This document shows positions 1 to 64,000 of a stretch of 64,000 bases of DNA, piece by piece; position 1 is the stretch's first letter, and the number at the start of each line of letters is the position of its first letter. The translations under genes were made by a program, and so were the position numbers. The notes under the pieces were generated by a model. That model saw only the letters and a program-made list of their open reading frames with translations. It had not been told where the DNA came from and did no database searches. Origin of the DNA: an uncultured Spirochaetaceae bacterium (GTDB taxonomy: Bacteria > Spirochaetota > Spirochaetia > Sphaerochaetales > Sphaerochaetaceae); NCBI GenBank assembly GCA_944392985.1, contig CALXYL010000001.1, positions 62,001-126,000 of the forward strand, in the 5' to 3' direction.

Positions 1-4
1 GAGG

Positions 5-622
5 ATGGAGCATGACTTCAGCCTCATAAGCAGGCGCTACAGCGAGATATTCTCTTCTCTTGATGATGAGCTGTACCGGGGAATCTACAGGCTGTATGCC
101 CCTTGCTTCCAGCTTGTCGATGATGTTTTCAAAGGCCTGATCATCTCATTCCGCCTGGAGGCTGTTTCCGATGTGATCGGATACGGGGAGCTTGCAGTCA
201 CAGAGAGCGCAATCCTCGCTTCCTACATCAAGGAGAAGCTGAAATCAGCAATGGATAAGCTGGCAGCCATCGCATATACGATGAAGAAACTGGACAGTGC
301 CTTCAGCATCCTCTGCTCCGGGGAGCCGATTGACCAGGTTGAGACTGTCTATCTGCCGGCAATCCTTTTTGAGCATGAAAGCGAGGAGAGCCATGATAAG
401 GAGATATCATGCCACTTCAGGACGGAAAGCGGACGGAATGACAGCGCGGCAAGGAGCCGGATCCTTGATGCCGCAGCGGAAGGCGGGATGAGGCTCTCGA
501 CTGAGAAGGACAGGGAGATTGTGGAATCCTTCCTTCTCTCGATGATGGAAAGCATCAAGGACGGCCGTAAGCGCCGTGAGATTATGAGGCTCTGGGAGGA
601 GAGCAAAGGGGGAATCGCATGA
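5..622 (+). CDS. Unrecognised helical protein, possibly 5'-truncated by the window edge
   Basis: I do not recognise this protein of about 205 residues. It is predominantly charged and helix-prone, with no signal peptide, membrane segment or catalytic motif that I can identify. The first ATG directly abuts the purine run GAGG, too close for that run to act as its ribosome binding site, and no stop is visible in frame before it, so the true start may lie upstream of the window. Its stop overlaps the start of the bactofilin-like gene (ATGA overlap at 619-622), so the two are almost certainly co-transcribed and translationally coupled. That pairing hints at a cytoskeletal or envelope role, but this is inference from position only. 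Confidence 0.6.
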   Translation: MEHDFSLISRRYSEIFSSLDDELYRGIYRLYAPCFQLVDDVFKGLIISFRLEAVSDVIGYGELAVTESAILASYIKEKLKSAMDKLAAIAYTMKKLDSAFSILCSGEPIDQVETVYLPAILFEHESEESHDKEISCHFRTESGRNDSAARSRILDAAAEGGMRLSTEKDREIVESFLLSMMESIKDGRKRREIMRLWEESKGGIA

Positions 623-1590
623 CAGAGGAGATAAGAATAGATAGCAAGGATCTTATCCTGAAGGATAACAAGGTAGCGTCAGCGGTCCTGCCGCAGACAA
701 CGGCCCAGCTTGGCCGCACTGTGATCATCGAGGGGAATGTCGAGGTCTATGGAGCAGTATATGGAGAGAAGGTCCTCATCCATGATGGCCCATGTGAGAT
801 GAGGAAGGCAGTATTCGGAAAGGAGGAGCTCCTGATCGACCCGACAAGCAAGGGGGATATCATCTTCAGGGAATCAGCAGGATCCAATCAGGTGATTTCC
901 TCCACCTCGATCTCCGGCAGGGTCATTTTCTGCTCCGATTTGAATGCAAAGCGGATCACGCTTCGCAACTGCTTCGTCGGTGGCTGTGTCTACGCTGATG
1001 ATATCCAGCTGGATAACTGCGTTGTCATCGGTGGCGTCTTCGCCTCGAAGAAGCTGGAGATCAACAATTCGATCGTTGGAACGTTCAACAGCCAGGAGGT
1101 GCTTCTCGATGGTACGGATTACCTTCTCTATCCTTCTGCCTTCAGCGTTGAGCCGATCAAGCCGACAGCCACTGCAAAGCTATTCAATATAACCCTTGCT
1201 GATCTTATGGATCTCTATAAGTGCGATCCTGAGAAGGAGTACACGGGCCTCATCGAGATGGATATACAGAGCAAGCCGCAGAAGGCGAATCTCAAGGCAG
1301 ATGATGGCACGATCCTGCTTGTGCATAGCTACTCTGTAGCTGGCAAGGTGCTTGTCGCTGACCTCGATGATTTCAAAAAGCTCGACAACCACTTCCTCAT
1401 CAACGCCGGCGCGCTTTCCAGCCAGCTTCTCAGGGCCTATGATGTGAAGAACTCAAAAGGGGAGACGATTCCGCTGGAAATAACGCGCATCCGTGATTTC
1501 TTCTTCTCAATCCTTTCAGGAAGCATCCAGATCAGGGCAATCGAAGGTTCGATTGACTTTGAGGCACTGAAGAAGAAGTTCGGCGCATAG
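619..1590 (+). CDS. Bactofilin-like polymer-forming beta-helix protein
   Basis: A protein of 323 residues whose first 180 or so are a succession of short beta-strand repeats rich in G, V, I and N (for example GRTVIIEGNVEVYGAVYG and the later ISGRVIF and GGCVYADDIQLDNC stretches). This resembles bactofilins and other right-handed beta-helix polymer-forming proteins. The C-terminal 140 residues are a different, mixed alpha/beta region not found in short bactofilins (typically 100-200 residues), so this is a longer variant. There is no signal peptide. It starts inside the stop of the preceding gene, and its TAG at 1588-1590 directly abuts the stop of the convergent patatin gene with no terminator between. 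Scaffold function is inferred from the repeat pattern; the family assignment is moderate. Confidence 0.6.
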   Translation: MTEEIRIDSKDLILKDNKVASAVLPQTTAQLGRTVIIEGNVEVYGAVYGEKVLIHDGPCEMRKAVFGKEELLIDPTSKGDIIFRESAGSNQVISSTSISGRVIFCSDLNAKRITLRNCFVGGCVYADDIQLDNCVVIGGVFASKKLEINNSIVGTFNSQEVLLDGTDYLLYPSAFSVEPIKPTATAKLFNITLADLMDLYKCDPEKEYTGLIEMDIQSKPQKANLKADDGTILLVHSYSVAGKVLVADLDDFKKLDNHFLINAGALSSQLLRAYDVKNSKGETIPLEITRIRDFFFSILSGSIQIRAIEGSIDFEALKKKFGA

Positions 1591-2430
1591 TCATCCAACG
1601 AAGCAGGCGGCAGCGGCCCCTGCCTCGTATCCCTTCTGGTAGAGCCTCCTGACATCCTCCCTTCGATGCTTCGTGGTCGTTACTCCGCATGTATCGTCTG
1701 GAGCGATGACCAGGGCCTTTCCTTCCTTCTCCGCATCAAGCAGCTCCCTGAGTTCCCTGTTGTATGTCTCCGCCCGGAGCGAGAGTGCCTGACCTGCGGC
1801 GGGATACTTCCTTGAGAGTATCCTGGCGGCTCTCCTGTCACGCTCAGGATCCCTGAAGTCATCCTTTCTTTTGGTCAGTATCACCACAACCCTGTCCGCC
1901 CCCTGCTCAAAGGCCTTCCTGAAGGGAATTGGATCGGAGATTCCTCCATCATAATACGGCTTGCCATCTATCATGGTTGGTTTGCAGAGCACAGGAATCG
2001 TTCCTGAGGCTTCTATGGACCTCATCTCATATGGCTGAAGGGATTCCTTCGGGAAGTAGACAGGCTTACCTGTCAATGCATCTGTGGCGACGATGGTGAA
2101 GTCCTTGTCAGATTTGAGGTAGCCTTCTATATCGAAGGGATCCTCTCCATCTGGGAAGGAAATCGTCTCATAGATGTATTTCATATTAAGAAGCGATCCA
2201 TGGCGGAGAAACTGCCAGAGCCCCATGTATTCCTTCCTGTTGGGGTAGGTGTCATAGAACCTGAGCACCCTCCCTCTCTGCCGGGAGATATAGTTAGAGA
2301 GATTCGATGCACCTGCGGACACGCCGATGCATCTCCTGATGGTTATCCCATCGTCCATGAGGCGGTCAAGCACGCCCGCGCCAAATGCATCACGCATGCC
2401 CCCGCCAACGTCAATCAAAGCATATTCCAT
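1591..2430 (-). CDS. Patatin-like phospholipase (YjjU-type)
   Basis: A 279-residue serine acyl hydrolase of the patatin family. The N-terminus carries the oxyanion-hole glycine run (DVGGGMRDAFGAGVLD, near residues 7-22), then the nucleophile elbow GVSAG with Ser38. A DGG motif with the catalytic aspartate follows in the middle (YYDGGISDPIPF). Family members hydrolyse acyl esters of lipids. The substrate here is unknown, and there is no signal peptide, so it probably acts in the cytoplasm or at the inner membrane face. A weak minus-strand promoter (TTGTCT, 17 nt, TAGCAT) lies just upstream and leaves only about a 12-nt leader. It is convergent with the bactofilin-like gene. Confidence 0.85.
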   Translation of the reverse strand: MEYALIDVGGGMRDAFGAGVLDRLMDDGITIRRCIGVSAGASNLSNYISRQRGRVLRFYDTYPNRKEYMGLWQFLRHGSLLNMKYIYETISFPDGEDPFDIEGYLKSDKDFTIVATDALTGKPVYFPKESLQPYEMRSIEASGTIPVLCKPTMIDGKPYYDGGISDPIPFRKAFEQGADRVVVILTKRKDDFRDPERDRRAARILSRKYPAAGQALSLRAETYNRELRELLDAEKEGKALVIAPDDTCGVTTTKHRREDVRRLYQKGYEAGAAAACFVG

Positions 2431-2487
2431 TTCCGATCACCCATGTACATGCTACATCCATAGGAAACGAGAGACAATGAACATAGC

Positions 2488-2516
2488 TTGGCTTTTGGAC
2501 AACTTAGAGCTATCTT
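2488..2516 (+). promoter_or_regulatory. Candidate promoter giving a leaderless ZIP transporter mRNA
   Basis: TTGGCT at 2488-2493, a 17-nt spacer and TATCTT at 2511-2516 fit a sigma70-type promoter. The predicted start (+1, seven bases after the -10 box) falls on the A of the ATG at 2523. No Shine-Dalgarno sequence precedes that ATG, so the transcript would be leaderless. Confidence 0.45.
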
Positions 2517-2522
2517 CAGCTC

Positions 2523-3269
2523 ATGGATACCGCAATTATGATCTCCGTTCCCTTCATCGGGACGTTTCTTGGGGCATTATCCGTATTCTTTCTTCCTGAC
2601 GGACTGGGAAGGAGAACGGGGAAGGCGATCTCCGGCTTTGCAGCTGGCGTTATGATCGCGGCATCGGTTTGGTCGCTGCTTATTCCATCCATCGAGAGCT
2701 CTTCCTATATCCAGGCGGCAGTCGGATTCCTGTCAGGAGTGCTCCTTCTTCTGCTTCTTGACTCAGTTGTCCCTCATATCCATGCGACAGCGGAAAAGGC
2801 TGAAGGCCATTCATCAAGACTGCCGAAGTCGGCTCTTCTGATGCTTGCTGTTACACTGCACAATATCCCGGAGGGGATGGCTGTCGGTGCAGCCGCCGCG
2901 GCAGAAGGCTGGATCAGCGGTCCATCAGCACTTGCACTCTCTGTCGGAATAGCACTTCAGAACCTTCCCGAGGGACTGATTGTTGCATTGCCGCTCAGGA
3001 AAGCCGGCAAGAGCAGGATAAGGGCTTTTCTTGAAGGAGTTGTATCAGGGATCGTTGAGCCAATTGGAGCGCTCATTGCCTTTGCCGCTGTTTCAGCAGT
3101 ATCCTCAATCGTTCCCTTCTTCCTTGCCTTTGCAGCCGGAGCGATGTTCTACGTCGTTGTTGAGGAGCTCATACCTGAGGCATCCGAAGGGGAGCATTCA
3201 AACGCAGGAACAATCGGAGCGGCGCTTGGATTTGCATTGATGATGGTTCTGGATGGAATCTTCTCCTGA
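2523..3269 (+). CDS. ZIP family divalent metal transporter
   Basis: A 248-residue integral membrane protein with about eight hydrophobic segments and the two ZIP signature motifs: HNIPEG at residues 113-118 (TM4) and NLPEG at 147-151 (TM5). Their His, Asn and Glu residues form the metal site in this family. It belongs with the bacterial GufA/ZupT-like ZIP transporters, which import zinc or related divalent cations into the cytoplasm. Metal selectivity cannot be read from the sequence. The start is the ATG at 2523, where no ribosome binding site is visible but a promoter sits directly upstream. It is a single-gene unit between the divergent patatin gene and the separately promoted methyltransferase fusion. 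Confidence 0.9.
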   Translation: MDTAIMISVPFIGTFLGALSVFFLPDGLGRRTGKAISGFAAGVMIAASVWSLLIPSIESSSYIQAAVGFLSGVLLLLLLDSVVPHIHATAEKAEGHSSRLPKSALLMLAVTLHNIPEGMAVGAAAAAEGWISGPSALALSVGIALQNLPEGLIVALPLRKAGKSRIRAFLEGVVSGIVEPIGALIAFAAVSAVSSIVPFFLAFAAGAMFYVVVEELIPEASEGEHSNAGTIGAALGFALMMVLDGIFS

Positions 3270-3276
3270 TTGCATA

Positions 3277-3305
3277 TTGTTGATTTCCTTTCATTAGCCT
3301 ATAAT
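3277..3305 (+). promoter_or_regulatory. Promoter of the ATPase-methyltransferase fusion
   Basis: TTGTTG at 3277-3282, a 17-nt spacer and a perfect TATAAT at 3300-3305. The predicted transcription start is near 3312, leaving a 33-nt leader with a GAGAGGTGG ribosome binding site ahead of the ATG at 3345. Confidence 0.6.
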
Positions 3306-3308
3306 CTT

Positions 3309-3323
3309 TGAGAATATTTCTCA
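3309..3323 (+). promoter_or_regulatory. Palindrome over the predicted transcription start (operator candidate)
   Basis: TGAGAATATTTCTCA is a 6-bp inverted repeat around a 3-nt centre. It begins four bases after the TATAAT box and covers the predicted +1. In this position a bound dimeric repressor would block initiation, so it is a candidate operator for the methyltransferase fusion gene. No regulator gene is adjacent, and the protein could act on itself. Confidence 0.4.
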
Positions 3324-3344
3324 TGAAATGCAGAGAGGTGGCTG

Positions 3345-6300
3345 ATGATCATTGAATTCACGCTTTCCGGCTATAAAGCATTCCGGATCCCGTCAACGCT
3401 TTCGTTCCGCGCAGAGTCGATTACGGAGAATCAGGAAAGCCTGATTGATGGCACCTATCTTCCTGTAGTTGCGATCTTCGGACCGAACGGCAGTGGAAAG
3501 AGCACGATGATCGAGGCCATCAACGTACTTGTGGAGTATCTTTCCAGGCCTCTTGTCTCATGTTCAGGAGGCTTTGAGCCTTTTGCTCCTCCATATGACA
3601 TGACTGAAGGCCCCTCATCCTTCAGCATTGCATTCACCTCTCCAGCAGCATCGTATCGTTACTCTATCTCATTCTCCCCGGATTCGATAAGCTCCGAGCG
3701 TTTAGAGCGGCTTGCCTCCAGTGAAGGAAGGGCTGTGCAGCTCTTCTCGAGGGAGAATGGAGAGGCTGTTCTGCATGGATCATTGAGGCACCTCCTCGCA
3801 GGTGATCTCCCATCGGATGTTCCACTGCTGACGCTTCTGCGATCAGAGCACCCTGACTCCGACGTGATAAGGGATGTCTCTGAATCCCTTTCAGAGGGTT
3901 TCATCCGCGCTGGAAGCATTCCCTACGAAGCGCTTTCAATTCACGAAAGGACATTGATGCTCGGTATGCTTGAGGAGATGGATACCGGGATAACCGCACT
4001 TGATGGGGATTCTGTCCTCTATGGAACGCATCGCCTCCCGCTTTCAGAGGAAGGGGATGGTATAAAGGAGCTTATCGTATTTCTTCCATCCCTTGTAAGG
4101 GCGCTTTCAGAGGGTAGGGTGCTCCTTTCCGACAGCCTCTGTCCCCACCTCCATCCTGCACTCAGGGCGTATGTCGTATCCCTCTTCACATCCCATGGAT
4201 CGAACAGGCATGGGGCAATGCTCGCCGCTTCGTTTTCAGATCCATTCCTTATGGATATAAGGCTTCTCAGGAGGGATGGGATCTACCTCGCATCCAGATC
4301 TTCCGCAAGCGCTCAGCTTACACGGCTTTCAGATGCAAAGGACAGGAACGGGCAGAGCATACGCAAGGATGCAAGGCTCATGAGAAGCTACATTGATGGG
4401 GAGTATGGTGCTTATCCATCTATCAGGAGGGTGCTCAGATGGGATGAGGAAAAGGATGGATCCACGCTGGAGAAGCGACGGCTCTTCAGCATCAACAACA
4501 GGCGTTATCTTGGAAACAAGTTCCGGCTCACGCGCTTTATACGCGAGATTGCTGACAGATACTGTCCCGATGCAGCCTCTTTCGCTGATATCTTCTCCGG
4601 AACCGGTTCCGTTTCCTATGCATTCCGTGACAGGAAGCTGATCCTCAACGATTTCCTCTACTCGAACTACCTTTCCAATCTTGCATGGTTCTCGCCCGAG
4701 CCTTTCGACAAGGTGAAGGTCATGGCGTTGATCGATGGATACAACTGCCTTGACACATCGGAGGACAACTATATGTCGCTGAATTTCTCCGATACTTATT
4801 TCTCCGCGGCCAACTGCCGCCGGATCGGGGCTATCAGGGAGGATATAGAGAGGCAGTACCGCCAAGGCTGCATCAATATGAGGGAGAAGGCCATAATTGT
4901 CACATCACTACTTTATGCGATGGATAGGATCGCAGCGACATGCGGCCATTATGATGCCTGGAGGCAGGGAGCGGACCTCAGTGCCTCTCTGGAGCTCCGC
5001 ATGCTCGATGTGGATATGTCGAACAATGAGGGAAATGAGATATTCAGCGAGGACACGAATGCGCTTGTGCGCCATATAAGCGCGGACATCGTCTATATCG
5101 ATCCTCCATACAACTCGCGCCAGTATTCAGATGCATACCATCTCCTTGAGAATGTTGCCCGATGGGAGAAGCCTGAAGTGAAGGGGAAGGCAAGGAAGAT
5201 GGATCGCTCTGGCATCAAGAGCGACTATTCGACACAGCGGGCCGAAAAGGCTTTCTCCGATCTGATCAGCCATATTGATGCGTCATATATCCTTCTTTCC
5301 TACAACAATATGCAGGAGAAGGGAGACAGCCGTTCCAATGCCAAGATCACTGACAGCACGATCATGTCCGTCCTCTCAAAGCGAGGAGAGGTTTCGGTGT
5401 TCTCAACAGAGCACAGGGCCTTCTCTGCCGGGAAGAGCCATATCAGCGGAAATGAGGAGCGTATATTCCTCTGCCGCATAAAGCAGAGGAAGGCGGCAAG
5501 GGAGGGGTTTGTGGAGTCTCCGCTCAACTATGTCGGAGGAAAGGGGAGGATCCTCAAGGATCTGCTTGATGCATTCCCACGTGAGATAGACACATTCATC
5601 GATCTCTTCGCAGGAGGTTGCACAGTCGGTACCAATGCTCCATGCCGGCGTGTGGTTTTCAATGACAGCGATGCCCGTCTTGTCTCCCTCCTTCGTGAGA
5701 TGCGGCGTTCAGACAAGGATGTGTTCATATCGGATATACGCTCGGTGATTCGCCGCTATGCTCTCTCTCAGAGCGATGAATATGGCTATGCGTACTATGG
5801 TGCGGATTCATCAGGAGGGCTTGGAAAGGTCAACAAGGATGCATATATGCACCTTAGGAATGACTTCAACACCATGTCCATGGATGAGCATATGAGGGCT
5901 GTGATGCTCTATGTCCTGATAGTCTACGGCTTCAACAACCAGATCAGATTCAATGATGCCGGTGCGTTCAACCTGCCTGTCGGGAAGCGTGATTTCAACC
6001 GACGCATGCAGGAGAAGCTGTCGCTCTTCATTGACAGGATCAAAGCGCTTGATGCAGTGTTCATGGATTCGGATTTCCGCACTGTGCCCATCCCCGATGG
6101 TTCCTTCGTCTATGCCGATCCACCATATCTTGTAACCACTGCGACATACAATGAGAAGCATGGCTGGACGGAAAGCGACGAGACATCCCTTCATGAGCTG
6201 CTTGAGAGCCTTACGGAGCGTGGTATCCGCTTTGCTCTCTCGAATACGCTTCGGAGCAGGGGAAAGGAGAATTCATTCCTCATTGGATGGCTTGAGAAGC

Positions 6301-6407
6301 ATCCCGAATACAGGGTGCTCCATCTTGATAGGAGCTATGCCAACTCAAGCTACCATATCAAGGACAGGGAAGCGGAATCAGATGAGGTTCTGATCCTCAA
6401 CTACTGA
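3345..6407 (+). CDS. Fusion of RloA/AAA_15-like ATPase with two adenine-N6 DNA methyltransferase domains
   Basis: One open frame of 1020 residues holds three domains joined at natural boundaries. Residues 1 to about 375 match the RloA/AAA_15 ATPase layout: Walker A GPNGSGKS at 46-53, a LHP-containing Walker B region near 258-270, an LRRDGIYL strand, and the typical YIDGEYGAYP ending. The Walker B is unusual: D263 is followed by S264 instead of glutamate, and the usual switch histidine is not seen. Residues about 384-715 form an M.FokI-type methyltransferase (RRYLGNK at 386-392, DPPYNSRQY from D586). Residues about 722-1020 form a Dam/D12-type methyltransferase (NYVGGKG from N728, DPPY at 925-928). 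M.FokI, also with two such domains, methylates both strands of an asymmetric site, so this protein may do the same; its target is unknown. No endonuclease gene is next to it. Its last 11 bases overlap the convergent flavoprotein gene. Confidence 0.88.
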   Translation: MIIEFTLSGYKAFRIPSTLSFRAESITENQESLIDGTYLPVVAIFGPNGSGKSTMIEAINVLVEYLSRPLVSCSGGFEPFAPPYDMTEGPSSFSIAFTSPAASYRYSISFSPDSISSERLERLASSEGRAVQLFSRENGEAVLHGSLRHLLAGDLPSDVPLLTLLRSEHPDSDVIRDVSESLSEGFIRAGSIPYEALSIHERTLMLGMLEEMDTGITALDGDSVLYGTHRLPLSEEGDGIKELIVFLPSLVRALSEGRVLLSDSLCPHLHPALRAYVVSLFTSHGSNRHGAMLAASFSDPFLMDIRLLRRDGIYLASRSSASAQLTRLSDAKDRNGQSIRKDARLMRSYIDGEYGAYPSIRRVLRWDEEKDGSTLEKRRLFSINNRRYLGNKFRLTRFIREIADRYCPDAASFADIFSGTGSVSYAFRDRKLILNDFLYSNYLSNLAWFSPEPFDKVKVMALIDGYNCLDTSEDNYMSLNFSDTYFSAANCRRIGAIREDIERQYRQGCINMREKAIIVTSLLYAMDRIAATCGHYDAWRQGADLSASLELRMLDVDMSNNEGNEIFSEDTNALVRHISADIVYIDPPYNSRQYSDAYHLLENVARWEKPEVKGKARKMDRSGIKSDYSTQRAEKAFSDLISHIDASYILLSYNNMQEKGDSRSNAKITDSTIMSVLSKRGEVSVFSTEHRAFSAGKSHISGNEERIFLCRIKQRKAAREGFVESPLNYVGGKGRILKDLLDAFPREIDTFIDLFAGGCTVGTNAPCRRVVFNDSDARLVSLLREMRRSDKDVFISDIRSVIRRYALSQSDEYGYAYYGADSSGGLGKVNKDAYMHLRNDFNTMSMDEHMRAVMLYVLIVYGFNNQIRFNDAGAFNLPVGKRDFNRRMQEKLSLFIDRIKALDAVFMDSDFRTVPIPDGSFVYADPPYLVTTATYNEKHGWTESDETSLHELLESLTERGIRFALSNTLRSRGKENSFLIGWLEKHPEYRVLHLDRSYANSSYHIKDREAESDEVLILNY

Positions 6408-7638
6408 GGCCCCTGATGTACTCGTCCATTGAAGAGGCGACCTTCTTTGAATAGCTGACTGCATCGACAACGGTCCTTGCGCCAAGTACAACGTCACCGG
6501 CGGCGAAGATGCCTGGGTATGTCGTCTCCCCATGCTCATCTGTCAGCAGAAGGCCAGAAGGTGCGGCTTTCAGCCCTTCGGTTGTATCGACGAGCTTGCT
6601 CTTCGGCCCCTGCGATACGGCGATGATCGTGCTGTCAGCCCTGTATAGCTTCGGCTCCCCCTTCGTTCCGATGATGTGCCCCTCCTCATCAAAGATGTTA
6701 TCATCGAATACAGGTCCATCGTGGGTGATCTCAACCGGATGCTTGCCGAACTCGAAAGATGCCCCGTCCAGCCTGGCGTACTCGATCTCCTCCTCGTTCG
6801 CATTCGTTTCCTGCCGCCTTGCGTAGAGCGTTACATTCCTTGTGCCTTTCCTGAGCAGGGTGCGAGCAACATCCAGTGCTGTATTTCCCATGCCGATGAT
6901 CGCAACATCGTTGCCAAGGCTGTATGCATCAGGATTGGCGAGGAAGTCAATCGCGAAATGGCAGTTCCCAAGGCTCTCACCCTTGATTCCAAGCGTTTTC
7001 GGTCTCCAGACTCCTGTTCCGATGAAGATTGCCTTGTAGCCATCACGGAGCATGCTTGAGATCGTAAGCGCACCTCCGATTGTCGTGTTAGGGCGTATGA
7101 GGATCCCCGCCTCAAGAAGTTTCCTTCGATAGCGCTCAAGCAGTGTCTTCGGCAGCCTGAAATCCGGGATTCCGTACTGCATGACACCACCGATGCGATC
7201 CTTTGAATCGAAGATCGTCACTTTGTATCCGCGCTTCGCCATTTCAAGCGCCACTGTGATTCCAGCCGGTCCCGCTCCTATGACGGCGACCATGATGCCG
7301 TTTGAAGGTGGAATCGGTATGGATATCTGATCAAGGCAGGTCTCTGATATGTAGTTCTCAATGGAAGAGATATGTATCGGCTGTCCCTTGCGGCCCTGGA
7401 CACAATGCCCCTCGCATTGCTTCTGATGATCGCAGACAAGGGAACAGACAGCGGATAGGGGATTGTTCGCAAACAGCATCTCCCCGGCTTCCCTCAGCCT
7501 TCCTTCCCGCATTGCCCTGATCATCTCAGGAATCGGGGTAGAGATCGGACAGCCCGTGACGCACATGGGCTTCTTGCAGAGAAAACAGCGTTCAGCTTCA
7601 GCGATTACATGCAGTACCATGTCCTGATGATAATCCAT
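6397..7638 (-). CDS. GltD-like FAD/NAD(P)-dependent oxidoreductase (glutamate synthase small-chain family)
   Basis: A 413-residue soluble flavoprotein. The N-terminus has the cysteine-rich iron-sulfur segment of the GltD/NfnB/PreT family (CFLCKKPMCVTGCP, then CSLVCDHQKQCEGHC). A FAD-binding GAGPAG motif follows near residue 115, and an NAD(P)-binding GMGNTALDVAR motif near 245. Relatives pass electrons between NAD(P)H and partners such as glutamate synthase, ferredoxin or dihydropyrimidine dehydrogenase. No partner subunit lies nearby, so the acceptor cannot be named. It lies 18 nt after the MATE gene and probably shares its transcript. The ribosome binding site before the ATG at 7638 is weak, and a start six codons later is possible. 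Its 3' end overlaps the methyltransferase fusion by 11 bp. Confidence 0.85.
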   Translation of the reverse strand: MDYHQDMVLHVIAEAERCFLCKKPMCVTGCPISTPIPEMIRAMREGRLREAGEMLFANNPLSAVCSLVCDHQKQCEGHCVQGRKGQPIHISSIENYISETCLDQISIPIPPSNGIMVAVIGAGPAGITVALEMAKRGYKVTIFDSKDRIGGVMQYGIPDFRLPKTLLERYRRKLLEAGILIRPNTTIGGALTISSMLRDGYKAIFIGTGVWRPKTLGIKGESLGNCHFAIDFLANPDAYSLGNDVAIIGMGNTALDVARTLLRKGTRNVTLYARRQETNANEEEIEYARLDGASFEFGKHPVEITHDGPVFDDNIFDEEGHIIGTKGEPKLYRADSTIIAVSQGPKSKLVDTTEGLKAAPSGLLLTDEHGETTYPGIFAAGDVVLGARTVVDAVSYSKKVASSMDEYIRGLSS

Positions 7639-7656
7639 CAGGGCTGCAAATGCATC

Positions 7657-8997
7657 CTAATTGAGTGCCTTACGGCGTATCCAATGTCCGCTTCTGTAGA
7701 ATGAAACGGAGATGAGGGTTCCGACAGCCCATCCAATCGGCCAGCTGAGCCATATGCCAACAGATCCAAGCACAGCAGAGAGAATGAAGGCAAGGACGAC
7801 ACGGAGGATGAGATCGGAGAATGTCGCGATCATGAATGGGAGCATGTCCCCGGCACCGCGCAGTATTGCATCGGTGATGAGTTTCACCATCACGATGAGA
7901 TAGAAGGGGGAGACTATCATGAGGAACCTCATTCCTTCCTGATGTGCTGCCGTGGCTTCAGAGTTCATGAAGAGCAGGAGAATGAAGCGTCCGAGCGTAA
8001 TGAAGAGGATGGATGAGGCAATGGAGAATATGCCTCCCATAAGAAGTCCTTCCTTCCTCCCTTCCTTGACCCTGTCGATCCTCCCTGCGCCGAAGTTCTG
8101 GGCACCGAAGCTAGAGATGCCATTGCCGATTGTTGATATCGAGGTGATGACCATGTTGTTCAGCTTGATGGCCGCAGCGTACCCAGCCATCACCGATGCA
8201 CCGAAGCTGTTCACAACGCTTTGGATGAGGATGTTCCCCACTGAGACGAATGACTGCTGAAGGATCGAGGGGACCGCGATGAGGGTTATCTGACGAAGGA
8301 TCCTGAAAGAGAAGAGCGGCGCCTTCTCATCGTTTTCACCAACGGATCCAAGTCTCCTGATCAGCGCACAAAATGCAAGGATGCTGCTGATTCCCTGGCA
8401 AATGAATGTCGCCCAGGCAACGCCGTCAACACCCATTCCGAAGGCAGTGACGAAGAGTATGTCCATTCCGATGTTGGCGGTGGAGGAGAATGCCAGGAAT
8501 ATGAACGGAGTGCGGCTGTCTCCCATTGCTGTGAAGATCCCCGTCGAGATGTTGTAAAGGAAGAGGAATATGAGGCCGTAGATGTAGATGTCGAGGTACT
8601 CTGCGCTCATTGCCATAAGATCCGGTGGGGTGTTGATCGCCTCAAGCAGAGGATCTGTAAGGAGAAGGCCTATAGCAGTCAGAAGGATGGAGAGCACTGC
8701 GGCGGAAATGAATGTCGTTGTGATCGCGCTCTTCATCTCCTTTTTCCTTCCAGCCCCGAAATACTGTGAAACGACGACTGACGATCCCATGTTCGAGCCG
8801 AAGGCGAATGCGATGAAGATCAGAGTGATCTCATATGAGTTACCGACAGCGGCAAGGGCCTCGGAGCCTATGAACTTGCCGGCGACAAGACTGTCTGCGA
8901 TATTGTACAGCTGCTGGAAGAGCATCGAGCCAAGAAGCGGCAGTGTGAAACGCCAGATGATCGGCCTGATGCTCCCTTGTGTAAGATCCCTGTTCAC
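7657..8997 (-). CDS. MATE family efflux transporter
   Basis: A membrane protein of about 446 residues with twelve hydrophobic segments in two repeated halves, as in the DinF/NorM group of MATE exporters, which use Na+ or H+ gradients to expel organic cations and drugs. The N-terminus (NRDLTQGSIRPIIWRFTLPLL) fits the family pattern. The frame is open to a GTG at 9015, but I place the start at the GTG at 8995-8997. A promoter (TTGACC, 17 nt, TACACT at 9034-9006) reads into this gene, and its predicted +1 lies two bases before that codon, so a start at 9015 would be upstream of transcription. No Shine-Dalgarno sequence is present for either. The GltD-like gene follows 18 nt downstream. Confidence 0.85.
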   Translation of the reverse strand: MNRDLTQGSIRPIIWRFTLPLLGSMLFQQLYNIADSLVAGKFIGSEALAAVGNSYEITLIFIAFAFGSNMGSSVVVSQYFGAGRKKEMKSAITTTFISAAVLSILLTAIGLLLTDPLLEAINTPPDLMAMSAEYLDIYIYGLIFLFLYNISTGIFTAMGDSRTPFIFLAFSSTANIGMDILFVTAFGMGVDGVAWATFICQGISSILAFCALIRRLGSVGENDEKAPLFSFRILRQITLIAVPSILQQSFVSVGNILIQSVVNSFGASVMAGYAAAIKLNNMVITSISTIGNGISSFGAQNFGAGRIDRVKEGRKEGLLMGGIFSIASSILFITLGRFILLLFMNSEATAAHQEGMRFLMIVSPFYLIVMVKLITDAILRGAGDMLPFMIATFSDLILRVVLAFILSAVLGSVGIWLSWPIGWAVGTLISVSFYRSGHWIRRKALN

Positions 8998-9005
8998 GGA
9001 CGGCG

Positions 9006-9034
9006 AGTGTATCACTATCGTCGTGTTCGGTCAA
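9006..9034 (-). promoter_or_regulatory. Candidate promoter of the MATE gene, near-leaderless
   Basis: On the minus strand TTGACC (9034-9029), a 17-nt spacer and TACACT (9011-9006). The predicted +1 is at 8999, two bases before the GTG at 8997. The box falls inside the longest reading frame and therefore argues for the shorter start. Confidence 0.45.
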
Positions 9035-9039
9035 AGAGA

Positions 9040-9068
9040 GGGCCGCCCAGCCAGGAGGTGAGCAGCCC
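9040..9068 (-). terminator. Possible terminator after the P-type ATPase gene
   Basis: On the minus strand GGGCTGC (9068-9062) can pair with GCGGCCC (9046-9040), a 7-bp stem with one G-U pair and a 15-nt loop. It is followed by TCTCTTTGAC. The loop is long and the T-run short, so this is a weak call. It lies between the ATPase stop and the promoter of the MATE gene. Confidence 0.4.
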
Positions 9069-9075
9069 TTGATCG

Positions 9076-11727
9076 TCAGTTCTTCTTCTTGGCAATCGCT
9101 CTCTGCACTGCTTTCTGGATCTCGACGATCGGGATCATCAGGACAGCGATCAGAAGCGCGATCACGAACTCAATCAGTGAGATATGAGCAAAGTGGAATG
9201 CGTTGCTGAGGAAGGGGATGTAGAGCACTGCAAGCGTCAGCACGAATGCGCCGATGAGCGTGCCGTAGAGTATCCTGTTGTGTCCCTTAGTCCTGAAAAG
9301 CGACTTGTCCAGCGATCTCATGTTGAAGGAGTGGAAGAGCTCCGCCATCGAGAGCGTGAGGAATGCCATGGTCATGCCATCTTCGCTCGATACCCCGAAA
9401 TGGAATGCGCCATTCTCGAAGATCTCGCCGATGAAGTAGGAAAGCAAGGTGATGATAGCGAGAGCCGTGCCCTGTATGATGCAGTTCACGCCAAGCCCAC
9501 CTGCGAAAAGGCCCTCCTTCGATGAGCGGGGCGGGCGCTCCATGATATCCTCCTCGCCCTGTTCCATTCCAAGACCGACAGCGGGGAAGCAGTCGGTGAT
9601 GAGGTTGATCCAGAGAAGGTGGGCCGGCTTGAGAAGCGTGATCCCGACCATTGAAGCGATGAATACCGATATGACCTCCGCGAGATTTGAGGAGAGCAGG
9701 AACTGGATCGCCTTGCGGATATTGTCATAGATCTTCCTGCCCTCTTCGACAGCGACGACAATCGTGGCGAAGTTGTCATCTGCAAGGACCATGTCAGCGA
9801 CGTTCTTCGTGACATCCGTACCTGTGATTCCCATTCCCACGCCGATGTCTGCATTCTTAATCGATGGGGCATCGTTGACACCGTCACCAGTCATCGCGGT
9901 AATCATCCCAGCCTGCTGCCAGCCCTTGACGATCCTTACCTTGTGCTCAGGCTGCACGCGGGCGTAGATGGAATACTTCCTGATGCTCTTCTGGAACTCC
10001 TCATCGGAGAGCTTATCAAGCTCAGCGCCTGTGATCGCCTCGCTCCTGTCCTTCACGATCCCCAGCTCCTTGCCGATGGCAACTGCCGTGTCGATGTGGT
10101 CACCTGTGATCATGATCGGGCGGATTCCCGCGCTCCGGCATTCCTTGATTGCATCCTTCACTTCAGGACGCACAGGATCGATCATCCCTGTTAGGCCAAG
10201 GAATACAAGATCATGCTCAAGCGAGGCGGGACTCTGGTTCTCGGGAACGGTATCGAGCTTCCTCATAGCACCTGCAAGCACCCTCAGCGCCTTGTCAGCG
10301 AAGTCCTTGTTTGCCTTGAGGATCGCCTCCCTGTCCTTATCAGTCAGATCGCGGACGTTGCCATTGGAATAGATGGAGGTACATTTCGAGAGGAGGACGT
10401 CAGGCGCACCTTTCGTGAACTGCACATAGCCACCTTCGGGAGTGGTGTGGATGGTGCTCATCATCTTCCTCTCGCTGTCGAAGGGGGCCTCCCCGACGCG
10501 TCTGTAGGATCCTGTTTCCAGGAAGTCCTTGTTGATCTCCATCGAGACCGCCCAGTTGACGAGCGCAGCCTCAGTAGGTTCTCCCTCAGCCTTGAGCTCG
10601 CTGTTGAGATGCGCATCGGAGCAGAGTGCCATTGCCTCCGCAAGGAGCTTCTTGTCATCCCCATAGGCATCGACGACAGTCATCCTGTTCTGCGTGAGGG
10701 TGCCTGTCTTATCGGAACAGATGACCTCGGTGCAGCCAAGGGTCTCCACAGCTGTGAGCTTGCGGATGATCGCCTTCTTGCGGCTCATCTTCGTCACACC
10801 GATCGAGAGGACGATTGTGACGACGGCCGCAAGGCCTTCAGGAATCGCGGCGACCGCCAGCGAGACTGCGACCATGAACGTGTCGAGAACTCCAGCAAGG
10901 TGGATGTCTCCAGCTATCGACATCCTTATCAGGTTGACGGCGAACATGAACACACAGATTCCGAGGACAAGCCATGTAAGTACCTTCGAGAGCTGGTTCA
11001 GCTTCCTCTGCAGCGGTGTCTCGTTGTCTGCCGCATCGGAGAGGGCAGTGGCGATCTTGCCCATCTCTGTTTTCATCCCCGTTGATACAACAACTGCCTC
11101 TCCTCGGCCATAGACGATCGTGGAGCCCATGTAGACCATGTTCCTCCTGTCTCCGAGAGGGATCTCGCTGCCTGTCAGGGTGTCGGCTGTCTTGTCCACA
11201 GGCACCGACTCTCCGGTAAGCGCGGCTTCCTCAGCCTTCATCGACGCAGAGAGGAGGATCCTCGCATCTGCCGGGACGCTGTCTCCGGCCTCTAGCTCTA
11301 TGATATCGCCGGGAACGAGCTCCTCGCTTTCGACTGTGATGAGCTTTCCGTCCCTCCGGACCTTCGACTTCGCTTTCGACATGTTCTGCAGCGCCTCGAT
11401 GGCCTTCTCGGCCTTGGACTCCTGCACCACGCCGAGAACTGCATTGATGAGAACGACGATGAGGATGATCACAGCATCCGACCATTCCGTCTCTCCGGAT
11501 GCTGCCGATGTTACGACGGACAGCACCGCCGCTATCATGAGGATGATCAGCATCGGATCGGAGAGCTCTCCGATGAACTTCTTCAGAAGGCTGTCCTTCT
11601 TCCTTTCCTCCAGTTTGTTAGGACCATGCTCGGAAAGCCTTCTGCTGGCTTCTTCCGCGGCAAGTCCGCTCCTGGAGGTACCAAGTGATGCAATGACATC
11701 ATCCTGCGACTGTAGGTATTCCTTCAT
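9076..11727 (-). CDS. Calcium-transporting P-type ATPase (P2 type)
   Basis: An 883-residue cation pump. The actuator domain has TGES, the phosphorylation motif DKTGT has its aspartate at residue 339, and the hinge carries TGDGVNDAP. Ca2+-coordinating segments resembling SERCA/PMCA are visible: PEGL in M4, NLAE in M5 and NLITD in M6. This favours Ca2+ export over heavy-metal transport. An N-terminal cation-ATPase domain and C-terminal helices are both present, so the protein is full length. The start is the ATG at 11727, preceded by AGGAG at good spacing; a longer frame from 11763 lacks such a site. It stands alone, opposite in direction to the gene starting at 11845. Confidence 0.92.
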   Translation of the reverse strand: MKEYLQSQDDVIASLGTSRSGLAAEEASRRLSEHGPNKLEERKKDSLLKKFIGELSDPMLIILMIAAVLSVVTSAASGETEWSDAVIILIVVLINAVLGVVQESKAEKAIEALQNMSKAKSKVRRDGKLITVESEELVPGDIIELEAGDSVPADARILLSASMKAEEAALTGESVPVDKTADTLTGSEIPLGDRRNMVYMGSTIVYGRGEAVVVSTGMKTEMGKIATALSDAADNETPLQRKLNQLSKVLTWLVLGICVFMFAVNLIRMSIAGDIHLAGVLDTFMVAVSLAVAAIPEGLAAVVTIVLSIGVTKMSRKKAIIRKLTAVETLGCTEVICSDKTGTLTQNRMTVVDAYGDDKKLLAEAMALCSDAHLNSELKAEGEPTEAALVNWAVSMEINKDFLETGSYRRVGEAPFDSERKMMSTIHTTPEGGYVQFTKGAPDVLLSKCTSIYSNGNVRDLTDKDREAILKANKDFADKALRVLAGAMRKLDTVPENQSPASLEHDLVFLGLTGMIDPVRPEVKDAIKECRSAGIRPIMITGDHIDTAVAIGKELGIVKDRSEAITGAELDKLSDEEFQKSIRKYSIYARVQPEHKVRIVKGWQQAGMITAMTGDGVNDAPSIKNADIGVGMGITGTDVTKNVADMVLADDNFATIVVAVEEGRKIYDNIRKAIQFLLSSNLAEVISVFIASMVGITLLKPAHLLWINLITDCFPAVGLGMEQGEEDIMERPPRSSKEGLFAGGLGVNCIIQGTALAIITLLSYFIGEIFENGAFHFGVSSEDGMTMAFLTLSMAELFHSFNMRSLDKSLFRTKGHNRILYGTLIGAFVLTLAVLYIPFLSNAFHFAHISLIEFVIALLIAVLMIPIVEIQKAVQRAIAKKKN

Positions 11728-11806
11728 ATGCTTGGCTCCTGTTTTCAGTGTACAGAGAAGCATAGCATTGTTTCATTCCATTGGTTAAGCGGTTGATCCA
11801 TGCATC

Positions 11807-11836
11807 GTGACTATATCGTCGGTTTCAGTCTATAAT
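11807..11836 (+). promoter_or_regulatory. Promoter of the YhcH-like/ispG/uvrA operon
   Basis: GTGACT at 11807-11812, an 18-nt spacer and a perfect TATAAT at 11831-11836. The predicted +1 (11843) is two bases before the ATG at 11845, with no room for a Shine-Dalgarno sequence, so the message would be essentially leaderless. Confidence 0.5.
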
Positions 11837-11844
11837 ATCGGCAT

Positions 11845-12177
11845 ATGGTCATTGATGATATCCGGCGCATTGGAGCATATTATCCTCTCGATGAATCCCT
11901 GAAAGGGATTTCCTCTGCATCCGCGGATGATATCCCGGTTTTCCACAGCTTCTCCGTTGACAGGGAGCATACTGTCGTATTCACCGTTGAGCGTGGATCC
12001 CTTCTGGCCTCAACCGGGTGGAGGGAAACGCCTGAGGCGATGGAAGCGACAGCTGCCGTGCGCGTCATGCCTGGCTCATTCGCTCTGTATCTGCCGGGGG
12101 AACCCTTCCTCGTGAAGGCGGGAACAGAGGACACGGAAGCGACGATGCGGATAGTAGGTATGGAAAATGGAAGCTAG
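11845..12177 (+). CDS. Small YhcH/YjgK/YiaL-like protein (tentative)
   Basis: A 110-residue protein made mostly of beta-strands. The segment GSFALYLPGEPFLVKAG near the C-terminus resembles the conserved C-terminal strand of the YhcH/YjgK/YiaL cupin-like family, where a histidine normally follows the Pro-Gly pair; here that position is Phe. The usual length is about 150 residues, so this copy lacks part of the N-terminal region, and any metal site is probably altered. Function is unknown: family members are linked to sugar or sialic acid metabolism, but nothing nearby supports that. It overlaps ispG by 11 bp and is the first gene of the ispG-uvrA-lptD unit. The family assignment is uncertain. 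Confidence 0.5.
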   Translation: MVIDDIRRIGAYYPLDESLKGISSASADDIPVFHSFSVDREHTVVFTVERGSLLASTGWRETPEAMEATAAVRVMPGSFALYLPGEPFLVKAGTEDTEATMRIVGMENGS

Positions 12178-13195
12178 GGCAGGAAACCTCATCATAGGAG
12201 GCAATCATCCAGTCAGTGTACAGACGATGTATGATTCCTCCCTTCAGGGCATTGATCCGGTATTGATAATCGAAAGGATTTCATCACTGCATGCTCTTGG
12301 CTGTGATGCGATCCGCTTCAGTTTCATCTCTCACGATGATGCAGCTCCTTTTGGATATATTGCATCGCATTCCCCGATACCAGTCATTGCTGATATCCAC
12401 TTTGACTGGAAGATGGCTCTGCTCGCTCTTAAGGCGGGAGCTCATAAGATCAGGATCAATCCCGGGAACATAGGGGCGAAGTGGAAGACTGAGGAGGTCG
12501 TCAGGGCCGCAGCGGGATGCGGGGCTGCGATACGCATCGGTCTGAACTCCGGCTCGCTTCCGGTAATGGAGGAAGGAGAGGGGGAAGCTGAGGCGATGGT
12601 ACGTACCGCGCTTGAATACCTTGACTGGTTCCAGGGATGGGGTTTCAGCAATACCGTCGTGTCGCTTAAGTCGTCTGATGTGGCAGAGACAGTGAAAGCC
12701 GCGAGGCTCTTCTCAGCCTCATCTGATTATCCTCAGCACATCGGCGTCACTGAAGCGGGTTCACCTGTGATATCGGCAGTGCGCTCCACATGGGCGCTGG
12801 GAACCCTGCTTTCGGAGGGGATAGGAAGCACGATACGGGTCTCCATGACCGGGGATATGGAGGATGAGGTCATAGCGGGTGCGGAGCTTCTTCGGACGCT
12901 TGGCCTCAGGAAAAGAGGTGTCAGGATCATCTCCTGTCCGAGATGCGGACGCCATGCGTTCGATACCATTGCATTTGAGAAGAAGGTCAGAAGGCGGCTT
13001 CTTTCCCTTGATAAGGACATCTCCGTCGCTATAATGGGATGCCTTGTCAATGGACCGGGGGAGGCAAAGGGCGCTGATTATGCTATCACGGGCATGAAGG
13101 ACAAGGTATATCTATACAGGAAGGGGAAGCTGATCGGATCCGTTGAGGAAGCGGATGCAGAAGAGGCACTCTTCGAGGCGATAGGGAATGAATGA
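12167..13195 (+). CDS. ispG: 4-hydroxy-3-methylbut-2-enyl diphosphate synthase (flavodoxin/ferredoxin)
   Basis: A 342-residue enzyme of the non-mevalonate (MEP) isoprenoid pathway. It reductively converts the cyclic diphosphate MEcPP to HMBPP, using a [4Fe-4S] cluster. The N-terminal TIM-barrel part is recognisable ([32 protein letters not shown]). The C-terminal cluster domain carries the cysteines in ISCPRCGR and [16 protein letters not shown]. The length is normal for the bacterial form without an insert domain. It needs an electron donor; the flavodoxin-like gene at 26198 is one candidate, but this is inference. Its ATG lies inside the end of the YhcH-like gene, and its last bases overlap the uvrA start by 8 bp. 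Confidence 0.95.
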
Positions 13196-15995
13196 CAGGA
13201 TTATAATCAGAGGAGCAAGGGAACATAATCTGAGGAATATCGATCTGGAGATTCCGAAGGATTCCCTTGTCGTCATCTCCGGCCTTTCGGGTTCCGGCAA
13301 GAGCTCTCTTGCCTTTGATACGATCTTTGCCGAGGGGCAGAGGAGATACATTGAATCGCTTTCGAGCTATGCGAGGATGTTCCTTGGCAGGATGGACAAG
13401 CCCGATGTCGACTCCATAGAGGGTCTTTCCCCTGCAATAGCGATTGAGCAGAAGTCGACGAACAGGAATCCACGTTCCACTGTCGGGACTGTCACGGAAA
13501 TATATGACTACTACCGCCTGCTCTGGGCACGTATCGGGCATAAGCACTGCCCGAAGTGCGGACGTGAGATAACAGAGATGTCCGTTGATCAGATCATCGA
13601 CATAATCTTCTCACATCCCGAGGGAGGACGCCTGATGATCCTCGCTCCTGTTGCAAGGGGGAAGAAGGGAGAGTTCCGCAATACGCTTGAGGAAGCGCTG
13701 AAGCTAGGCTATCTGCGCGCTGAGATCGATGGGAAGCTGTACAGCCTCGATGAATCCATCCCTCAGCTTGAGAAGAAGGTCAAGCATAACGTCTCAATCC
13801 TCATAGACAGAGTCAGGAACGAACGATCCGACAGGACGAGGATCTCCGATGCAGTCGAGCATGCCTTCGCAATAGCCAACGGGCTTGTCGAGGTGAACTA
13901 CTTCGACGAGGGCAGAAGCGAGATCTACAGCGAGAAGAACAGCTGTCCTGATTGCGGCATAACGATTCCCGAGATAGAGCCGCGCTTCTTCTCGTTCAAT
14001 TCCCCGTTCGGGGCATGTCCTGAATGCAATGGAATCGGTTCCAGGAAGGAATTCGATCCAAAGAAGATCATCCCTGACAGATCCCTTTCCTACAATCAGG
14101 GCGCGATAAGGACACATCGGCCTGATGCGGCTTACTACAGATCGGGAATAGAGGCGCTGTACAAGCACTATGGATACTCGATGGATACACCGATCGAGAA
14201 GCTGCCTGAGGAATTCGTCAATATACTCCTCTATGGCGGAGGAGATCGTTTCTCATATACTTACCAGGGGACAAGCGACAGGAAGACGGTTGAGTTCCGC
14301 GGAATCATCACAGAGCTTGAGAGGAGATACTACGAGACGCAGTCGATGAACATCCGCATGTGGCTCGATTCATTCCGCGAGGACATAGTCTGTCCTGCAT
14401 GCCATGGGGACCGTCTCAGGAAGGAGGCGCTTTCCGTCTACGTTGGAGGGATGAACATCATCGATGCGACGAAGATGTCCGTATCGAAGACGATGGAGTT
14501 CTTCGCATCCCTTGACCTTACTCCGACAGAGAAGGAGATTGCGAAGGATATCCTGAAGGAGATCAATGCGCGTCTCAGGTTCCTCAGGGATGTCGGACTG
14601 GGGTATCTGACACTCTATAGGGCTGCGGCGACCCTTTCCGGCGGCGAGGCACAGCGTATCAGGCTCGCAACCCAGATCGGGTCTGCTCTCACCGGAGTGC
14701 TATATGTCCTTGATGAGCCATCAATCGGACTTCATCAGCGCGATAACCAGAAGCTGATCGATACGCTGAAGAAACTAAGGGATCTCGGCAACACAGTCAT
14801 TGTCGTTGAGCACGATGAGGATACGATCAGGGAAGCTGATTACGTCGTTGATCTCGGTCCCGGGGCAGGGGAAAGAGGCGGAGCTGTCATTGCCAAGGGA
14901 ACGCCTGGTGAGATCGAGTGCAATCCGGAATCGATAACAGGACGATTCCTTTCAGGTATGCTGACTATCCCGGTTCCGAAGAGGAGGAAGGGCAATGGCA
15001 GGCATATCAGGATCACTGGATGCCGGAAGAACAACCTCCGTTCGATCGATGTTGATATCCCCCTCGGTGAGTTCGTCGTCATAACAGGTGTATCGGGTTC
15101 GGGCAAATCAACATTCCTCAATGAGATACTCCTTCCTGCAGTCCAGCGGCGCCTTGCGAGGAAAAGCGATGATCATGATGGATATGAGACGCTGGAGGGA
15201 ACGGAGAACATCGACAAGGTGATCTCCATTGACCAGTCCCCGATCGGACGTACACCACGATCCAACCCCGCGACATACGTCGATCTCTTCACGCCTATCA
15301 GGGAGCTTTTCTCGCAGATGCCCGAAGCGAAGGCAAGGGGATACAGTGCCGGTCGCTTCTCATTCAATGTGCCTGGAGGACGCTGTGAGAACTGCTCTGG
15401 TGATGGTCAGCTGAAGATAGAGATGCATTTCCTTCCTGATGTATACGTCAAATGCGATGTATGCAATGGCAAGCGCTACAACAAGGAGACACTTTCCGTG
15501 ACATACAAGGGCAAGAATATCTCGGATGTCCTTGATATGACCGTGAGCGAGGCCCACTCCTTCTTCTCATCCCATCCGAAGATCATGCGGAAGCTCGACA
15601 CGCTGATGGCAGTCGGGCTGGATTACGTCCGCCTTGGGCAGAGTGCACTGACGCTCTCCGGGGGAGAGGCACAGCGTGTGAAACTCGCACTGGAGCTGTC
15701 TAAGGTCCAGACAGGACGTACGCTTTATGTGCTCGATGAGCCTACCACCGGACTTCATTTCGCCGATGTGAAGAAGCTGCTGGAGGTCCTTGAGAAGCTG
15801 GTTGAACAGGGAAACAGCGTCATATTGATCGAGCATAACCTTGATGTGATCAAGACTGCTGACTATATCATCGACCTTGGGCCAGATGGCGGTGATGATG
15901 GCGGTATGATAGTCGCGGAAGGTACGCCTGAGGAAGTCGCTGCAGTGCCCCAGAGCTATACTGGACAATATCTCAAGAGGTATCTGGATAAGTGA
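13188..15995 (+). CDS. uvrA: Excinuclease ABC subunit A
   Basis: A 935-residue damage-recognition ATPase of nucleotide excision repair. Two ABC ATPase modules are present: the first Walker [10 protein letters not shown] with signature [12 protein letters not shown], the second GVSGSGKST with [12 protein letters not shown]. Zinc-finger cysteine pairs appear near CPKCGRE and CPDCG in the first half and near CENCSG and CDVCNG in the second. The length matches the family (about 940). It works with UvrB and UvrC, which are not in this window. It is embedded in an overlapping run with ispG upstream and lptD downstream, so it is probably expressed constitutively with them. Confidence 0.98.
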
Positions 15996-18900
15996 AGCGT
16001 TTCCTCCTTCCCCTCATCATGCTTCTTTCCGCATCCTGGCTTTCCGCTCTCACGGCGCCGCAGATTTATTTCGCGGACGATGAAGAGCTGGAGAGCATGG
16101 CTGCGATGCGTGGCATAGAGGCGGAGGGAAGGAATGCCCTTCAGAGGGCGCTATATGAGGCGGAGGGTCTTGAGGGCTATAGTGAAAGCCTCCAGGGAGG
16201 TAGCGGTTATACCCTTTCCATTGAAAGCGCTGACGGCCTTTCACGGTCAGGAAGCCGTGTGATCCTCTCCGGTCGTGTCTCCCTCTCGATCACAGATGGA
16301 AGCACGAACTCCTCTCTTTCCGCCGATACGATCATCCTTGACATGGACAGAAGCATGCTCACCGCCCTTGGAGGGGTGTCCTATGATACTGATGATGAGA
16401 GCATCTCGATCCCTTCGATCACAGCTGATATCGTGACGCTCTCCTGGACAGAGGGAGGACTGATAGTAACAGATGCAACGACATCCACTGAAAGCGAGGG
16501 TGAGGACGGCACGATCACGATATACACGACCGGAGAGACACTCAGGTATTCAGCGGATGGGCAGATGCTCTATGAGGATGGATTCATCACCTCAAATCCA
16601 CGTCAGGCATACCTTTCGATCACAGCAGATGAGATTGCCATGCTCAGCGGTTCGGATATGTTCATCTCCAATGCATATCTCTCAATCGGAAGGGTTCCGC
16701 TTCTCTATCTGCCGTTCTTCTTCTTTCCAGGATCGCAGATCATAGGCAACCCGTCAGTTGGATTCTCGTCTGACCGCGGTGCATTCCTGAATACGACCTT
16801 TGAGATCATCGGAGAGGCAGAGAGCGTTTCAAAGGGAAGGGAAGGGGACAGCGGATCGTTCATGTCCATCCTCTCCTCATCAGGAAGCGATGATGAGCTT
16901 TATCCCGATGGCGCCTACTACAGCACCTCGGGCCATGTCTCCGATGCCGAGCGCTGGGCAAGGGAGACGGATTCATATATCGCGCTGATGGCTGATGCAT
17001 ATTCTGAAAGGGGCATCCACGCTGGAATCGACAGTGTTATCAATCTTCTTGACGGGAACCTGTCATTCTCATTCCTGGATGGAATAGCAGTGTCACCTGC
17101 ATCCTCATACTATAATGGCAAGTTCCGCTATTACGGACGCAATGAGATGTCATACAGGCATTCGGGCTTCAGTGCAAGGCTGTCCCTGCCGTTCTATTCG
17201 GACAGCAGGGTCATGAGGGATTATGCAGACAGGCTTACCGGCTTCTCCATCTTCTCCCTTGTCCAGACACCTGAGTTCCCGACTGCATACAATTCGACGG
17301 TGTCCTCGTTCTCACGCTCAATTGATATCGACTACAGGATGCCATCCGATCTTGCAGGCTCATTCGTCTCCTCCTTCTCCATCTCCGGGCTTTCTGCCGA
17401 GGCTGGGTATCGCTGGGATACATCCTCAAAGCGTTACTATATGGATGAAGCAGTGCTTCCTTCCTTCTCCGCATCGATCTCGGGAAAGCTCTTTGAGTTC
17501 GCTTCAAGCGTCGAAAATGCAGCGATCATCGAGAAGGAAGAGGTTGATATAACGGAGATACACCTTCTTTCCGATCCGCTGCTGTATGAGATCTACAGCG
17601 ATAATGAGAAGCGGGCTGAACGTACAGGAGAGGAACGGTACTCAATCTCAATGGGGTACTCGATTACCGAGAATCTCGATAACTCGTATGGCTTTGCAAA
17701 GGATGGAAGGAATGACGACAGCTCCTTCTCGACCTCGACATCGATGAAGCTGACGCTTTCGGCTGCGGCTGCGGACTATGCCTCGCTTGATGCCGTGTTC
17801 ACTCCTTCATACTCATATCTCTGGGAGGATGATGATAAGGCCGCAGCATATACGCATCGCGGGGCAGTGAACTCGGATATCACATTCTCTGTGCCATATC
17901 TGGGCATGCAGTACAGGATCGCATCCCGCCTTTTCAGCTACAGCGGGAAAGGGGAGAATGGAATCGAAACGGAGAGGGATATGCTCATTCCGGGATGGAA
18001 TGATGACACGATCACAAGCCATTCCATTTCGCTCCGCAGGTCATTTGAGGCGGACTGGGGCATAATAACGCCAGCGCTTGAGTATGTGCTTCCTCCACTT
18101 GCGGCTAAGCTGACTCCGCGCATTTCCTACAGCTATGGCCCGTTTGCGCTGTCATTCGGATGGCAGTTCCTTCAGGAGGAAGAGGATGCGATGCTCTCAA
18201 GCGATCTTGTCGAACTTTCCCTCGGATACAGCGGCACATACGTCACATCATCGCTTTCGATGCGCTACCAGAGCTCAGATTACGATCCGTCGGATTTCTG
18301 GAGCCCTCTCTATGGGGAGGCCTCGCTTTCGATGCGCACTGCGGACAGGAAATGGTCTGTCACGCAGTATGTTGACTATTACGCCTATTCCGATGGTGAG
18401 AGAAATGTGTTCGATTCGATACTGACAACGCTCCGGATTCCCTGCTTCAGCTTCTCAATCGAGTGGGATGGAAGCGCTTCGGAAATCTCATTCAAGGGCA
18501 TAGAGGCTCATCTTGATGTTGATTCGGCCTCCTTCCAGCTCTGGCGTGGAAGGCTTTACTTCTCCTTCGGTGTCGAGTCGGATTTCAGCTTCGATATCGA
18601 CAATCCTTATGCCTCCATGTTCACATTCACTCCGTCCATCACCTTCAGCATCGCGGAGTTCCTTGATTTCACATTCTCCTTCTCTTCCTCGAACAACGCA
18701 TTCTATGATTACTATGAGAGCGGGGATTTCTTCGGGAATCTCCTTTCGGATCTCATCAGATCATTTGATTTCCTGGGTGACGGCCGCACCAGGACGAATT
18801 TCGTCATGAGCGGCGCGAGCCTCGATATAGTCCACTATATGGATGACTGGGATCTGCACTGCAGGTACTCTGCAGAGATCCAGGTGAATGACAATGTATA

Positions 18901-19006
18901 CCAGTTCGTTCCTGAGTTCAGCATCTATCTCAGCTGGAAGATACTTCCGGATCTGAAGATCGATCAGAGCTGGGAGCAGAATGAATATGGGAAATGGGAG
19001 AGATGA
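15992..19006 (+). CDS. lptD: LptD/OstA-like outer-membrane assembly protein
   Basis: A 1004-residue protein with a clear signal peptide ([20 protein letters not shown]). An OstA-like beta-jellyroll part follows (about residues 90-240, with segments such as [11 protein letters not shown]), then a long C-terminal beta-barrel rich in alternating aromatic and Ser/Thr strands, as in the OstA_C domain. In proteobacteria LptD inserts lipopolysaccharide into the outer leaflet. Whether this organism makes LPS is not shown by the window, so the cargo may be another glycolipid. The start is a GTG overlapping the uvrA stop (GTGA). The final TGA overlaps the start codon of phoH. It sits apart from tamB-bamA. 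Confidence 0.85.
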
Positions 19007-19935
19007 TGGCTCAGACCTATGCTTTCAGACCGGATACAGTCCAGCTGGTGCTGGGCGTGAATGATGCGAATCTGCCATACCTTGAGATGCTGATGGCAAC
19101 AGACCTCTCAGTGCGCGGTACGGCTGTAACAGCCTCGGGTGATGTTCCTCTTTTCATGCCGTTCATGAAACGGCTCGAGAAGGCCGCAGAGGAGAGAGGA
19201 GGGCTGAAGGAGGCGGAGATCTTCATGGAGTTCCAGCTGCTTTCCGAACCAAGCGCCGCTGAGAAGGAAGCCGATCCCTCTGTGATCGTCGCAGCAGGCA
19301 AGGCCATTTACCCGAGAAGCCGCGCAGAGAAGGAGCTTTTCACAGTGCTCAGAAGCTCATCGGTCGTATTCTCCGTTGGCCCTGCTGGAACAGGCAAGAC
19401 ATTCGTATCGGTGCTCTGGGCGCTTTCTGAAGTGCTTTCAGGGAGGAAGGGGAAGCTGGTGCTCACCCGGCCTGTGGTTGAGGCGGGGGAGTCGCTTGGC
19501 TATCTTCCCGGTGATCTGAGACAGAAGCTGGGGCCGTATCTCAATCCTCTCTATGATGCCGCTTCATATGTACTGTCACCACAGCAGATCAGGCGGATGG
19601 AGGAGAACGGCACCCTTGAGATCGCACCTCTTGCCTATATGCGCGGCCGCTCGATCAACAACAGCGTGATGATCCTCGATGAAGCCCAGAATGCGACACG
19701 TACCCAGATGAAGATGTTCCTGACACGCCTCGGGGAGAACAGCCAGGCGCTTATCACAGGGGATCCCTCGCAGATCGATCTTCCTTCCAGAAAGGATTCA
19801 GGGCTGGAGGAAGCTGTCGATATACTCAGTGGAATCAAAGGGGTTTCAGTGGTAAGATTCACACATAGCGATACGATACGCTCAAGGATAGTCCGGGAGA
19901 TTGTCCGCGCGTACTCGGAGAGGGAGGAGCAGTAG
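19006..19935 (+). CDS. phoH: PhoH family ATPase
   Basis: A P-loop protein of about 309 residues of the PhoH/YbeZ family, probable RNA-associated ATPases. Walker A GPAGTGKT starts at residue 125, Walker B ILDEAQN follows, and ALITGDPSQIDLP is the conserved sensor segment. Three ATGs cluster at 18994, 19003 and 19006; the GGGAG ahead of them is best spaced for 19006, which overlaps the lptD stop. It is followed closely by pgpH and ybeY. This order is conserved in many bacteria, and PhoH and YbeY are thought to act together in rRNA and ribosome quality control. Confidence 0.93.
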   Translation: MAQTYAFRPDTVQLVLGVNDANLPYLEMLMATDLSVRGTAVTASGDVPLFMPFMKRLEKAAEERGGLKEAEIFMEFQLLSEPSAAEKEADPSVIVAAGKAIYPRSRAEKELFTVLRSSSVVFSVGPAGTGKTFVSVLWALSEVLSGRKGKLVLTRPVVEAGESLGYLPGDLRQKLGPYLNPLYDAASYVLSPQQIRRMEENGTLEIAPLAYMRGRSINNSVMILDEAQNATRTQMKMFLTRLGENSQALITGDPSQIDLPSRKDSGLEEAVDILSGIKGVSVVRFTHSDTIRSRIVREIVRAYSEREEQ

Positions 19936-19940
19936 GCAGT

Positions 19941-22124
19941 ATGAAGAACAAGCTGGTGTCTGAATGCCTCAAGGCATTTACGAGAAGGCAGAGGATGGTG
20001 CTCTTTGCGCTTATGGCGCTGACAGCTATCCTTGGACTTCTCTATCCGCTTCTGCTTTCTTCTGATCCACGCTCTGTTATGACGCTCACAAGGGAATACC
20101 GTCCAGGCGAGCTTTCCGATGAGGATGTGATCGCGCCTTCTGACTTTTCCTACATCGATGAGGAGGCGACCGCCGGTGATATAGAGGAGGCGCGGCGAAG
20201 CGTCCTTCCCCAGTTCCATTACTCTGTTTCCGAATCAGTCAGGATCAGGCGCGCCGCCGATGATCTTATCGCAGCGATCCGAAGCGGAAGCGCTCTTCCG
20301 GGAGTTCTTCCGCAATCGCTCTCTTCGGTCGTGGAAAGAGCCTCCCAGCTTTCGGATGAGCATCGCGGCCTTGTTGCAGAGCTCGTGAATGAGGCTGTCA
20401 TCTACCTGACAGAGGAAGGGGTGTTCTCCGCCACGGATCTTGCAGAGGCAATCGATGATGGCTATGCCGCGATGTCAATCGAGGAATCCAGCCTCGATTT
20501 CGCTCACTCAGGCAGGATCAGGCTCATATCCGATGCTGTCGTAAGCGGGGAGACATATGAGACTGTGTCACAGCTTGCCGCACAGTATTACCCAGATCTT
20601 CCATCATCATGCCTTTCCATCATCTCTGACTCGATCTCAGAGATCGTCACGCCGAATGTCATCTATGATCCGGTGATCACCGAAGAGAAGAGGGAGGATG
20701 CGGCAGCCTCCGTCAAACCTGTTCTGGTAGAGATAACGAAAGGCGATTATATAATGCAGAGGGACACAGTCGTCACAGAGCAGCAGCTCAGGACTGTCCA
20801 GCGCATATATGATGCTGCAGTTGTCTCCGTATCCTTCCAGAAGGCCGTTGGATATCTTGTATTCCTTGTCCTTGTCACTGTACTGACTGTCTATCTCATC
20901 TTCTTCTTCGTGCGCTATCGCTATAGGCTCTTCCTGTATACGACGATCTTTCTTGTTGGCGTTATGATTACCCTAACAGGCGCGTTCCTGCTTTCCAGCG
21001 TGCTTCCTGAGGAGGGTGTCCAGTTCATTGAGCCCTTCCTTCCATTCATCCTGATGCCGGCGCTTGCCGCATCAATCACGGGACGGCGGCGCGTAGGATT
21101 CTCGATTGCGCTGCTTCTCTCATGCTTTGCTTCCATCCTGCCTGGCAGCAGGAGCTTCTCGTTCTTCTACTTCATTGCTGTGATCGAGAGCTGCCTGATG
21201 TTCACACGCTTCGGCACGGAGAGGATCGACATGATCTATCAGACCCTCTTCTCCGCTCTTGCCGCGGCGGCAATCACTGTGCTTGTCGCATTCATCTACG
21301 ACCTGGATTACACGATAGTCCTGACAAGCGCTATCGCGGCCGGGCTGAATGTCGTATTCACGTATATCATCATCTCCGTGATACTCCCGCTGATCGAGAA
21401 GATCTTCAACATACCGACGGCTTATCGCCTTCATGAGCTTTCATTCACCGACACACCTGTTCTCAACAGGCTTTCACAGGTCGCTCCTGGAACGTTCAAC
21501 CATTCAAAGAATGTCTCCGAAATGGCATATGATGCCTGCAAGGCCATCAATGCGAATGCTGATCTGGCAAGGGTCGGCGGACTCTATCATGATATCGGGA
21601 AAGCTGAGCATCCCGAGTATTTCATCGAGAACCAGAATGGAAAGAATGCCCATGATGAGATAAACAAGACCCTGTCCGCTGCGATAATCAAATCCCATGT
21701 CAAGCTGGGAGTTGAGAAGGCAAAGGAAGCGGGATTGCCGCAGGAGGTGATCGACATAATCTCCGAGCATCATGGAAATGACCTGATCAAGTATTTCTAT
21801 AACGAGGCCATGAGGGAGGCGAAGGAGAGCAGGGGTGCAATCGTCAGCGAGGAGGATTTCCGCTACAACGGACACATCCCATCGACACCGGAAAGCGCAG
21901 TTGTCATGCTTGCTGACTGCACGGAAGCCGCAACGCGGACGATGAAGAACCCGAACCATCAGAAGTATGAGAAGTTCATCTCCTCGATCATCATGGACAA
22001 GATGAACTACAAGCAGCTCAACAACTCCCTTCTGACAATCAACGATCTGGATAAGATCAAGGAATCATTCATACATTACCTCCTTGGTCGTGACCATCAG
22101 AGGATAGAATACGGGAAGGACTGA
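19941..22124 (+). CDS. pgpH: PgpH-type 7TM-HD phosphohydrolase (probable c-di-AMP phosphodiesterase)
   Basis: A 727-residue membrane protein. An N-terminal transmembrane helix (about residues 20-36) leads to an extracytoplasmic 7TMR-HDED region. Seven hydrophobic segments follow between about residues 295 and 480, then a cytoplasmic HD domain with metal-binding residues visible in HSKNVSE, YHDIGK, SHVKLG and EHHG. PgpH of Firmicutes degrades cyclic di-AMP with this architecture. Whether c-di-AMP is the substrate here is inferred, since no diadenylate cyclase is in the window. It starts 5 nt after phoH and ends 1 nt before ybeY, so the three form a coupled unit. Confidence 0.92.
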   Translation: MKNKLVSECLKAFTRRQRMVLFALMALTAILGLLYPLLLSSDPRSVMTLTREYRPGELSDEDVIAPSDFSYIDEEATAGDIEEARRSVLPQFHYSVSESVRIRRAADDLIAAIRSGSALPGVLPQSLSSVVERASQLSDEHRGLVAELVNEAVIYLTEEGVFSATDLAEAIDDGYAAMSIEESSLDFAHSGRIRLISDAVVSGETYETVSQLAAQYYPDLPSSCLSIISDSISEIVTPNVIYDPVITEEKREDAAASVKPVLVEITKGDYIMQRDTVVTEQQLRTVQRIYDAAVVSVSFQKAVGYLVFLVLVTVLTVYLIFFFVRYRYRLFLYTTIFLVGVMITLTGAFLLSSVLPEEGVQFIEPFLPFILMPALAASITGRRRVGFSIALLLSCFASILPGSRSFSFFYFIAVIESCLMFTRFGTERIDMIYQTLFSALAAAAITVLVAFIYDLDYTIVLTSAIAAGLNVVFTYIIISVILPLIEKIFNIPTAYRLHELSFTDTPVLNRLSQVAPGTFNHSKNVSEMAYDACKAINANADLARVGGLYHDIGKAEHPEYFIENQNGKNAHDEINKTLSAAIIKSHVKLGVEKAKEAGLPQEVIDIISEHHGNDLIKYFYNEAMREAKESRGAIVSEEDFRYNGHIPSTPESAVVMLADCTEAATRTMKNPNHQKYEKFISSIIMDKMNYKQLNNSLLTINDLDKIKESFIHYLLGRDHQRIEYGKD

Positions 22125-22125
22125 T

Positions 22126-22566
22126 ATGCACTACATTGAGGACGGAATGGGCTGCATCGATGCAGGACAGGTTGACGCATGGATATCCTCGATCCTTTCA
22201 TATCTTGGCGAGGATGGTGATTTCTCCCTCCATTTCATAAGCGATGATGAGATGAGGGAACTCAACAGCCAGTACAGAGGCAAGGATGAGCCTACGGATA
22301 TCCTTACCTTCGCCATCAATGACGGTGATGCGTTTCCATCATTTGAAGGAGAGGAGAAGGAGCTCGGGGACATCTTCATCTCAATTGATTCAATGAACAG
22401 GAATGCGGATTCCCTCTCAGTGGACCGGAGCGAGGAGCTCAGGCGCCTTCTCGTGCATGGCATCCTGCATCTCCGAGGCATGGATCACAGCACCAATGAT
22501 TTTTCGTCCGAGCCAATGCTTATGGAGCAGGAGAGGATCATGGCAGATCTTGGATTCCTTTCCTGA
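22126..22566 (+). CDS. ybeY: YbeY endoribonuclease
   Basis: A 146-residue metalloprotein. The zinc-binding motif HGILHLRGMDH near the C-terminus supplies three histidines, and a conserved arginine/DEPTDILTF segment sits in the middle. YbeY is a single-strand-specific RNase needed for 16S rRNA 3'-end maturation and removal of defective 70S ribosomes. Its length is typical. It begins one base after pgpH and closes the phoH-pgpH-ybeY group. Downstream, a 139-bp intergenic region carries the gap promoter. I see no clear terminator for this operon. Confidence 0.95.
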   Translation: MHYIEDGMGCIDAGQVDAWISSILSYLGEDGDFSLHFISDDEMRELNSQYRGKDEPTDILTFAINDGDAFPSFEGEEKELGDIFISIDSMNRNADSLSVDRSEELRRLLVHGILHLRGMDHSTNDFSSEPMLMEQERIMADLGFLS

Positions 22567-22604
22567 GAGCTCTTCACTTCTGCCTTTATCGGTATTATTT
22601 TTAT

Positions 22605-22620
22605 TGAAAGAACGCTTTCA
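22605..22620 (+). promoter_or_regulatory. Inverted repeat upstream of the gap promoter
   Basis: TGAAAG-AACG-CTTTCA is a perfect 6-bp inverted repeat with a 4-nt spacer, ending one base before the -35 box of gap. It resembles LacI-family operator half-sites (compare the cre-type TGAAANCGNTTTCA), but with two extra central bases. It could be an activator or repressor site for glycolytic genes. Confidence 0.4.
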
Positions 22621-22621
22621 T

Positions 22622-22650
22622 TTGCCTTTTCGAGAGGAAGATGATATAAG
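22622..22650 (+). promoter_or_regulatory. Promoter of gap
   Basis: TTGCCT at 22622-22627, a 17-nt spacer and TATAAG at 22645-22650. The predicted start is near 22657, leaving a leader of about 49 nt that holds a GC-rich hairpin and a GAAGGAG ribosome binding site. Confidence 0.5.
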
Positions 22651-22666
22651 GATTAGTGTTGCTTAA

Positions 22667-23716
<1,050 letters not shown>

Positions 23717-23725
23717 GAAGGACTT

Positions 23726-23741
23726 CCGGCATAATGCCCGG
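23726..23741 (+). other. Small hairpin after the gap stop codon
   Basis: CCGGCA and TGCCCGG can pair with one bulged C around a 3-nt loop, just before the stronger terminator-like hairpin. It may help protect the 3' end of gap mRNA after processing. No T-run follows. Confidence 0.3.
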
Positions 23742-23749
23742 AGGGAAAC

Positions 23750-23769
23750 GGGCCTGCCTATGCAGGCCC
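23750..23769 (+). terminator. Terminator-like hairpin between gap and pgk
   Basis: GGGCCTGC (23750-23757) and GCAGGCCC (23762-23769) form a perfect 8-bp stem with a 4-nt loop, followed by ATTATTTTA. It could end part of the gap transcripts and leave partial read-through into pgk. I see no separate pgk promoter in the short remaining gap. Confidence 0.7.
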
Positions 23770-23792
23770 ATTATTTTACAAGGAGGGAACAT

Positions 23793-24971
23793 ATGGTTCT
23801 CAATACCATCAATGAAGCTGATCTCAAAGGCAAGAGAGTCCTTATCCGTGTTGATTTCAATGTCCCACTCAAGGATGGAAAGGTTACTGACAATACGCGT
23901 ATCAAGGCGGCTCTGCCGACTATCAAGTATATCCTTGACAATGGTGCATCCCTTGTCGTCATGACACACCTCGGAAGACCGAAGGGACAGAAGAATCCTG
24001 CTTTCTCCCTCGCACCTGTTGCAGCGGAGTTCGAGCGCCTTCTCGGAAGCAAGGTCACACTTGCTCCTGATGTGATCGGACCGGAAGTGGAGAAGGAAGT
24101 CAAGGCCCTCAAGCCGGGCGATGTCCTTCTTCTGGAGAATGTCCGCTTCTACGCAGAGGAAGAGAAGAATGATGAGGCGTTTGCAAAGACGCTTGCTTCC
24201 TATGGCGACATCTACTGCAATGATGCCTTCGGAACAGCCCACCGCGCACACGCATCGACAGAGGGTGTCTCACACTATCTTCCGTCCTATGCCGGCTATC
24301 TTATCGAGAAGGAAGTCAAGTTCATGGCTCCGATCCTCGAGAACCCGGAGAAGCCGCTTGTCGCTATCATCGGCGGAAGCAAGGTTTCCTCGAAGATCAC
24401 TGTCCTCGAGTCCCTTGTCCGCACATGCGATACGATTGTCATCGGTGGTGGAATGGCTTATACATTCCTTCGCGTCCAAGGCTATACAATCGGCAAGTCA
24501 CTTGTTGAGGATGATTACCTTGAGACTGCAAAGGCATTCCTTGAGAAGGCAGAGGCAAAGGGAGTCAAGGTCATTCTTCCTGTTGATCATGTCTGCGCTG
24601 CGGAGTTCAAGGAGGATGCTGCTCCTGTCTATGTCGATGGAAAGAACATCCCCGATGATCTGATGGGCATGGATGTAGGTGCAAAGACAGTCGAGCTCAT
24701 CAAGGATGCGGTGAAGAACGCAAAGACAGTCGTATGGAACGGACCGATGGGAGTATTCGAGTTCGCCGCGTTCTCCAAGGGGACTGAGGAAGTCGCAAAG
24801 GCCCTTGCGGCATCCGATGCAATTTCCGTTGTCGGAGGCGGTGACAGCGTTGCGGCTATCAACAAGTTCGGTCTTGCCGACAGGATCAGCCATGTCTCGA
24901 CAGGCGGTGGCGCTTCGCTCGAATTCCTTGAGGGAAAGGTCCTTCCGGGAATCAAGGCTCTGGAGAAGTAG
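23793..24971 (+). CDS. pgk: Phosphoglycerate kinase
   Basis: A 392-residue enzyme that transfers the acyl phosphate of 1,3-bisphosphoglycerate to ADP, the first ATP-forming step of glycolysis. The N-terminal substrate-binding segments are clear ([33 protein letters not shown]), as is the C-terminal nucleotide-binding glycine motif [10 protein letters not shown]. The start at 23793 is fixed by AAGGAGGG at 23780-23787; an in-frame ATG at 23760 lies inside the terminator loop and is unlikely. tpiA begins one base after its stop. Confidence 0.98.
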
Positions 24972-24972
24972 G

Positions 24973-25731
24973 ATGAGAACGCCATATATTGCTGGAAACT
25001 GGAAGATGAATCTCGCTCCGTCAGAGGCACGCGCCTATGCGTCGTCGCTTGCTGAGGCTGTGAAGGCAGCAAAGCCTGACTGCCGCGTTATGATCGCTCC
25101 TTCCTTCGTATCCCTTCCTGGTGTCATCGAAGCCGTGAAGGGCAGCGGGATTACCGTTGCTGCGCAGAATATGGCTGACCACCTTGCCGGTGCATACACC
25201 GGCGAGGTCTCTCCTGAGATGCTCAAGGATATCGGTGTTGAGACGGTTATCCTCGGACACAGCGAGAGAAGGCAGTATTACGGTGAGACCGATGAGATCA
25301 TCAACGGAAAGGTACTCCTTGCACTCTCTCTGAAGATGGAGGTTGTCCTCTGCGTCGGTGAGACACTGGAGGAGAGGGAAGGCGGAGAGCTTGAGACAGT
25401 TCTTGAGCGCCAGCTCAGGGTTGGTCTCAAGGATGTCCAGCCAGATGAGATGAAGGCTATCACGATCGCATATGAGCCTGTATGGGCTATCGGAACAGGC
25501 AGGACTGCAACGCCCGAGGATGCCGATGCCGCGCACAGGTTCATCCGTGAAACGGTTGCCGCTATGTATAGTGAGGATATTGCAAATAATCTCATAATAC
25601 AGTATGGTGGTTCCGTTAAGCCCAGCAACGTCAGGGCTTTGATGGAGAAGGAGAATATCGATGGAGCACTGGTAGGCGGAGCCTCCCTCAAGCTCGATGA
25701 TTTCCTCCCCATCATCACATTCAGCAAATAA
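24973..25731 (+). CDS. tpiA: Triosephosphate isomerase
   Basis: A 252-residue TIM-barrel enzyme interconverting dihydroxyacetone phosphate and glyceraldehyde-3-phosphate. Catalytic residues are present: Lys in AGNWKMN at the N-terminus, His in ILGHSERR, and Glu in AYEPVWAIGTGR, followed by the phosphate-binding GGSVKPSN. The ATG is one base past the pgk stop, with the end of pgk supplying the purine-rich ribosome binding site. The open frame extends further upstream inside pgk, but homology places the start here. It completes a gap-pgk-tpiA order. Confidence 0.98.
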   Translation: MRTPYIAGNWKMNLAPSEARAYASSLAEAVKAAKPDCRVMIAPSFVSLPGVIEAVKGSGITVAAQNMADHLAGAYTGEVSPEMLKDIGVETVILGHSERRQYYGETDEIINGKVLLALSLKMEVVLCVGETLEEREGGELETVLERQLRVGLKDVQPDEMKAITIAYEPVWAIGTGRTATPEDADAAHRFIRETVAAMYSEDIANNLIIQYGGSVKPSNVRALMEKENIDGALVGGASLKLDDFLPIITFSK

Positions 25732-25748
25732 GATCGGAGTTAGTGGAA

Positions 25749-26129
25749 ATGACTATTCTAGGTATCATACTTCTGGTGATCTTCTGTATCGTCTCGCTTC
25801 TTCTCATCTTCCTGGTGACTATCCAGGATGAGAACAGCGTAGGTCTTGGCGGAATCTTCGGAGGAAGTTCTGATTCGGCATTCGGTTCAAGCACACCTGC
25901 TTTCCTTGTGAAGGCAACGACGGTGCTTGCTATCGTGTTCATGGTCCTGTCGCTTGTCGTAGCGATCGTGAATAAGTCAACAGATGCTGAGATCGCTGCT
26001 GAGATCACGGCAGCAGCTGAGGCGGAGACTTCCACCAGCTGGCCATCAGCTGAAACGGAAGCCGAGACCGTAAGCTGGGATGATGCAGCTGCGGCGGAAG
26101 CTGATGCAGAGACAGCCGTAGCAGAGTGA
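25749..26129 (+). CDS. secG: SecG-like preprotein translocase subunit with acidic Ala-rich tail
   Basis: A small membrane protein of about 126 residues. Two hydrophobic helices (about residues 1-24 and 54-77) flank the SecG loop, with the conserved GLGGIFGG motif and a pole of Ser/Gly residues. SecG supports protein export through SecYEG. The tail of about 45 residues is rich in Ala, Glu and Thr (for example AAEITAAAEAET), far beyond a minimal SecG of about 75 residues. The ATG at 25749 is 9 nt after GGAG; a GTG at 25743 is also in frame but too close. secG commonly follows tpiA, which supports the call. A strong terminator follows. Confidence 0.88.
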   Translation: MTILGIILLVIFCIVSLLLIFLVTIQDENSVGLGGIFGGSSDSAFGSSTPAFLVKATTVLAIVFMVLSLVVAIVNKSTDAEIAAEITAAAEAETSTSWPSAETEAETVSWDDAAAAEADAETAVAE

Positions 26130-26144
26130 TCTGCGGTGCTTCTG

Positions 26145-26172
26145 GCCGGCTTGCCTTTACGGTTAAGCCGGC
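26145..26172 (+). terminator. Intrinsic terminator after secG
   Basis: GCCGGCTT (26145-26152) and AAGCCGGC (26165-26172) form a perfect 8-bp stem with a 12-nt loop, followed by TTATTCTTTCTATT. It closes the gap-pgk-tpiA-secG unit. Confidence 0.8.
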
Positions 26173-26197
26173 TTATTCTTTCTATTAGGGAGAATCT

Positions 26198-26617
26198 ATG
26201 CAGGTTTGTGTTGTTTATGCGGGCAAGGACCGGGAAGGGACTGCCTTGAGAACGATTGCCCAGGCGCTTGCCCAGGGGCTCAATGCCCAAGGACATCAGA
26301 CAGATGTCGTGAACGCATATACTGATGATACCAGGCTTACCCGTTATGACTATGTCATAATCGGATCCGAGCCTGTTTCGTTTTTCTCGGCAAGGATCCC
26401 TGAGATCCTTTCCAAGTTCCTTGCCCAGGCAGGGACTGTTTCCGGCAAGCGCTGCCTTGCGTTCATTTCCGGTGGACTGAGGAAAGGCAAGACGCTGCAG
26501 AATCTGATGAAGACGATGGAGAAGGAGGGCATGATCCTCAAGCTCTCTGAAGTGATAACTAAGCCAGGCGAGGCGATGGCTATCGGTAAACGCCTCAATG
26601 TTGAGAGGAATTTCTGA
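26198..26617 (+). CDS. Flavodoxin-like protein
   Basis: A 139-residue alpha/beta protein resembling flavodoxin-domain electron carriers: a beta-strand VCVVYAGKDREGTALRTIA at the FMN-phosphate-loop position, DYVIIGSEPVSFF in the second loop and CLAFISGGLRKG near the third. The phosphate loop is not the textbook T-x-T-G-x-T, so FMN binding is probable rather than certain. It could donate electrons to reductases such as IspG; this is inference. The AGGGAG-type site upstream supports the ATG at 26198. It overlaps the following foldase gene by one base. Confidence 0.75.
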   Translation: MQVCVVYAGKDREGTALRTIAQALAQGLNAQGHQTDVVNAYTDDTRLTRYDYVIIGSEPVSFFSARIPEILSKFLAQAGTVSGKRCLAFISGGLRKGKTLQNLMKTMEKEGMILKLSEVITKPGEAMAIGKRLNVERNF

Positions 26618-27660
26618 TGAGAAAGAATGCTGTACCTGTAATCCTGATGATACTGCTTCTTGCAGTGGCGGCGCTTCCTGCCGCATCGATTTCACGTCCT
26701 GCCGCGACTGTGCGCCTGATCCGCAACACAGCGATCACCATGGATCAGCTTGAAAGTGAGTACAGCCGTTATGTGGCAATGGGTGCTCCTGTCACGCGCA
26801 TGGATGTCCTGGACACCCTGATCAATGATGAGGTGTTCCTCCAGGGAGCGGAGCGCGATGGCGTGACGATCTCTGACAGGCAGATCGAGCAGCTTTACCA
26901 GCAGCAGAAGTCCAATGTTCAGGCACAGGCAATGCAGGCAGGGCAGACTGTCACCGATGCGGCTTTCGAGGCTGAGGTGATGAACCAGTTCGGATCAGTT
27001 GATGAGTACAAGAAGGCTCTTGGAGAGCAGTACATCGTCAATCAGTACCTTATGCTCAAGCGCGGGAATGAGCTTCAGAATGTCCCGATGCCGACAGATG
27101 CCGAAGTCAATTCCTTCTACAGGCAGAACCAGCAGGCATTCTTCCAGGCTGAGAACGTGAAGCTGGCACATATCTATATTCCGAAGAATGGCAACGCCAC
27201 AGAGGATGAGGCATCCCTTCGTCTCCTGACTGATGTCGCTGCTGATATCCACAGCGGTGCAATCACATTCGAGAAAGCAGTCTCCGAGTACAGCCAGGAT
27301 GAGGGGTCAAGGAATGTCGGTGGTGATATCGGCTGGCTTTCCGCTGACAACACTGCTGCGCGCCAGGGATGGGGAAACGCTTTCTGCGATGAGGTTCTTT
27401 CAATGGAGCCGGGGCAGGTTTCCGATGTCCTCGAGTCTGATATGGGATACCACATCGTCCGTGTCTCTGTGCACAATGCTGCGAAGATCCTCTCTCTCAG
27501 CGATCCTGTTTCCCCTGCGGAGACAATGACTGTCAGGGAGTATATCCAGCAGTATCTCTATATGGTGAATTCCCAGAACACAGTCAATGCCGCGCTTCAG
27601 TCGCTCATCCTGGAGCTCAGGAATGAGGCGCAGATCAATATCATCTATCAGGAACAGTGA
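26617..27660 (+). CDS. Periplasmic parvulin-type peptidyl-prolyl isomerase (SurA/PrsA-like)
   Basis: A 347-residue exported foldase. The N-terminal signal peptide has a long hydrophobic core (VPVILMILLLAVAALPAAS). A SurA-like helical chaperone region follows (about 35-165) with FLQGAERDGVTISDRQIEQL. One rotamase (PPIC) domain at about 170-285 contains KLAHIYIPKNG, VGGDIGWLS and GYHIVRV. It probably assists outer-membrane or secreted protein folding, which fits the BamA, LptD and TamB genes elsewhere in the window. It is coupled by a one-base overlap with the flavodoxin gene before it and nusB after it. Confidence 0.88.
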   Translation: MRKNAVPVILMILLLAVAALPAASISRPAATVRLIRNTAITMDQLESEYSRYVAMGAPVTRMDVLDTLINDEVFLQGAERDGVTISDRQIEQLYQQQKSNVQAQAMQAGQTVTDAAFEAEVMNQFGSVDEYKKALGEQYIVNQYLMLKRGNELQNVPMPTDAEVNSFYRQNQQAFFQAENVKLAHIYIPKNGNATEDEASLRLLTDVAADIHSGAITFEKAVSEYSQDEGSRNVGGDIGWLSADNTAARQGWGNAFCDEVLSMEPGQVSDVLESDMGYHIVRVSVHNAAKILSLSDPVSPAETMTVREYIQQYLYMVNSQNTVNAALQSLILELRNEAQINIIYQEQ

Positions 27661-28097
27661 TGCAGAACAAAGCACGCCATCATGACAGAAGGATCGCTGT
27701 ATCGACGCTTTATTCCCTTGATTTCAATGGAATGCTCGATGCCGATCCTTCGGATATCAATCCGTACCAGGGAATGAATGATGAGGAAGTAGGGGCTCTT
27801 GAAGAAGAGGATCGCATCTTCATCCGTTTCCTTGTATTCGGTACCTTGGAGAACCGTGAGGAGATCGATTCCCTGATCTCCCGTTATTCGCTTAACCGTC
27901 CGATTGAGAAGATCGATCTTGTTGACAGGAACATACTCCGTGTTGCCTTCTATCAGCTGGCATTCTCACGTGATGTGCATCCTGCGATTGTAATCGATGA
28001 AGCCGTAAAGCTCTCCCAGGAACTTTCCAATGACGTCTCATTCAAGTTCATCAACGGTATCCTTGACGCGGCAAGGAAGGACATGGAAGCAAGATGA
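27660..28097 (+). CDS. nusB: Transcription antitermination factor NusB
   Basis: A 145-residue all-helical protein matching NusB: an N-terminal RRIAVSTLYSLDFNG helix, and the C-terminal AFYQLAF...PAIVIDEAVKLSQELSNDVSFKFINGILD region that is the strongest family signature. NusB with S10 binds boxA RNA and keeps RNA polymerase processive on rRNA operons. The ATG at 27660 shares a base with the preceding TGA, and its stop overlaps the map start (ATGA). Confidence 0.93.
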   Translation: MQNKARHHDRRIAVSTLYSLDFNGMLDADPSDINPYQGMNDEEVGALEEEDRIFIRFLVFGTLENREEIDSLISRYSLNRPIEKIDLVDRNILRVAFYQLAFSRDVHPAIVIDEAVKLSQELSNDVSFKFINGILDAARKDMEAR

Positions 28098-28849
28098 TCC
28101 AGCTTAAAAGCGATAAGGATATCGAAGGAATCAGGAAGAGCTGCCACCTCCTTGCCCAGCTCTTTGAGGAAGTCGGGCCGCAGATCCAGGCGGGGATGAG
28201 CACATATGATGTTGATTCCCTATGCTTCGATTTCATGAAGCGTCACCATGCAACAGGCCCATGCAAGGGGTATATGGGTTATCCCAATGTCACCTGCATT
28301 TCCGTCAATGATACAGTCATACATGGGATTCCCAGCAAGCACATCATCCTCAATGAAGGTGATATCGTCAGTGTTGATATCTGCCTTGAGAAGGATGGTT
28401 ATGTCAGCGACTCGACCCATACATACGAGATCGGCAAGGTATCTCCTGAGGTCCATCAGCTCAATGAGGTCACAGAGCGCTGTCTTTATCTTGGAATAGA
28501 GGCAGCTTCCCAGCCCCATGCGCGTATACAGGATATCGGGGCGGCTGTATCACAGTATGCACGCAAATTCGGATATGGCGTTGTACGTGATTACTGCGGT
28601 CATGGCGTCGGCTTCTCCATCCACGAGGATCCAGAGGTTCCTAACTATGTATCCCTTGCGAATCCAAATCCGCGGCTCAGGCCCGGTATGGTCATTGCGA
28701 TAGAACCGATGATCAACATGGGTACATACCGTGTCCGCACAGAGAAGGATGGATGGGGAGTAAAGACCGCAGACGGCAAGCCTGCATGTCATTGGGAACA
28801 TACTGTCGCTATCACTGATAACGGTCTTGAGATACTCACACAGCTTTAA
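28094..28849 (+). CDS. map: Methionine aminopeptidase, type I
   Basis: A 251-residue metalloprotease that removes the initiator methionine from new proteins. Metal-binding and catalytic residues are visible in order: VIHGIPS (His), VSVDICLEKDGYVSDSTHT (two Asp), CGHGVG (His), IAIEPMI (Glu) and WEHTVAI (Glu). The length and lack of an N-terminal zinc domain place it in type Ia. It begins within the nusB stop and is followed 9 nt later by the phosphoribosyltransferase gene. Confidence 0.96.
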   Translation: MIQLKSDKDIEGIRKSCHLLAQLFEEVGPQIQAGMSTYDVDSLCFDFMKRHHATGPCKGYMGYPNVTCISVNDTVIHGIPSKHIILNEGDIVSVDICLEKDGYVSDSTHTYEIGKVSPEVHQLNEVTERCLYLGIEAASQPHARIQDIGAAVSQYARKFGYGVVRDYCGHGVGFSIHEDPEVPNYVSLANPNPRLRPGMVIAIEPMINMGTYRVRTEKDGWGVKTADGKPACHWEHTVAITDNGLEILTQL

Positions 28850-28858
28850 GGAGGCTCT

Positions 28859-29470
28859 ATGGGCAAGGAATTCATCACATGCGACATGATCCGCGATGCG
28901 GCACTGAAGCTCGTTTACAGGATGCATACGGAGGATCACTTCGTTCCCGATGTCATCTATGACTCTCTCCGCGGAGGGGCTTACATGGCGAATGTAATGA
29001 GCGAATACTACAAGCTCATAGCGATGAAGGAGGGCAAGCAGCCTGTTTTCTATGCGGCCGTCGTTGCGCGCTCATACGGTGCTGTGAAGGAGCATTCCTC
29101 CCATGTCGATATCGACGGCTGGACATGGTCTCCGAAGAATCTCAGGAAGGGACAGAAGATCCTTATCGTCGATGATATCTTCGACACAGGAATGACTGTC
29201 AATGCGCTTGTCCAGACTGTCATGGACGCTGGCATTCCCCGTGAGGATATCAAGGTGGCAGTCTATGATTACAAGGTTCCCCTCTACAAGGATGAGGAGC
29301 CTCTTCCGATCCAGCCAGATTACTGGTGCCGCAAGCATGTCCTCCATAAGCCTGAGGATTCAAGATGGATACACTACACATGCCATGAATTCATCGGACT
29401 TACGCAGGATGAGGTGGATGAGGTCTATACCGATCCAGAGGTCAGGAAGATCCTCCACGAGATACTGTAG
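28859..29470 (+). CDS. Purine-type phosphoribosyltransferase
   Basis: A 203-residue type I phosphoribosyltransferase. The PRPP-binding signature ILIVDDIFDTGMTVNAL is intact, and the FVPDVIYDSLRGGAYMA segment matches the 5' part of xanthine/hypoxanthine salvage enzymes. The C-terminal part (PDYWCRKH, then EFIGLTQDEVDEVY) resembles archaeal and spirochaetal hypoxanthine or xanthine-type enzymes. It would salvage a purine base using PRPP; the exact base cannot be read. AAGGAGG is well placed before the ATG. A bidirectional terminator follows. Confidence 0.85.
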   Translation: MGKEFITCDMIRDAALKLVYRMHTEDHFVPDVIYDSLRGGAYMANVMSEYYKLIAMKEGKQPVFYAAVVARSYGAVKEHSSHVDIDGWTWSPKNLRKGQKILIVDDIFDTGMTVNALVQTVMDAGIPREDIKVAVYDYKVPLYKDEEPLPIQPDYWCRKHVLHKPEDSRWIHYTCHEFIGLTQDEVDEVYTDPEVRKILHEIL

Positions 29471-29490
29471 GGAATATCCTCATCAAAAAA

Positions 29491-29511
29491 CAGGACTCAT
29501 CGCGAGTCCTG
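29491..29511. terminator. Bidirectional terminator between convergent genes
   Basis: CAGGACTC (29491-29498) and GAGTCCTG (29504-29511) form a perfect 8-bp stem with a 5-nt loop. It is preceded by six A residues and followed by CTTTTTC, so it can stop transcripts from both the phosphoribosyltransferase gene and the convergent lipoprotein gene. Confidence 0.85.
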
Positions 29512-29531
29512 CTTTTTCACCTTCATCTGTT

Positions 29532-30710
29532 TCAGTTTCCGATATATTCTGAAAGCGCTCCATCTGTATCAGGTCTGTACTGATGGATTGAGCCCTTGAG
29601 AGCAGCACCGTTTCCAGTGACCTCGACGATCCAGAAACCATTCTCCTGTGTCGCCATGAGGTATTTATCCCCGCTCTTCCCGATCCACGCGGATGTGATG
29701 AGATCGTTGTCATCGCTGATCTGAAGAAGCGACGGCCTGTAGTTCTCTTCATTTGTCCTGCTCGTCTCATGTACGTATATTCCGCATTCATAGAGATAGC
29801 CGATGTACTTCTCCGTCTCCGTATCAGCATAGACGGGCATGAAGTTGTTCTCTCGGTAGATCAGATCCTCAGCGAAGGAGGAATCAACTGTCGTGAGATT
29901 GTTATCGTCACTGTTGATCTTCATCAGGTCACCTTCATAGTCAACAGCGAAATGACCATCGGATCCCATGATGACATCATCATACTCATTGTTGTTGTTC
30001 GATGTGACATCGATTGTTGTGGAGGATTCAATGATGATCAGCTTGTTTGAATCAGGGTATCCAGCATCTGAATCATTTGAATATGCGCGGAGTATCCTAT
30101 TCCCGATGATGCGTGAATACTCTGGAACTTCAGGACCGGGTATTGCAGTGATGGCATTTCCGTTTATGGAAGCGAAATCCACACTTCCGTAATACATCTT
30201 CTCGTCACCATCTACCTTATAAAGGAACTGTATTTCATCAAGGTTGAAGATAGTAGGGGAGGAGATGAAGGATGGATAGCTGATACCTGAAAGAGTGACA
30301 GCATTCCCTCCTTCCCCAGCAATGTTCAGGAGAAGGTTCGCCTCCGGATCAGCCTTGCCATCTATTTTATCTATGGCTGTATAGAACATCTTCACACCAT
30401 CTTCTGTGTTATGGATGAAATAGACATTGCCATCCTTCGCTGCGAATGGGACGATTCCGGAATTATTTGAATTGTACTTCGTCAGATCAATGATCTTCTC
30501 CGTTGCTGAACCAGTGAAGCGATAGAGGTCACCATCAGCAACCATGATTATATTGCTGTCCTCATCTGTCCCGAGCACAGTCTCTATGCGTGCATAATTG
30601 TTCTTCGTGGCATTGAACGCCTGCTGGAACACACCCTGTCCAGAATCTAGGTTGCAGGAAGCCAGAACGATAAGAACCGCTATTGCTGCTGTGAGTATCC
30701 TTGTTTTCAT
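29532..30710 (-). CDS. Uncharacterised lipoprotein with propeller-like repeats
   Basis: A 392-residue protein of unknown function. The signal sequence ends in the lipobox-like LIVLASC, so the mature protein would be lipid-anchored at Cys19. The rest is short beta-strand and turn segments rich in Asp, Asn, Tyr and Gly (for example VADGDLYRFTG, AKDGNVYFIHNTEDGVKMFY), suggesting a beta-propeller or repeated beta-sheet fold. No catalytic motif is visible. A GAGGAGG ribosome binding site lies 10 nt after the preceding beta-barrel-like gene, so the two are co-transcribed. One hand-counted line of this gene is about 43% G+C, below the core genes. Confidence 0.75.
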   Translation of the reverse strand: MKTRILTAAIAVLIVLASCNLDSGQGVFQQAFNATKNNYARIETVLGTDEDSNIIMVADGDLYRFTGSATEKIIDLTKYNSNNSGIVPFAAKDGNVYFIHNTEDGVKMFYTAIDKIDGKADPEANLLLNIAGEGGNAVTLSGISYPSFISSPTIFNLDEIQFLYKVDGDEKMYYGSVDFASINGNAITAIPGPEVPEYSRIIGNRILRAYSNDSDAGYPDSNKLIIIESSTTIDVTSNNNNEYDDVIMGSDGHFAVDYEGDLMKINSDDNNLTTVDSSFAEDLIYRENNFMPVYADTETEKYIGYLYECGIYVHETSRTNEENYRPSLLQISDDNDLITSAWIGKSGDKYLMATQENGFWIVEVTGNGAALKGSIHQYRPDTDGALSEYIGN

Positions 30711-30720
30711 CTCTGCCTCC

Positions 30721-31335
30721 TCAATGCCTGTAGGTTACTGTGAGAGTAGCTGGAATGTAGGAAAGGGTGGACATCTTCTCTGGAGCGCTTGCATATAGCT
30801 CAGGGAAGATATAGATCCCTACATTGATTCCGACTCCCCATGAATCAGTGATGAAGTACCTGACACCGATCTCCGCCTCGCATCCGAATGTGATCTTCGA
30901 AGATCCATCATAGCTGGCATACAGCAATCCTGCTCCGATTGATATCGGGAGCTCCACTGTTCCCTGCACAGGAATGGCTGTTGCCTTCACGAAGATAGGG
31001 ACATTCGTCCCGACTATTCCGGAACGCGCGAAATCGAACTGGAAGCCAAGCTCGCCGCCAAGTGCGATATAAGGGTGCAGGAACACCTGGTAGGAAATCG
31101 CACCGACGCCACCGACTGTACGATGCGTCCTGTCTGCACCATCTCCCGGCCAGAACGTCCATTCAGGTCCCTGGTACCCCTGGTCATTCCTGGAAGGATT
31201 GTGGTAGAAGAATGGCACCGTCGCGCCAGCTGTGATATTGAACATCTGTGATCCTGCATCATAGTAAGGCTCTGCTGCGAAGAGCATGCCCGGGATGAGC
31301 AGGATAAGCATGATTAGCCTAAGCGGTTTCTTCAT
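30721..31335 (-). CDS. Uncharacterised outer-membrane-like beta-barrel protein
   Basis: A 204-residue protein with a clear signal peptide (MKKPLRLIMLILLIPGMLFA). The mature part has alternating hydrophobic and aromatic strands (AISYQVFLHPYIALGGELGF, ITFGCEAEIGVRYFITDSWG), as in small outer-membrane barrels of the OmpW/OmpA-like size class. No family can be named. The start is the ATG at 31335, preceded by AAGGAG; an in-frame ATG 15 bases earlier has no such site. A TATAAT at 31358-31353 on the minus strand is well placed as its -10 box. The lipoprotein gene follows 10 nt downstream. Confidence 0.75.
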   Translation of the reverse strand: MKKPLRLIMLILLIPGMLFAAEPYYDAGSQMFNITAGATVPFFYHNPSRNDQGYQGPEWTFWPGDGADRTHRTVGGVGAISYQVFLHPYIALGGELGFQFDFARSGIVGTNVPIFVKATAIPVQGTVELPISIGAGLLYASYDGSSKITFGCEAEIGVRYFITDSWGVGINVGIYIFPELYASAPEKMSTLSYIPATLTVTYRH

Positions 31336-31352
31336 CGAAAACTCCTTCAAGG

Positions 31353-31358
31353 ATTATA
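31353..31358 (-). promoter_or_regulatory. -10 box of the outer-membrane protein/lipoprotein pair
   Basis: A perfect TATAAT on the minus strand, 17 nt before the ATG at 31335, with AAGGAG in between. No good -35 hexamer is visible at 16-18 nt, so activator dependence is possible. Confidence 0.4.
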
Positions 31359-31388
31359 CGGAAAAGAGAAGAGGCAGAAAAGGGCTTC

Positions 31389-31417
31389 TTGATGATGGCG
31401 TGCTTTTCATTTATCCT
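31389..31417 (+). promoter_or_regulatory. Candidate promoter giving a leaderless folD mRNA
   Basis: TTGATG at 31389-31394, a 17-nt spacer and TATCCT at 31412-31417. The predicted +1 (31424) is one base before the ATG at 31425, which is also where homology to FolD begins. No Shine-Dalgarno sequence is present. Confidence 0.5.
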
Positions 31418-31424
31418 CAGCTCT

Positions 31425-32297
31425 ATGATCAGACTTGGGTGCAAAGCTGTTGCGGAAGCGGTGATGTCCAGCATAAGGAATGAAACGGAATTGTTTGTGA
31501 AGGCAGGAAATAGGGCTCCATCCCTTGCTGTTGTCATTGTTGGGCATGATCCTGCGAGCGAGACATATGTGCGGAAGAAGGCTGAAGCTGCAGCATCCCT
31601 GGGCTTCATGCATTTTCAGTATAGTTTGGATGAAGATGCCTCAGAAGGGGAGCTTGTCAGCCTCATTGACAGCCTGAACAGCAGGGAGGATGTTGACGGA
31701 ATACTTGTCCAGCTTCCCCTGCCTTCTTCGATTTCCCCAGAGCGGATCATCGAAAGGATCCTTCCTGAAAAGGATGTCGATGGGTTCTCGCCAGTCAATG
31801 CCGGACGCCTCCTCATCGGCGAGGAATGCTTCATCCCATGCACCCCGAAGGGAATACTTGAAACGCTCAGGTATTTCGGAATCGAGACAGCAGGCAGAAA
31901 GGCCGTTATCATCGGCAGGAGCAATATCGTCGGGAAGCCAATGGCTGCGCTTCTGATGAGACGCGGCATCGATGCGACAGTGACTGTATGCAACACAAGG
32001 ACACCTGATCTCAAGGAGTATACCCTTGGTGCTGATATCATAATAGTCGCTACAGGAAAGCCGGGAACGATTGATTCCTCGTACGTTCGTGATGGGGCGG
32101 TTGTCATAGATGTCGGTGTGAACAGGATCCCTGATCCATCGAGGAAAAGCGGATTCCGCCTTGTCGGGGACGTGGATGCCGCTTCTTTTGGGGAGAGGGA
32201 TGTATCCCTTACGCCTGTTCCTGGAGGAATCGGTCTCATGACTGTTTCGATGCTTATGGCAAACACCCTTCAAGCTGCCAGAAGGAGAGCGAAGTGA
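31425..32297 (+). CDS. folD: Methylenetetrahydrofolate dehydrogenase / methenyltetrahydrofolate cyclohydrolase
   Basis: A 290-residue bifunctional enzyme of one-carbon metabolism, converting 5,10-methylene-THF to 10-formyl-THF with NADP+. The catalytic Tyr-x-x-x-Lys is in SETYVRKKAEAA, followed by DGILVQLPLP and EKDVDGFSPVNAGRL. The Rossmann part has IIGRSNIVGKPMAALL and ends with TPVPGGIGLMTVSMLM. The frame is open to 31389, but the FolD N-terminus and a promoter immediately upstream both point to the ATG at 31425. miaB overlaps its stop with a GTG. Confidence 0.93.
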   Translation: MIRLGCKAVAEAVMSSIRNETELFVKAGNRAPSLAVVIVGHDPASETYVRKKAEAAASLGFMHFQYSLDEDASEGELVSLIDSLNSREDVDGILVQLPLPSSISPERIIERILPEKDVDGFSPVNAGRLLIGEECFIPCTPKGILETLRYFGIETAGRKAVIIGRSNIVGKPMAALLMRRGIDATVTVCNTRTPDLKEYTLGADIIIVATGKPGTIDSSYVRDGAVVIDVGVNRIPDPSRKSGFRLVGDVDAASFGERDVSLTPVPGGIGLMTVSMLMANTLQAARRRAK

Positions 32298-33583
32298 GGT
32301 TTCTGATAGAGTCTTATGGTTGCCAGCTGAATATGGCGGAGAGCGCTGCGATAGAGACAATGCTTATCGGAAGAGGCATGGAGAAAACAGAAAAGCCGGA
32401 TGATGCAGATGCAGTGATCATCAACACATGCTCTGTAAGGAAAAGCGCTGAGAACAGGATCTGGGGACGGCTTGGCTTCTATAATGCAGAGAAGCGGAAG
32501 CATCCGTTCCGCTTAATCGTCACTGGCTGCATGGCAGAGAGGATGAAGGAGGATCTGAAGAAGGAAGCTCCATTCATCGATGCCGTCATAGGTACAAATG
32601 ACAAGGCAGAGATCCCAGACTTCATCATCGGGGAGCCTCTTGGAAAGCTGGACAGCTACAGATTCCTCTCTTCCTATTACCGTGAGGGCGATTACTCAAG
32701 CTATGTCCCGATCATGAATGGCTGCAACAACTTCTGCTCCTACTGCATCGTTCCCTATGTGCGGGGAAGGGAGGTGTCACGGCCTGTTGAGGAGATCCTG
32801 AAGGAGATATGCTTTCTCGAGCAGCAGGGGGTCAAGGAGATAACCCTCCTGGGACAGAACGTCAATTCATACTCTGCTGAGTACAATGGCGAGCATGTTG
32901 ATTTCCCCCGCCTCCTTGAGCTTATCATCCCATATCTAAGGAATATCGTGTTCGTCAGGTTCGAGTCCCCTCATCCGAAGGATTTCTCGGATCATCTCAT
33001 TTCTGTCATTGCCGATAACGACAGGATCGCAAAGCATATCCATCTTCCGGTGCAGTCAGGATCGACCAGGATCCTCCAGCTGATGAACAGAAGGACAACC
33101 AGGGAGAGGACTCTTGATCTTATACAGAAGATGAAGGAGAGGATTCCGCATCTGACACTTTCAACCGATGTCATGACAGGATTCCCGACAGAGACAGAGG
33201 AGGAGTATGAGGAGACGCTGTCCCTGATGGAGGAAATGGGGTGCACTGAGGCGTTCATGTACTACTTCAATCCCCGGGAGGGTACGAGGGCTGCAGAGAT
33301 GGAAGGCCAGATCGAGGAGAGCGTGAGGATCAGGCGTCTTGAGCGTCTTATCGATGAGCAGATAAAAAGACAGGCTGTCATCAAGGAGGGAATGCTTCCA
33401 TTCACTGCCCTTGCAATCGTCACGGGCAAAAGCCGCGATGATGATGAGAGGTATCTTGCAAGAGGCGAGCACAATGACTATTTCTCGTTCTCTTCGAGTA
33501 TTAGCCACAAACCCGGGGATGCGGTTATAATCGATGCAGAGGAGCTGAGGGGAAATACCTTCAGAGGTAGGGAGCGTGTCTGA
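32294..33583 (+). CDS. miaB: tRNA-2-methylthio-N6-dimethylallyladenosine synthase
   Basis: A 429-residue radical SAM methylthiotransferase acting on A37 of tRNAs that read UNN codons. The N-terminal UPF0004 domain carries cluster-binding cysteines (ESYGCQLNMAES, NTCSVRKSAENR, VTGCMAER). The radical SAM motif CNNFCSYCIVPYVRGRE is intact, and a TRAM-like segment ends the protein (TGKSRDDDE..., PGDAVIIDAEELRGNTFRG). The start is GTG, overlapping the folD TGA. The next gene starts inside its end, also with GTG. Confidence 0.96.
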   Translation: MRFLIESYGCQLNMAESAAIETMLIGRGMEKTEKPDDADAVIINTCSVRKSAENRIWGRLGFYNAEKRKHPFRLIVTGCMAERMKEDLKKEAPFIDAVIGTNDKAEIPDFIIGEPLGKLDSYRFLSSYYREGDYSSYVPIMNGCNNFCSYCIVPYVRGREVSRPVEEILKEICFLEQQGVKEITLLGQNVNSYSAEYNGEHVDFPRLLELIIPYLRNIVFVRFESPHPKDFSDHLISVIADNDRIAKHIHLPVQSGSTRILQLMNRRTTRERTLDLIQKMKERIPHLTLSTDVMTGFPTETEEEYEETLSLMEEMGCTEAFMYYFNPREGTRAAEMEGQIEESVRIRRLERLIDEQIKRQAVIKEGMLPFTALAIVTGKSRDDDERYLARGEHNDYFSFSSSISHKPGDAVIIDAEELRGNTFRGRERV

Positions 33584-34337
33584 TTTCTCATCCTTCATTG
33601 ATCTATACAGGAAAGCCGGCCGCATCGTCGTCCTGACAGGGGCCGGTGTCTCAACGCTGTCAGGGATCCCTGATTTCCGTTCGTCGGATGGACTGTACAG
33701 CAAGGAATTCGGGAATATGAGGGTGGAGGAGATCCTTGATATCGATTTCTTCCGTGACCATCCCGATGTTTTCTATCAGTGGTCTAGGGATTACTGGTTC
33801 CAGATGGATAAGTTCCAGCCGAACATCATCCACAGGACCCTTGCTGAGATGGAAAAGCGCGGAAAGCTCAGTGAAGGCATATTCACGCAGAATATCGATG
33901 CGCTTCACCAGAGGGCAGGATCAAGGAAGGTCTATGAGCTACATGGCAGCATCGCCAATGGATACTGCATGAACTGCCATAGGCATTATGATTACAAGTA
34001 CATGGCAGATGCGGTCAACAGCGGTATCAAGCCGATATGCTCAAGCTGCGGGGGCCTTGTGAAGCCTGATATCGTCTTTTATGGTGAAAACCTGAATACG
34101 ACGACGCTGATGAGGGCTGAGAATGCATTCTCATATGCCGATCTCGCCATTGTCCTCGGTTCATCGCTTGTCGTGAATCCCGCCGCCTCCCTTCCGTATA
34201 TCTCAGCACGGAGCGGAAAGGATATCGTCATCGTCAACCGCGACAAGACCTATATCGATGACTACGCCGCATTGAAGTTCAATGATCTTGGATCTTTCTT
34301 CGAGGAGCTTAATCAGTATTTAAGTAATAACAAATAA
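33576..34337 (+). CDS. Sir2-family NAD-dependent protein deacylase
   Basis: A 253-residue sirtuin that removes acyl groups from lysines using NAD+. The NAD-binding segment GAGVSTLSGIPDFRS, the catalytic TQNIDALHQRAG with VYELHGS (catalytic His), and a zinc ribbon with CMNC and CSSC pairs are all present. The final part, GSSLVVNPAASLP and IVNRDKT, is the usual Rossmann end. The start is a GTG within the last codons of miaB, implying translational coupling. The downstream gap is AT-rich and precedes the convergent GH31 gene. Confidence 0.93.
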   Translation: MSDFSSFIDLYRKAGRIVVLTGAGVSTLSGIPDFRSSDGLYSKEFGNMRVEEILDIDFFRDHPDVFYQWSRDYWFQMDKFQPNIIHRTLAEMEKRGKLSEGIFTQNIDALHQRAGSRKVYELHGSIANGYCMNCHRHYDYKYMADAVNSGIKPICSSCGGLVKPDIVFYGENLNTTTLMRAENAFSYADLAIVLGSSLVVNPAASLPYISARSGKDIVIVNRDKTYIDDYAALKFNDLGSFFEELNQYLSNNK

Positions 34338-34402
34338 CTAATCGTATAATTACGATATAATACTTACTAAAAAACAATTAAATTACAGTACTCTTAATGA
34401 AA
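34338..34402 (+). other. AT-rich intergenic stretch with two TATAAT boxes
   Basis: This short, very AT-rich gap holds ATCGTA-TAAT-TACGAT (34341-34356), a 6-bp inverted repeat, and two TATAAT hexamers (34345-34350 and 34356-34361). No good -35 box is visible and no gene on the plus strand follows, so it may merely be AT-rich, or it may drive a short RNA ending at the hairpin at 34403-34435. Confidence 0.3.
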
Positions 34403-34435
34403 ACACTACCGCATTCATGGGAAATACGGTAGTGT
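34403..34435 (-). terminator. Terminator after the GH31 gene
   Basis: ACACTACCG (34403-34411) and CGGTAGTGT (34427-34435) form a perfect 9-bp stem, with a further three pairs (ATT/AAT) after one mismatch. On the minus strand it is followed by TTTTCATT, so it serves the GH31 gene. On the plus strand only CCATTTC follows. Confidence 0.7.
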
Positions 34436-34462
34436 CCATTTCAAAATTGACCGAGAGCGATA

Positions 34463-36637
34463 TCAAAGGATATTGATGCCTTTTCTGATCTGGATTGTTT
34501 TTGACGAGCTGGAATTGCCGTCCGATGCTGTAAAAACCAGTTCTGTATAGCTGTCGTCAAGAAGAGTGCATCCGCCATTTCTGATCTCGGCAATGTCTTT
34601 GAGTTCTGCTTCAGAGGCGTTATATGCATACAGGATGTGCTTTTCATCTTTTTCCATTGGAATGATTGAGTTCTCCCTTGCATACAACGGAAGTGAGAAG
34701 AAGTCATAATTCTTCCTTATCCAGCATGGACCTTCTGCTGATGAACCATCGAGTATTGAAATCCATCTGCCTTCTGGAAGATAGAAACGGCACTCGCCGT
34801 CTTCCTTCATCACAGGTGCGACAAGCAGCGATGGGCCGAGCATATATTCCTTGTCGATATACCTGATCATCTCATCATCAGCACCGAATTCAAGAAGAAG
34901 CGGCCTCAGGATAGGGATACCTGTACTGTGTGATTCCTCTGCGTATTTCCAGAGGTACGGCATGAGTGATTTCTTGAGGTTCGTAAAGAACTCCGTAACT
35001 CTGCATGCTTCTTCATCGAATGCCCATGGAACTCTGTATGAAGAGCTTCCATGAAGCCTTGAATGCGATGAAAGAAGCCCGAATGCAACCCATCTCTTGA
35101 AAAGATCAGGGGAGGTCGTGTCCTCAAATCCTCCTATATCATGGCTCCAGAATCCAAAACCTGAAAAAGCAAGGGAGAGGCCACCCCTGAGAGTTGATGC
35201 CATCGACGAATAGGTTGCCACGTTATCACCAGCCCAGTGCACAGGCATGGTCTGGCTTCCGATTGTAGCAGAGCGCGTGAATACAATAGCATCATCGCCC
35301 TTCATCTCCTTAAGCAATGAGTACACAGCATCGTTGTAGATGTATGTATACCTGTTGTGCATCAGGGCAGGATCTGAACCGTCATACCATACAACATCGT
35401 CAATAGGTGTATTCTCACCAAAATCCGTCTTGAAGCAATCAACCCCCATTGCGACAAGTTTCCTGAGCTTATCCTGATACCATCTCACGGCTTCCGGATT
35501 TGTGAAGTCTACAATAGCCATTCCGGCTTGCCATACATCACACTGCCATACATTGCCGTCCTTTTTCCTGAGGAAATATCCTCTTGAAGCACCTTCATCG
35601 AACAATGGCGATTTCTGCGCGACATAAGGATTGATCCAAATGCTGACATGAAGACCTCTGTCATGCAGTTTCCTCAGCATTGCGACGGGGTCAGGGAACA
35701 TCTCGGGATCCCATGTGAAATCGACCCACTGGAAGCCTTTCATCCAGAAGCAGTCGAAATGCATTACAGATAGCGGGATATTCTCCTTTGCCATCATGTC
35801 AACGAACGTAAGAACCGTTTTCTCGCTGTAGTCTGTCGTGAATGATGTTGATAGCCAAAGTCCGAAAGACCATTTCGGGGGAAGTGCGGGGCGGCCTGTT
35901 ATCTCAGTGTATCCTGAAACAACATCCTTGAGTGTATCACCTGCGATGATGCAATATGACAGCTTCTCTCCAGGGACAGAGAACTGTACACATTCAGTTA
36001 CTTCACTCCCCATCTCGAATGAGACCTTTGAATAACTGAGGACAAGGATTCCGTAATTCTTCGAGGAAATAAAGAACGGGACATTCTTATGTGACATCTC
36101 GCTAGCACAACCGCTGTCAAGGTTCCACATCTCAACTTTCTGCCCGTTTTTGACAAATGACGTGAATCTCTCTCCAAGGCCATAGTAATTCTCACCGATA
36201 TCAGTATTAAGATTTTCAGCCATGAATCTTCCTTCCGGCGTTGTCATACAGCCTGAAAGCCTTGAGAAACGTGATGTCAGTCTGCTGCCCTTATACGAGA
36301 ATACAAGCGTGCCATCTGCATATTCCGCCTTCAGATTGCCGGACACGATTGAATCATCTCCTACAATTCCGCGGAAAGAAGAGGGTATAGCGGGAAAAGG
36401 CTTTTCCTCGACAGATCCCTTGTGGTGATAGACATCAATCCTGAGAATATTCTCCGCTATAGGGTATATCTCTGTAGTGATGACAGGATTGTTGAGCGTA
36501 TCATTCCTGCAGGAAATGGGGTAGGATGCGGCATAAAGCGATAGCTTATTATCCCTTGCTTCTGTTTCGAAATACTCCTTATGTGAATAAAGAGTCACGT
36601 TGTCATCAAGATGCCAGAAACCATTTCTGAATCTCAT
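34463..36637 (-). CDS. yicI: Glycoside hydrolase family 31, alpha-xylosidase-like (YicI type)
   Basis: A 724-residue cytoplasmic glycosidase of the YicI group, which releases alpha-linked xylose (or related sugars) from oligosaccharides. The catalytic nucleophile is in GVDCFKTDFGENTPID and the probable acid/base aspartate in VHWAGDNVATY. The N-terminal beta-sandwich and C-terminal beta domains are both present, with no signal peptide. No transporter or other sugar gene is adjacent. Two hand-counted lines are about 43-45% G+C against about 53% in core genes, so it may have been acquired. The ATG at 36637 is preceded by AAGG with no spacing, and the next purine run is 22 nt away, so initiation is unusual. 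Confidence 0.88.
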   Translation of the reverse strand: MRFRNGFWHLDDNVTLYSHKEYFETEARDNKLSLYAASYPISCRNDTLNNPVITTEIYPIAENILRIDVYHHKGSVEEKPFPAIPSSFRGIVGDDSIVSGNLKAEYADGTLVFSYKGSRLTSRFSRLSGCMTTPEGRFMAENLNTDIGENYYGLGERFTSFVKNGQKVEMWNLDSGCASEMSHKNVPFFISSKNYGILVLSYSKVSFEMGSEVTECVQFSVPGEKLSYCIIAGDTLKDVVSGYTEITGRPALPPKWSFGLWLSTSFTTDYSEKTVLTFVDMMAKENIPLSVMHFDCFWMKGFQWVDFTWDPEMFPDPVAMLRKLHDRGLHVSIWINPYVAQKSPLFDEGASRGYFLRKKDGNVWQCDVWQAGMAIVDFTNPEAVRWYQDKLRKLVAMGVDCFKTDFGENTPIDDVVWYDGSDPALMHNRYTYIYNDAVYSLLKEMKGDDAIVFTRSATIGSQTMPVHWAGDNVATYSSMASTLRGGLSLAFSGFGFWSHDIGGFEDTTSPDLFKRWVAFGLLSSHSRLHGSSSYRVPWAFDEEACRVTEFFTNLKKSLMPYLWKYAEESHSTGIPILRPLLLEFGADDEMIRYIDKEYMLGPSLLVAPVMKEDGECRFYLPEGRWISILDGSSAEGPCWIRKNYDFFSLPLYARENSIIPMEKDEKHILYAYNASEAELKDIAEIRNGGCTLLDDSYTELVFTASDGNSSSSKTIQIRKGINIL

Positions 36638-36644
36638 CCTTCAA

Positions 36645-36654
36645 TTCAGCTGAA
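36645..36654 (-). promoter_or_regulatory. 10-bp palindrome upstream of the GH31 gene
   Basis: TTCAGCTGAA is a perfect 10-bp palindrome 8 nt before the GH31 start. It could be an operator, but such a short palindrome also occurs by chance, and no regulator gene is adjacent. Confidence 0.25.
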
Positions 36655-36764
36655 GCTATCTCCTTATTGGCAAGCTGAGTATCAGGAATCAGCAGGAAGA
36701 AGTCAATTGATTTCATTGGTCACAAATGAAAATAATGGAATGATTTGTTTGTGAACATTGCATC

Positions 36765-36793
36765 TTGATGATTGCCTTCCATTCTGGTATTTT
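36765..36793 (+). promoter_or_regulatory. Candidate promoter of ssrA
   Basis: TTGATG at 36765-36770, a 17-nt spacer and TATTTT at 36788-36793, each 4/6 to consensus. The predicted +1 (36800) lies about 9 bases before the mature tmRNA 5' end, leaving a short leader for RNase P to remove. Confidence 0.4.
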
Positions 36794-36808
36794 TACTTGA
36801 GGACACTT

Positions 36809-37173
36809 GGGGGTGTTCTGGTTTCGACTGGCTTTGCCATGCCGTAGACTGCGGATCAAGAGCTGACTTGTAAAACCGGCACCAAAAATTAAATGCAAAG
36901 AAAGAAGACGAGTTCGTCTCTGACGAAGCATTTGCTCTTGCTGCTTAATCAGTTTTGAGCGGGATGCACCCTGTTAGGTTCCTGGCATGATGCGTCCTTT
37001 ACCTTAGGGGACTTGCTGCTTTCCTTCTCGCCGGGGAGGGCAGGACACTCAGGCGATGCTGCATCTGGACGCCGGTCCCGCTGCCGAAGGATGAGCAAGA
37101 CTGAACCGGGACTATATCCGTAGACGTCTATGGGTGGACTGTCAGGACGGGAGTTCGAGTCTCCCCACCTCCA
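36809..37173 (+). ncRNA. ssrA: tmRNA (ssrA)
   Basis: A 365-nt transfer-messenger RNA that rescues stalled ribosomes. The 5' end GGGGGTG pairs with CACCTCC at 37166-37172 (one G-U) to form the acceptor stem, and the TGTTCTGGTTTCGACTGG start and the T-arm (GGGAG, loop TTCGAGT, CTCCC at 37149-37165) match known tmRNAs. CCA is not encoded after A37173. The tag reading frame runs from GCA at 36895 to TAA at 36946-36948 and encodes AKKEDEFVSDEAFALAA. The LAA ending is the usual proteolysis signal, but 17 codons is longer than many tags. The TetR gene starts 12 nt after the 3' end, and smpB lies just beyond it. Confidence 0.95.
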
Positions 37174-37184
37174 GAGAAGGGATT

Positions 37185-37751
37185 ATGGCTCCGAAGATCG
37201 ATATCAGGGTACAGAAAACGAAGGAGAGGCTGAAGAGCGCTCTCCTTTCCCTTATGCATGAAAAGAGCATCGAAAGGATATCGATCAGCGAGATCTGCAG
37301 GAAGTCAGGAATCAACAGGAACACATTCTATCAGCATTACAAGGATATAAAGGATCTGCTTGATGAGGTTGAGAAAGGGTTCATGGTCTCCGTGTTCTCC
37401 GCTGTCAGCATCTCCGGAGAAAGCGTCAGGTCAGTCAAGGAGATAATGACTGTCCTTCTTGAGACGATCAAGGACAACGAGGAGATCTGCATGCTCCTCT
37501 TCTCCGACAATGGCGACAAGGATTTCCTCCGCAACATACTGATGTATGCGCTTCCCTCCGCTGTAGAGAACTGGGTCAATGAGCTTGGAATGGAGGAAGC
37601 GGATGCGACTGCTCTCTACTATTTCGTGATGGGCGGTACAGTCAATATCATCGAGGCGTGGATGAAGGACAGCTTCAGCGCGACCCTTGATGAAACAGCT
37701 GACAAGCTCAACAAGCTCATCCTCAGCTGCCAGGCAGCGTTTGCTCAGTAG
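37185..37751 (+). CDS. TetR/AcrR family transcriptional regulator
   Basis: A 188-residue repressor. The N-terminal DNA-binding region has the TetR helix-turn-helix pattern (ALLSLMHEKSIERISISEICRKSGINRNTFYQHYKDIKDLL in segments between residues 18 and 58). The C-terminal part is a helical ligand-binding domain that cannot be matched to a specific ligand. The ATG at 37185 lies 12 nt after the tmRNA 3' end with AGAAGG as the ribosome binding site; the frame is open into ssrA, but such a start would be inside the tmRNA. Its last 7 bases overlap the convergent smpB. Its targets are unknown. Confidence 0.88.
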   Translation: MAPKIDIRVQKTKERLKSALLSLMHEKSIERISISEICRKSGINRNTFYQHYKDIKDLLDEVEKGFMVSVFSAVSISGESVRSVKEIMTVLLETIKDNEEICMLLFSDNGDKDFLRNILMYALPSAVENWVNELGMEEADATALYYFVMGGTVNIIEAWMKDSFSATLDETADKLNKLILSCQAAFAQ

Positions 37752-38203
37752 CTGTTGAGCTCCCTGAGCTGGCGCCTTGTGTCACGGTTCATATCCCTTT
37801 CCTTTATCGCTTCCTTCTTGTCCCTGACATTCTTTCCGCGGGCAAGGGCTATCTTCATCTTCACGAGATTGTCCTTCAGGTAGATCTCAAGCGGCACGAT
37901 CGTAAGGCCGCGCTCATTGACCTTCCGTGTGAACTTCCTGATCTCCTGCTTATGGGCAAGGAGGACACGGTTCCTGTCTGTTCTGTGGTTGAAGATATTC
38001 CCGTGGGTATATGGCTGGATCAGGAAGCCGATGAGAACAAGTGATCCATTCCTTGGAACCACGTAGCTGTCGGAGAAGGAGCACTTGCCCTCGCGCACAG
38101 ACTTGACCTCTGTCCCGACAAGTGCGATGCCGACTTCCAGTTCCTCTATGATCTCATAATTGAAATATGCTTTCTTATTCTTCTGTATCAGCTTGATCGA
38201 CAT
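37745..38203 (-). CDS. smpB: SsrA-binding protein SmpB
   Basis: A 152-residue protein that delivers tmRNA to the ribosomal A site. The family core is present: NYEIIEELEVGIALVGTEVKS, the central HTDRNRVLLAHKQEI-like stretch and the basic tail with KKEAIKERD. It works directly with the tmRNA gene at 36809-37173, less than 600 bases away. Its ATG lies 29 bp inside the 3' end of the SUMF1/PEGA gene on the same strand, so the two are co-transcribed. No tidy ribosome binding site outside that coding sequence is possible. It is convergent with the TetR gene, with a 7-bp overlap. Confidence 0.96.
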   Translation of the reverse strand: MSIKLIQKNKKAYFNYEIIEELEVGIALVGTEVKSVREGKCSFSDSYVVPRNGSLVLIGFLIQPYTHGNIFNHRTDRNRVLLAHKQEIRKFTRKVNERGLTIVPLEIYLKDNLVKMKIALARGKNVRDKKEAIKERDMNRDTRRQLRELNSY

Positions 38204-39644
38204 TCCTGCAAACCCTGAATCCCACGAACGGACTTGTCTGGGATTTCTCCATTACACCGACAGTATCAGCGGTGATGCCATCGTCGGCATTGATATAGCT
38301 CCCGCCTTTGATGATGATCCCATCATATGGATATGAATCCCCGAGCTCCACGGCCTTTCCATAGTCCGATAGCCTCATGAGCGGGATATAAGGCGTTCCT
38401 GTCATCTCCCATACCTGGCCCATCATGAATGATGGAGACGAAGTGTCACTGTCGATTGAGACAAGGGATGATGAGTATGGTTTACCGTCAGCACTTCGAG
38501 CCGCTGCATACCACTCAGCCTCTTCTGGAAGCCTTGTCTCTATACCTGTTTCCTCGCTGATCCATCGGCAATAGGCTTCTGCAGCATACCAGGAGACTGA
38601 ACGAATCGGACGCGATGACATCACGTAGCGAGAAGGTGAGATACCATCAAGGTATCCTTCATCAGCCATCCCATCTGCAATGAGCTGTGACTTGTTCGAC
38701 TTTGCCCAGTATGGGTTCTGCTCCATGAAGAGTGCGTACTCATATTCTGTCACAGGAAGCGCCGCGATAGAGAAGGGATTGACCTTCACGTCTGCTCTAT
38801 GGCCATTTGAGGCAGGGTAGGAGATGGCGCCGCCGTTGCCCATAGAGACAGTACCGCCCTCATATGAGAAGAATCCATCACCAGCTTCTTCCGCCCTGAC
38901 TGCCATAGGCACGGGAACGGAGCCATCATCAGCAATGCCATCAATGTAGGTTCTCCCAAGCAGCTGGATGAGGCTGTCAAGCTCAGTGGAGCGGTAGTGT
39001 ACGCCGCTTTCAGAAAGGATGCCAAGCGCGTCGAGGAAATCCTGATGCATCGCACCCGATGTGATATGCAGCGCTCCGTAGAGCAGAGGCGCTGATACAT
39101 CCTCGAATCCAAGCGCGGATGCGTTGGTTGCGAAATCGGTGAAGAGGGGAGGGCAGTGGTAGGTCTCGTCGTAATCTATCACCTGAGACCATGCAGCTGC
39201 CTCTCGCGCGAAACGGTCAGTGACAGCCTTCTCGGTCTCAGGACTGTTGACAGCTTCAAACCTGATCGTGTCAGTGCGATGGACAAAGAGCGTGAAGAAG
39301 ATACGGTGAGGTACTCTTGCGTCGACGCTTCCTGCATAGGCTCCATCGACATAGAACGAGAAAGTGTGATCCCCCGCATCAAGGCGATAGACGGAGCCTT
39401 CCGATGATCCGATATAGCGTCCATCCTCATAGATTGCGGTATTCACGGTATTCGTGCTGAAACGGACATAGCCTGTGGCAGATACGAGTCCAGGCAGCAC
39501 AGCGACAATGAACAGCAGCAGGATGGCAGCAGCGATGGAGAGCAGGAGGATGAACACGCCCGGCCTTAGCCCGAGAACCGGCCTCAGCCTTACAGGCTCC
39601 ACCTCTGGAAGCTCCGGTTTCCTAAACATGGAACATATAGTCAT
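38175..39644 (-). CDS. Membrane-anchored PEGA plus SUMF1/FGE-sulfatase domain protein
   Basis: A protein of 489 residues. One transmembrane helix at about 30-52 (GVFILLLSIAAAILLLFIVA) anchors it. A PEGA-like surface domain follows (about 57-110, AIYEDGRYIGSSEGSVYRLDAG). A C-terminal SUMF1/formylglycine-generating-enzyme-like domain covers about 265-485 (VTEYEYALFMEQNPYW, VSWYAAEAYCRWISEETG, RLPEEAEWYAAAR, GGSYIN and GFRVCRN). Many such bacterial domains are non-catalytic binding modules, and no sulfatase is nearby, so an FGE reaction is not claimed. The true start may be the ATG at 39629, since a TTGACA-based minus promoter overlaps the first codons. smpB starts inside its end. Confidence 0.82.
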   Translation of the reverse strand: MTICSMFRKPELPEVEPVRLRPVLGLRPGVFILLLSIAAAILLLFIVAVLPGLVSATGYVRFSTNTVNTAIYEDGRYIGSSEGSVYRLDAGDHTFSFYVDGAYAGSVDARVPHRIFFTLFVHRTDTIRFEAVNSPETEKAVTDRFAREAAAWSQVIDYDETYHCPPLFTDFATNASALGFEDVSAPLLYGALHITSGAMHQDFLDALGILSESGVHYRSTELDSLIQLLGRTYIDGIADDGSVPVPMAVRAEEAGDGFFSYEGGTVSMGNGGAISYPASNGHRADVKVNPFSIAALPVTEYEYALFMEQNPYWAKSNKSQLIADGMADEGYLDGISPSRYVMSSRPIRSVSWYAAEAYCRWISEETGIETRLPEEAEWYAAARSADGKPYSSSLVSIDSDTSSPSFMMGQVWEMTGTPYIPLMRLSDYGKAVELGDSYPYDGIIIKGGSYINADDGITADTVGVMEKSQTSPFVGFRVCRNVDQADTEE

Positions 39645-39688
39645 TCATCGCCGCCGCTCTTGTCAACAAAGACCGTATGGTTTAACGT
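39636..39688. promoter_or_regulatory. Overlapping divergent promoters of lepB and the SUMF1/PEGA gene
   Basis: TTGTCA (39660-39665, plus) and TTGACA (39666-39661, minus) are -35 elements on nearly the same bases. Their -10 boxes are weaker: TAACGT at 39683-39688 for lepB, seven bases before its ATG, and GACTAT at 39642-39637 for the minus gene, seven bases before a candidate ATG at 39629. Confidence 0.35.
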
Positions 39689-39695
39689 GTTTTCC

Positions 39696-40703
39696 ATGGA
39701 TCGTTTCCTTACATTCCTCGAGCGAAGCGTTGAGAAGCGCCTGACCAGAAGGAAGCGGATGAAGGCATACAGCGAAAGCAGGAAGCGCACGCTTCTTTCT
39801 GAGATCTGGAGCTGGGTTGACGCCCTGATCTTCGCTATTGTCTGTGTCATCCTGATCAACCAGTATCTCTTCCAGCTCTTCGTCATCCCATCCCCGTCGA
39901 TGGTATCGACGCTGAATGTAGGTGACCGTGTGATCGTCAACAAGGACAGCTATGGTGTGGAACTCTATCCCGCGGGGAAGAAGATCCTTACCGGAAGCCG
40001 CCGTGTCCAGAGGGATGAGATCATAACCTTCTACAACCCCGAATATGATTCCAAGGGGCCGTTCTTCGATGTCCTGTCCCAGGTTGTGTACATGGGAACG
40101 CTGACACTCGTGAACATCGACAGGAATGATGATGGCACGCCAGCTGAGAGGCTTTATGTGAAGCGCGCGATCGGAATGCCCGGCGATACGATACGCTTCG
40201 AGAATGGAAATGTCCTCATACGCCCGTCAGGCGAGGACGGATTCATCAGTGAAGAGGAATTCCAGGAGTCAGCCGCTCTTGCAGAAGGCCCACACAGAAG
40301 CATAGACGAAGGTTACTATGATGCGCTTGAAGCCGCTGCAGTCCTTACGGCGTATCAGGAGGAAGGGCTCAGCCGCGAGGCTCCTGGTTCGCTGTACCAG
40401 AGATATTCCGTCCTTGACGGAAGCGGCTATAACTACATCTTTGACCGATATGAGTATGAGAAGACCCTTGCTTCGGCACTCTCATCATTCAATCCATCCG
40501 ATATGTCCCTCAGAAGCAGCTATGCGCGTTACCGGAATGGAATATATGTCCCGGAAGGATATGTGCTTCCGCTTGGTGACAACAGGGACAACTCACGTGA
40601 TGGACGCTATTTCGGCGCTGTTGAGGAGAGCAGCATCAATGGAAGGGTCATCGGACGTTTCTGGCCGCTCAGCCGCATCTCCTCGCTGTTGGACAACGAA
40701 TGA
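39696..40703 (+). CDS. lepB: Signal peptidase I
   Basis: A 335-residue membrane-bound protease that removes signal peptides during export. A transmembrane segment (about 40-62, ALIFAIVCVILINQYLF) precedes the catalytic serine in PSPSM (Ser68). The general base lysine is in RLYVKRAIGMPGDTI, and box E, LPLGDNRDNSRDGRYFG, lies near the C-terminus. An insert of about 100 residues separates the lysine region from box E. The ATG at 39696 is chosen over a TTG at 39660. No ribosome binding site is seen. hemW follows with an ATGA overlap. Confidence 0.93.
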   Translation: MDRFLTFLERSVEKRLTRRKRMKAYSESRKRTLLSEIWSWVDALIFAIVCVILINQYLFQLFVIPSPSMVSTLNVGDRVIVNKDSYGVELYPAGKKILTGSRRVQRDEIITFYNPEYDSKGPFFDVLSQVVYMGTLTLVNIDRNDDGTPAERLYVKRAIGMPGDTIRFENGNVLIRPSGEDGFISEEEFQESAALAEGPHRSIDEGYYDALEAAAVLTAYQEEGLSREAPGSLYQRYSVLDGSGYNYIFDRYEYEKTLASALSSFNPSDMSLRSSYARYRNGIYVPEGYVLPLGDNRDNSRDGRYFGAVEESSINGRVIGRFWPLSRISSLLDNE

Positions 40704-41821
40704 AAGGCCTCGATCCCTCCCGCCCCCTCTCGCTGTATATCCATGTTCCGTTCTGCCGCTCAAAGTGTGATTACTGCGCGTTCTATTCGGTTCCGTCCTC
40801 TTCCTATGACGAGGATGCAATCAATCGGTACATGCGCATCATCCTCTCTGAAATCGGAACGCTGAACCGCGAATGGAATGCCCCATACTGCACCATCTTC
40901 ATCGGGGGAGGGAATCCTGGGATGCTTGGATACGGAAGGATTTCGGAGATCCTGGCAAAGGCAGAGGAGAACGGGATGCCGGAAGAGGTAAGCATCGAGA
41001 TCAATCCCGAGGATGTGACAGATGATATATATACCCTCAGACCGCTTCTCACCCGTGTTTCAGTGGGCATACAGAGCATGAATGAGCGGACACTCCGACG
41101 CCTCGGAAGGAATGCCTCCGTATCGGATAATAAGCGGGCGCTTTCAATACTTTCACGCTCACCCTTCCGCTGGAATGCTGATATCATCACGGCAGTTCCA
41201 GGTGAGAGCATTGAGGAATGCATTTCGGATATCCGCACAGTTGCATCCTATGGTCCCGGGCATATCTCATTCTACTGTCTATCCTTTGAGGAAGGCACGC
41301 CGCTCATTGCAAGGGAATGTCCGATAGGAGAGGAAGAAGAAGCACGCTTTCTTGAGGAGGGATGGAAGGAGCTCAGGGCGCTTGGCTATGAGCACTATGA
41401 GATCTCGAATTTCGCGAGGAATGGGGAGCATTGCCTCCATAACGAGGTCTACTGGGATCTAGGGCAGTATGTTGGCTTCGGTCCGGGAGCAGAGGGGTCA
41501 ATAGGTTATAGCAAGGCAGTGTCGATGCGCGATGCTGAGCCTCTTTCCAGGTTCCTTTCCGATCCTGAGCTCAGCTGCACTCCTCTTTCTGAAACCGAGA
41601 CGGAGGAGGAATACCTCCTTGTCGCGCTCAGGACAAGCCGCGGCATCTACAAGGAAAGCTACAGGGAACGCTTCGGAAAGGATTTCGATGCTGTCTACGG
41701 CTCCCTGATTGAGACTATGGATGAGACCACCTATCTTGATACGCCCTCATCCTTCTCGCTGACGGAGAAGGGGTTCCTGACGCTTGACTGGGTCATTCTC
41801 CATCTTTCGATGGGCATCTGA
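40700..41821 (+). CDS. hemW: HemW-like radical SAM protein (coproporphyrinogen III oxidase-like)
   Basis: A 373-residue radical SAM protein. The cluster-binding motif CRSKCDYC is near the N-terminus (YIHVPFCRSKCDYCAFYS), with GGGNPGML shortly after and a typical HemW C-terminal region (NEVYWDLGQYVGFGPGAEG). HemW-type proteins are heme chaperones rather than true oxygen-independent HemN enzymes; the sequence fits HemW better. The ATG overlaps the lepB stop. After the stop at 41821 a fresh promoter serves yebC. Confidence 0.85.
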   Translation: MKGLDPSRPLSLYIHVPFCRSKCDYCAFYSVPSSSYDEDAINRYMRIILSEIGTLNREWNAPYCTIFIGGGNPGMLGYGRISEILAKAEENGMPEEVSIEINPEDVTDDIYTLRPLLTRVSVGIQSMNERTLRRLGRNASVSDNKRALSILSRSPFRWNADIITAVPGESIEECISDIRTVASYGPGHISFYCLSFEEGTPLIARECPIGEEEEARFLEEGWKELRALGYEHYEISNFARNGEHCLHNEVYWDLGQYVGFGPGAEGSIGYSKAVSMRDAEPLSRFLSDPELSCTPLSETETEEEYLLVALRTSRGIYKESYRERFGKDFDAVYGSLIETMDETTYLDTPSSFSLTEKGFLTLDWVILHLSMGI

Positions 41822-41830
41822 AAGCGGCCG

Positions 41831-41860
41831 TTGACAGCAAAGATGCCATTGTGATAGTTT
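41831..41860 (+). promoter_or_regulatory. Promoter of yebC-ruvC-ruvA-ruvB-queA
   Basis: A perfect TTGACA at 41831-41836, an 18-nt spacer and TAGTTT at 41855-41860. An AAAGAGG ribosome binding site lies at 41889-41895 before the ATG at 41901. Confidence 0.6.
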
Positions 41861-41900
41861 TAATCGGTATTCAAAGGCTTAATAGAAGAAAGAGGTAATT

Positions 41901-42638
41901 ATGTCTGGCCATAGCAAATGGGCAACTATAAAGCACAAGAAGGGAATTGCCGACGCAAAGCGCGGGCAGAAGTTCACGAAGCTGATCAAGGAGATCACAG
42001 TCGCTGCAAAAGCTGGCGCTGATCCGGAAGGCAACGCACGTCTCAGGACCGCTATCCTCAAGGCGAAGGCGGAGAACATGCCTAAGGATAATATCGACCG
42101 CGCTATCAAGAAGGGCAGCGGTGAACTCGCTAATGCGACATATTACGAACTGACATATGAGGGCTATGCTCCAGGCGGAGTCGCCATCATCGTCGATACG
42201 CTGACTGACAACAAGAACAGGACAGCGGCAGATGTCAGGTCCACGCTTACGAAGCTCGGCGGATCCCTTGGCGCAACAGGCTGTGTCAGCTATATGTTCC
42301 AGACCAAGGGCATCATAACCTATGATGCGGAGAAGTACACAGAGGACCAGATCTTCGAAGCCGCGCTTGAGAACGGCGCAGAGGATGTCTCCACTGAGGA
42401 TGGAATCATCGAGGTCACGACAAGCCAGGCGGACTTCGCGCAGGTTCTTGAGGCAATGCAGGCCGCAGGCTTTGAGCAGGACAGCGCCGATGTGACCCGT
42501 GTCGCTGACCAGATGGTCCAGCTCGATAAGGAGAAGGCACAGAAGGTCATGAACATCGTCAGCAGGCTTGAGGATCTTGATGATGTTCAGCAGGTGTCCA
42601 CGAATCTGGAGCTGCCAGAGGATTACGAGGAAGAGTAA
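41901..42638 (+). CDS. yebC: YebC/PmpR family regulator (TACO1-like)
   Basis: A 245-residue protein of the YebC/TACO1 family. The N-terminus MSGHSKWATIKHKKGIADAKRGQ is diagnostic, followed by GGVAIIVDTLTDNKNRTAADVR. Members act as transcriptional regulators or as translation factors easing polyproline stalls; which applies here is not known. It stands first in an operon with ruvCAB and queA, an association common in bacteria. It has its own promoter and good AAAGAGG site, and ruvC follows 2 nt after its stop. Confidence 0.96.
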   Translation: MSGHSKWATIKHKKGIADAKRGQKFTKLIKEITVAAKAGADPEGNARLRTAILKAKAENMPKDNIDRAIKKGSGELANATYYELTYEGYAPGGVAIIVDTLTDNKNRTAADVRSTLTKLGGSLGATGCVSYMFQTKGIITYDAEKYTEDQIFEAALENGAEDVSTEDGIIEVTTSQADFAQVLEAMQAAGFEQDSADVTRVADQMVQLDKEKAQKVMNIVSRLEDLDDVQQVSTNLELPEDYEEE

Positions 42639-42640
42639 GC

Positions 42641-43132
42641 ATGATCGTGCTCGGGGTTGATCCTGGGCTGGCAGATACGGGCTGGGGTGTTGTCGATTTC
42701 GATGGGCAGCATTACCGGCCTGTTTCTTTCGGTGTGATAAAGACCGAAGCCGGTGAGGATATGCAGAAGAGGATCTATACCATTGCGATGGATCTGGGAG
42801 AGGTCGCGGCAAGGTATGGGGCTTCTGTTGTGTCGATGGAGGATATCTTCTTCACGAAGAACATCACATCGGCAATCCCTGTTGCGAAGGTTATCGGAGC
42901 ATCGTGCTTCCGCTTTGCCCAGATGGATCTGCCGGTGCACCTTTTCTCACCGCTCCAGGTCAAGACAGCGGTCACAGGAATGGGAAGGGCAGAGAAGATC
43001 CAGGTTCAGGAGATGGTGAAGGTCATCCTCCATCTGAAATCAATTCCACGCCCCGATCATGCCGCTGACGCCCTAGCTGACTGCATCTGCTATTGCTCCA
43101 CCCTCTCCCTGAAAGGTAAGATCGGATTATGA
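42641..43132 (+). CDS. ruvC: Crossover junction endodeoxyribonuclease RuvC
   Basis: A 163-residue Holliday-junction resolvase with an RNase H fold. The acidic catalytic residues are in place: Asp7 in VLGVDPGLADTGW, Glu in VVSMEDIFFTKN, and Asp pair in PRPDHAADALADCI. It cuts junctions symmetrically after branch migration by RuvAB, which are encoded directly downstream. It overlaps the ruvA ATG by 4 bases. The length is normal for the family. Confidence 0.96.
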   Translation: MIVLGVDPGLADTGWGVVDFDGQHYRPVSFGVIKTEAGEDMQKRIYTIAMDLGEVAARYGASVVSMEDIFFTKNITSAIPVAKVIGASCFRFAQMDLPVHLFSPLQVKTAVTGMGRAEKIQVQEMVKVILHLKSIPRPDHAADALADCICYCSTLSLKGKIGL

Positions 43133-43752
43133 TAAATGCTTTGCATGGCAGGATAGAGGAGATCAGGCCGGACTGCATCACTGTTCTCACTCCGGGTGGC
43201 GTGGAGTACCGGATGGAGGTCTCGCGCAATACCGCTGAACGGCTTTCACAGGGCGACAGGGACCGTGTCCGTGTCTTTGCATATCTCCAGCACAGGGAGG
43301 ATGCGATGACGCTCTTCGGCTTCGCGACCGAGGAGGAACGCTTCTGCTTTGAGCAGCTGCAGACCGTGCCTGGCATAGGAGCAAGGCAGGCTATACGCAT
43401 CCTTTCCGGAATCACAGTCGCAGCACTTGTCAAGGCACTTGATACGCAGGATGTGAAAACACTTGCCAAGGTTCCCGGAGTTGGCCCAAAAACAGCCCAG
43501 AAACTCGTGCTTCAGCTGAGGAATGTCCTTGTGCTTGAAGAGGAAGGGGAGAGCGAGGTAGCAGGTGGTACGCTGCCGCAGAAGGAATACCGCGATATGG
43601 TCGAATCCTTCGTTGCGATGGGACATGACAGGAAGTCCGTTGTCAGGACGCTTTCCGATGTCATAAAGGAGAACGAGGCGGCAATCAAGGGGAAGGATTA
43701 CCGCTCTGTTGAGCCGATGATCTTCTCCATCATGCTCAAGAGGCTCTCATGA
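43129..43752 (+). CDS. ruvA: Holliday junction branch migration protein RuvA
   Basis: A 207-residue junction-binding subunit. The N-terminal OB-fold ([12 protein letters not shown]) is followed by two helix-hairpin-helix motifs ([14 protein letters not shown] and [14 protein letters not shown]). The C-terminal domain that contacts RuvB ([17 protein letters not shown]) is present. A tetramer binds the four-way junction and recruits RuvB rings. It overlaps ruvB by 4 bases. Confidence 0.97.
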
Positions 43753-44813
43753 TCTACGACAGAAGCGATGAACTGGAAACCGATGATTCTCCCATCGTGG
43801 CAAGGCCGGTGGATGCCACCTTTCAGGAGGAGGACAGCCAGGAGAACATACTCCGTCCGAAATACCTCGCGGATTTCCAAGGACAGCAGTCGATCAAGGA
43901 CAACCTTTCTGTATTCATAAAAGCAGCAAGGAACCGCGGTGATGCACTTGACCATACATTCATCGTCGGTCCTCCAGGACTGGGAAAGACGACGCTCGCG
44001 TCGATCATCGCCAATGAAATGCACAGTGAGATCAGGATGACGTCAGCGCCCGCCTTGGACAAGCCGAAGGATCTTGCTGGAATCCTCACGAACGTTGCGG
44101 AGAACTCTGTTTTCTTCATCGATGAGATACACCGCCTCAAGCCTGCCCTTGAGGAGATGCTTTATATCGCGATGGAGGATTTCGAGATAGACTGGGTCAT
44201 CGGACAGGGGCCTGCTGCAAGGACGATGAGAGTGCCTCTTCCTCATTTCACGCTTATCGGGGCTACGACGAAGGCTGGATCCGTATCCTCTCCGCTGGCC
44301 TCTCGCTTCGGAATCAACATACACATAGATTTCTATACGCCTGAAGAGCTTTCGACGATCATTGCACGCTCGGCAAGGATACTTGAGACAGAGATCACCC
44401 CGGATGCCGTGCTTGCTCTTGCGCGCTGCTCCAGAGGTACTCCGAGAATCGCGAACAGGCTTCTGAGAAGGCTGAGGGATTTCGCTGCCGTTCTTGGAGA
44501 TGGCACGATAACAGAGGCGATAGTCAGGGATGGCCTTGAAAGGCTTGGAATCGACAGCAACGGACTTGAGAAGATGGACAGGACGATACTCAGGACAATC
44601 ATAGACTTCTATGATGGAGGTCCTGTAGGCGCTGATACGCTTTCCATATCAGTCGGGGAGGCGGTGGAGAGCCTTGAGGATTATTACGAGCCATACCTGA
44701 TCCAGCAGGGGTATCTGAAGAGAACCCAGAGGGGCAGATGCGTGACTGAGAAGGCATATGGGCTATTCGGGATGAGAAGGAGGGGAGATGCTGACCAAGG
44801 ACTACTATTTTGA
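43749..44813 (+). CDS. ruvB: Holliday junction branch migration helicase RuvB
   Basis: A 354-residue AAA+ motor. The typical [19 protein letters not shown] start, Walker [10 protein letters not shown], Walker B DEIH and the [21 protein letters not shown] segment are all present. The C-terminal winged helix ([22 protein letters not shown]) binds DNA. It drives branch migration with RuvA before RuvC cutting. queA starts 26 bp inside its 3' end, so the two are coupled. Confidence 0.98.
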
Positions 44814-45828
44814 TCTTCCGGAGGAGCTTATCGCCCAGGAACCATCCCAGAGGCGCGGTGATGACAGGCTGCTTCTGATCGATAGGGCAAATGGAACCTG
44901 GTCCGACTGGATGATGAAGGATTTCCCGTCACTCATTCATGAGGATTCTGTTATCGTCGTCAATAACTCCCGCGTCAGGAAGGCCCGCGTCTACGCACGT
45001 TCTGAAACAGGCGGCAATGTCGAGTTCCTCTTCCTTGGAAGGGAAGGGGATGGTGCGTGGAAGTGCATGACCACCAAGACAAAGCGTCAGAAGGCTGGAA
45101 AGGAGTACGTGTTCCTCCGCAAGGATGGAAGCGATGATATCACAGGGCGCATCATAAGGGAGAATGCCGATGGTACCCGTTCCGTGCTGCTCAGCGCTGA
45201 TGATGGTGAGGAGTTCTTCCAGAGATGCGGCCATGTACCCCTTCCTCCTTATATCAAAAGGGAGGATAGCTGGAATGATGAGACAAGATACCAGACTGTG
45301 TATGCCTCCCGCATCGGTTCAGTTGCCTCTCCGACAGCAGGGCTGCACTTCACATCGGAGCTGATGGACAAGGTACGCTCAATGGGGATTCCGATCCATG
45401 AGGTCACGCTTCACGTCGGTGCCGGTACGTTCCTTCCAGTGAGAACCGAGAGGATAGAGGATCATCATATGCATACGGAGCGCTATGAGATCGATCCAGA
45501 GACAGCTGACGCGCTCAACAGGGCTAAGTCGGAGGGAAAGAGGATCGTCGCCATCGGCACGACATCGGTCCGGACGCTTGAAAGCGCTGCTGATAGCAAT
45601 GGGCGCCTTACAGCCCTTTCCGGGGATACTGATATCTTCATCCATCCAGGCTATTCATTCCGCTTCGTCTCCGATCTGCTGACGAATTTCCACACTCCGG
45701 AATCGACGCTTCTGATGCTTGTCTCAGCGCTGGCGGGACGATCCCTGATATTCTCCGCGTATCAGCACGCGATAGAGGAACGCTACCGCTTCTTCAGCTA
45801 TGGGGATGCCTGCTTCATCAGAGGCTGA
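44788..45828 (+). CDS. queA: S-adenosylmethionine:tRNA ribosyltransferase-isomerase
   Basis: A 346-residue enzyme of queuosine synthesis. It transfers the ribosyl part of SAM to 7-aminomethyl-7-deazaguanine in the tRNA anticodon, making epoxyqueuosine. The N-terminal segment [14 protein letters not shown] and the signature [10 protein letters not shown] and [10 protein letters not shown] are present, as is the end-domain [18 protein letters not shown]. The frame overlaps ruvB. Its stop is inside the convergent tmk gene (11-bp overlap), with no terminator. Confidence 0.96.
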
Positions 45829-46432
45829 ATGAGGAGAGGTAGCTCCTGATCTCCTTCTCAGTCTCCTCGATTGACTTCCTGCCATCGACGACGAGGAGGT
45901 TGACTCCGCTTTCAAGCCTCCCAAGCTCCTCAAGGTAGTTCTCCCTTACTGCGGCAAGATATTCAGCCCTGTCAAAGAGCTCCTTCTCCTCCCCGCGCTT
46001 GTCAATCCGGCGCATGCAGTCCTCGACTGGCGTGTCTATGAAGATGAGGAACTCAGGAGAGGGGAAGCTGTTCACAGTCCTGATCAGGCTTCTGTCGCAT
46101 TCAACGCTCTGATACGCTATGGAGGAGTAGAAATACCTGTCAGAGAGGACGATCCGCCCCTCATCGATCAGCCTTGCGATCCCATATGAGGGATTATAGA
46201 GATGATCGCTCCTGTCGGCGGCATAGAGCATGGCGAGCGCCTCCGGAGTGGTGACGACCTTCTTCTGCAGTATCTTCCTGATAAGCTGTCCGATCGGATT
46301 CCCTGTCGGCTCGGCGGTGATGGAGTATGGCCGCCTGTTGAATTCATAGTATCTGGCGAGATTCCGTATCTGTGTCGTTGTTCCGGCTCCATCGAGCCCT
46401 TCAAAGACGATGAATGACTTGAGTATGCTCAT
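45818..46432 (-). CDS. tmk: Thymidylate kinase with altered P-loop
   Basis: A 204-residue nucleoside monophosphate kinase that phosphorylates dTMP to dTDP. The fold is recognisable: VFEGLDGAGTTTQ at the N-terminus, a DRYFYSSIAYQ motif (DR(Y/F/H) motif) and FIDTPVEDCMRRI. The P-loop is G-L-D-G-A-G-T-T: residue 18, normally the lysine that binds phosphates, is threonine. I recall some other bacterial members with the same GTTT run, so it need not be inactive. The start is the ATG at 46432, with GGAG upstream; a longer frame to 46519 has no such site and would not resemble the family. It overlaps queA by 11 bp at the 3' end. Confidence 0.92.
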   Translation of the reverse strand: MSILKSFIVFEGLDGAGTTTQIRNLARYYEFNRRPYSITAEPTGNPIGQLIRKILQKKVVTTPEALAMLYAADRSDHLYNPSYGIARLIDEGRIVLSDRYFYSSIAYQSVECDRSLIRTVNSFPSPEFLIFIDTPVEDCMRRIDKRGEEKELFDRAEYLAAVRENYLEELGRLESGVNLLVVDGRKSIEETEKEIRSYLSSFSL

Positions 46433-46507
46433 CTGTTCTCCATTCTCCCGCAAGCGGTAATATGCTATTCTGTTCCAAGGAGTATGATAATCACAAAATA
46501 GCCGCAG

Positions 46508-49500
46508 ATGAAGTACCATTCGCCAGCATCGACCATCATCATCTCTTTGATTGTCCTCGTGCTATTCGTCGCGGTGGCTTTCTTTGCCGTACTCTCGATC
46601 GGGATGACATCCCCCACGCTCATAGCAGCCGAGCTGCTTATGGACGACATGCGTCATGCTGGATCTGATATCTCGGTTTCATTTGAATCGATCGAGCGTA
46701 ATCTGCGCGATGGCATCTTCATCAATGAGTTGGAAATAGGATACAGAGGCGAGAATGTGCTGACCTTGGACAGGGTTACAGTGAGAATGGGAATACTCCA
46801 GCTCATCCGTTTCGCGCTCTCCGGGGAAGGCCGCCTTGATATCGTCGGGGAAGGTGGTAGCTTCACGCTTCCTTCTTCCGTTGGAGGTGACGGAAAACAG
46901 GAAGAAAGGACAGCGCCCGCTATTCCCCAGGTTTTCTCATCCCATCCTGTTGCGCTGCACTTAGAAGGCATCTCCGTTGATGCCGGTTTCTTCAGGACGC
47001 CGGATGCGGATGTATCAATCTTCCTGGATGATGGGATAGGCCTCGAGGCAGCATTCAATGAAGCCTTTGTTTCCACAGGAGGGACAGATATATCGATCTC
47101 CGGATTTGCAGCCAAGGGTGCAATGAGGGATGGAATCTCTGTATCTGCTTCTGCAGAAAGCATCTCTGCAGTGAATGAAAGATACTCTGCGCTCCTTTCC
47201 TCTCCTGTATTCAATGCTTCATTGCCCGAGGATCGCGATGCTGATGGACTGGAGGCGGGGCTTTCCTTCTCCTCTCTCCAGGGAAGCTATGATGATACTG
47301 CAATCAGGATTGGTTCTTCCTCTCTCTCCGTATCAGGGCATGATGCAGCGGCATTGATCCAGAATGCATCGGCCTCGTACAGGGATGCCTCGGTTTCCAT
47401 TGCATCGATAAAGGCAGAGCTTGAAAACGATTCGGTCAGCGCGGACATTTCCGATGCAGACGTGCTGTACCGAGGGACATCTCTTTACAGTTCAGATGGG
47501 ACTTCTGTCTCATTCTCGCTTGAAAGCCACGCGCTATCCCTGATTTCCTCAGCGCTCTCTTCCGAGGCTCTCAATCTGATGGGCTTCCCATTCTCGACTG
47601 AAGGCAATGATCTGAGGCTCACCGCATCACCGGATGAAGGCGCAGAGCTTTCAGGCAGTGTCAGGTTCCTCAGCGAGGATTCGGTGTTCAGTGGAACCGC
47701 TGTTGATTTCCTGCTCAGCGCTTCCCGGGATGAAGGGCTCTCCCTCATGATAAGCGATCTGCATCTTCCCGGAGTCGACGAAGGTGCAGAGCTTTCGCTT
47801 TCCTGGAATGATGGCAGCCTTTCCGCAGATGGCTCGTTCGGCGATTACCTGAGCTTCAGCGCTTCATATGGAAAAGGCATGTCTGCAAGGGCCTTGATGT
47901 CGGCTCTTCCGCTTCATCCATTCCTTCCGTTCATAGAGGCTTACGCCCCTGTACTGTATAACTACATTGGAAGCGGGACGAAGCTCTCAGGATCATTCTC
48001 GTTCTCAGCTGACGAGGAGATAGAGGGTGGGGCATCCTTTGCCCTAGCGCTCTCTGATATTCTTTTCACTGGAAGGCCATTCTCCATCGGTGCCGCAGGT
48101 AACGGCCGGATTCATAGTGACAGAATCGATATCGGGGCGCTTTCACTCACTTCCGACTTCGTCCGTGCCTCTTTCGAGGGTTCAATCGGATTCAGCACAC
48201 TGATCCCGGAAGGGCGTTTCATGCTTTCGATGACTGGATCGGGAAGCGAGATATTCAGTGCAGAGCTGAGCCTTACAGGTGATAAGGAATGCTCATTCCT
48301 CGCATCCGCTCCTTATTTCCAGCCAACGTCATTCAGCGGCAGCGTGAACTGGGAAGAGGAGGACATGATAGAAGCGGTCGCCGTCCTTTCAGGAAGTTCA
48401 TTCATCTATCCTTTTGATATCGCGATCGATCTCGCCTCAAACCGCATCACCCTCGATAACGAAAGAGTGCATTCCGAGGTATCGTTCGGAGAGGACTTCA
48501 TAGGGACGATCGATTTCGATGGCTTCAGGCTGCCGTCCTCCGCAGATCCTGCTGATGCACCATTCATCGATGGATCGATCACTGCATCCTTTGATTTCGC
48601 AGAGCAGCAGCTCAGGATCGATTCGCCATTGTTCACGATCGGCAGTATCAGAAGGCTTCCAGGTTCTCCGGATATTTCCTTCTCGATCGAAGGTGACAAT
48701 GAAAACCTCTTCTTCAATGACCTGACAGCAACAGCCGATGGGTTCGAAACCCTTGAGGGAAGGTTCGCACTTGAATACAGGCTGCCAAGGATAGCACTTT
48801 CCCTCCAGGGAGAGAGCGGGGAACGCCTCCTGCTTTCGATTGTGCGTTCCGATGATGGGATGTTCTCGGGTCTCATGCGTGCAGATCACTATGATCTGGG
48901 ACGCTTCGGCCTTGAGTCAATGATTGGCGATGTGAATCTGACGGCACGTGCAGGTACATGGGAAGCCCTTTCATTCTCAGGAAGCATCAGCGCCTACAGC
49001 CGTGACATGATCAATGATCCTGCTGTAATCAGTGCCGATCTCTACATCGATTCCGATGAGATAGCACTCAGCGGACTGACATACAGCAACGGTAATCTCT
49101 CCATAACTTCCGATGGCACACGATTCGACTCTGACACAGGGCTCCTTAGATCATCGATTGAGATTGAAACAGTTCTGGAGAAGGTGGATGGGCCTGTTCC
49201 TGTTACAGCTTCCCTCTCTCTTTCAGCTTCTCTGGCAAAGGGAGGCAATCTTGCCGATTCCGCCATGTTGCTTGTCCGTAGAGGGCTTGAGGGAATGGAA
49301 GGAAGCATCCATCTTTCCGATGTCAACCTGGGCAACCTCCTTTACATTGACCAGAGGGATCTCGACATCCTTTACAGCGGAGGGGAGATCGATCTTTCAG
49401 GATCGCTTGCTTCCGGTTTCATCGATATCGAGACAGGAACCATATCTGTCTACGCTGACCTGAGGCCCGCCGCTGCACTGCTTCTGGAAGGGAGCTTCGG

Positions 49501-51031
49501 CAACGGTGATACCGAGCTGCGTTTTGTCTTTGACAGCTTTGAGATAAGCATCGCGAACCTCTTCCTAACGCCTACGGTTCCTTTCTATCCTCCATCCATC
49601 GCCCACGGGGAGATCATCGCTGTGCTCAATGGCGTGGAATGGGATATCTTCGGATCGCTGCAGGCTGAGGAGGTCGCATTCGATGTATTCTGGATGCCAG
49701 GACAGCGTATCATACTCCATAATCCTGTGTTCAATGTATGGAATGGATCCTTCGTCTCCCTTGTCGATGACTGCACAGTCCTTGACCTGGAGACATACGA
49801 GCGTACATATGGCCGTGTCTCTCTCACGATGGATCTTTCTCCTACGCTCGTATTCGGAGGATGGCAGATCGATGTCTATGTTGATGAATCGACTGAGGTC
49901 GGTATAAGGCTTCCGCTTGCAAGTTCAAATGTCGATATCTGGGGTGATGTAAACGGCCATCTGACAGTGGGGCAGGGGACGGATGGGATCCTGTACCTCA
50001 ATGGCGTCCTGAATGCCTCTGACCTCACGATGTCGATCGGCATGGCACAGATGCCGGACTGGATGCTTGAAAGCAGCGCGGATACACGCACAACCGCCGA
50101 TCTTGATCTGATGCTGACTGACAATGTCAAATTCGTTTTCCCGCTCACGGGCGATCCGATACTCAGGGCCGATATTGCTGAAAACCAGCATCTGCGCGTC
50201 ATCGTGGACAAGCAAGGCAATCTCGATGTCTCCGGTTCGCTTGGCATACGTTCCGGCGAGATATTCTATTTCCAGAAGAATTTCTACATCACTGAGGGGA
50301 ATATCGGGTTCATGCCTGTGCTCGCGGAGGAATCGGGCTTCAATCCGGTGATCAATCTCCGGGCACGCCTGAGGGATTTTGATGCAGACGGGAACCCTGT
50401 TGATATCTATCTCAACCTCCTCAATTCAACCCTCGATAACCTCAGCCCGACATTCGACAGCTCGCCATCAAAGCCGCTGTCCGAGATCATGCAGATACTT
50501 GGCCAGTCAATTCTACCGACGGAGATGTACGACGGCTTCTCGATCTCCTCGATGGTCTCCCTTGTTTCCGCTTCCGTTGATATCCTCTCACGCTTCGGCC
50601 TCCTTGGAACGACCGATGGGAACACGCTTGAGGACTCGATCAGATCCTCCCTCGCGCTGGATACATTCTCCCTTCATACGAATATCATCGAGAACCTCAT
50701 CTTCGACACAGTATCATATGCCTCTTCGGATTTCGGCGATGAAGCGGTGTCTCCAATGGCGCGCTACCTCGATGGAACAACGCTCTATCTTGGGAAATAC
50801 CTCTCACCTGAGCTCTATCTTGAGGGAATGGTCCATCTCAATGCAGAGAAGAACCTCACGGAAACAAGCCACACATTCCTTGCGGATGATCTCAATCTGG
50901 ATATCGAGGTGTCGCTGGAGTGGGATACGCCGATGGCGCTCTTCACCGTGTTCACACGGCCTGAGAACATCACGCTCTACGATATCATCGACAGGTTTGG
51001 ATTCGGGTTCTCAAAACGGATTGTCTGGTAA
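46508..51031 (+). CDS. tamB: TamB-like translocation and assembly module protein
   Basis: A 1507-residue protein with one N-terminal transmembrane helix (about residues 10-34, IISLIVLVLFVAVAFFAVLS) and a very long run of amphipathic beta-strands, as in AsmA/TamB-like periplasmic bridge proteins. The C-terminal part (SGEIFYFQKNFYITEGNIGF, KPLSEIMQILGQSILP, then a strand-rich end) matches the TamB/DUF490 domain. These proteins help insert outer-membrane proteins or carry phospholipids across the periplasm. It is directly upstream of bamA, a conserved arrangement. The ATG at 46508 has no ribosome binding site, but TATGAT at 46483-46488 could be a -10 box. Confidence 0.9.
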   Translation: MKYHSPASTIIISLIVLVLFVAVAFFAVLSIGMTSPTLIAAELLMDDMRHAGSDISVSFESIERNLRDGIFINELEIGYRGENVLTLDRVTVRMGILQLIRFALSGEGRLDIVGEGGSFTLPSSVGGDGKQEERTAPAIPQVFSSHPVALHLEGISVDAGFFRTPDADVSIFLDDGIGLEAAFNEAFVSTGGTDISISGFAAKGAMRDGISVSASAESISAVNERYSALLSSPVFNASLPEDRDADGLEAGLSFSSLQGSYDDTAIRIGSSSLSVSGHDAAALIQNASASYRDASVSIASIKAELENDSVSADISDADVLYRGTSLYSSDGTSVSFSLESHALSLISSALSSEALNLMGFPFSTEGNDLRLTASPDEGAELSGSVRFLSEDSVFSGTAVDFLLSASRDEGLSLMISDLHLPGVDEGAELSLSWNDGSLSADGSFGDYLSFSASYGKGMSARALMSALPLHPFLPFIEAYAPVLYNYIGSGTKLSGSFSFSADEEIEGGASFALALSDILFTGRPFSIGAAGNGRIHSDRIDIGALSLTSDFVRASFEGSIGFSTLIPEGRFMLSMTGSGSEIFSAELSLTGDKECSFLASAPYFQPTSFSGSVNWEEEDMIEAVAVLSGSSFIYPFDIAIDLASNRITLDNERVHSEVSFGEDFIGTIDFDGFRLPSSADPADAPFIDGSITASFDFAEQQLRIDSPLFTIGSIRRLPGSPDISFSIEGDNENLFFNDLTATADGFETLEGRFALEYRLPRIALSLQGESGERLLLSIVRSDDGMFSGLMRADHYDLGRFGLESMIGDVNLTARAGTWEALSFSGSISAYSRDMINDPAVISADLYIDSDEIALSGLTYSNGNLSITSDGTRFDSDTGLLRSSIEIETVLEKVDGPVPVTASLSLSASLAKGGNLADSAMLLVRRGLEGMEGSIHLSDVNLGNLLYIDQRDLDILYSGGEIDLSGSLASGFIDIETGTISVYADLRPAAALLLEGSFGNGDTELRFVFDSFEISIANLFLTPTVPFYPPSIAHGEIIAVLNGVEWDIFGSLQAEEVAFDVFWMPGQRIILHNPVFNVWNGSFVSLVDDCTVLDLETYERTYGRVSLTMDLSPTLVFGGWQIDVYVDESTEVGIRLPLASSNVDIWGDVNGHLTVGQGTDGILYLNGVLNASDLTMSIGMAQMPDWMLESSADTRTTADLDLMLTDNVKFVFPLTGDPILRADIAENQHLRVIVDKQGNLDVSGSLGIRSGEIFYFQKNFYITEGNIGFMPVLAEESGFNPVINLRARLRDFDADGNPVDIYLNLLNSTLDNLSPTFDSSPSKPLSEIMQILGQSILPTEMYDGFSISSMVSLVSASVDILSRFGLLGTTDGNTLEDSIRSSLALDTFSLHTNIIENLIFDTVSYASSDFGDEAVSPMARYLDGTTLYLGKYLSPELYLEGMVHLNAEKNLTETSHTFLADDLNLDIEVSLEWDTPMALFTVFTRPENITLYDIIDRFGFGFSKRIVW

Positions 51032-51041
51032 GTATTGTGTT

Positions 51042-51068
51042 TGTTTCATGTATCATGCAGGTGAAACA
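51042..51068 (+). other. Weak hairpin between tamB and bamA
   Basis: TGTTTCA (51042-51048) and TGAAACA (51062-51068) can form a 7-bp stem, with no T-run after it. It lies in the 96-bp gap before bamA. It may be an RNA-processing or regulatory element, or chance; I see no convincing promoter in the gap. Confidence 0.25.
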
Positions 51069-51127
51069 TCCAAATCATATGGAAGCAACTTGTGCAATCT
51101 GGTAATATGCACGGAGGAGATTTGCCG

Positions 51128-53656
51128 ATGAAGAACACAGCGAGAAGCATCATCCTCCTCATCATTGCGCTCCTGCTCTCATTGTCCGCAGTGGCCGCGG
51201 AGGGCAGTGGAGTATGGTGGGAAGGCATGCCGATGACCGCTTTCAGATATGAAGGACTGAAGAATGTCAGCGCCGATAGAGTGGACCGGCTCCTTTCGCC
51301 CTATCTTGGGCAGCCTTTCTCCGATGAGCTCTTTGGAGAGATGAACGCCCTTCTTTATTCGCAGGAATGGGTCAGCTATGTCTATGCTGATGCGCTTCAG
51401 GAAGGTGACGACCAGCATCTGGTAATCGCGTTCACATTCTCAGAGAACCCCATGGTTGCCTCTGTGGGGATAGAAGGAGAATCCAGAATAGGGCGCAATC
51501 CCCTGCTCCGTGCACAGGCGATAAGCGCGGGGGACTTCTTCACCCCGGGAATGCTTTCCATCAACGCATCAGCGATAAAGGATTACTATCTCCAGCGCGG
51601 CTACCGCGATGCTGAGGTTGAATACAGCTATACTGAGAACCAGGAAGCCAATACGGTTGATGTGCTCTTCTCTGTCACAGAGGGCAAGCAGTACAAAGTG
51701 CGCGATATCCTTTTCCAGGGTATCTCTGGCCTTAGTGCAAAGGATCTCGATGATGTGCTGACGCAGAAGAAGCGTACTCTTTTCAGTGCCGGAAACCTTG
51801 TCATGGCGAACATCACCGCAGATGAGAGCGCTATCATCATGCTCTACAATTCTGAAGGATATCCTGATGCGAGGATCATCTCCACCGAGATCGTTCCGAC
51901 TGGGGAGGAAGATGAGAATGTCATCTATGTGAATGTCGTCTACACGATCGATGAAGGCGATAGATGGACGATAGGAGAGATCAGATTCTCTGGGAATGAG
52001 GTTTTCAGCGATGACGCAATCCGCTCCCTCATCTCCATTGATCCAGGCGATGCTTATGATGCGATGGATATCGCTATACAGCAGGAAGCGCTGAATTCCC
52101 TCTACTATGACAATGGGTATATCAGGGCGATGATCACATTCACGCCGGTACGCGATGAGGAAACGCATACCATCAGCTATGATGTCTCGATCTCCGAAGG
52201 TGAGCAGTCCGTGGTAGAGGAGATCATCATCAACGGACTGACAAAGACACGTCCATATGTCCTTGAGCGCGAAGTCACGCTGCGTGTCGGTGATGTGTTC
52301 TCCCGCTCTGCCCTCATCAGGAGCCAGCAGAACATGATGAATACCGGACTGCTTTCAACTGTCCGGGCTGATTTGCTATATGGCGATACGCCAAACGGCG
52401 TCATCGTTGAATTCACGGTGGAGGAAGGAAACCAGATGGAGCTCCAGTTCGGAGCGACATTCGGCGGTACTGTCGACGGGTTTCCGATTTCCGGATTCCT
52501 TCAGTGGGCTGACAGGAACCTGGCAGGAACTGGCCGTGATCTCGCCATCTCCACAACACTCTCTCCCGATACACAGTCTCTTTCTGTATCACTTTCTGAT
52601 GATTGGGTGGGGGACAGGAGATGGTCGAATTCCGTCTCGCTCTCACTAGAGAGGAGCTCAAGGGACGATACGCTCCAGAAGAATCCGAACTCCGCAATGT
52701 ACGATGGACGCGATGTGGACAAGGTGACGTTCCCGCTTGGCTATAACTCAGCAGCTGAGTGGTATGCCACCGACAATCCCCTCTACCCATCAGACGCATA
52801 CCTGATGTCGTACGACTACTACAGGATCGCCGGAGGCTACACGACTGGATACACATTCGCGTTCGATCCTGGTTCGCTGACGCTTTCGGCAGGTATCTCG
52901 CTGGGAATCAACCGCGCCTTCTATGACGACGGGATGTACACTCCCTATGAGGAGCTGATCCACAAGTACCATGAAGGATGGAAGTGGTCCAACAGGCTGA
53001 CGCTCTCAGTCACATGGGATGGACGCGACCTCAGGCAGAACACTACGAGGGGATATGTGCTTTCCGCATCGCTTACATACGCAGGCGGTTTCCTTGGTGG
53101 TCTTTCCAACTACAACAGGCTCTCCCTCTCCGGCGCTGTGTATCATTCGCTTTACACATACATCAACGAGGAGGAGCAGCATAAGAGCCTTGTGCTCTCA
53201 TACTCGACCTCTGTGTCATTCATGTTCGACCAGTTCTGGATCTATAATAGCAGGGGATGGCACAACGCCAAGGAAGGTGCTACCCGCTATGAGATGCTCT
53301 ACATCGACGGCATGAATATCGGGCGTGGATTCGATGTCATCTATGACAAGGCTTTCCTCTGGCACAACCAGATCGACCTCACTTATCCGCTTGTCTACCA
53401 GATGCTCGCGGCAGAGGGGTTTGTATCCGCTTCCGGCGTCACCGATGAGATAGCAGAGCTTTCCTCGTTCAGGAATATCGACTGGTATTTCGCGGCAGGT
53501 ATCGGCGTAAAGATGCAGATCCCGGGATTCCCGCTTGGGCTTTATCTCGTCGAGAACTGGACATGGAACAACAATGAAGGATTCAGGTGGGTGTCGACTG
53601 GAATCGGAAATTCCGGACTCAAACTTGTCCTTGCCATCACTACGTCCTATTATTGA
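51128..53656 (+). CDS. bamA: Outer-membrane protein assembly factor BamA
   Basis: An 842-residue outer-membrane protein. The signal peptide has core IILLIIALLLSLSAVAA. About five POTRA repeats follow (residues about 30-420, for example VEEIIINGLTKTRPYVLEREV for the last). The 16-stranded Omp85 barrel ends in aromatic residues (TTSYY). It inserts beta-barrel proteins such as LptD into the outer membrane. The ATG at 51128 follows GGAGGAG at good spacing; the open frame extends to 51092, but that start gives a poor signal peptide. tamB is upstream and mutS downstream, 3 nt after the stop. Confidence 0.95.
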   Translation: MKNTARSIILLIIALLLSLSAVAAEGSGVWWEGMPMTAFRYEGLKNVSADRVDRLLSPYLGQPFSDELFGEMNALLYSQEWVSYVYADALQEGDDQHLVIAFTFSENPMVASVGIEGESRIGRNPLLRAQAISAGDFFTPGMLSINASAIKDYYLQRGYRDAEVEYSYTENQEANTVDVLFSVTEGKQYKVRDILFQGISGLSAKDLDDVLTQKKRTLFSAGNLVMANITADESAIIMLYNSEGYPDARIISTEIVPTGEEDENVIYVNVVYTIDEGDRWTIGEIRFSGNEVFSDDAIRSLISIDPGDAYDAMDIAIQQEALNSLYYDNGYIRAMITFTPVRDEETHTISYDVSISEGEQSVVEEIIINGLTKTRPYVLEREVTLRVGDVFSRSALIRSQQNMMNTGLLSTVRADLLYGDTPNGVIVEFTVEEGNQMELQFGATFGGTVDGFPISGFLQWADRNLAGTGRDLAISTTLSPDTQSLSVSLSDDWVGDRRWSNSVSLSLERSSRDDTLQKNPNSAMYDGRDVDKVTFPLGYNSAAEWYATDNPLYPSDAYLMSYDYYRIAGGYTTGYTFAFDPGSLTLSAGISLGINRAFYDDGMYTPYEELIHKYHEGWKWSNRLTLSVTWDGRDLRQNTTRGYVLSASLTYAGGFLGGLSNYNRLSLSGAVYHSLYTYINEEEQHKSLVLSYSTSVSFMFDQFWIYNSRGWHNAKEGATRYEMLYIDGMNIGRGFDVIYDKAFLWHNQIDLTYPLVYQMLAAEGFVSASGVTDEIAELSSFRNIDWYFAAGIGVKMQIPGFPLGLYLVENWTWNNNEGFRWVSTGIGNSGLKLVLAITTSYY

Positions 53657-53659
53657 TCT

Positions 53660-56227
53660 ATGGACAGGAATGATGGCCTGACGCCGATGATGCGTCAGTA
53701 CATGGAGATCAAGGAAAAGCATCAGGATATGGTGCTTTTCTTTCGTCTCGGTGATTTCTACGAGATGTTCGGCTCTGACGCGCAGGAAGTGTCAAAGCTG
53801 CTGAATCTGACGCTTACACACAGGGCAAAGACCCCTATGTGCGGCATTCCATACCATGCGGCGAGAAGCTACCTCAAGAGACTGCTTGATGCGGGGAAGA
53901 AGGTAGCCATCTGCGAGCAGCTTTCGATCCCTGATAATCCCCGTGAGCTTGCGAAGCGGAGCGTCACCGAGATATACACACCAGCAACAGTCGTCGATGA
54001 GGAGTACCTTGACAGTCTCTCGACATCCTTTGTCCTTGCCGTCGACATGGACAGGAAGGGAATCTACTCAGCCTGGGCCGATATATCCACAGGGATATTC
54101 CGTGTCCGCCAGCTGCCGCTTGAAAAGGATTTCCAGGCGCTTGAATCGCTTATCTCCTCGATCTCACCCAAGGAGATCATCATCCCTGATGACCTCTATT
54201 TCACGGAAAGGACTCTCCGCGCTCTTATAGACAGAACTGACGCGATAGCGACAAAGCTGCCTGAATGGTATTTCTCCGTCAGGGAAGGCCGCAAGGAGGC
54301 TATGAAGCAGTTCCCTGGTTCATCCCTGGCGCTTTTCAGAATAGGGGAGAAGGATCCGCTGCTCTCTCCGATCGGCGCATTGCTTCATTACATTGAGGAT
54401 AATACGAAGTCCGAGATGCCGCAGCTGAGGGCGATTGAGAGGATAGAGGACGAAAGCTATCTTGAGATGAACAGCGCCGCGGTGAGGAATCTTGAGCTTG
54501 TATCATCGATTTCCGATGGGAGGGTTTCCGGATCCCTCTTCAGCGCGATGAACAGGACGCTTACCGCATCAGGAGGAAGATTCCTGAAGGACGCTATACT
54601 TCATCCGCTTGAGGATATAGACAGGATCAATGAGCGGCTTGGCTGGGTTGGCTTCTTTATGGAAAACAATGGAGAGCGGCAGAGGGTAAGGGATCTTCTT
54701 TCCTCCTCCTCTGATCTGGAGAGGCTCGCTTCAAAAGCCTCGATGAAGAAGCTCAATCCTCGTGATATGATCGCGATCGCGGATACATCCGCCTCCTTCT
54801 TCTCCCTTATCTCTGAGAAGCAGGAATACCTTGCGCTTGCGGAGGATTTCTCGTCCGCATTCGAGGAGATCATCTCATTCTCGGAATCCGTCCTCAAGGG
54901 GATAAACCGCGAATGCACGAATCTGCAGAATGAAGGGACCATCATCCTTACAGGTTTTGACGAGAAGCTGGACAGCTTCAGATCCTATCTTGCCAATGGC
55001 GAGACATTCCTTTCCGAATACATGGACAGGATACGGACAGAGACTGGGATCCAGGGGCTCAAGGTTGGCGAGAACCGCATCATCGGTGCGTATTTCGAGG
55101 TAACGAAGTCGCAGGTGGACAAGGTGCCTCCTTTCTTCATCCGCCGTCAGACGCTTGTCGGCGGTGAGCGCTATACGACGGAGGAGCTTGAGAAAATCAA
55201 GGAACGCAACGCAAGCGCCCGCTCAGATGCAGCAGAGAGGGAGAGGGAGGTCTATGCCTCCTTCCTTGATCGCGCACTCGCGCTCAGCGCTTCGATCAAG
55301 ATCATGGGAAGGATCATATCACTCATAGACTTCTACTCATCGCTTGCCCTCCTTGCCGATGAATGCGGCTATACGCGTCCAGATGTCCATGAAGGTGGTG
55401 ACCTTGTGATCGAGAATGGGCGGCATCCTGTTGTGGAAGCATATACAGGAAGAGCGGAATACACAGCAAATTCCTTCTCGTCAGCTCCTTCCCGCTTCGC
55501 GCTTATAACAGGTCCGAATATGGCCGGCAAGAGCACATACCTCAGGCAGACTGCGATCATTGTGCTGATGGCGCATATGGGGTCATATGTGCCTGCCGAC
55601 AGTGCCTCTATCCCATTGACGGACAGGATCTTCTGCCGTGTCGGCGCAAGCGACAACCTTGCAAGGGGAGAATCGACATTCCTTGTCGAGATGACAGAGA
55701 CCGCTGCTATCCTCAGGGGATGTACAGAAAGATCGCTGATCATAATGGATGAGATCGGCCGTGGCACATCAACACAGGATGGCATGTCGATCGCATACGC
55801 TGTGATGGGGTATCTCAGGACAATCGGGGCAATAACGCTTTTTGCAACGCATTACCATGAGCTTACGATGCTTGACACATCGGGCATACAGCTTCTTCAT
55901 ATGGCGGTTCTGGAGGAGCGTTCCTCGATAACCTTCCTCCGCAAGGCTGAGCCGGGGGCTGCCACATCATCATATGGAATCCATGTAGCCCGGCTGGCAG
56001 GGCTGCCACGGTCAGTGATCCAGGATGCGACTGCTTTCCAGAGAAAGCATTTCGCCGACTATTCCTTTGATTCCGCACAGGGCGATCTCTTCATGGATTC
56101 AGCCGATGAGGTGGATGAAGGCAAGGCGGAGGAAGCACTCAGGGATATCCTTGCCTTCGATACTGATTCATCAACTCCACTTGAGGCGCTTATGTTCATT
56201 AGCGAGCTCAAGAAGAGGCTCGAGTGA
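53660..56227 (+). CDS. mutS: DNA mismatch repair protein MutS
   Basis: An 855-residue mismatch sensor. The N-terminal mismatch-reading domain has the Phe-x-Glu motif (FFRLGDFYEMFG) and the connector follows. The ATPase domain carries GPNMAGKSTYLRQ, the DEIGRGTSTQDG loop and FATHYHEL. The length is normal. It would act with MutL, which is not in this window. It is 3 nt after bamA. After its stop comes the promoter and leader of the rimP operon; I see no dedicated mutS terminator apart from the leader hairpin. Confidence 0.98.
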   Translation: MDRNDGLTPMMRQYMEIKEKHQDMVLFFRLGDFYEMFGSDAQEVSKLLNLTLTHRAKTPMCGIPYHAARSYLKRLLDAGKKVAICEQLSIPDNPRELAKRSVTEIYTPATVVDEEYLDSLSTSFVLAVDMDRKGIYSAWADISTGIFRVRQLPLEKDFQALESLISSISPKEIIIPDDLYFTERTLRALIDRTDAIATKLPEWYFSVREGRKEAMKQFPGSSLALFRIGEKDPLLSPIGALLHYIEDNTKSEMPQLRAIERIEDESYLEMNSAAVRNLELVSSISDGRVSGSLFSAMNRTLTASGGRFLKDAILHPLEDIDRINERLGWVGFFMENNGERQRVRDLLSSSSDLERLASKASMKKLNPRDMIAIADTSASFFSLISEKQEYLALAEDFSSAFEEIISFSESVLKGINRECTNLQNEGTIILTGFDEKLDSFRSYLANGETFLSEYMDRIRTETGIQGLKVGENRIIGAYFEVTKSQVDKVPPFFIRRQTLVGGERYTTEELEKIKERNASARSDAAEREREVYASFLDRALALSASIKIMGRIISLIDFYSSLALLADECGYTRPDVHEGGDLVIENGRHPVVEAYTGRAEYTANSFSSAPSRFALITGPNMAGKSTYLRQTAIIVLMAHMGSYVPADSASIPLTDRIFCRVGASDNLARGESTFLVEMTETAAILRGCTERSLIIMDEIGRGTSTQDGMSIAYAVMGYLRTIGAITLFATHYHELTMLDTSGIQLLHMAVLEERSSITFLRKAEPGAATSSYGIHVARLAGLPRSVIQDATAFQRKHFADYSFDSAQGDLFMDSADEVDEGKAEEALRDILAFDTDSSTPLEALMFISELKKRLE

Positions 56228-56268
56228 GCATATCATTTCCGCATTTGGTCGTTTTTTGGCGGAAGTCA

Positions 56269-56297
56269 TTGACATAAATGCTTTGATACGATAAAAG
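56269..56297 (+). promoter_or_regulatory. Promoter of the rimP-nusA-infB operon
   Basis: A perfect TTGACA at 56269-56274, a 17-nt spacer and TAAAAG at 56292-56297 (4/6). The predicted start is near 56304, giving a 60-nt leader that contains a terminator-like hairpin. Confidence 0.55.
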
Positions 56298-56322
56298 AAG
56301 CATAGTTTCATTAAAGCAATTT

Positions 56323-56351
56323 AAGGGACCACTCAAGGTCCCTTTGTTTTT
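56323..56351 (+). terminator. Leader terminator/attenuator upstream of rimP
   Basis: AAGGGACC (56323-56330) and GGTCCCTT (56337-56344) form a perfect 8-bp stem with a 6-nt loop, followed by TGTTTTTG. It lies between the operon promoter and the rimP ATG at 56364. It could end mutS transcripts, but it must also affect transcripts from the promoter at 56269-56297, so it is a likely attenuation point. Confidence 0.7.
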
Positions 56352-56363
56352 GAATGGAGGAGT

Positions 56364-56849
56364 ATGCTGACAGAAGACGCGAAGGATTCGCCGCTTTTCA
56401 GGGATGTCGATGCGCTTGTATCCGCTCTATCGCTGAGGACTGTGGAGGTAAGCGACTCGGTGCATCAGGGAACCCACAGCATGAGGGTCGTTGTTTCCAG
56501 ACCCGATGGGGATGTGAACACAGATGACCTTGCATCGGTGTACAATGTTATCTATCCACGCTACAGCGTGATCTTCGGTGATAGGAGCCTTGAGCTTGAG
56601 GTCTCCTCACCAGGGCTTCAGAGGACATTCAAGGACACCCTTGAATTCAGTGTGTTCACCGGCAGGGTGGTGCGTGCATACTCCGTCTCGCTCTCTTCCT
56701 ATGTCACTGGAAGGATCGAGAGGGCAGGAGAAGGCGAGGTAACGCTTTCAGAGTGCATGATTGATGACAGGAATGAGGGCCGTGATTCGATCACGCTCCA
56801 ATACAGTGATATATCGAAGGCAAAACTGGAATACAGATGGGAGGCATAG
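56364..56849 (+). CDS. rimP: Ribosome maturation factor RimP
   Basis: A 161-residue protein that assists assembly of the 30S subunit. The N-terminal domain with LRTVEVSDSVHQGTHSMRVVV and the LELEVSSPGLQRTF segment typical of RimP are present. The C-terminal SH3-like part is more divergent. GGAGGAG lies directly before the ATG at 56364. nusA follows 3 nt after the stop, the classical order. Expression depends on the leader hairpin described separately. Confidence 0.92.
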   Translation: MLTEDAKDSPLFRDVDALVSALSLRTVEVSDSVHQGTHSMRVVVSRPDGDVNTDDLASVYNVIYPRYSVIFGDRSLELEVSSPGLQRTFKDTLEFSVFTGRVVRAYSVSLSSYVTGRIERAGEGEVTLSECMIDDRNEGRDSITLQYSDISKAKLEYRWEA

Positions 56850-56852
56850 GAT

Positions 56853-58340
56853 ATGCTTGACTTGACTGATGAAATCAATTCGATGATTAACGAACGGCAT
56901 ATGGATGAGGAGAAGGTCCTCTCCCTGATCCGCGACATGCTTGTCAGTGCCTACAAGAGGAAATTCGGTACCGATGAGAATGCTGTGGTACGCTTTTTCC
57001 CCGGATCAACAGGGGAGGAGAACAGAGCTGTTGAGATCTATTCCGTGAAGGAAGTCGTAGAGGAGGAGAACTGGTTTGACCGCGTCAAGGAGATCCCTGT
57101 CGATGAGGCAGAGAAGCTCGTCGACGGCGTTGAGCCCGGTGACTCCCTTGAGATCCCACTGGATCCGAAGAACTTCGAGTATTCAGCTGTCCAGTCCGCA
57201 AAGCAGCGCTCACAGCAGGTCGTGAAGGAATATAACACAGACAGGGTCTATGTCGATGCGAAGGCCATGGAGGGCAAGCTCGTCATCGGCGAGATCAAGA
57301 AAACGACAAAGAACGGTGACTTCCTTGTCAATCTCAACCTTGAGGACACAGATGCGATCTTCCCTGTGCGCGGACAGTCTCCACGCGAGACATATGAGAT
57401 CCAGGAGAAGCTGAAGTTCTTCGTCGAGAAAGTCGACAAAGGAGAGGAAGGCAGGGGACGCGATGGCCGCGACAGGAAAAGGCGCGGTGGCGTGAGGATA
57501 CTCCTTACCCGCGCCTCAAAGGAATTCGTCAAGGCGCTCATCGAGAACGAGGTTCCTGAGATTTCCTCAGGCGATGTAGAGATCAAGGCAATCGCAAGGC
57601 ATGCAGGCGTAAGGACGAAGGTCGCTGTTGATACACGCAAGAGCGATATCGATCCCGTTGGCTCTACAGTCGGCAAGGCTGGTACAAGGATCCAGACTGT
57701 GATGACGGAGTGCGAGGGAGAGAAGATCGATGTCGTCAGGTACTCCGATGATCCTCTTGTATTTATCGCCAATGCACTCATTCCGGCGCAGGTGAAGCGT
57801 GTCGTGACAATCGATCCATCCACGAAGCATGTGGTGGCAATCGTTGATGACAACCAGCTTGGCATCGCAATCGGTCAGGGTGGAGTCAATGTCAAGCTGG
57901 CGAAGATCCTCTGCGACTGGAATATCGAGGTCAAGACACAGGATCAGTTCAATGAGATGGAAGAGACACTGGAGATCTACAGGAATGTCGATTCCCTCTT
58001 CAAGCAGGATGAGCCTGAGGAGGAAAAGGTTCTTTCGAATGATGAGATCGGCATTGATCCCGATGATACTCCTCTTACCGACATCGGACTTCCTGAGGCA
58101 ATCGTCAGCAAGCTCCATGATGTCGATATCTGGTCCATCCAGGAGTTCTTTGAATATACTGTTGATGAGCTCAGGGAGAAGGGGCTGTCCGACGAGGAGA
58201 TCGAAACAGTCCAGAGCAGCGTAGAGATCACGGAAGAGGATGATACCGAAAGCAGCTTCGAGTGTCCTGTCTGCCACACGGTGCTTCCCGCTGGAACTGA
58301 AGTCTGCCCGAACTGCGGAGCTGAATTCGAGTTCGAATGA
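56853..58340 (+). CDS. nusA: Transcription factor NusA with C-terminal zinc ribbon
   Basis: A 495-residue RNA polymerase pausing and termination factor. Domain order: N-terminal NusA domain (1 to about 135), S1, then two KH domains (GSTVGKAGTRIQTV and IGQGGVNVKLA near 270-360), and a helix-hairpin-helix-like acidic repeat near 405-460. The tail is unusual: CPVC at 471-474 and CPNC at 485-488, four cysteines spaced as a zinc ribbon and absent from textbook NusA. It could contact nucleic acid, polymerase or another protein. It follows rimP by 3 nt and precedes infB by 12 nt. NusA may regulate its own operon through the leader hairpin. Confidence 0.96.
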   Translation: MLDLTDEINSMINERHMDEEKVLSLIRDMLVSAYKRKFGTDENAVVRFFPGSTGEENRAVEIYSVKEVVEEENWFDRVKEIPVDEAEKLVDGVEPGDSLEIPLDPKNFEYSAVQSAKQRSQQVVKEYNTDRVYVDAKAMEGKLVIGEIKKTTKNGDFLVNLNLEDTDAIFPVRGQSPRETYEIQEKLKFFVEKVDKGEEGRGRDGRDRKRRGGVRILLTRASKEFVKALIENEVPEISSGDVEIKAIARHAGVRTKVAVDTRKSDIDPVGSTVGKAGTRIQTVMTECEGEKIDVVRYSDDPLVFIANALIPAQVKRVVTIDPSTKHVVAIVDDNQLGIAIGQGGVNVKLAKILCDWNIEVKTQDQFNEMEETLEIYRNVDSLFKQDEPEEEKVLSNDEIGIDPDDTPLTDIGLPEAIVSKLHDVDIWSIQEFFEYTVDELREKGLSDEEIETVQSSVEITEEDDTESSFECPVCHTVLPAGTEVCPNCGAEFEFE

Positions 58341-58352
58341 TAAAGGATGAAA

Positions 58353-61052
58353 ATGGCTGAAGATAAGAAGAAAGACGAAAGAATCAAGGTGAACGTGATC
58401 AAGAAGGCTCCACAGCCCGCTGCCCAGCCTCCAAAGGCATCCCATGAAGGAGAAGGAGAGGTTGAGAAGAAGGTCATTGTCCTTAAGAAGAAGCCAACGA
58501 TCGTTGTCAAGGTGAAGGAGAAGGAAGAGGAGAAGCATGAATCCCCTGTGAAGGAGGATGCAAAGCCGCTTTCCGAGACGGAGCTCAAGACAACAGGCCC
58601 CAAGGTGATTCCCTACGACAAGAGCAAGCTCCCTCCGATCAATCCGGAGCCGAGAAAGGTGAAGGCCACGCAGGGAGGCGAGAAGGCAGGTGCGAAGGAA
58701 GCAGCTCCGAAGGAGACTGTTGTCCTTACAGGCAAGAGCTTCATGACCAATACTGCTGTTCATCACCAGAACTCCAGGATACAGTCACCTCTTCATAATG
58801 GTCCTGTCATCATAAAGAGCGCTGATCTTCCCCCTGTACCGGGACAGAAGGTTGAAGGCGGAGAATCAGCAGATGCCCCTCATCGCCCACGTGTTGCAGG
58901 CATTGTCGGTGGCCGTCCAGCAGGTGGCTATAGGCAGCAGGGTGGACAGAGGCGTTTCCCCGGTGGACAGCGGCCACAGGGCACAGGTTTCCAGCGCCAG
59001 GGACAGAACGGACAGCGCATGCCTCGCCCAGGCCAGAGCTATACTCCATCAGGAGACAGGCAGTCATTCCGCCCAGGACAGCGTCCCGGCTTTGGACGTC
59101 CTGGCTTCCAGCGTCCGGCTGGTGGACCGGGAGGCGGGCCGGAGCTCAACCAGAAGGGACCTGGGAAGAAGCCGCAGGGTGCTTCGAGAAGGAAGGACTA
59201 CTCTGATAGGTACCAGAAGGATGAGGAACTCGATTTCCAGTTCCAGAAGAAGAAGAGAGAGGAGCAGAAGCTCGCTTCCATTCCGAAGTCAATCGACATC
59301 ATGGAGAGCATCACTGTCGCAGATCTTGCGAAGAAGATGAATCTCAAGGCGTCAGACATCATCTCAAAGCTCTTCAATATGGGCCTTATGGTCACCATCA
59401 ACCAGCAGATCGATCATGAGACCGCTGAGATCATCGCATCTGAATATGGCTGCGAGGTGCATCTTGTGTCGCTCTATGACGAGACGATCATCGCCCAGGA
59501 TGAGGACAGGCCAGAGGACATGGTCCCGCGCGCTCCTATCGTCACGATCATGGGACACGTTGACCATGGAAAGACCAAGCTCCTCGACGCCATCCGTTCC
59601 TCCCACGTCGCTGATGGCGAGTTCGGTGGGATCACGCAGCATATCGGGGCATACAAGGTCTCCGTACCTGAGAAGGGCGAGATCGTATTCCTCGATACCC
59701 CGGGCCATGCGGCGTTCTCAATGATGAGGGCACGCGGTGCTCAGGTCACTGATATCGTCGTTCTCGTCGTTGCTGCCAACGATGGCGTCATGCCCCAGAC
59801 AAAGGAGGCTATCGACCACGCTAAGGCTGCAAAGGTTCCTATCATCGTCGCGATCAATAAGATCGATCTTCCAGATGCGAATCCTGACCGTGTCATGCAG
59901 CAGCTTTCCGAGCTTGGGCTTGTTCCTGAGGAATGGGGTGGACAGACGCTTTACTGCCGCATCTCAGCGCTGAAGAAGGAAGGAATCGATGATCTTCTTG
60001 ATACGATACTCCTGCAGGCAGAGATGCTTGAGCTCCAGGCGAACCCGAACTGCCGCGCTGTCGGAAAGATCCTTGAATCGAGGATCGATCAGGGCAGGGG
60101 CATCGTCGCAACAGTCATAATCGAGAAGGGAACCCTTCATCAGGGAGACTACTATGTCGCCGGAATCTACCCGGGCCGCGTCAGGGCGATGTTCGATGAC
60201 AAGGGCAAGAAGATCAAGGAAGCAGGACCATCTGATCCTGTTGAGATCATCGGCCTTTCGGATATCCCATCCGCAGGTGATCCGTTCCAGGTGACCGAGG
60301 ATGAGAAGCAGGCAAGGATGGTCGGTGCCAAGAGACAGGAGCTCGAGAGGATCGGCGAAAGCGGAAAGAACAACAAGATCACCCTTGAGAATATCAACGA
60401 GAAGATCAAGGAAGGACAGGTGACTGACTTCAACGTCATCATCAAAGGCGATGTCCAGGGCTCTGTCGAGGCGCTTCAGGGCGTGCTTGAGAAGCTCTCT
60501 AACTCCGAGATCCGCCTCAATGTCATCAGGGCATCTGCCGGTGCGATCATCGAATCCGACATCACGCTGGCTGCAGCTTCGCAGGCTGTTGTCATTGGCT
60601 TCAATGTCCGTCCGACACCCCGTGCACAGGCGCTTGCTGAGCAGGAGAAGGTTGAGATCAAGAAGTACAACATCATCTATGATGTCGTTGATGATATCCG
60701 CGATGCGATGGAAGGCAAGCTCTCTCCTGAGATCAAGGAAGTCGATATCGGAAAGGTCGAGGTACGCGAGACATTCAAGGTTCCGAAAGTCGGCGTGATC
60801 GCCGGATGCTATGTCACGGAAGGCAAGGTCAAGAGATCAGCGCTTGTCCGCGTTATCCGCGATTCCATCCAGATCAACAAGGATATGATCCGCATCTCCT
60901 CCCTCAAGAGGTTCAAGGATGATGCCAGAGAGGTTGCAGAAGGCTATGAGTGCGGTATCGGACTTGAGAACTGGCAGGATCTGCAGATCGGGGACGTGCT
61001 TGAGATCGTCGAGACCGAGGAAGTGAGAAGGAAGCTGGAAATCAATGAGTGA
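58353..61052 (+). CDS. infB: Translation initiation factor IF-2 with RG/GQ-rich N-terminal segment
   Basis: An 899-residue GTPase that brings initiator tRNA to the ribosome. The start is a Lys/Glu-rich variable region. Residues about 186-275 are low-complexity, with many Gly, Gln, Arg and Pro (for example [17 protein letters not shown]), an unusual RNA-binding-like composition. The G domain follows with GHVDHGKT at 401-408, the switch [10 protein letters not shown] and NKID. Domains II-IV are intact. The ATG at 58353 is well spaced from AAAGG; an ATG at 58347 directly abuts it. The stop overlaps rbfA by 8 bp. Confidence 0.97.
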
Positions 61053-61401
61053 ATTCTCCCAGAAAAGACTTGAAAGCAGGATTGCGGAGACGGTCGGTCA
61101 GCTGATCGTCTCCGGCGCGATCAAGAATCCGCACCTCTCTCCGTTCACATCGGTCACGCGTGTGGATCTGTCGCCGGACAATGCATATGCCTCCGTATTC
61201 GTCTCTGTAATGCCAGACAACAGGGCAGCACAGTCGGTCCGGGCGCTTAACAGCGCAAAGGGCTTCATACAGGGCCGGCTGGGCCAGCAGCTCAAAACGA
61301 GGAATACCCCTGTCCTGACATTCCACCTCGATGATTCCTACAAGGAAGCGGAGAGGGTCAACAGACTGATCGATGAAGCCGTGAAGGGAATCGATGGCTG
61401 A
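61045..61401 (+). CDS. rbfA: Ribosome-binding factor A
   Basis: A 118-residue KH-like protein needed for 16S rRNA 5'-end maturation and cold adaptation. The motif VGQLIVSGAIKNPHL... and the C-terminal PVLTFHLDDSYKEAERVNRLI match RbfA. The ATG is inside the infB end, and its own end overlaps truB by 8 bases, showing tight coupling. The length is typical. Confidence 0.94.
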   Translation: MSEFSQKRLESRIAETVGQLIVSGAIKNPHLSPFTSVTRVDLSPDNAYASVFVSVMPDNRAAQSVRALNSAKGFIQGRLGQQLKTRNTPVLTFHLDDSYKEAERVNRLIDEAVKGIDG

Positions 61402-62230
61402 TACGTTCTCTTTGCGCCTGATTGACAAGGAGCCTGGAATGACATCATTCGAGGCTCTTTATCCTATCAAGAGGGAGAACCGGGGAAGGAAGATCGGACA
61501 TGCCGGAACGCTTGACAGATTCGCATCCGGCCTGATGGTCGTACTGATAGGCGGTGCAACGAAGCTCAACCCCGTATTCTCCTCATTCGACAAGGAGTAT
61601 ATCGCATCGATAACATTCGGAAAGGAGACTGATACGCTCGATCCAGAGGGAGCAACAATCGGTGAGGCCCCATGCCCATCCCTTGAAGCGCTTGAGAGCG
61701 TCCTTCCTTCTTTTCTTGGACGCCAGATGCAGCGCCCGCCCGTTTACTCAGCCATACATGTCAATGGCAGGAGGGCGTATCAGGAAGCAAGGAAGGGCAA
61801 TGAGATCGAGATGCCGGAAAGGGAGGTTGAGATATCCTCACTTGAGCTTCTTTCCTTCGATGGAAGCAGGGCAGTGATCAGGGCATCTGTTTCAAAGGGG
61901 ACATACATCAGGTCGCTTGCCCGTGATATCGCTATCCGTGCAGGATCCAGAGGGTATCTCGACAGCCTGAGAAGGCTGAGGATCGGGCCATGGACGCTCT
62001 CAGATGCAGCTCTCAGCACAGACGAGCTTCTGGAGAGGACAGGGCTTTTTTCCTCAATATCCCTCGACAGCGCTTTCAGGAAGGCGATTGACAACGGAGT
62101 ATCAAAGCCACGCTTCATCATCTCCGACAGCGATCGTTCGCGCCCATACGCATTCCTTTCATTCGATGGTGTCCCATATGGTATAGCAGAGAAAAGGGAA
62201 GGCGGCTTCTCCGTTCTTGCGAGGTTATGA
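61394..62230 (+). CDS. truB: tRNA pseudouridine-55 synthase
   Basis: A 278-residue enzyme that makes pseudouridine 55 in the T-loop of tRNAs. The catalytic aspartate is in KIGHAGTLDRFASGLMVV, and the RPPVYSAIHVNGRRAY and VSKGTYIRSLARDIA segments are conserved. In most TruBs the motif is GTLDPxATG; here it is GTLDRFASG, a mild variation around the intact Asp. It overlaps rbfA and ribF (ATGA) on its two sides. Confidence 0.95.
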   Translation: MADTFSLRLIDKEPGMTSFEALYPIKRENRGRKIGHAGTLDRFASGLMVVLIGGATKLNPVFSSFDKEYIASITFGKETDTLDPEGATIGEAPCPSLEALESVLPSFLGRQMQRPPVYSAIHVNGRRAYQEARKGNEIEMPEREVEISSLELLSFDGSRAVIRASVSKGTYIRSLARDIAIRAGSRGYLDSLRRLRIGPWTLSDAALSTDELLERTGLFSSISLDSAFRKAIDNGVSKPRFIISDSDRSRPYAFLSFDGVPYGIAEKREGGFSVLARL

Positions 62231-63063
62231 TGAAGGTTGTCCCATTCTCTTCGCTCTCTGATACTGCAGTGCCGCCGAAGCGGACATCCGTCATCTCAAT
62301 CGGTGTCTTTGATGGGGTGCATAAAGGGCATCAGGCGATTTTCGAGCGTCTCATGGCCGCAAAGGATGAACTTGATGCTGACAGCGCGGCTGTCATCACG
62401 TTCTCCATCAATCCAAAAGGAAGTACGGGTGCGCTTGATACACTGCGCCTCAGGGAGGAATATATCGCATCATTCGGGGTGGATGTCCTTGCAGTGATTG
62501 ACTTTTCTCCTAGATTCAGTAAGATATCAGCCGTTGGGTTCGTGTCCCTTCTCAGAAGGGCATTCAATCCAATAGGCGCGGTTGTCGGCTCTGATTTCCG
62601 ATTCGGGAATCCTCAGAGCCAGGGAAACGGAGAGGATCTGGGGAAACTGCTTCTCCAGGAAGGCTCTGTATGCCGCGTCGAGACAATAGAATCCGTTCTG
62701 GACGATGAAGGGGAGAGGATCTCCTCGACGCGTCTCAGAAAGATGATAGAGGTTGGGGACCTCGGGAGTTTCCTGAGGCTCTCAGGTCAATTCTACAGGG
62801 TGGATCTTGTGCCGTTACCTTACGGATCCGGCTCTGGAGAACTGATTTTCAGCAGAGCATCGATTCATCAGCTCCTGCCGCCACCAGGTGCTTATGAAGC
62901 CGGACTCCTGACTGCTGACAGAAGATGCATCAGAGCAGAAGCGAGGATTGACGGGGATTCGCTCCGTGTCCTTCCTCTCTCTAAGAGCATCGACGGATGC
63001 GGATATGGAAACGGGAAAGAGGCGCTGCCGCTCGATTCTTTATATCTGGAGAAGAGAAGATGA
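62227..63063 (+). CDS. ribF: Bifunctional riboflavin kinase/FAD synthetase
   Basis: A 278-residue enzyme that makes FMN and FAD from riboflavin. The nucleotidyltransferase part has SIGVFDGVHKGHQAIF and VGSDFRFGNPQSQGNG, then the ISSTRLRKMIEVGDL segment. The kinase part is short and divergent: I do not see the clear PTAN-type motif of typical RibF (about 300+ residues), so riboflavin kinase activity is less certain than FAD synthetase activity. It overlaps truB and rpsO. The ATGs at 62227 and 62230 are adjacent. Confidence 0.85.
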   Translation: MMKVVPFSSLSDTAVPPKRTSVISIGVFDGVHKGHQAIFERLMAAKDELDADSAAVITFSINPKGSTGALDTLRLREEYIASFGVDVLAVIDFSPRFSKISAVGFVSLLRRAFNPIGAVVGSDFRFGNPQSQGNGEDLGKLLLQEGSVCRVETIESVLDDEGERISSTRLRKMIEVGDLGSFLRLSGQFYRVDLVPLPYGSGSGELIFSRASIHQLLPPPGAYEAGLLTADRRCIRAEARIDGDSLRVLPLSKSIDGCGYGNGKEALPLDSLYLEKRR

Positions 63064-63326
63064 TTACGAAGGAACAGAAGAAGGAAATCGTGGTCAGGTT
63101 CGGCAATGATGCCAGGAACACAGGTGACGAGAAGGTGCAGGTTGCACTCCTTACAGCGAGGATCAATGACCTGCAGGGCCATTTCAAGGCCAATCCGAAG
63201 GATCATGCCTCACGGCGTGGACTTCTGAAGCTCGTCGGCCAGAGAAGGCGCATCCTGAAGTACATCAGGAACCGTGACATCAACGAGTACCGCCAGCTCA
63301 TCGCAGACCTCGGTCTGAGGAAGTAA
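63060..63326 (+). CDS. rpsO: 30S ribosomal protein S15
   Basis: An 88-residue ribosomal protein of the 30S platform. The helices with TGDEKVQVALLTARINDLQGHF and HASRRGLLKLVGQRRRILKY are diagnostic. The start is the ATG at 63060, overlapping the ribF stop and preceded by GGAGAAGAG; the frame is open further upstream only as part of ribF. A strong hairpin follows before pnp, as in many bacteria. Confidence 0.97.
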   Translation: MITKEQKKEIVVRFGNDARNTGDEKVQVALLTARINDLQGHFKANPKDHASRRGLLKLVGQRRRILKYIRNRDINEYRQLIADLGLRK

Positions 63327-63334
63327 GCAGGATA

Positions 63335-63360
63335 AGGAAGCCAGCTTTGCCTGGCTTCCT
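63335..63360 (+). promoter_or_regulatory. Hairpin between rpsO and pnp
   Basis: AGGAAGCCAG (63335-63344) and CTGGCTTCCT (63351-63360) form a perfect 10-bp stem with a 6-nt loop. CTGCATATAG follows with no T-run, so a terminator is less likely than an RNase III or processing site like the one between rpsO and pnp in E. coli. Confidence 0.6.
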
Positions 63361-63374
63361 CTGCATATAGATAG

Positions 63375-63404
63375 AAAGAACAAAGAACAGAAAAGAACAA
63401 AGAA
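63375..63404 (+). repeat. Tandem A/G-rich repeat in the pnp leader
   Basis: The 13-base unit AAAGAACAAAGAA occurs twice, at 63375-63387 and 63392-63404. The whole stretch has no T and is unlikely to fold. It lies just upstream of the pnp ribosome binding site and may be a binding site for S1, PNPase or another RNA-binding protein. Confidence 0.55.
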
Positions 63405-63413
63405 GGATTGTCT

Positions 63414-64000
63414 ATGTCAGAAATGCATTCAGTCTCGGTCAGGATAGGGGATATCGATCTCGTATTCGAGACCGGAAAGATCGCAAAGCAGGCAAATGGC
63501 GCAGTCTACGCCCATTACGCCGGCAGTGCGGTCATCGCCACGGTCTGCTGTGGCGACGCACCATCGGAACCGATTGACTATGTCCCAGTATCGGTCGAGT
63601 ACAACGAGAAATACTATGCGGCAGGAAAGATCCCTGGAGGATTTTTGAAGAGGGAATCGAGGCCGAAGGATAAGGAGATCCTTGTCTCAAGGCTTATCGA
63701 CCGCCCGATGAGGCCGCTTTTCGATAAGGCTTTCGGACGCGAGATACAGATCGTTCCTACGGTTGTCTCCTCCGACATGTCCCATACACCTGATATCGTT
63801 GCGATCAACGCGGCATCATGCGCTGTCACGATCTCCGATATCCCGTTCTATGGCCCGATTGCCGCTGTCCGTGTAGCGAAGATCGGAAATGAGTATGTCA
63901 TCAATCCGACATTCCAGCAGATGCCCCAGGCAGAGCTTGATATCGTCGTTGCCGGTACGCATGACGGAATCACGATGGTTGAGGGCGGAGCAAAGGAAGT
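63414..64000 (+). CDS. pnp: Polyribonucleotide nucleotidyltransferase (5' part; runs off the window)
   Basis: The first 195 or so residues of PNPase, a phosphorolytic 3'-5' exoribonuclease of the degradosome. The first RNase PH-like domain is visible: [28 protein letters not shown] and [18 protein letters not shown] is well placed before the ATG at 63414. It follows rpsO after a 10-bp hairpin and a repeated A/G-rich leader, a layout consistent with self-regulation at the RNA level. The rest lies beyond the window. Confidence 0.97.

Follow-up and report, generated by a model that had tools for sequence, protein, structure and literature searches.

The 64,000-nucleotide stretch analysed here (the window), from an uncultured gut Spirochaetaceae bacterium of a genus near Ca. 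Ornithospirochaeta, contains a gene that raises a simple question: what might a protein do that joins an RloA-like ATPase and two DNA adenine methyltransferases in one chain, and where did its parts come from? An initial annotation, made from the letters alone, had placed all three domains in a continuous 1020-residue frame. Our analysis bears this out at positions 3345–6407, with the following features.

3345..6407, + strand: complete fusion gene (1020 aa, ATG-started), degenerate RloA/AbiLi-type ATPase plus double m6A methyltransferase
3345..4439, + strand: ABC-type ATPase domain of the AbiLi/RloA family, residues 1–365, with a Rad50/SMC-head-like fold (PADLOC, Pfam and structure model)
3480..3506, + strand: Walker A GPNGSGKST, residues 46–54, largely retained (orthologue alignment)
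4119..4136, + strand: degenerate Walker B VLLSDS, residues 259–264, catalytic Glu replaced by Ser (orthologues compared with RloA relatives)
4230..4241, + strand: degenerate H-loop SFSD, residues 296–299, His substituted (orthologue alignment)
4389..4418, + strand: RloA C-terminal motif YxxGxYGAxP, here YIDGEYGAYP, residues 349–358
4440..4484, + strand: flexible linker of variable sequence joining the ATPase to the first methylase, residues 366–380 (identity, pLDDT)
4485..5480, + strand: first adenine methyltransferase domain, residues 381–712, with DIFSGTG at 415–421 and DPPY at 586–589 (PADLOC)
5505..6404, + strand: second, Dam-like adenine methyltransferase domain, residues 721–1020, with DPPY at 925–928 (TIGR00571, T4 Dam fold)

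Domain organization of the fusion

PADLOC assigns residues 1–372 to AbiLi (1e-51) and residues 382–1020 to its Type II double-methylase model (2.5e-216). The MTase_II model PDLC03373 matches the first methylase domain at 1e-106, and TIGR00571 (NCBIfam) matches the second at 5e-49. In Pfam, AAA_21 covers residues 42–287 (8.5e-12) and MethyltransfD12 covers two stretches, the better one being residues 729–981 (2.6e-63). The chain contains two D12-class adenine methylase domains with intact catalytic motifs, and the DIFSGTG and DPPY motifs are invariant across all 15 orthologues.

The domain junctions, expected near residues 375 and 715, appear in the AlphaFold model as stretches with pLDDT below 50 at residues 357–378 and 714–720, and the linker at residues 366–380 has a mean identity of 26% among orthologues. 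In 9 of the 15 orthologues the stretch from residue 340 to residue 400 contains no start codon (ATG, GTG or TTG), which leaves the methylases of these proteins with no independent start at the junction. A promoter scan upstream of the fusion gene found nothing. At the other end, 11 bases at the stops (window 6397–6407) are shared between the fusion gene and the gene that converges on it from downstream; the overlap is repeated in several orthologues, though their neighbour is a histidine phosphatase, not GltD.

The methylase half is assigned to the AlwI-type family

All 16 double-methylase loci examined outside the genus have an AlwI-family endonuclease adjoining or just downstream. They comprise Mitsuokella, a gut phage contig, four other Spirochaetota genomes (G058, G373, G217 and G611), seven viral contigs and three plasmids; G611, from the host's own family, shows the classic order, in which AlwI comes after two separate methylases. 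A tree built on both methylase domains places the fusions in a single clade (100/100) among AlwI-linked sequences, with Mitsuokella nearest to it at modest support (81/86). The predicted structure of the second domain matches T4 Dam (Z 27.9, rmsd 2.2 over 249 residues), while no PDB sequence relative was found for the first. By sequence relationship, we assign residues 381–1020 to the double adenine methyltransferase of AlwI-type Type IIS systems.

The genus itself presents a different picture. The AlwI-family endonuclease (PF09491) was detected in none of 48 genus genomes, incomplete bins included, so its absence is not proof; as a positive control, the same search found it in 10 of 13 other genomes. 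The endonuclease was thus either lost in the genus or never arrived with the methylase.

Two related loci deserve mention on their own. On phage contig MT836408 (L055:4790-6151), the first AlwI-type methylase has at its N-terminus a helix-turn-helix domain that may be a built-in regulator, which indicates that N-terminal additions on AlwI-type methylases are not unique to the fusion. On a 242 kb viral contig (L168:4998-7016), no AlwI endonuclease was found next to the double methylase, which may serve the phage as a protective methylase.

Predicted methylation target

A single chain in the published AlwI-type systems contains both methylases, GGATC being the site of one and GATCC that of the other (PMC4081073), and the products of M.AlwI, M.EacI and M.GmeI are GGm6ATC and Gm6ATCC (PMC3526280). 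Because of these described enzymes and the T4 Dam-like second domain, the target of the fusion is quite probably GGATC/GATCC, with m6A on one strand each. The target is not certain, since an AlwI-family system of Caldicellulosiruptor has the target GCATC (PMC9799307). The literature searched offered nothing usable on the GATC-contact residues of Dam.

GGATC occurs 1018 times in 224 kb of the host genome against 1065 expected (ratio 0.96). This lack of depletion agrees with no active restriction at GGATC and, together with the endonuclease search, makes the methylase look solitary. The suggestion that the protein may be an orphan modification enzyme thereby gains support. In the same 224 kb sample (G000), CATG (0.67) and GAGTC (0.67) are under-represented relative to maximal-order Markov expectation.

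The initial annotation had instead linked the methylases to M.FokI and guessed its site, GGATG, as the target. M.FokI-like enzymes are also double adenine methylases for an asymmetric site, and the likeness is real at that level, as judged from the description of M.FokI only. However, the nearest relatives of the fusion are AlwI-linked rather than FokI-linked at every close locus examined, the described fused methylases of that type mark GGATC/GATCC, and the second domain is closest to a GATC enzyme. We therefore rejected the M.FokI assignment, and a GGATG methylase seems hardly credible.

The ATPase half retains its fold and has lost catalytic residues

Residues 1–365 carry both the RloA/AbiLi sequence match and, as had been noticed from the sequence, the YxxGxYGAxP motif that ends this family. 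The description of the domain as RloA/AAA_15-like holds for the RloA/AbiLi part; AAA_15 itself falls under the family cutoff (E 0.064). Modelled alone, the ATPase domain reaches pLDDT 84 and pTM 0.84, and its fold matches Rad50, SMC heads and the retron/Septu PtuA with Z scores of 15.4 to 19.5, the best (19.5) being Rad50. In a tree of ATPase domains, the fused ones group in a single clade that adjoins the genus's accessory RloA proteins.

The complete ABC catalytic set (Walker A, Walker B Glu and H-loop His) is absent from the fusion. None of the 15 orthologues has the Walker B catalytic Glu, the residue after the Walker B Asp position being S, N, G, D or A, and only one (G069) retains the H-loop His, whereas DE and HD, the canonical residues, are present in the accessory RloA proteins of the genus and in the RloA relatives from phages. 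The Walker A Lys is better kept, in 12 of the 14 orthologues that cover the position; it is changed in G061 and G008, and G061 and G030 are without the Walker B Asp, so ATP binding too may be lost in some orthologues. Our results thus argue against hydrolysis-driven control. The proposed ATP-dependent control is not supported in its usual sense, and control may act through ATP binding.

The two halves also differ in pace. Mean pairwise identity is 79% for the methylases and 46% for the ATPase, and approximate dN/dS is 0.065 against 0.22, rough values because dS is saturated; the ATPase domain is evolving about three times faster. Most orthologues are 10–35 residues shorter, chiefly in this domain, and its RRDEIY and YGA motifs are kept. 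With the frame maintained and dN/dS at this level, the ATPase domain is fast-changing yet constrained, and purifying selection acts on all three domains.

A single conserved chromosomal locus

The fusion is carried by 15 of the 48 species of the host genus, the window's species included. A search for the same three-domain order thus recovered it in 14 further species, at 60–68% identity to the window's protein and with no internal stop. The same neighbours flank it throughout the carriers, and the same stop-free fusion at the same locus in 15 species is neither chance nor an assembly error, the refutation that had been considered for it. An artefact and a mobile island were both rejected, the latter by the unchanged locus.

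The gene block consists of V-ATPase, patatin, ZIP, the fusion, histidine phosphatase or GltD, MATE, Ca-ATPase, ispG and uvrA genes, with local rearrangements. In the window, the fusion has patatin, ZIP, GltD, MATE and Ca-ATPase genes around it. The ZIP gene of G061 is relocated, but the fusion there still lies between the V-ATPase genes and MATE. Parts of the block (patatin, ZIP, ispG, uvrA) are present without the fusion in G026, G033 and G062, and in G006 the Ca-ATPase and MATE genes adjoin each other with the fusion absent. In a ZIP-gene tree, the 13 carriers sampled fall within one supported group of 20 species, 7 of which are non-carriers. Together with the fusion-free blocks, this tree is consistent with one gain and some losses; the fusion arose once. 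It is absent from 33 of the 48 species, near-complete assemblies among them; the genus genomes are metagenome assemblies, and some bins are incomplete.

Two further observations concern the surroundings. A tmRNA gene lies at window 36809–37176, with the tag AKKEDEFVSDEAFALAA. In G017 (L126:10228-11894), two genes beside a relocated ZIP start like an ATPase and an RloB/Toprim-type protein.

In the genomes sampled outside the genus, 393 from the phylum, 395 from the class and 139 from the family, we found no three-part chain. No phage or plasmid record covers 80% of the fusion protein, and a scan of viral contigs found no relative. A GTDB-wide scan with short exact peptides, which reaches close relatives only, returned the full chain in the genus only, plus a two-domain Mitsuokella relative and one weak partial match. 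Each part is known by itself, and the genomes and records searched show the combination in this genus only. The view that no system with all three parts had been described stands, as no paper on an ATPase–double methylase fusion was found in the literature searched, with subscription journals mostly outside its scope. The fusion is a combination of known parts, real and apparently undescribed.

Comparison with named systems

Like M.AlwI, M.EacI and M.GmeI, compared here by their descriptions, the fusion has two adenine methylase domains in one chain. An AlwI-type endonuclease is encoded alongside those enzymes, and no RloA-like ATPase is described for them, whereas for the fusion no such endonuclease was found and an ATPase is joined in front. 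The second methylase domain resembles T4 Dam and E. coli Dam, but Dam is a single domain marking both GATC strands and the fusion has two methylase domains.

With the AbiLi/RloA proteins of AbiL and RloAB, the fusion shares the AbiLi match, the end motif and most of Walker A; it differs in the lost Glu and His, in the attached methylases and in having no adjoining RloB/AbiLii gene. With AriA of PARIS it shares an ABC-type ATPase of the same broad group (the AriA profile matches weakly, E 0.008), but no AriB Toprim nuclease adjoins or is fused to it, the catalytic residues are lost and methylases are attached. For the adjacent genes, our analysis agrees with the earlier view that no endonuclease, RloB or helicase lies nearby.

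At another place in the host genome (L035:6492-8397, G000:C5), an RloA gene and an RloB-type gene do stand as a pair, and this paired RloA likewise lacks the H-loop His and, with VIDD at Walker B, the canonical Glu. RloB-family genes are present in all 48 genus genomes regardless of the fusion, so their presence is uninformative, and we dropped a fusion–RloB link based on co-occurrence.

A model for the fusion and its alternatives

We then propose that the protein is likely a solitary AlwI-type-derived double methylase whose RloA/AbiLi-derived N-terminal domain is kept as a non-hydrolysing scaffold. The methylase would descend from an AlwI-type Type IIS restriction-modification system and persist without its endonuclease, and the N-terminal domain would have been acquired in one gut spirochaete lineage. 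Its two methylase domains would place their marks throughout the host genome, at GGATC on one strand and at GATCC on the opposite strand. ABC ATPases that have lost the catalytic Glu tend to bind ATP unhydrolysed and dimerise. Most tentatively, and as the weakest step of the model, the ATPase domain of the fusion may likewise bind ATP without turnover and pair with a second copy, and so serve as a scaffold that dimerises or positions the methylases. Such methylation would probably shield the host DNA from AlwI-type systems that enter the cell, or serve as a fixed epigenetic mark.

The ATPase domain could instead be slowly decaying and have no present job: a chance in-frame fusion would have supplied the methylase with a promoter or a start, and the domain would be what is left of it. 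The lost catalytic residues, the threefold faster divergence and the shortening within this domain would fit such decay. We consider it unlikely, because 15 species carry the gene without stop or frameshift, dN/dS is about 0.22 and not near 1, the RRDEIY and YGA motifs are retained and the ABC fold is confidently predicted. It is also tempting to see a Dam- or CcrM-like orphan regulator that acts on replication or gene expression through its marks and is merely tuned by the ATPase; vertical retention at a single locus, the strong purifying selection seen in the methylase domains, the absent endonuclease and the Dam-like second domain all point this way. However, the gene is missing from 33 of 48 species, near-complete assemblies included, and in G006 it has apparently been lost while its neighbours stayed intact. 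Core replication control therefore does not depend on it, which makes such a regulator quite unlikely.

Alternatively, the protein could be a self-contained defence or toxin-neutralising system, in which the RloA-like domain works with the genomic RloB nuclease and the methylase distinguishes self from foreign DNA. In AbiL-like systems, RloB/OLD-Toprim partners are neutralised by AAA proteins of this kind (PMC10440598), AriB is held by AriA in PARIS (PMC12409363), and an RloB-type gene is at hand in every genus genome. But RloB is there with or without the fusion, the host RloB adjoins its own RloA, and the fusion locus is nuclease-free, amid housekeeping genes and outside any defence island; we regard this explanation as very unlikely. 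Another, distinctly unlikely reading is that an ATP-locked RloA-type dimer switches the methylase by nucleotide state or a phage signal, possibly through contact with the genomic RloB. If it were true, modification status and toxin-type defence would be coupled in one chain.

Read as a solitary methylase with a retained scaffold, the fusion would illustrate a route by which a mobile restriction-modification methylase becomes a settled, solitary host enzyme. It suggests that a defence ATPase fold may be retained without its catalytic residues as part of another enzyme, and it offers a natural test of what RloA-type domains may do beyond ATP hydrolysis. It also proposes a checkable methylation mark, GGATC, for an uncultured gut lineage.
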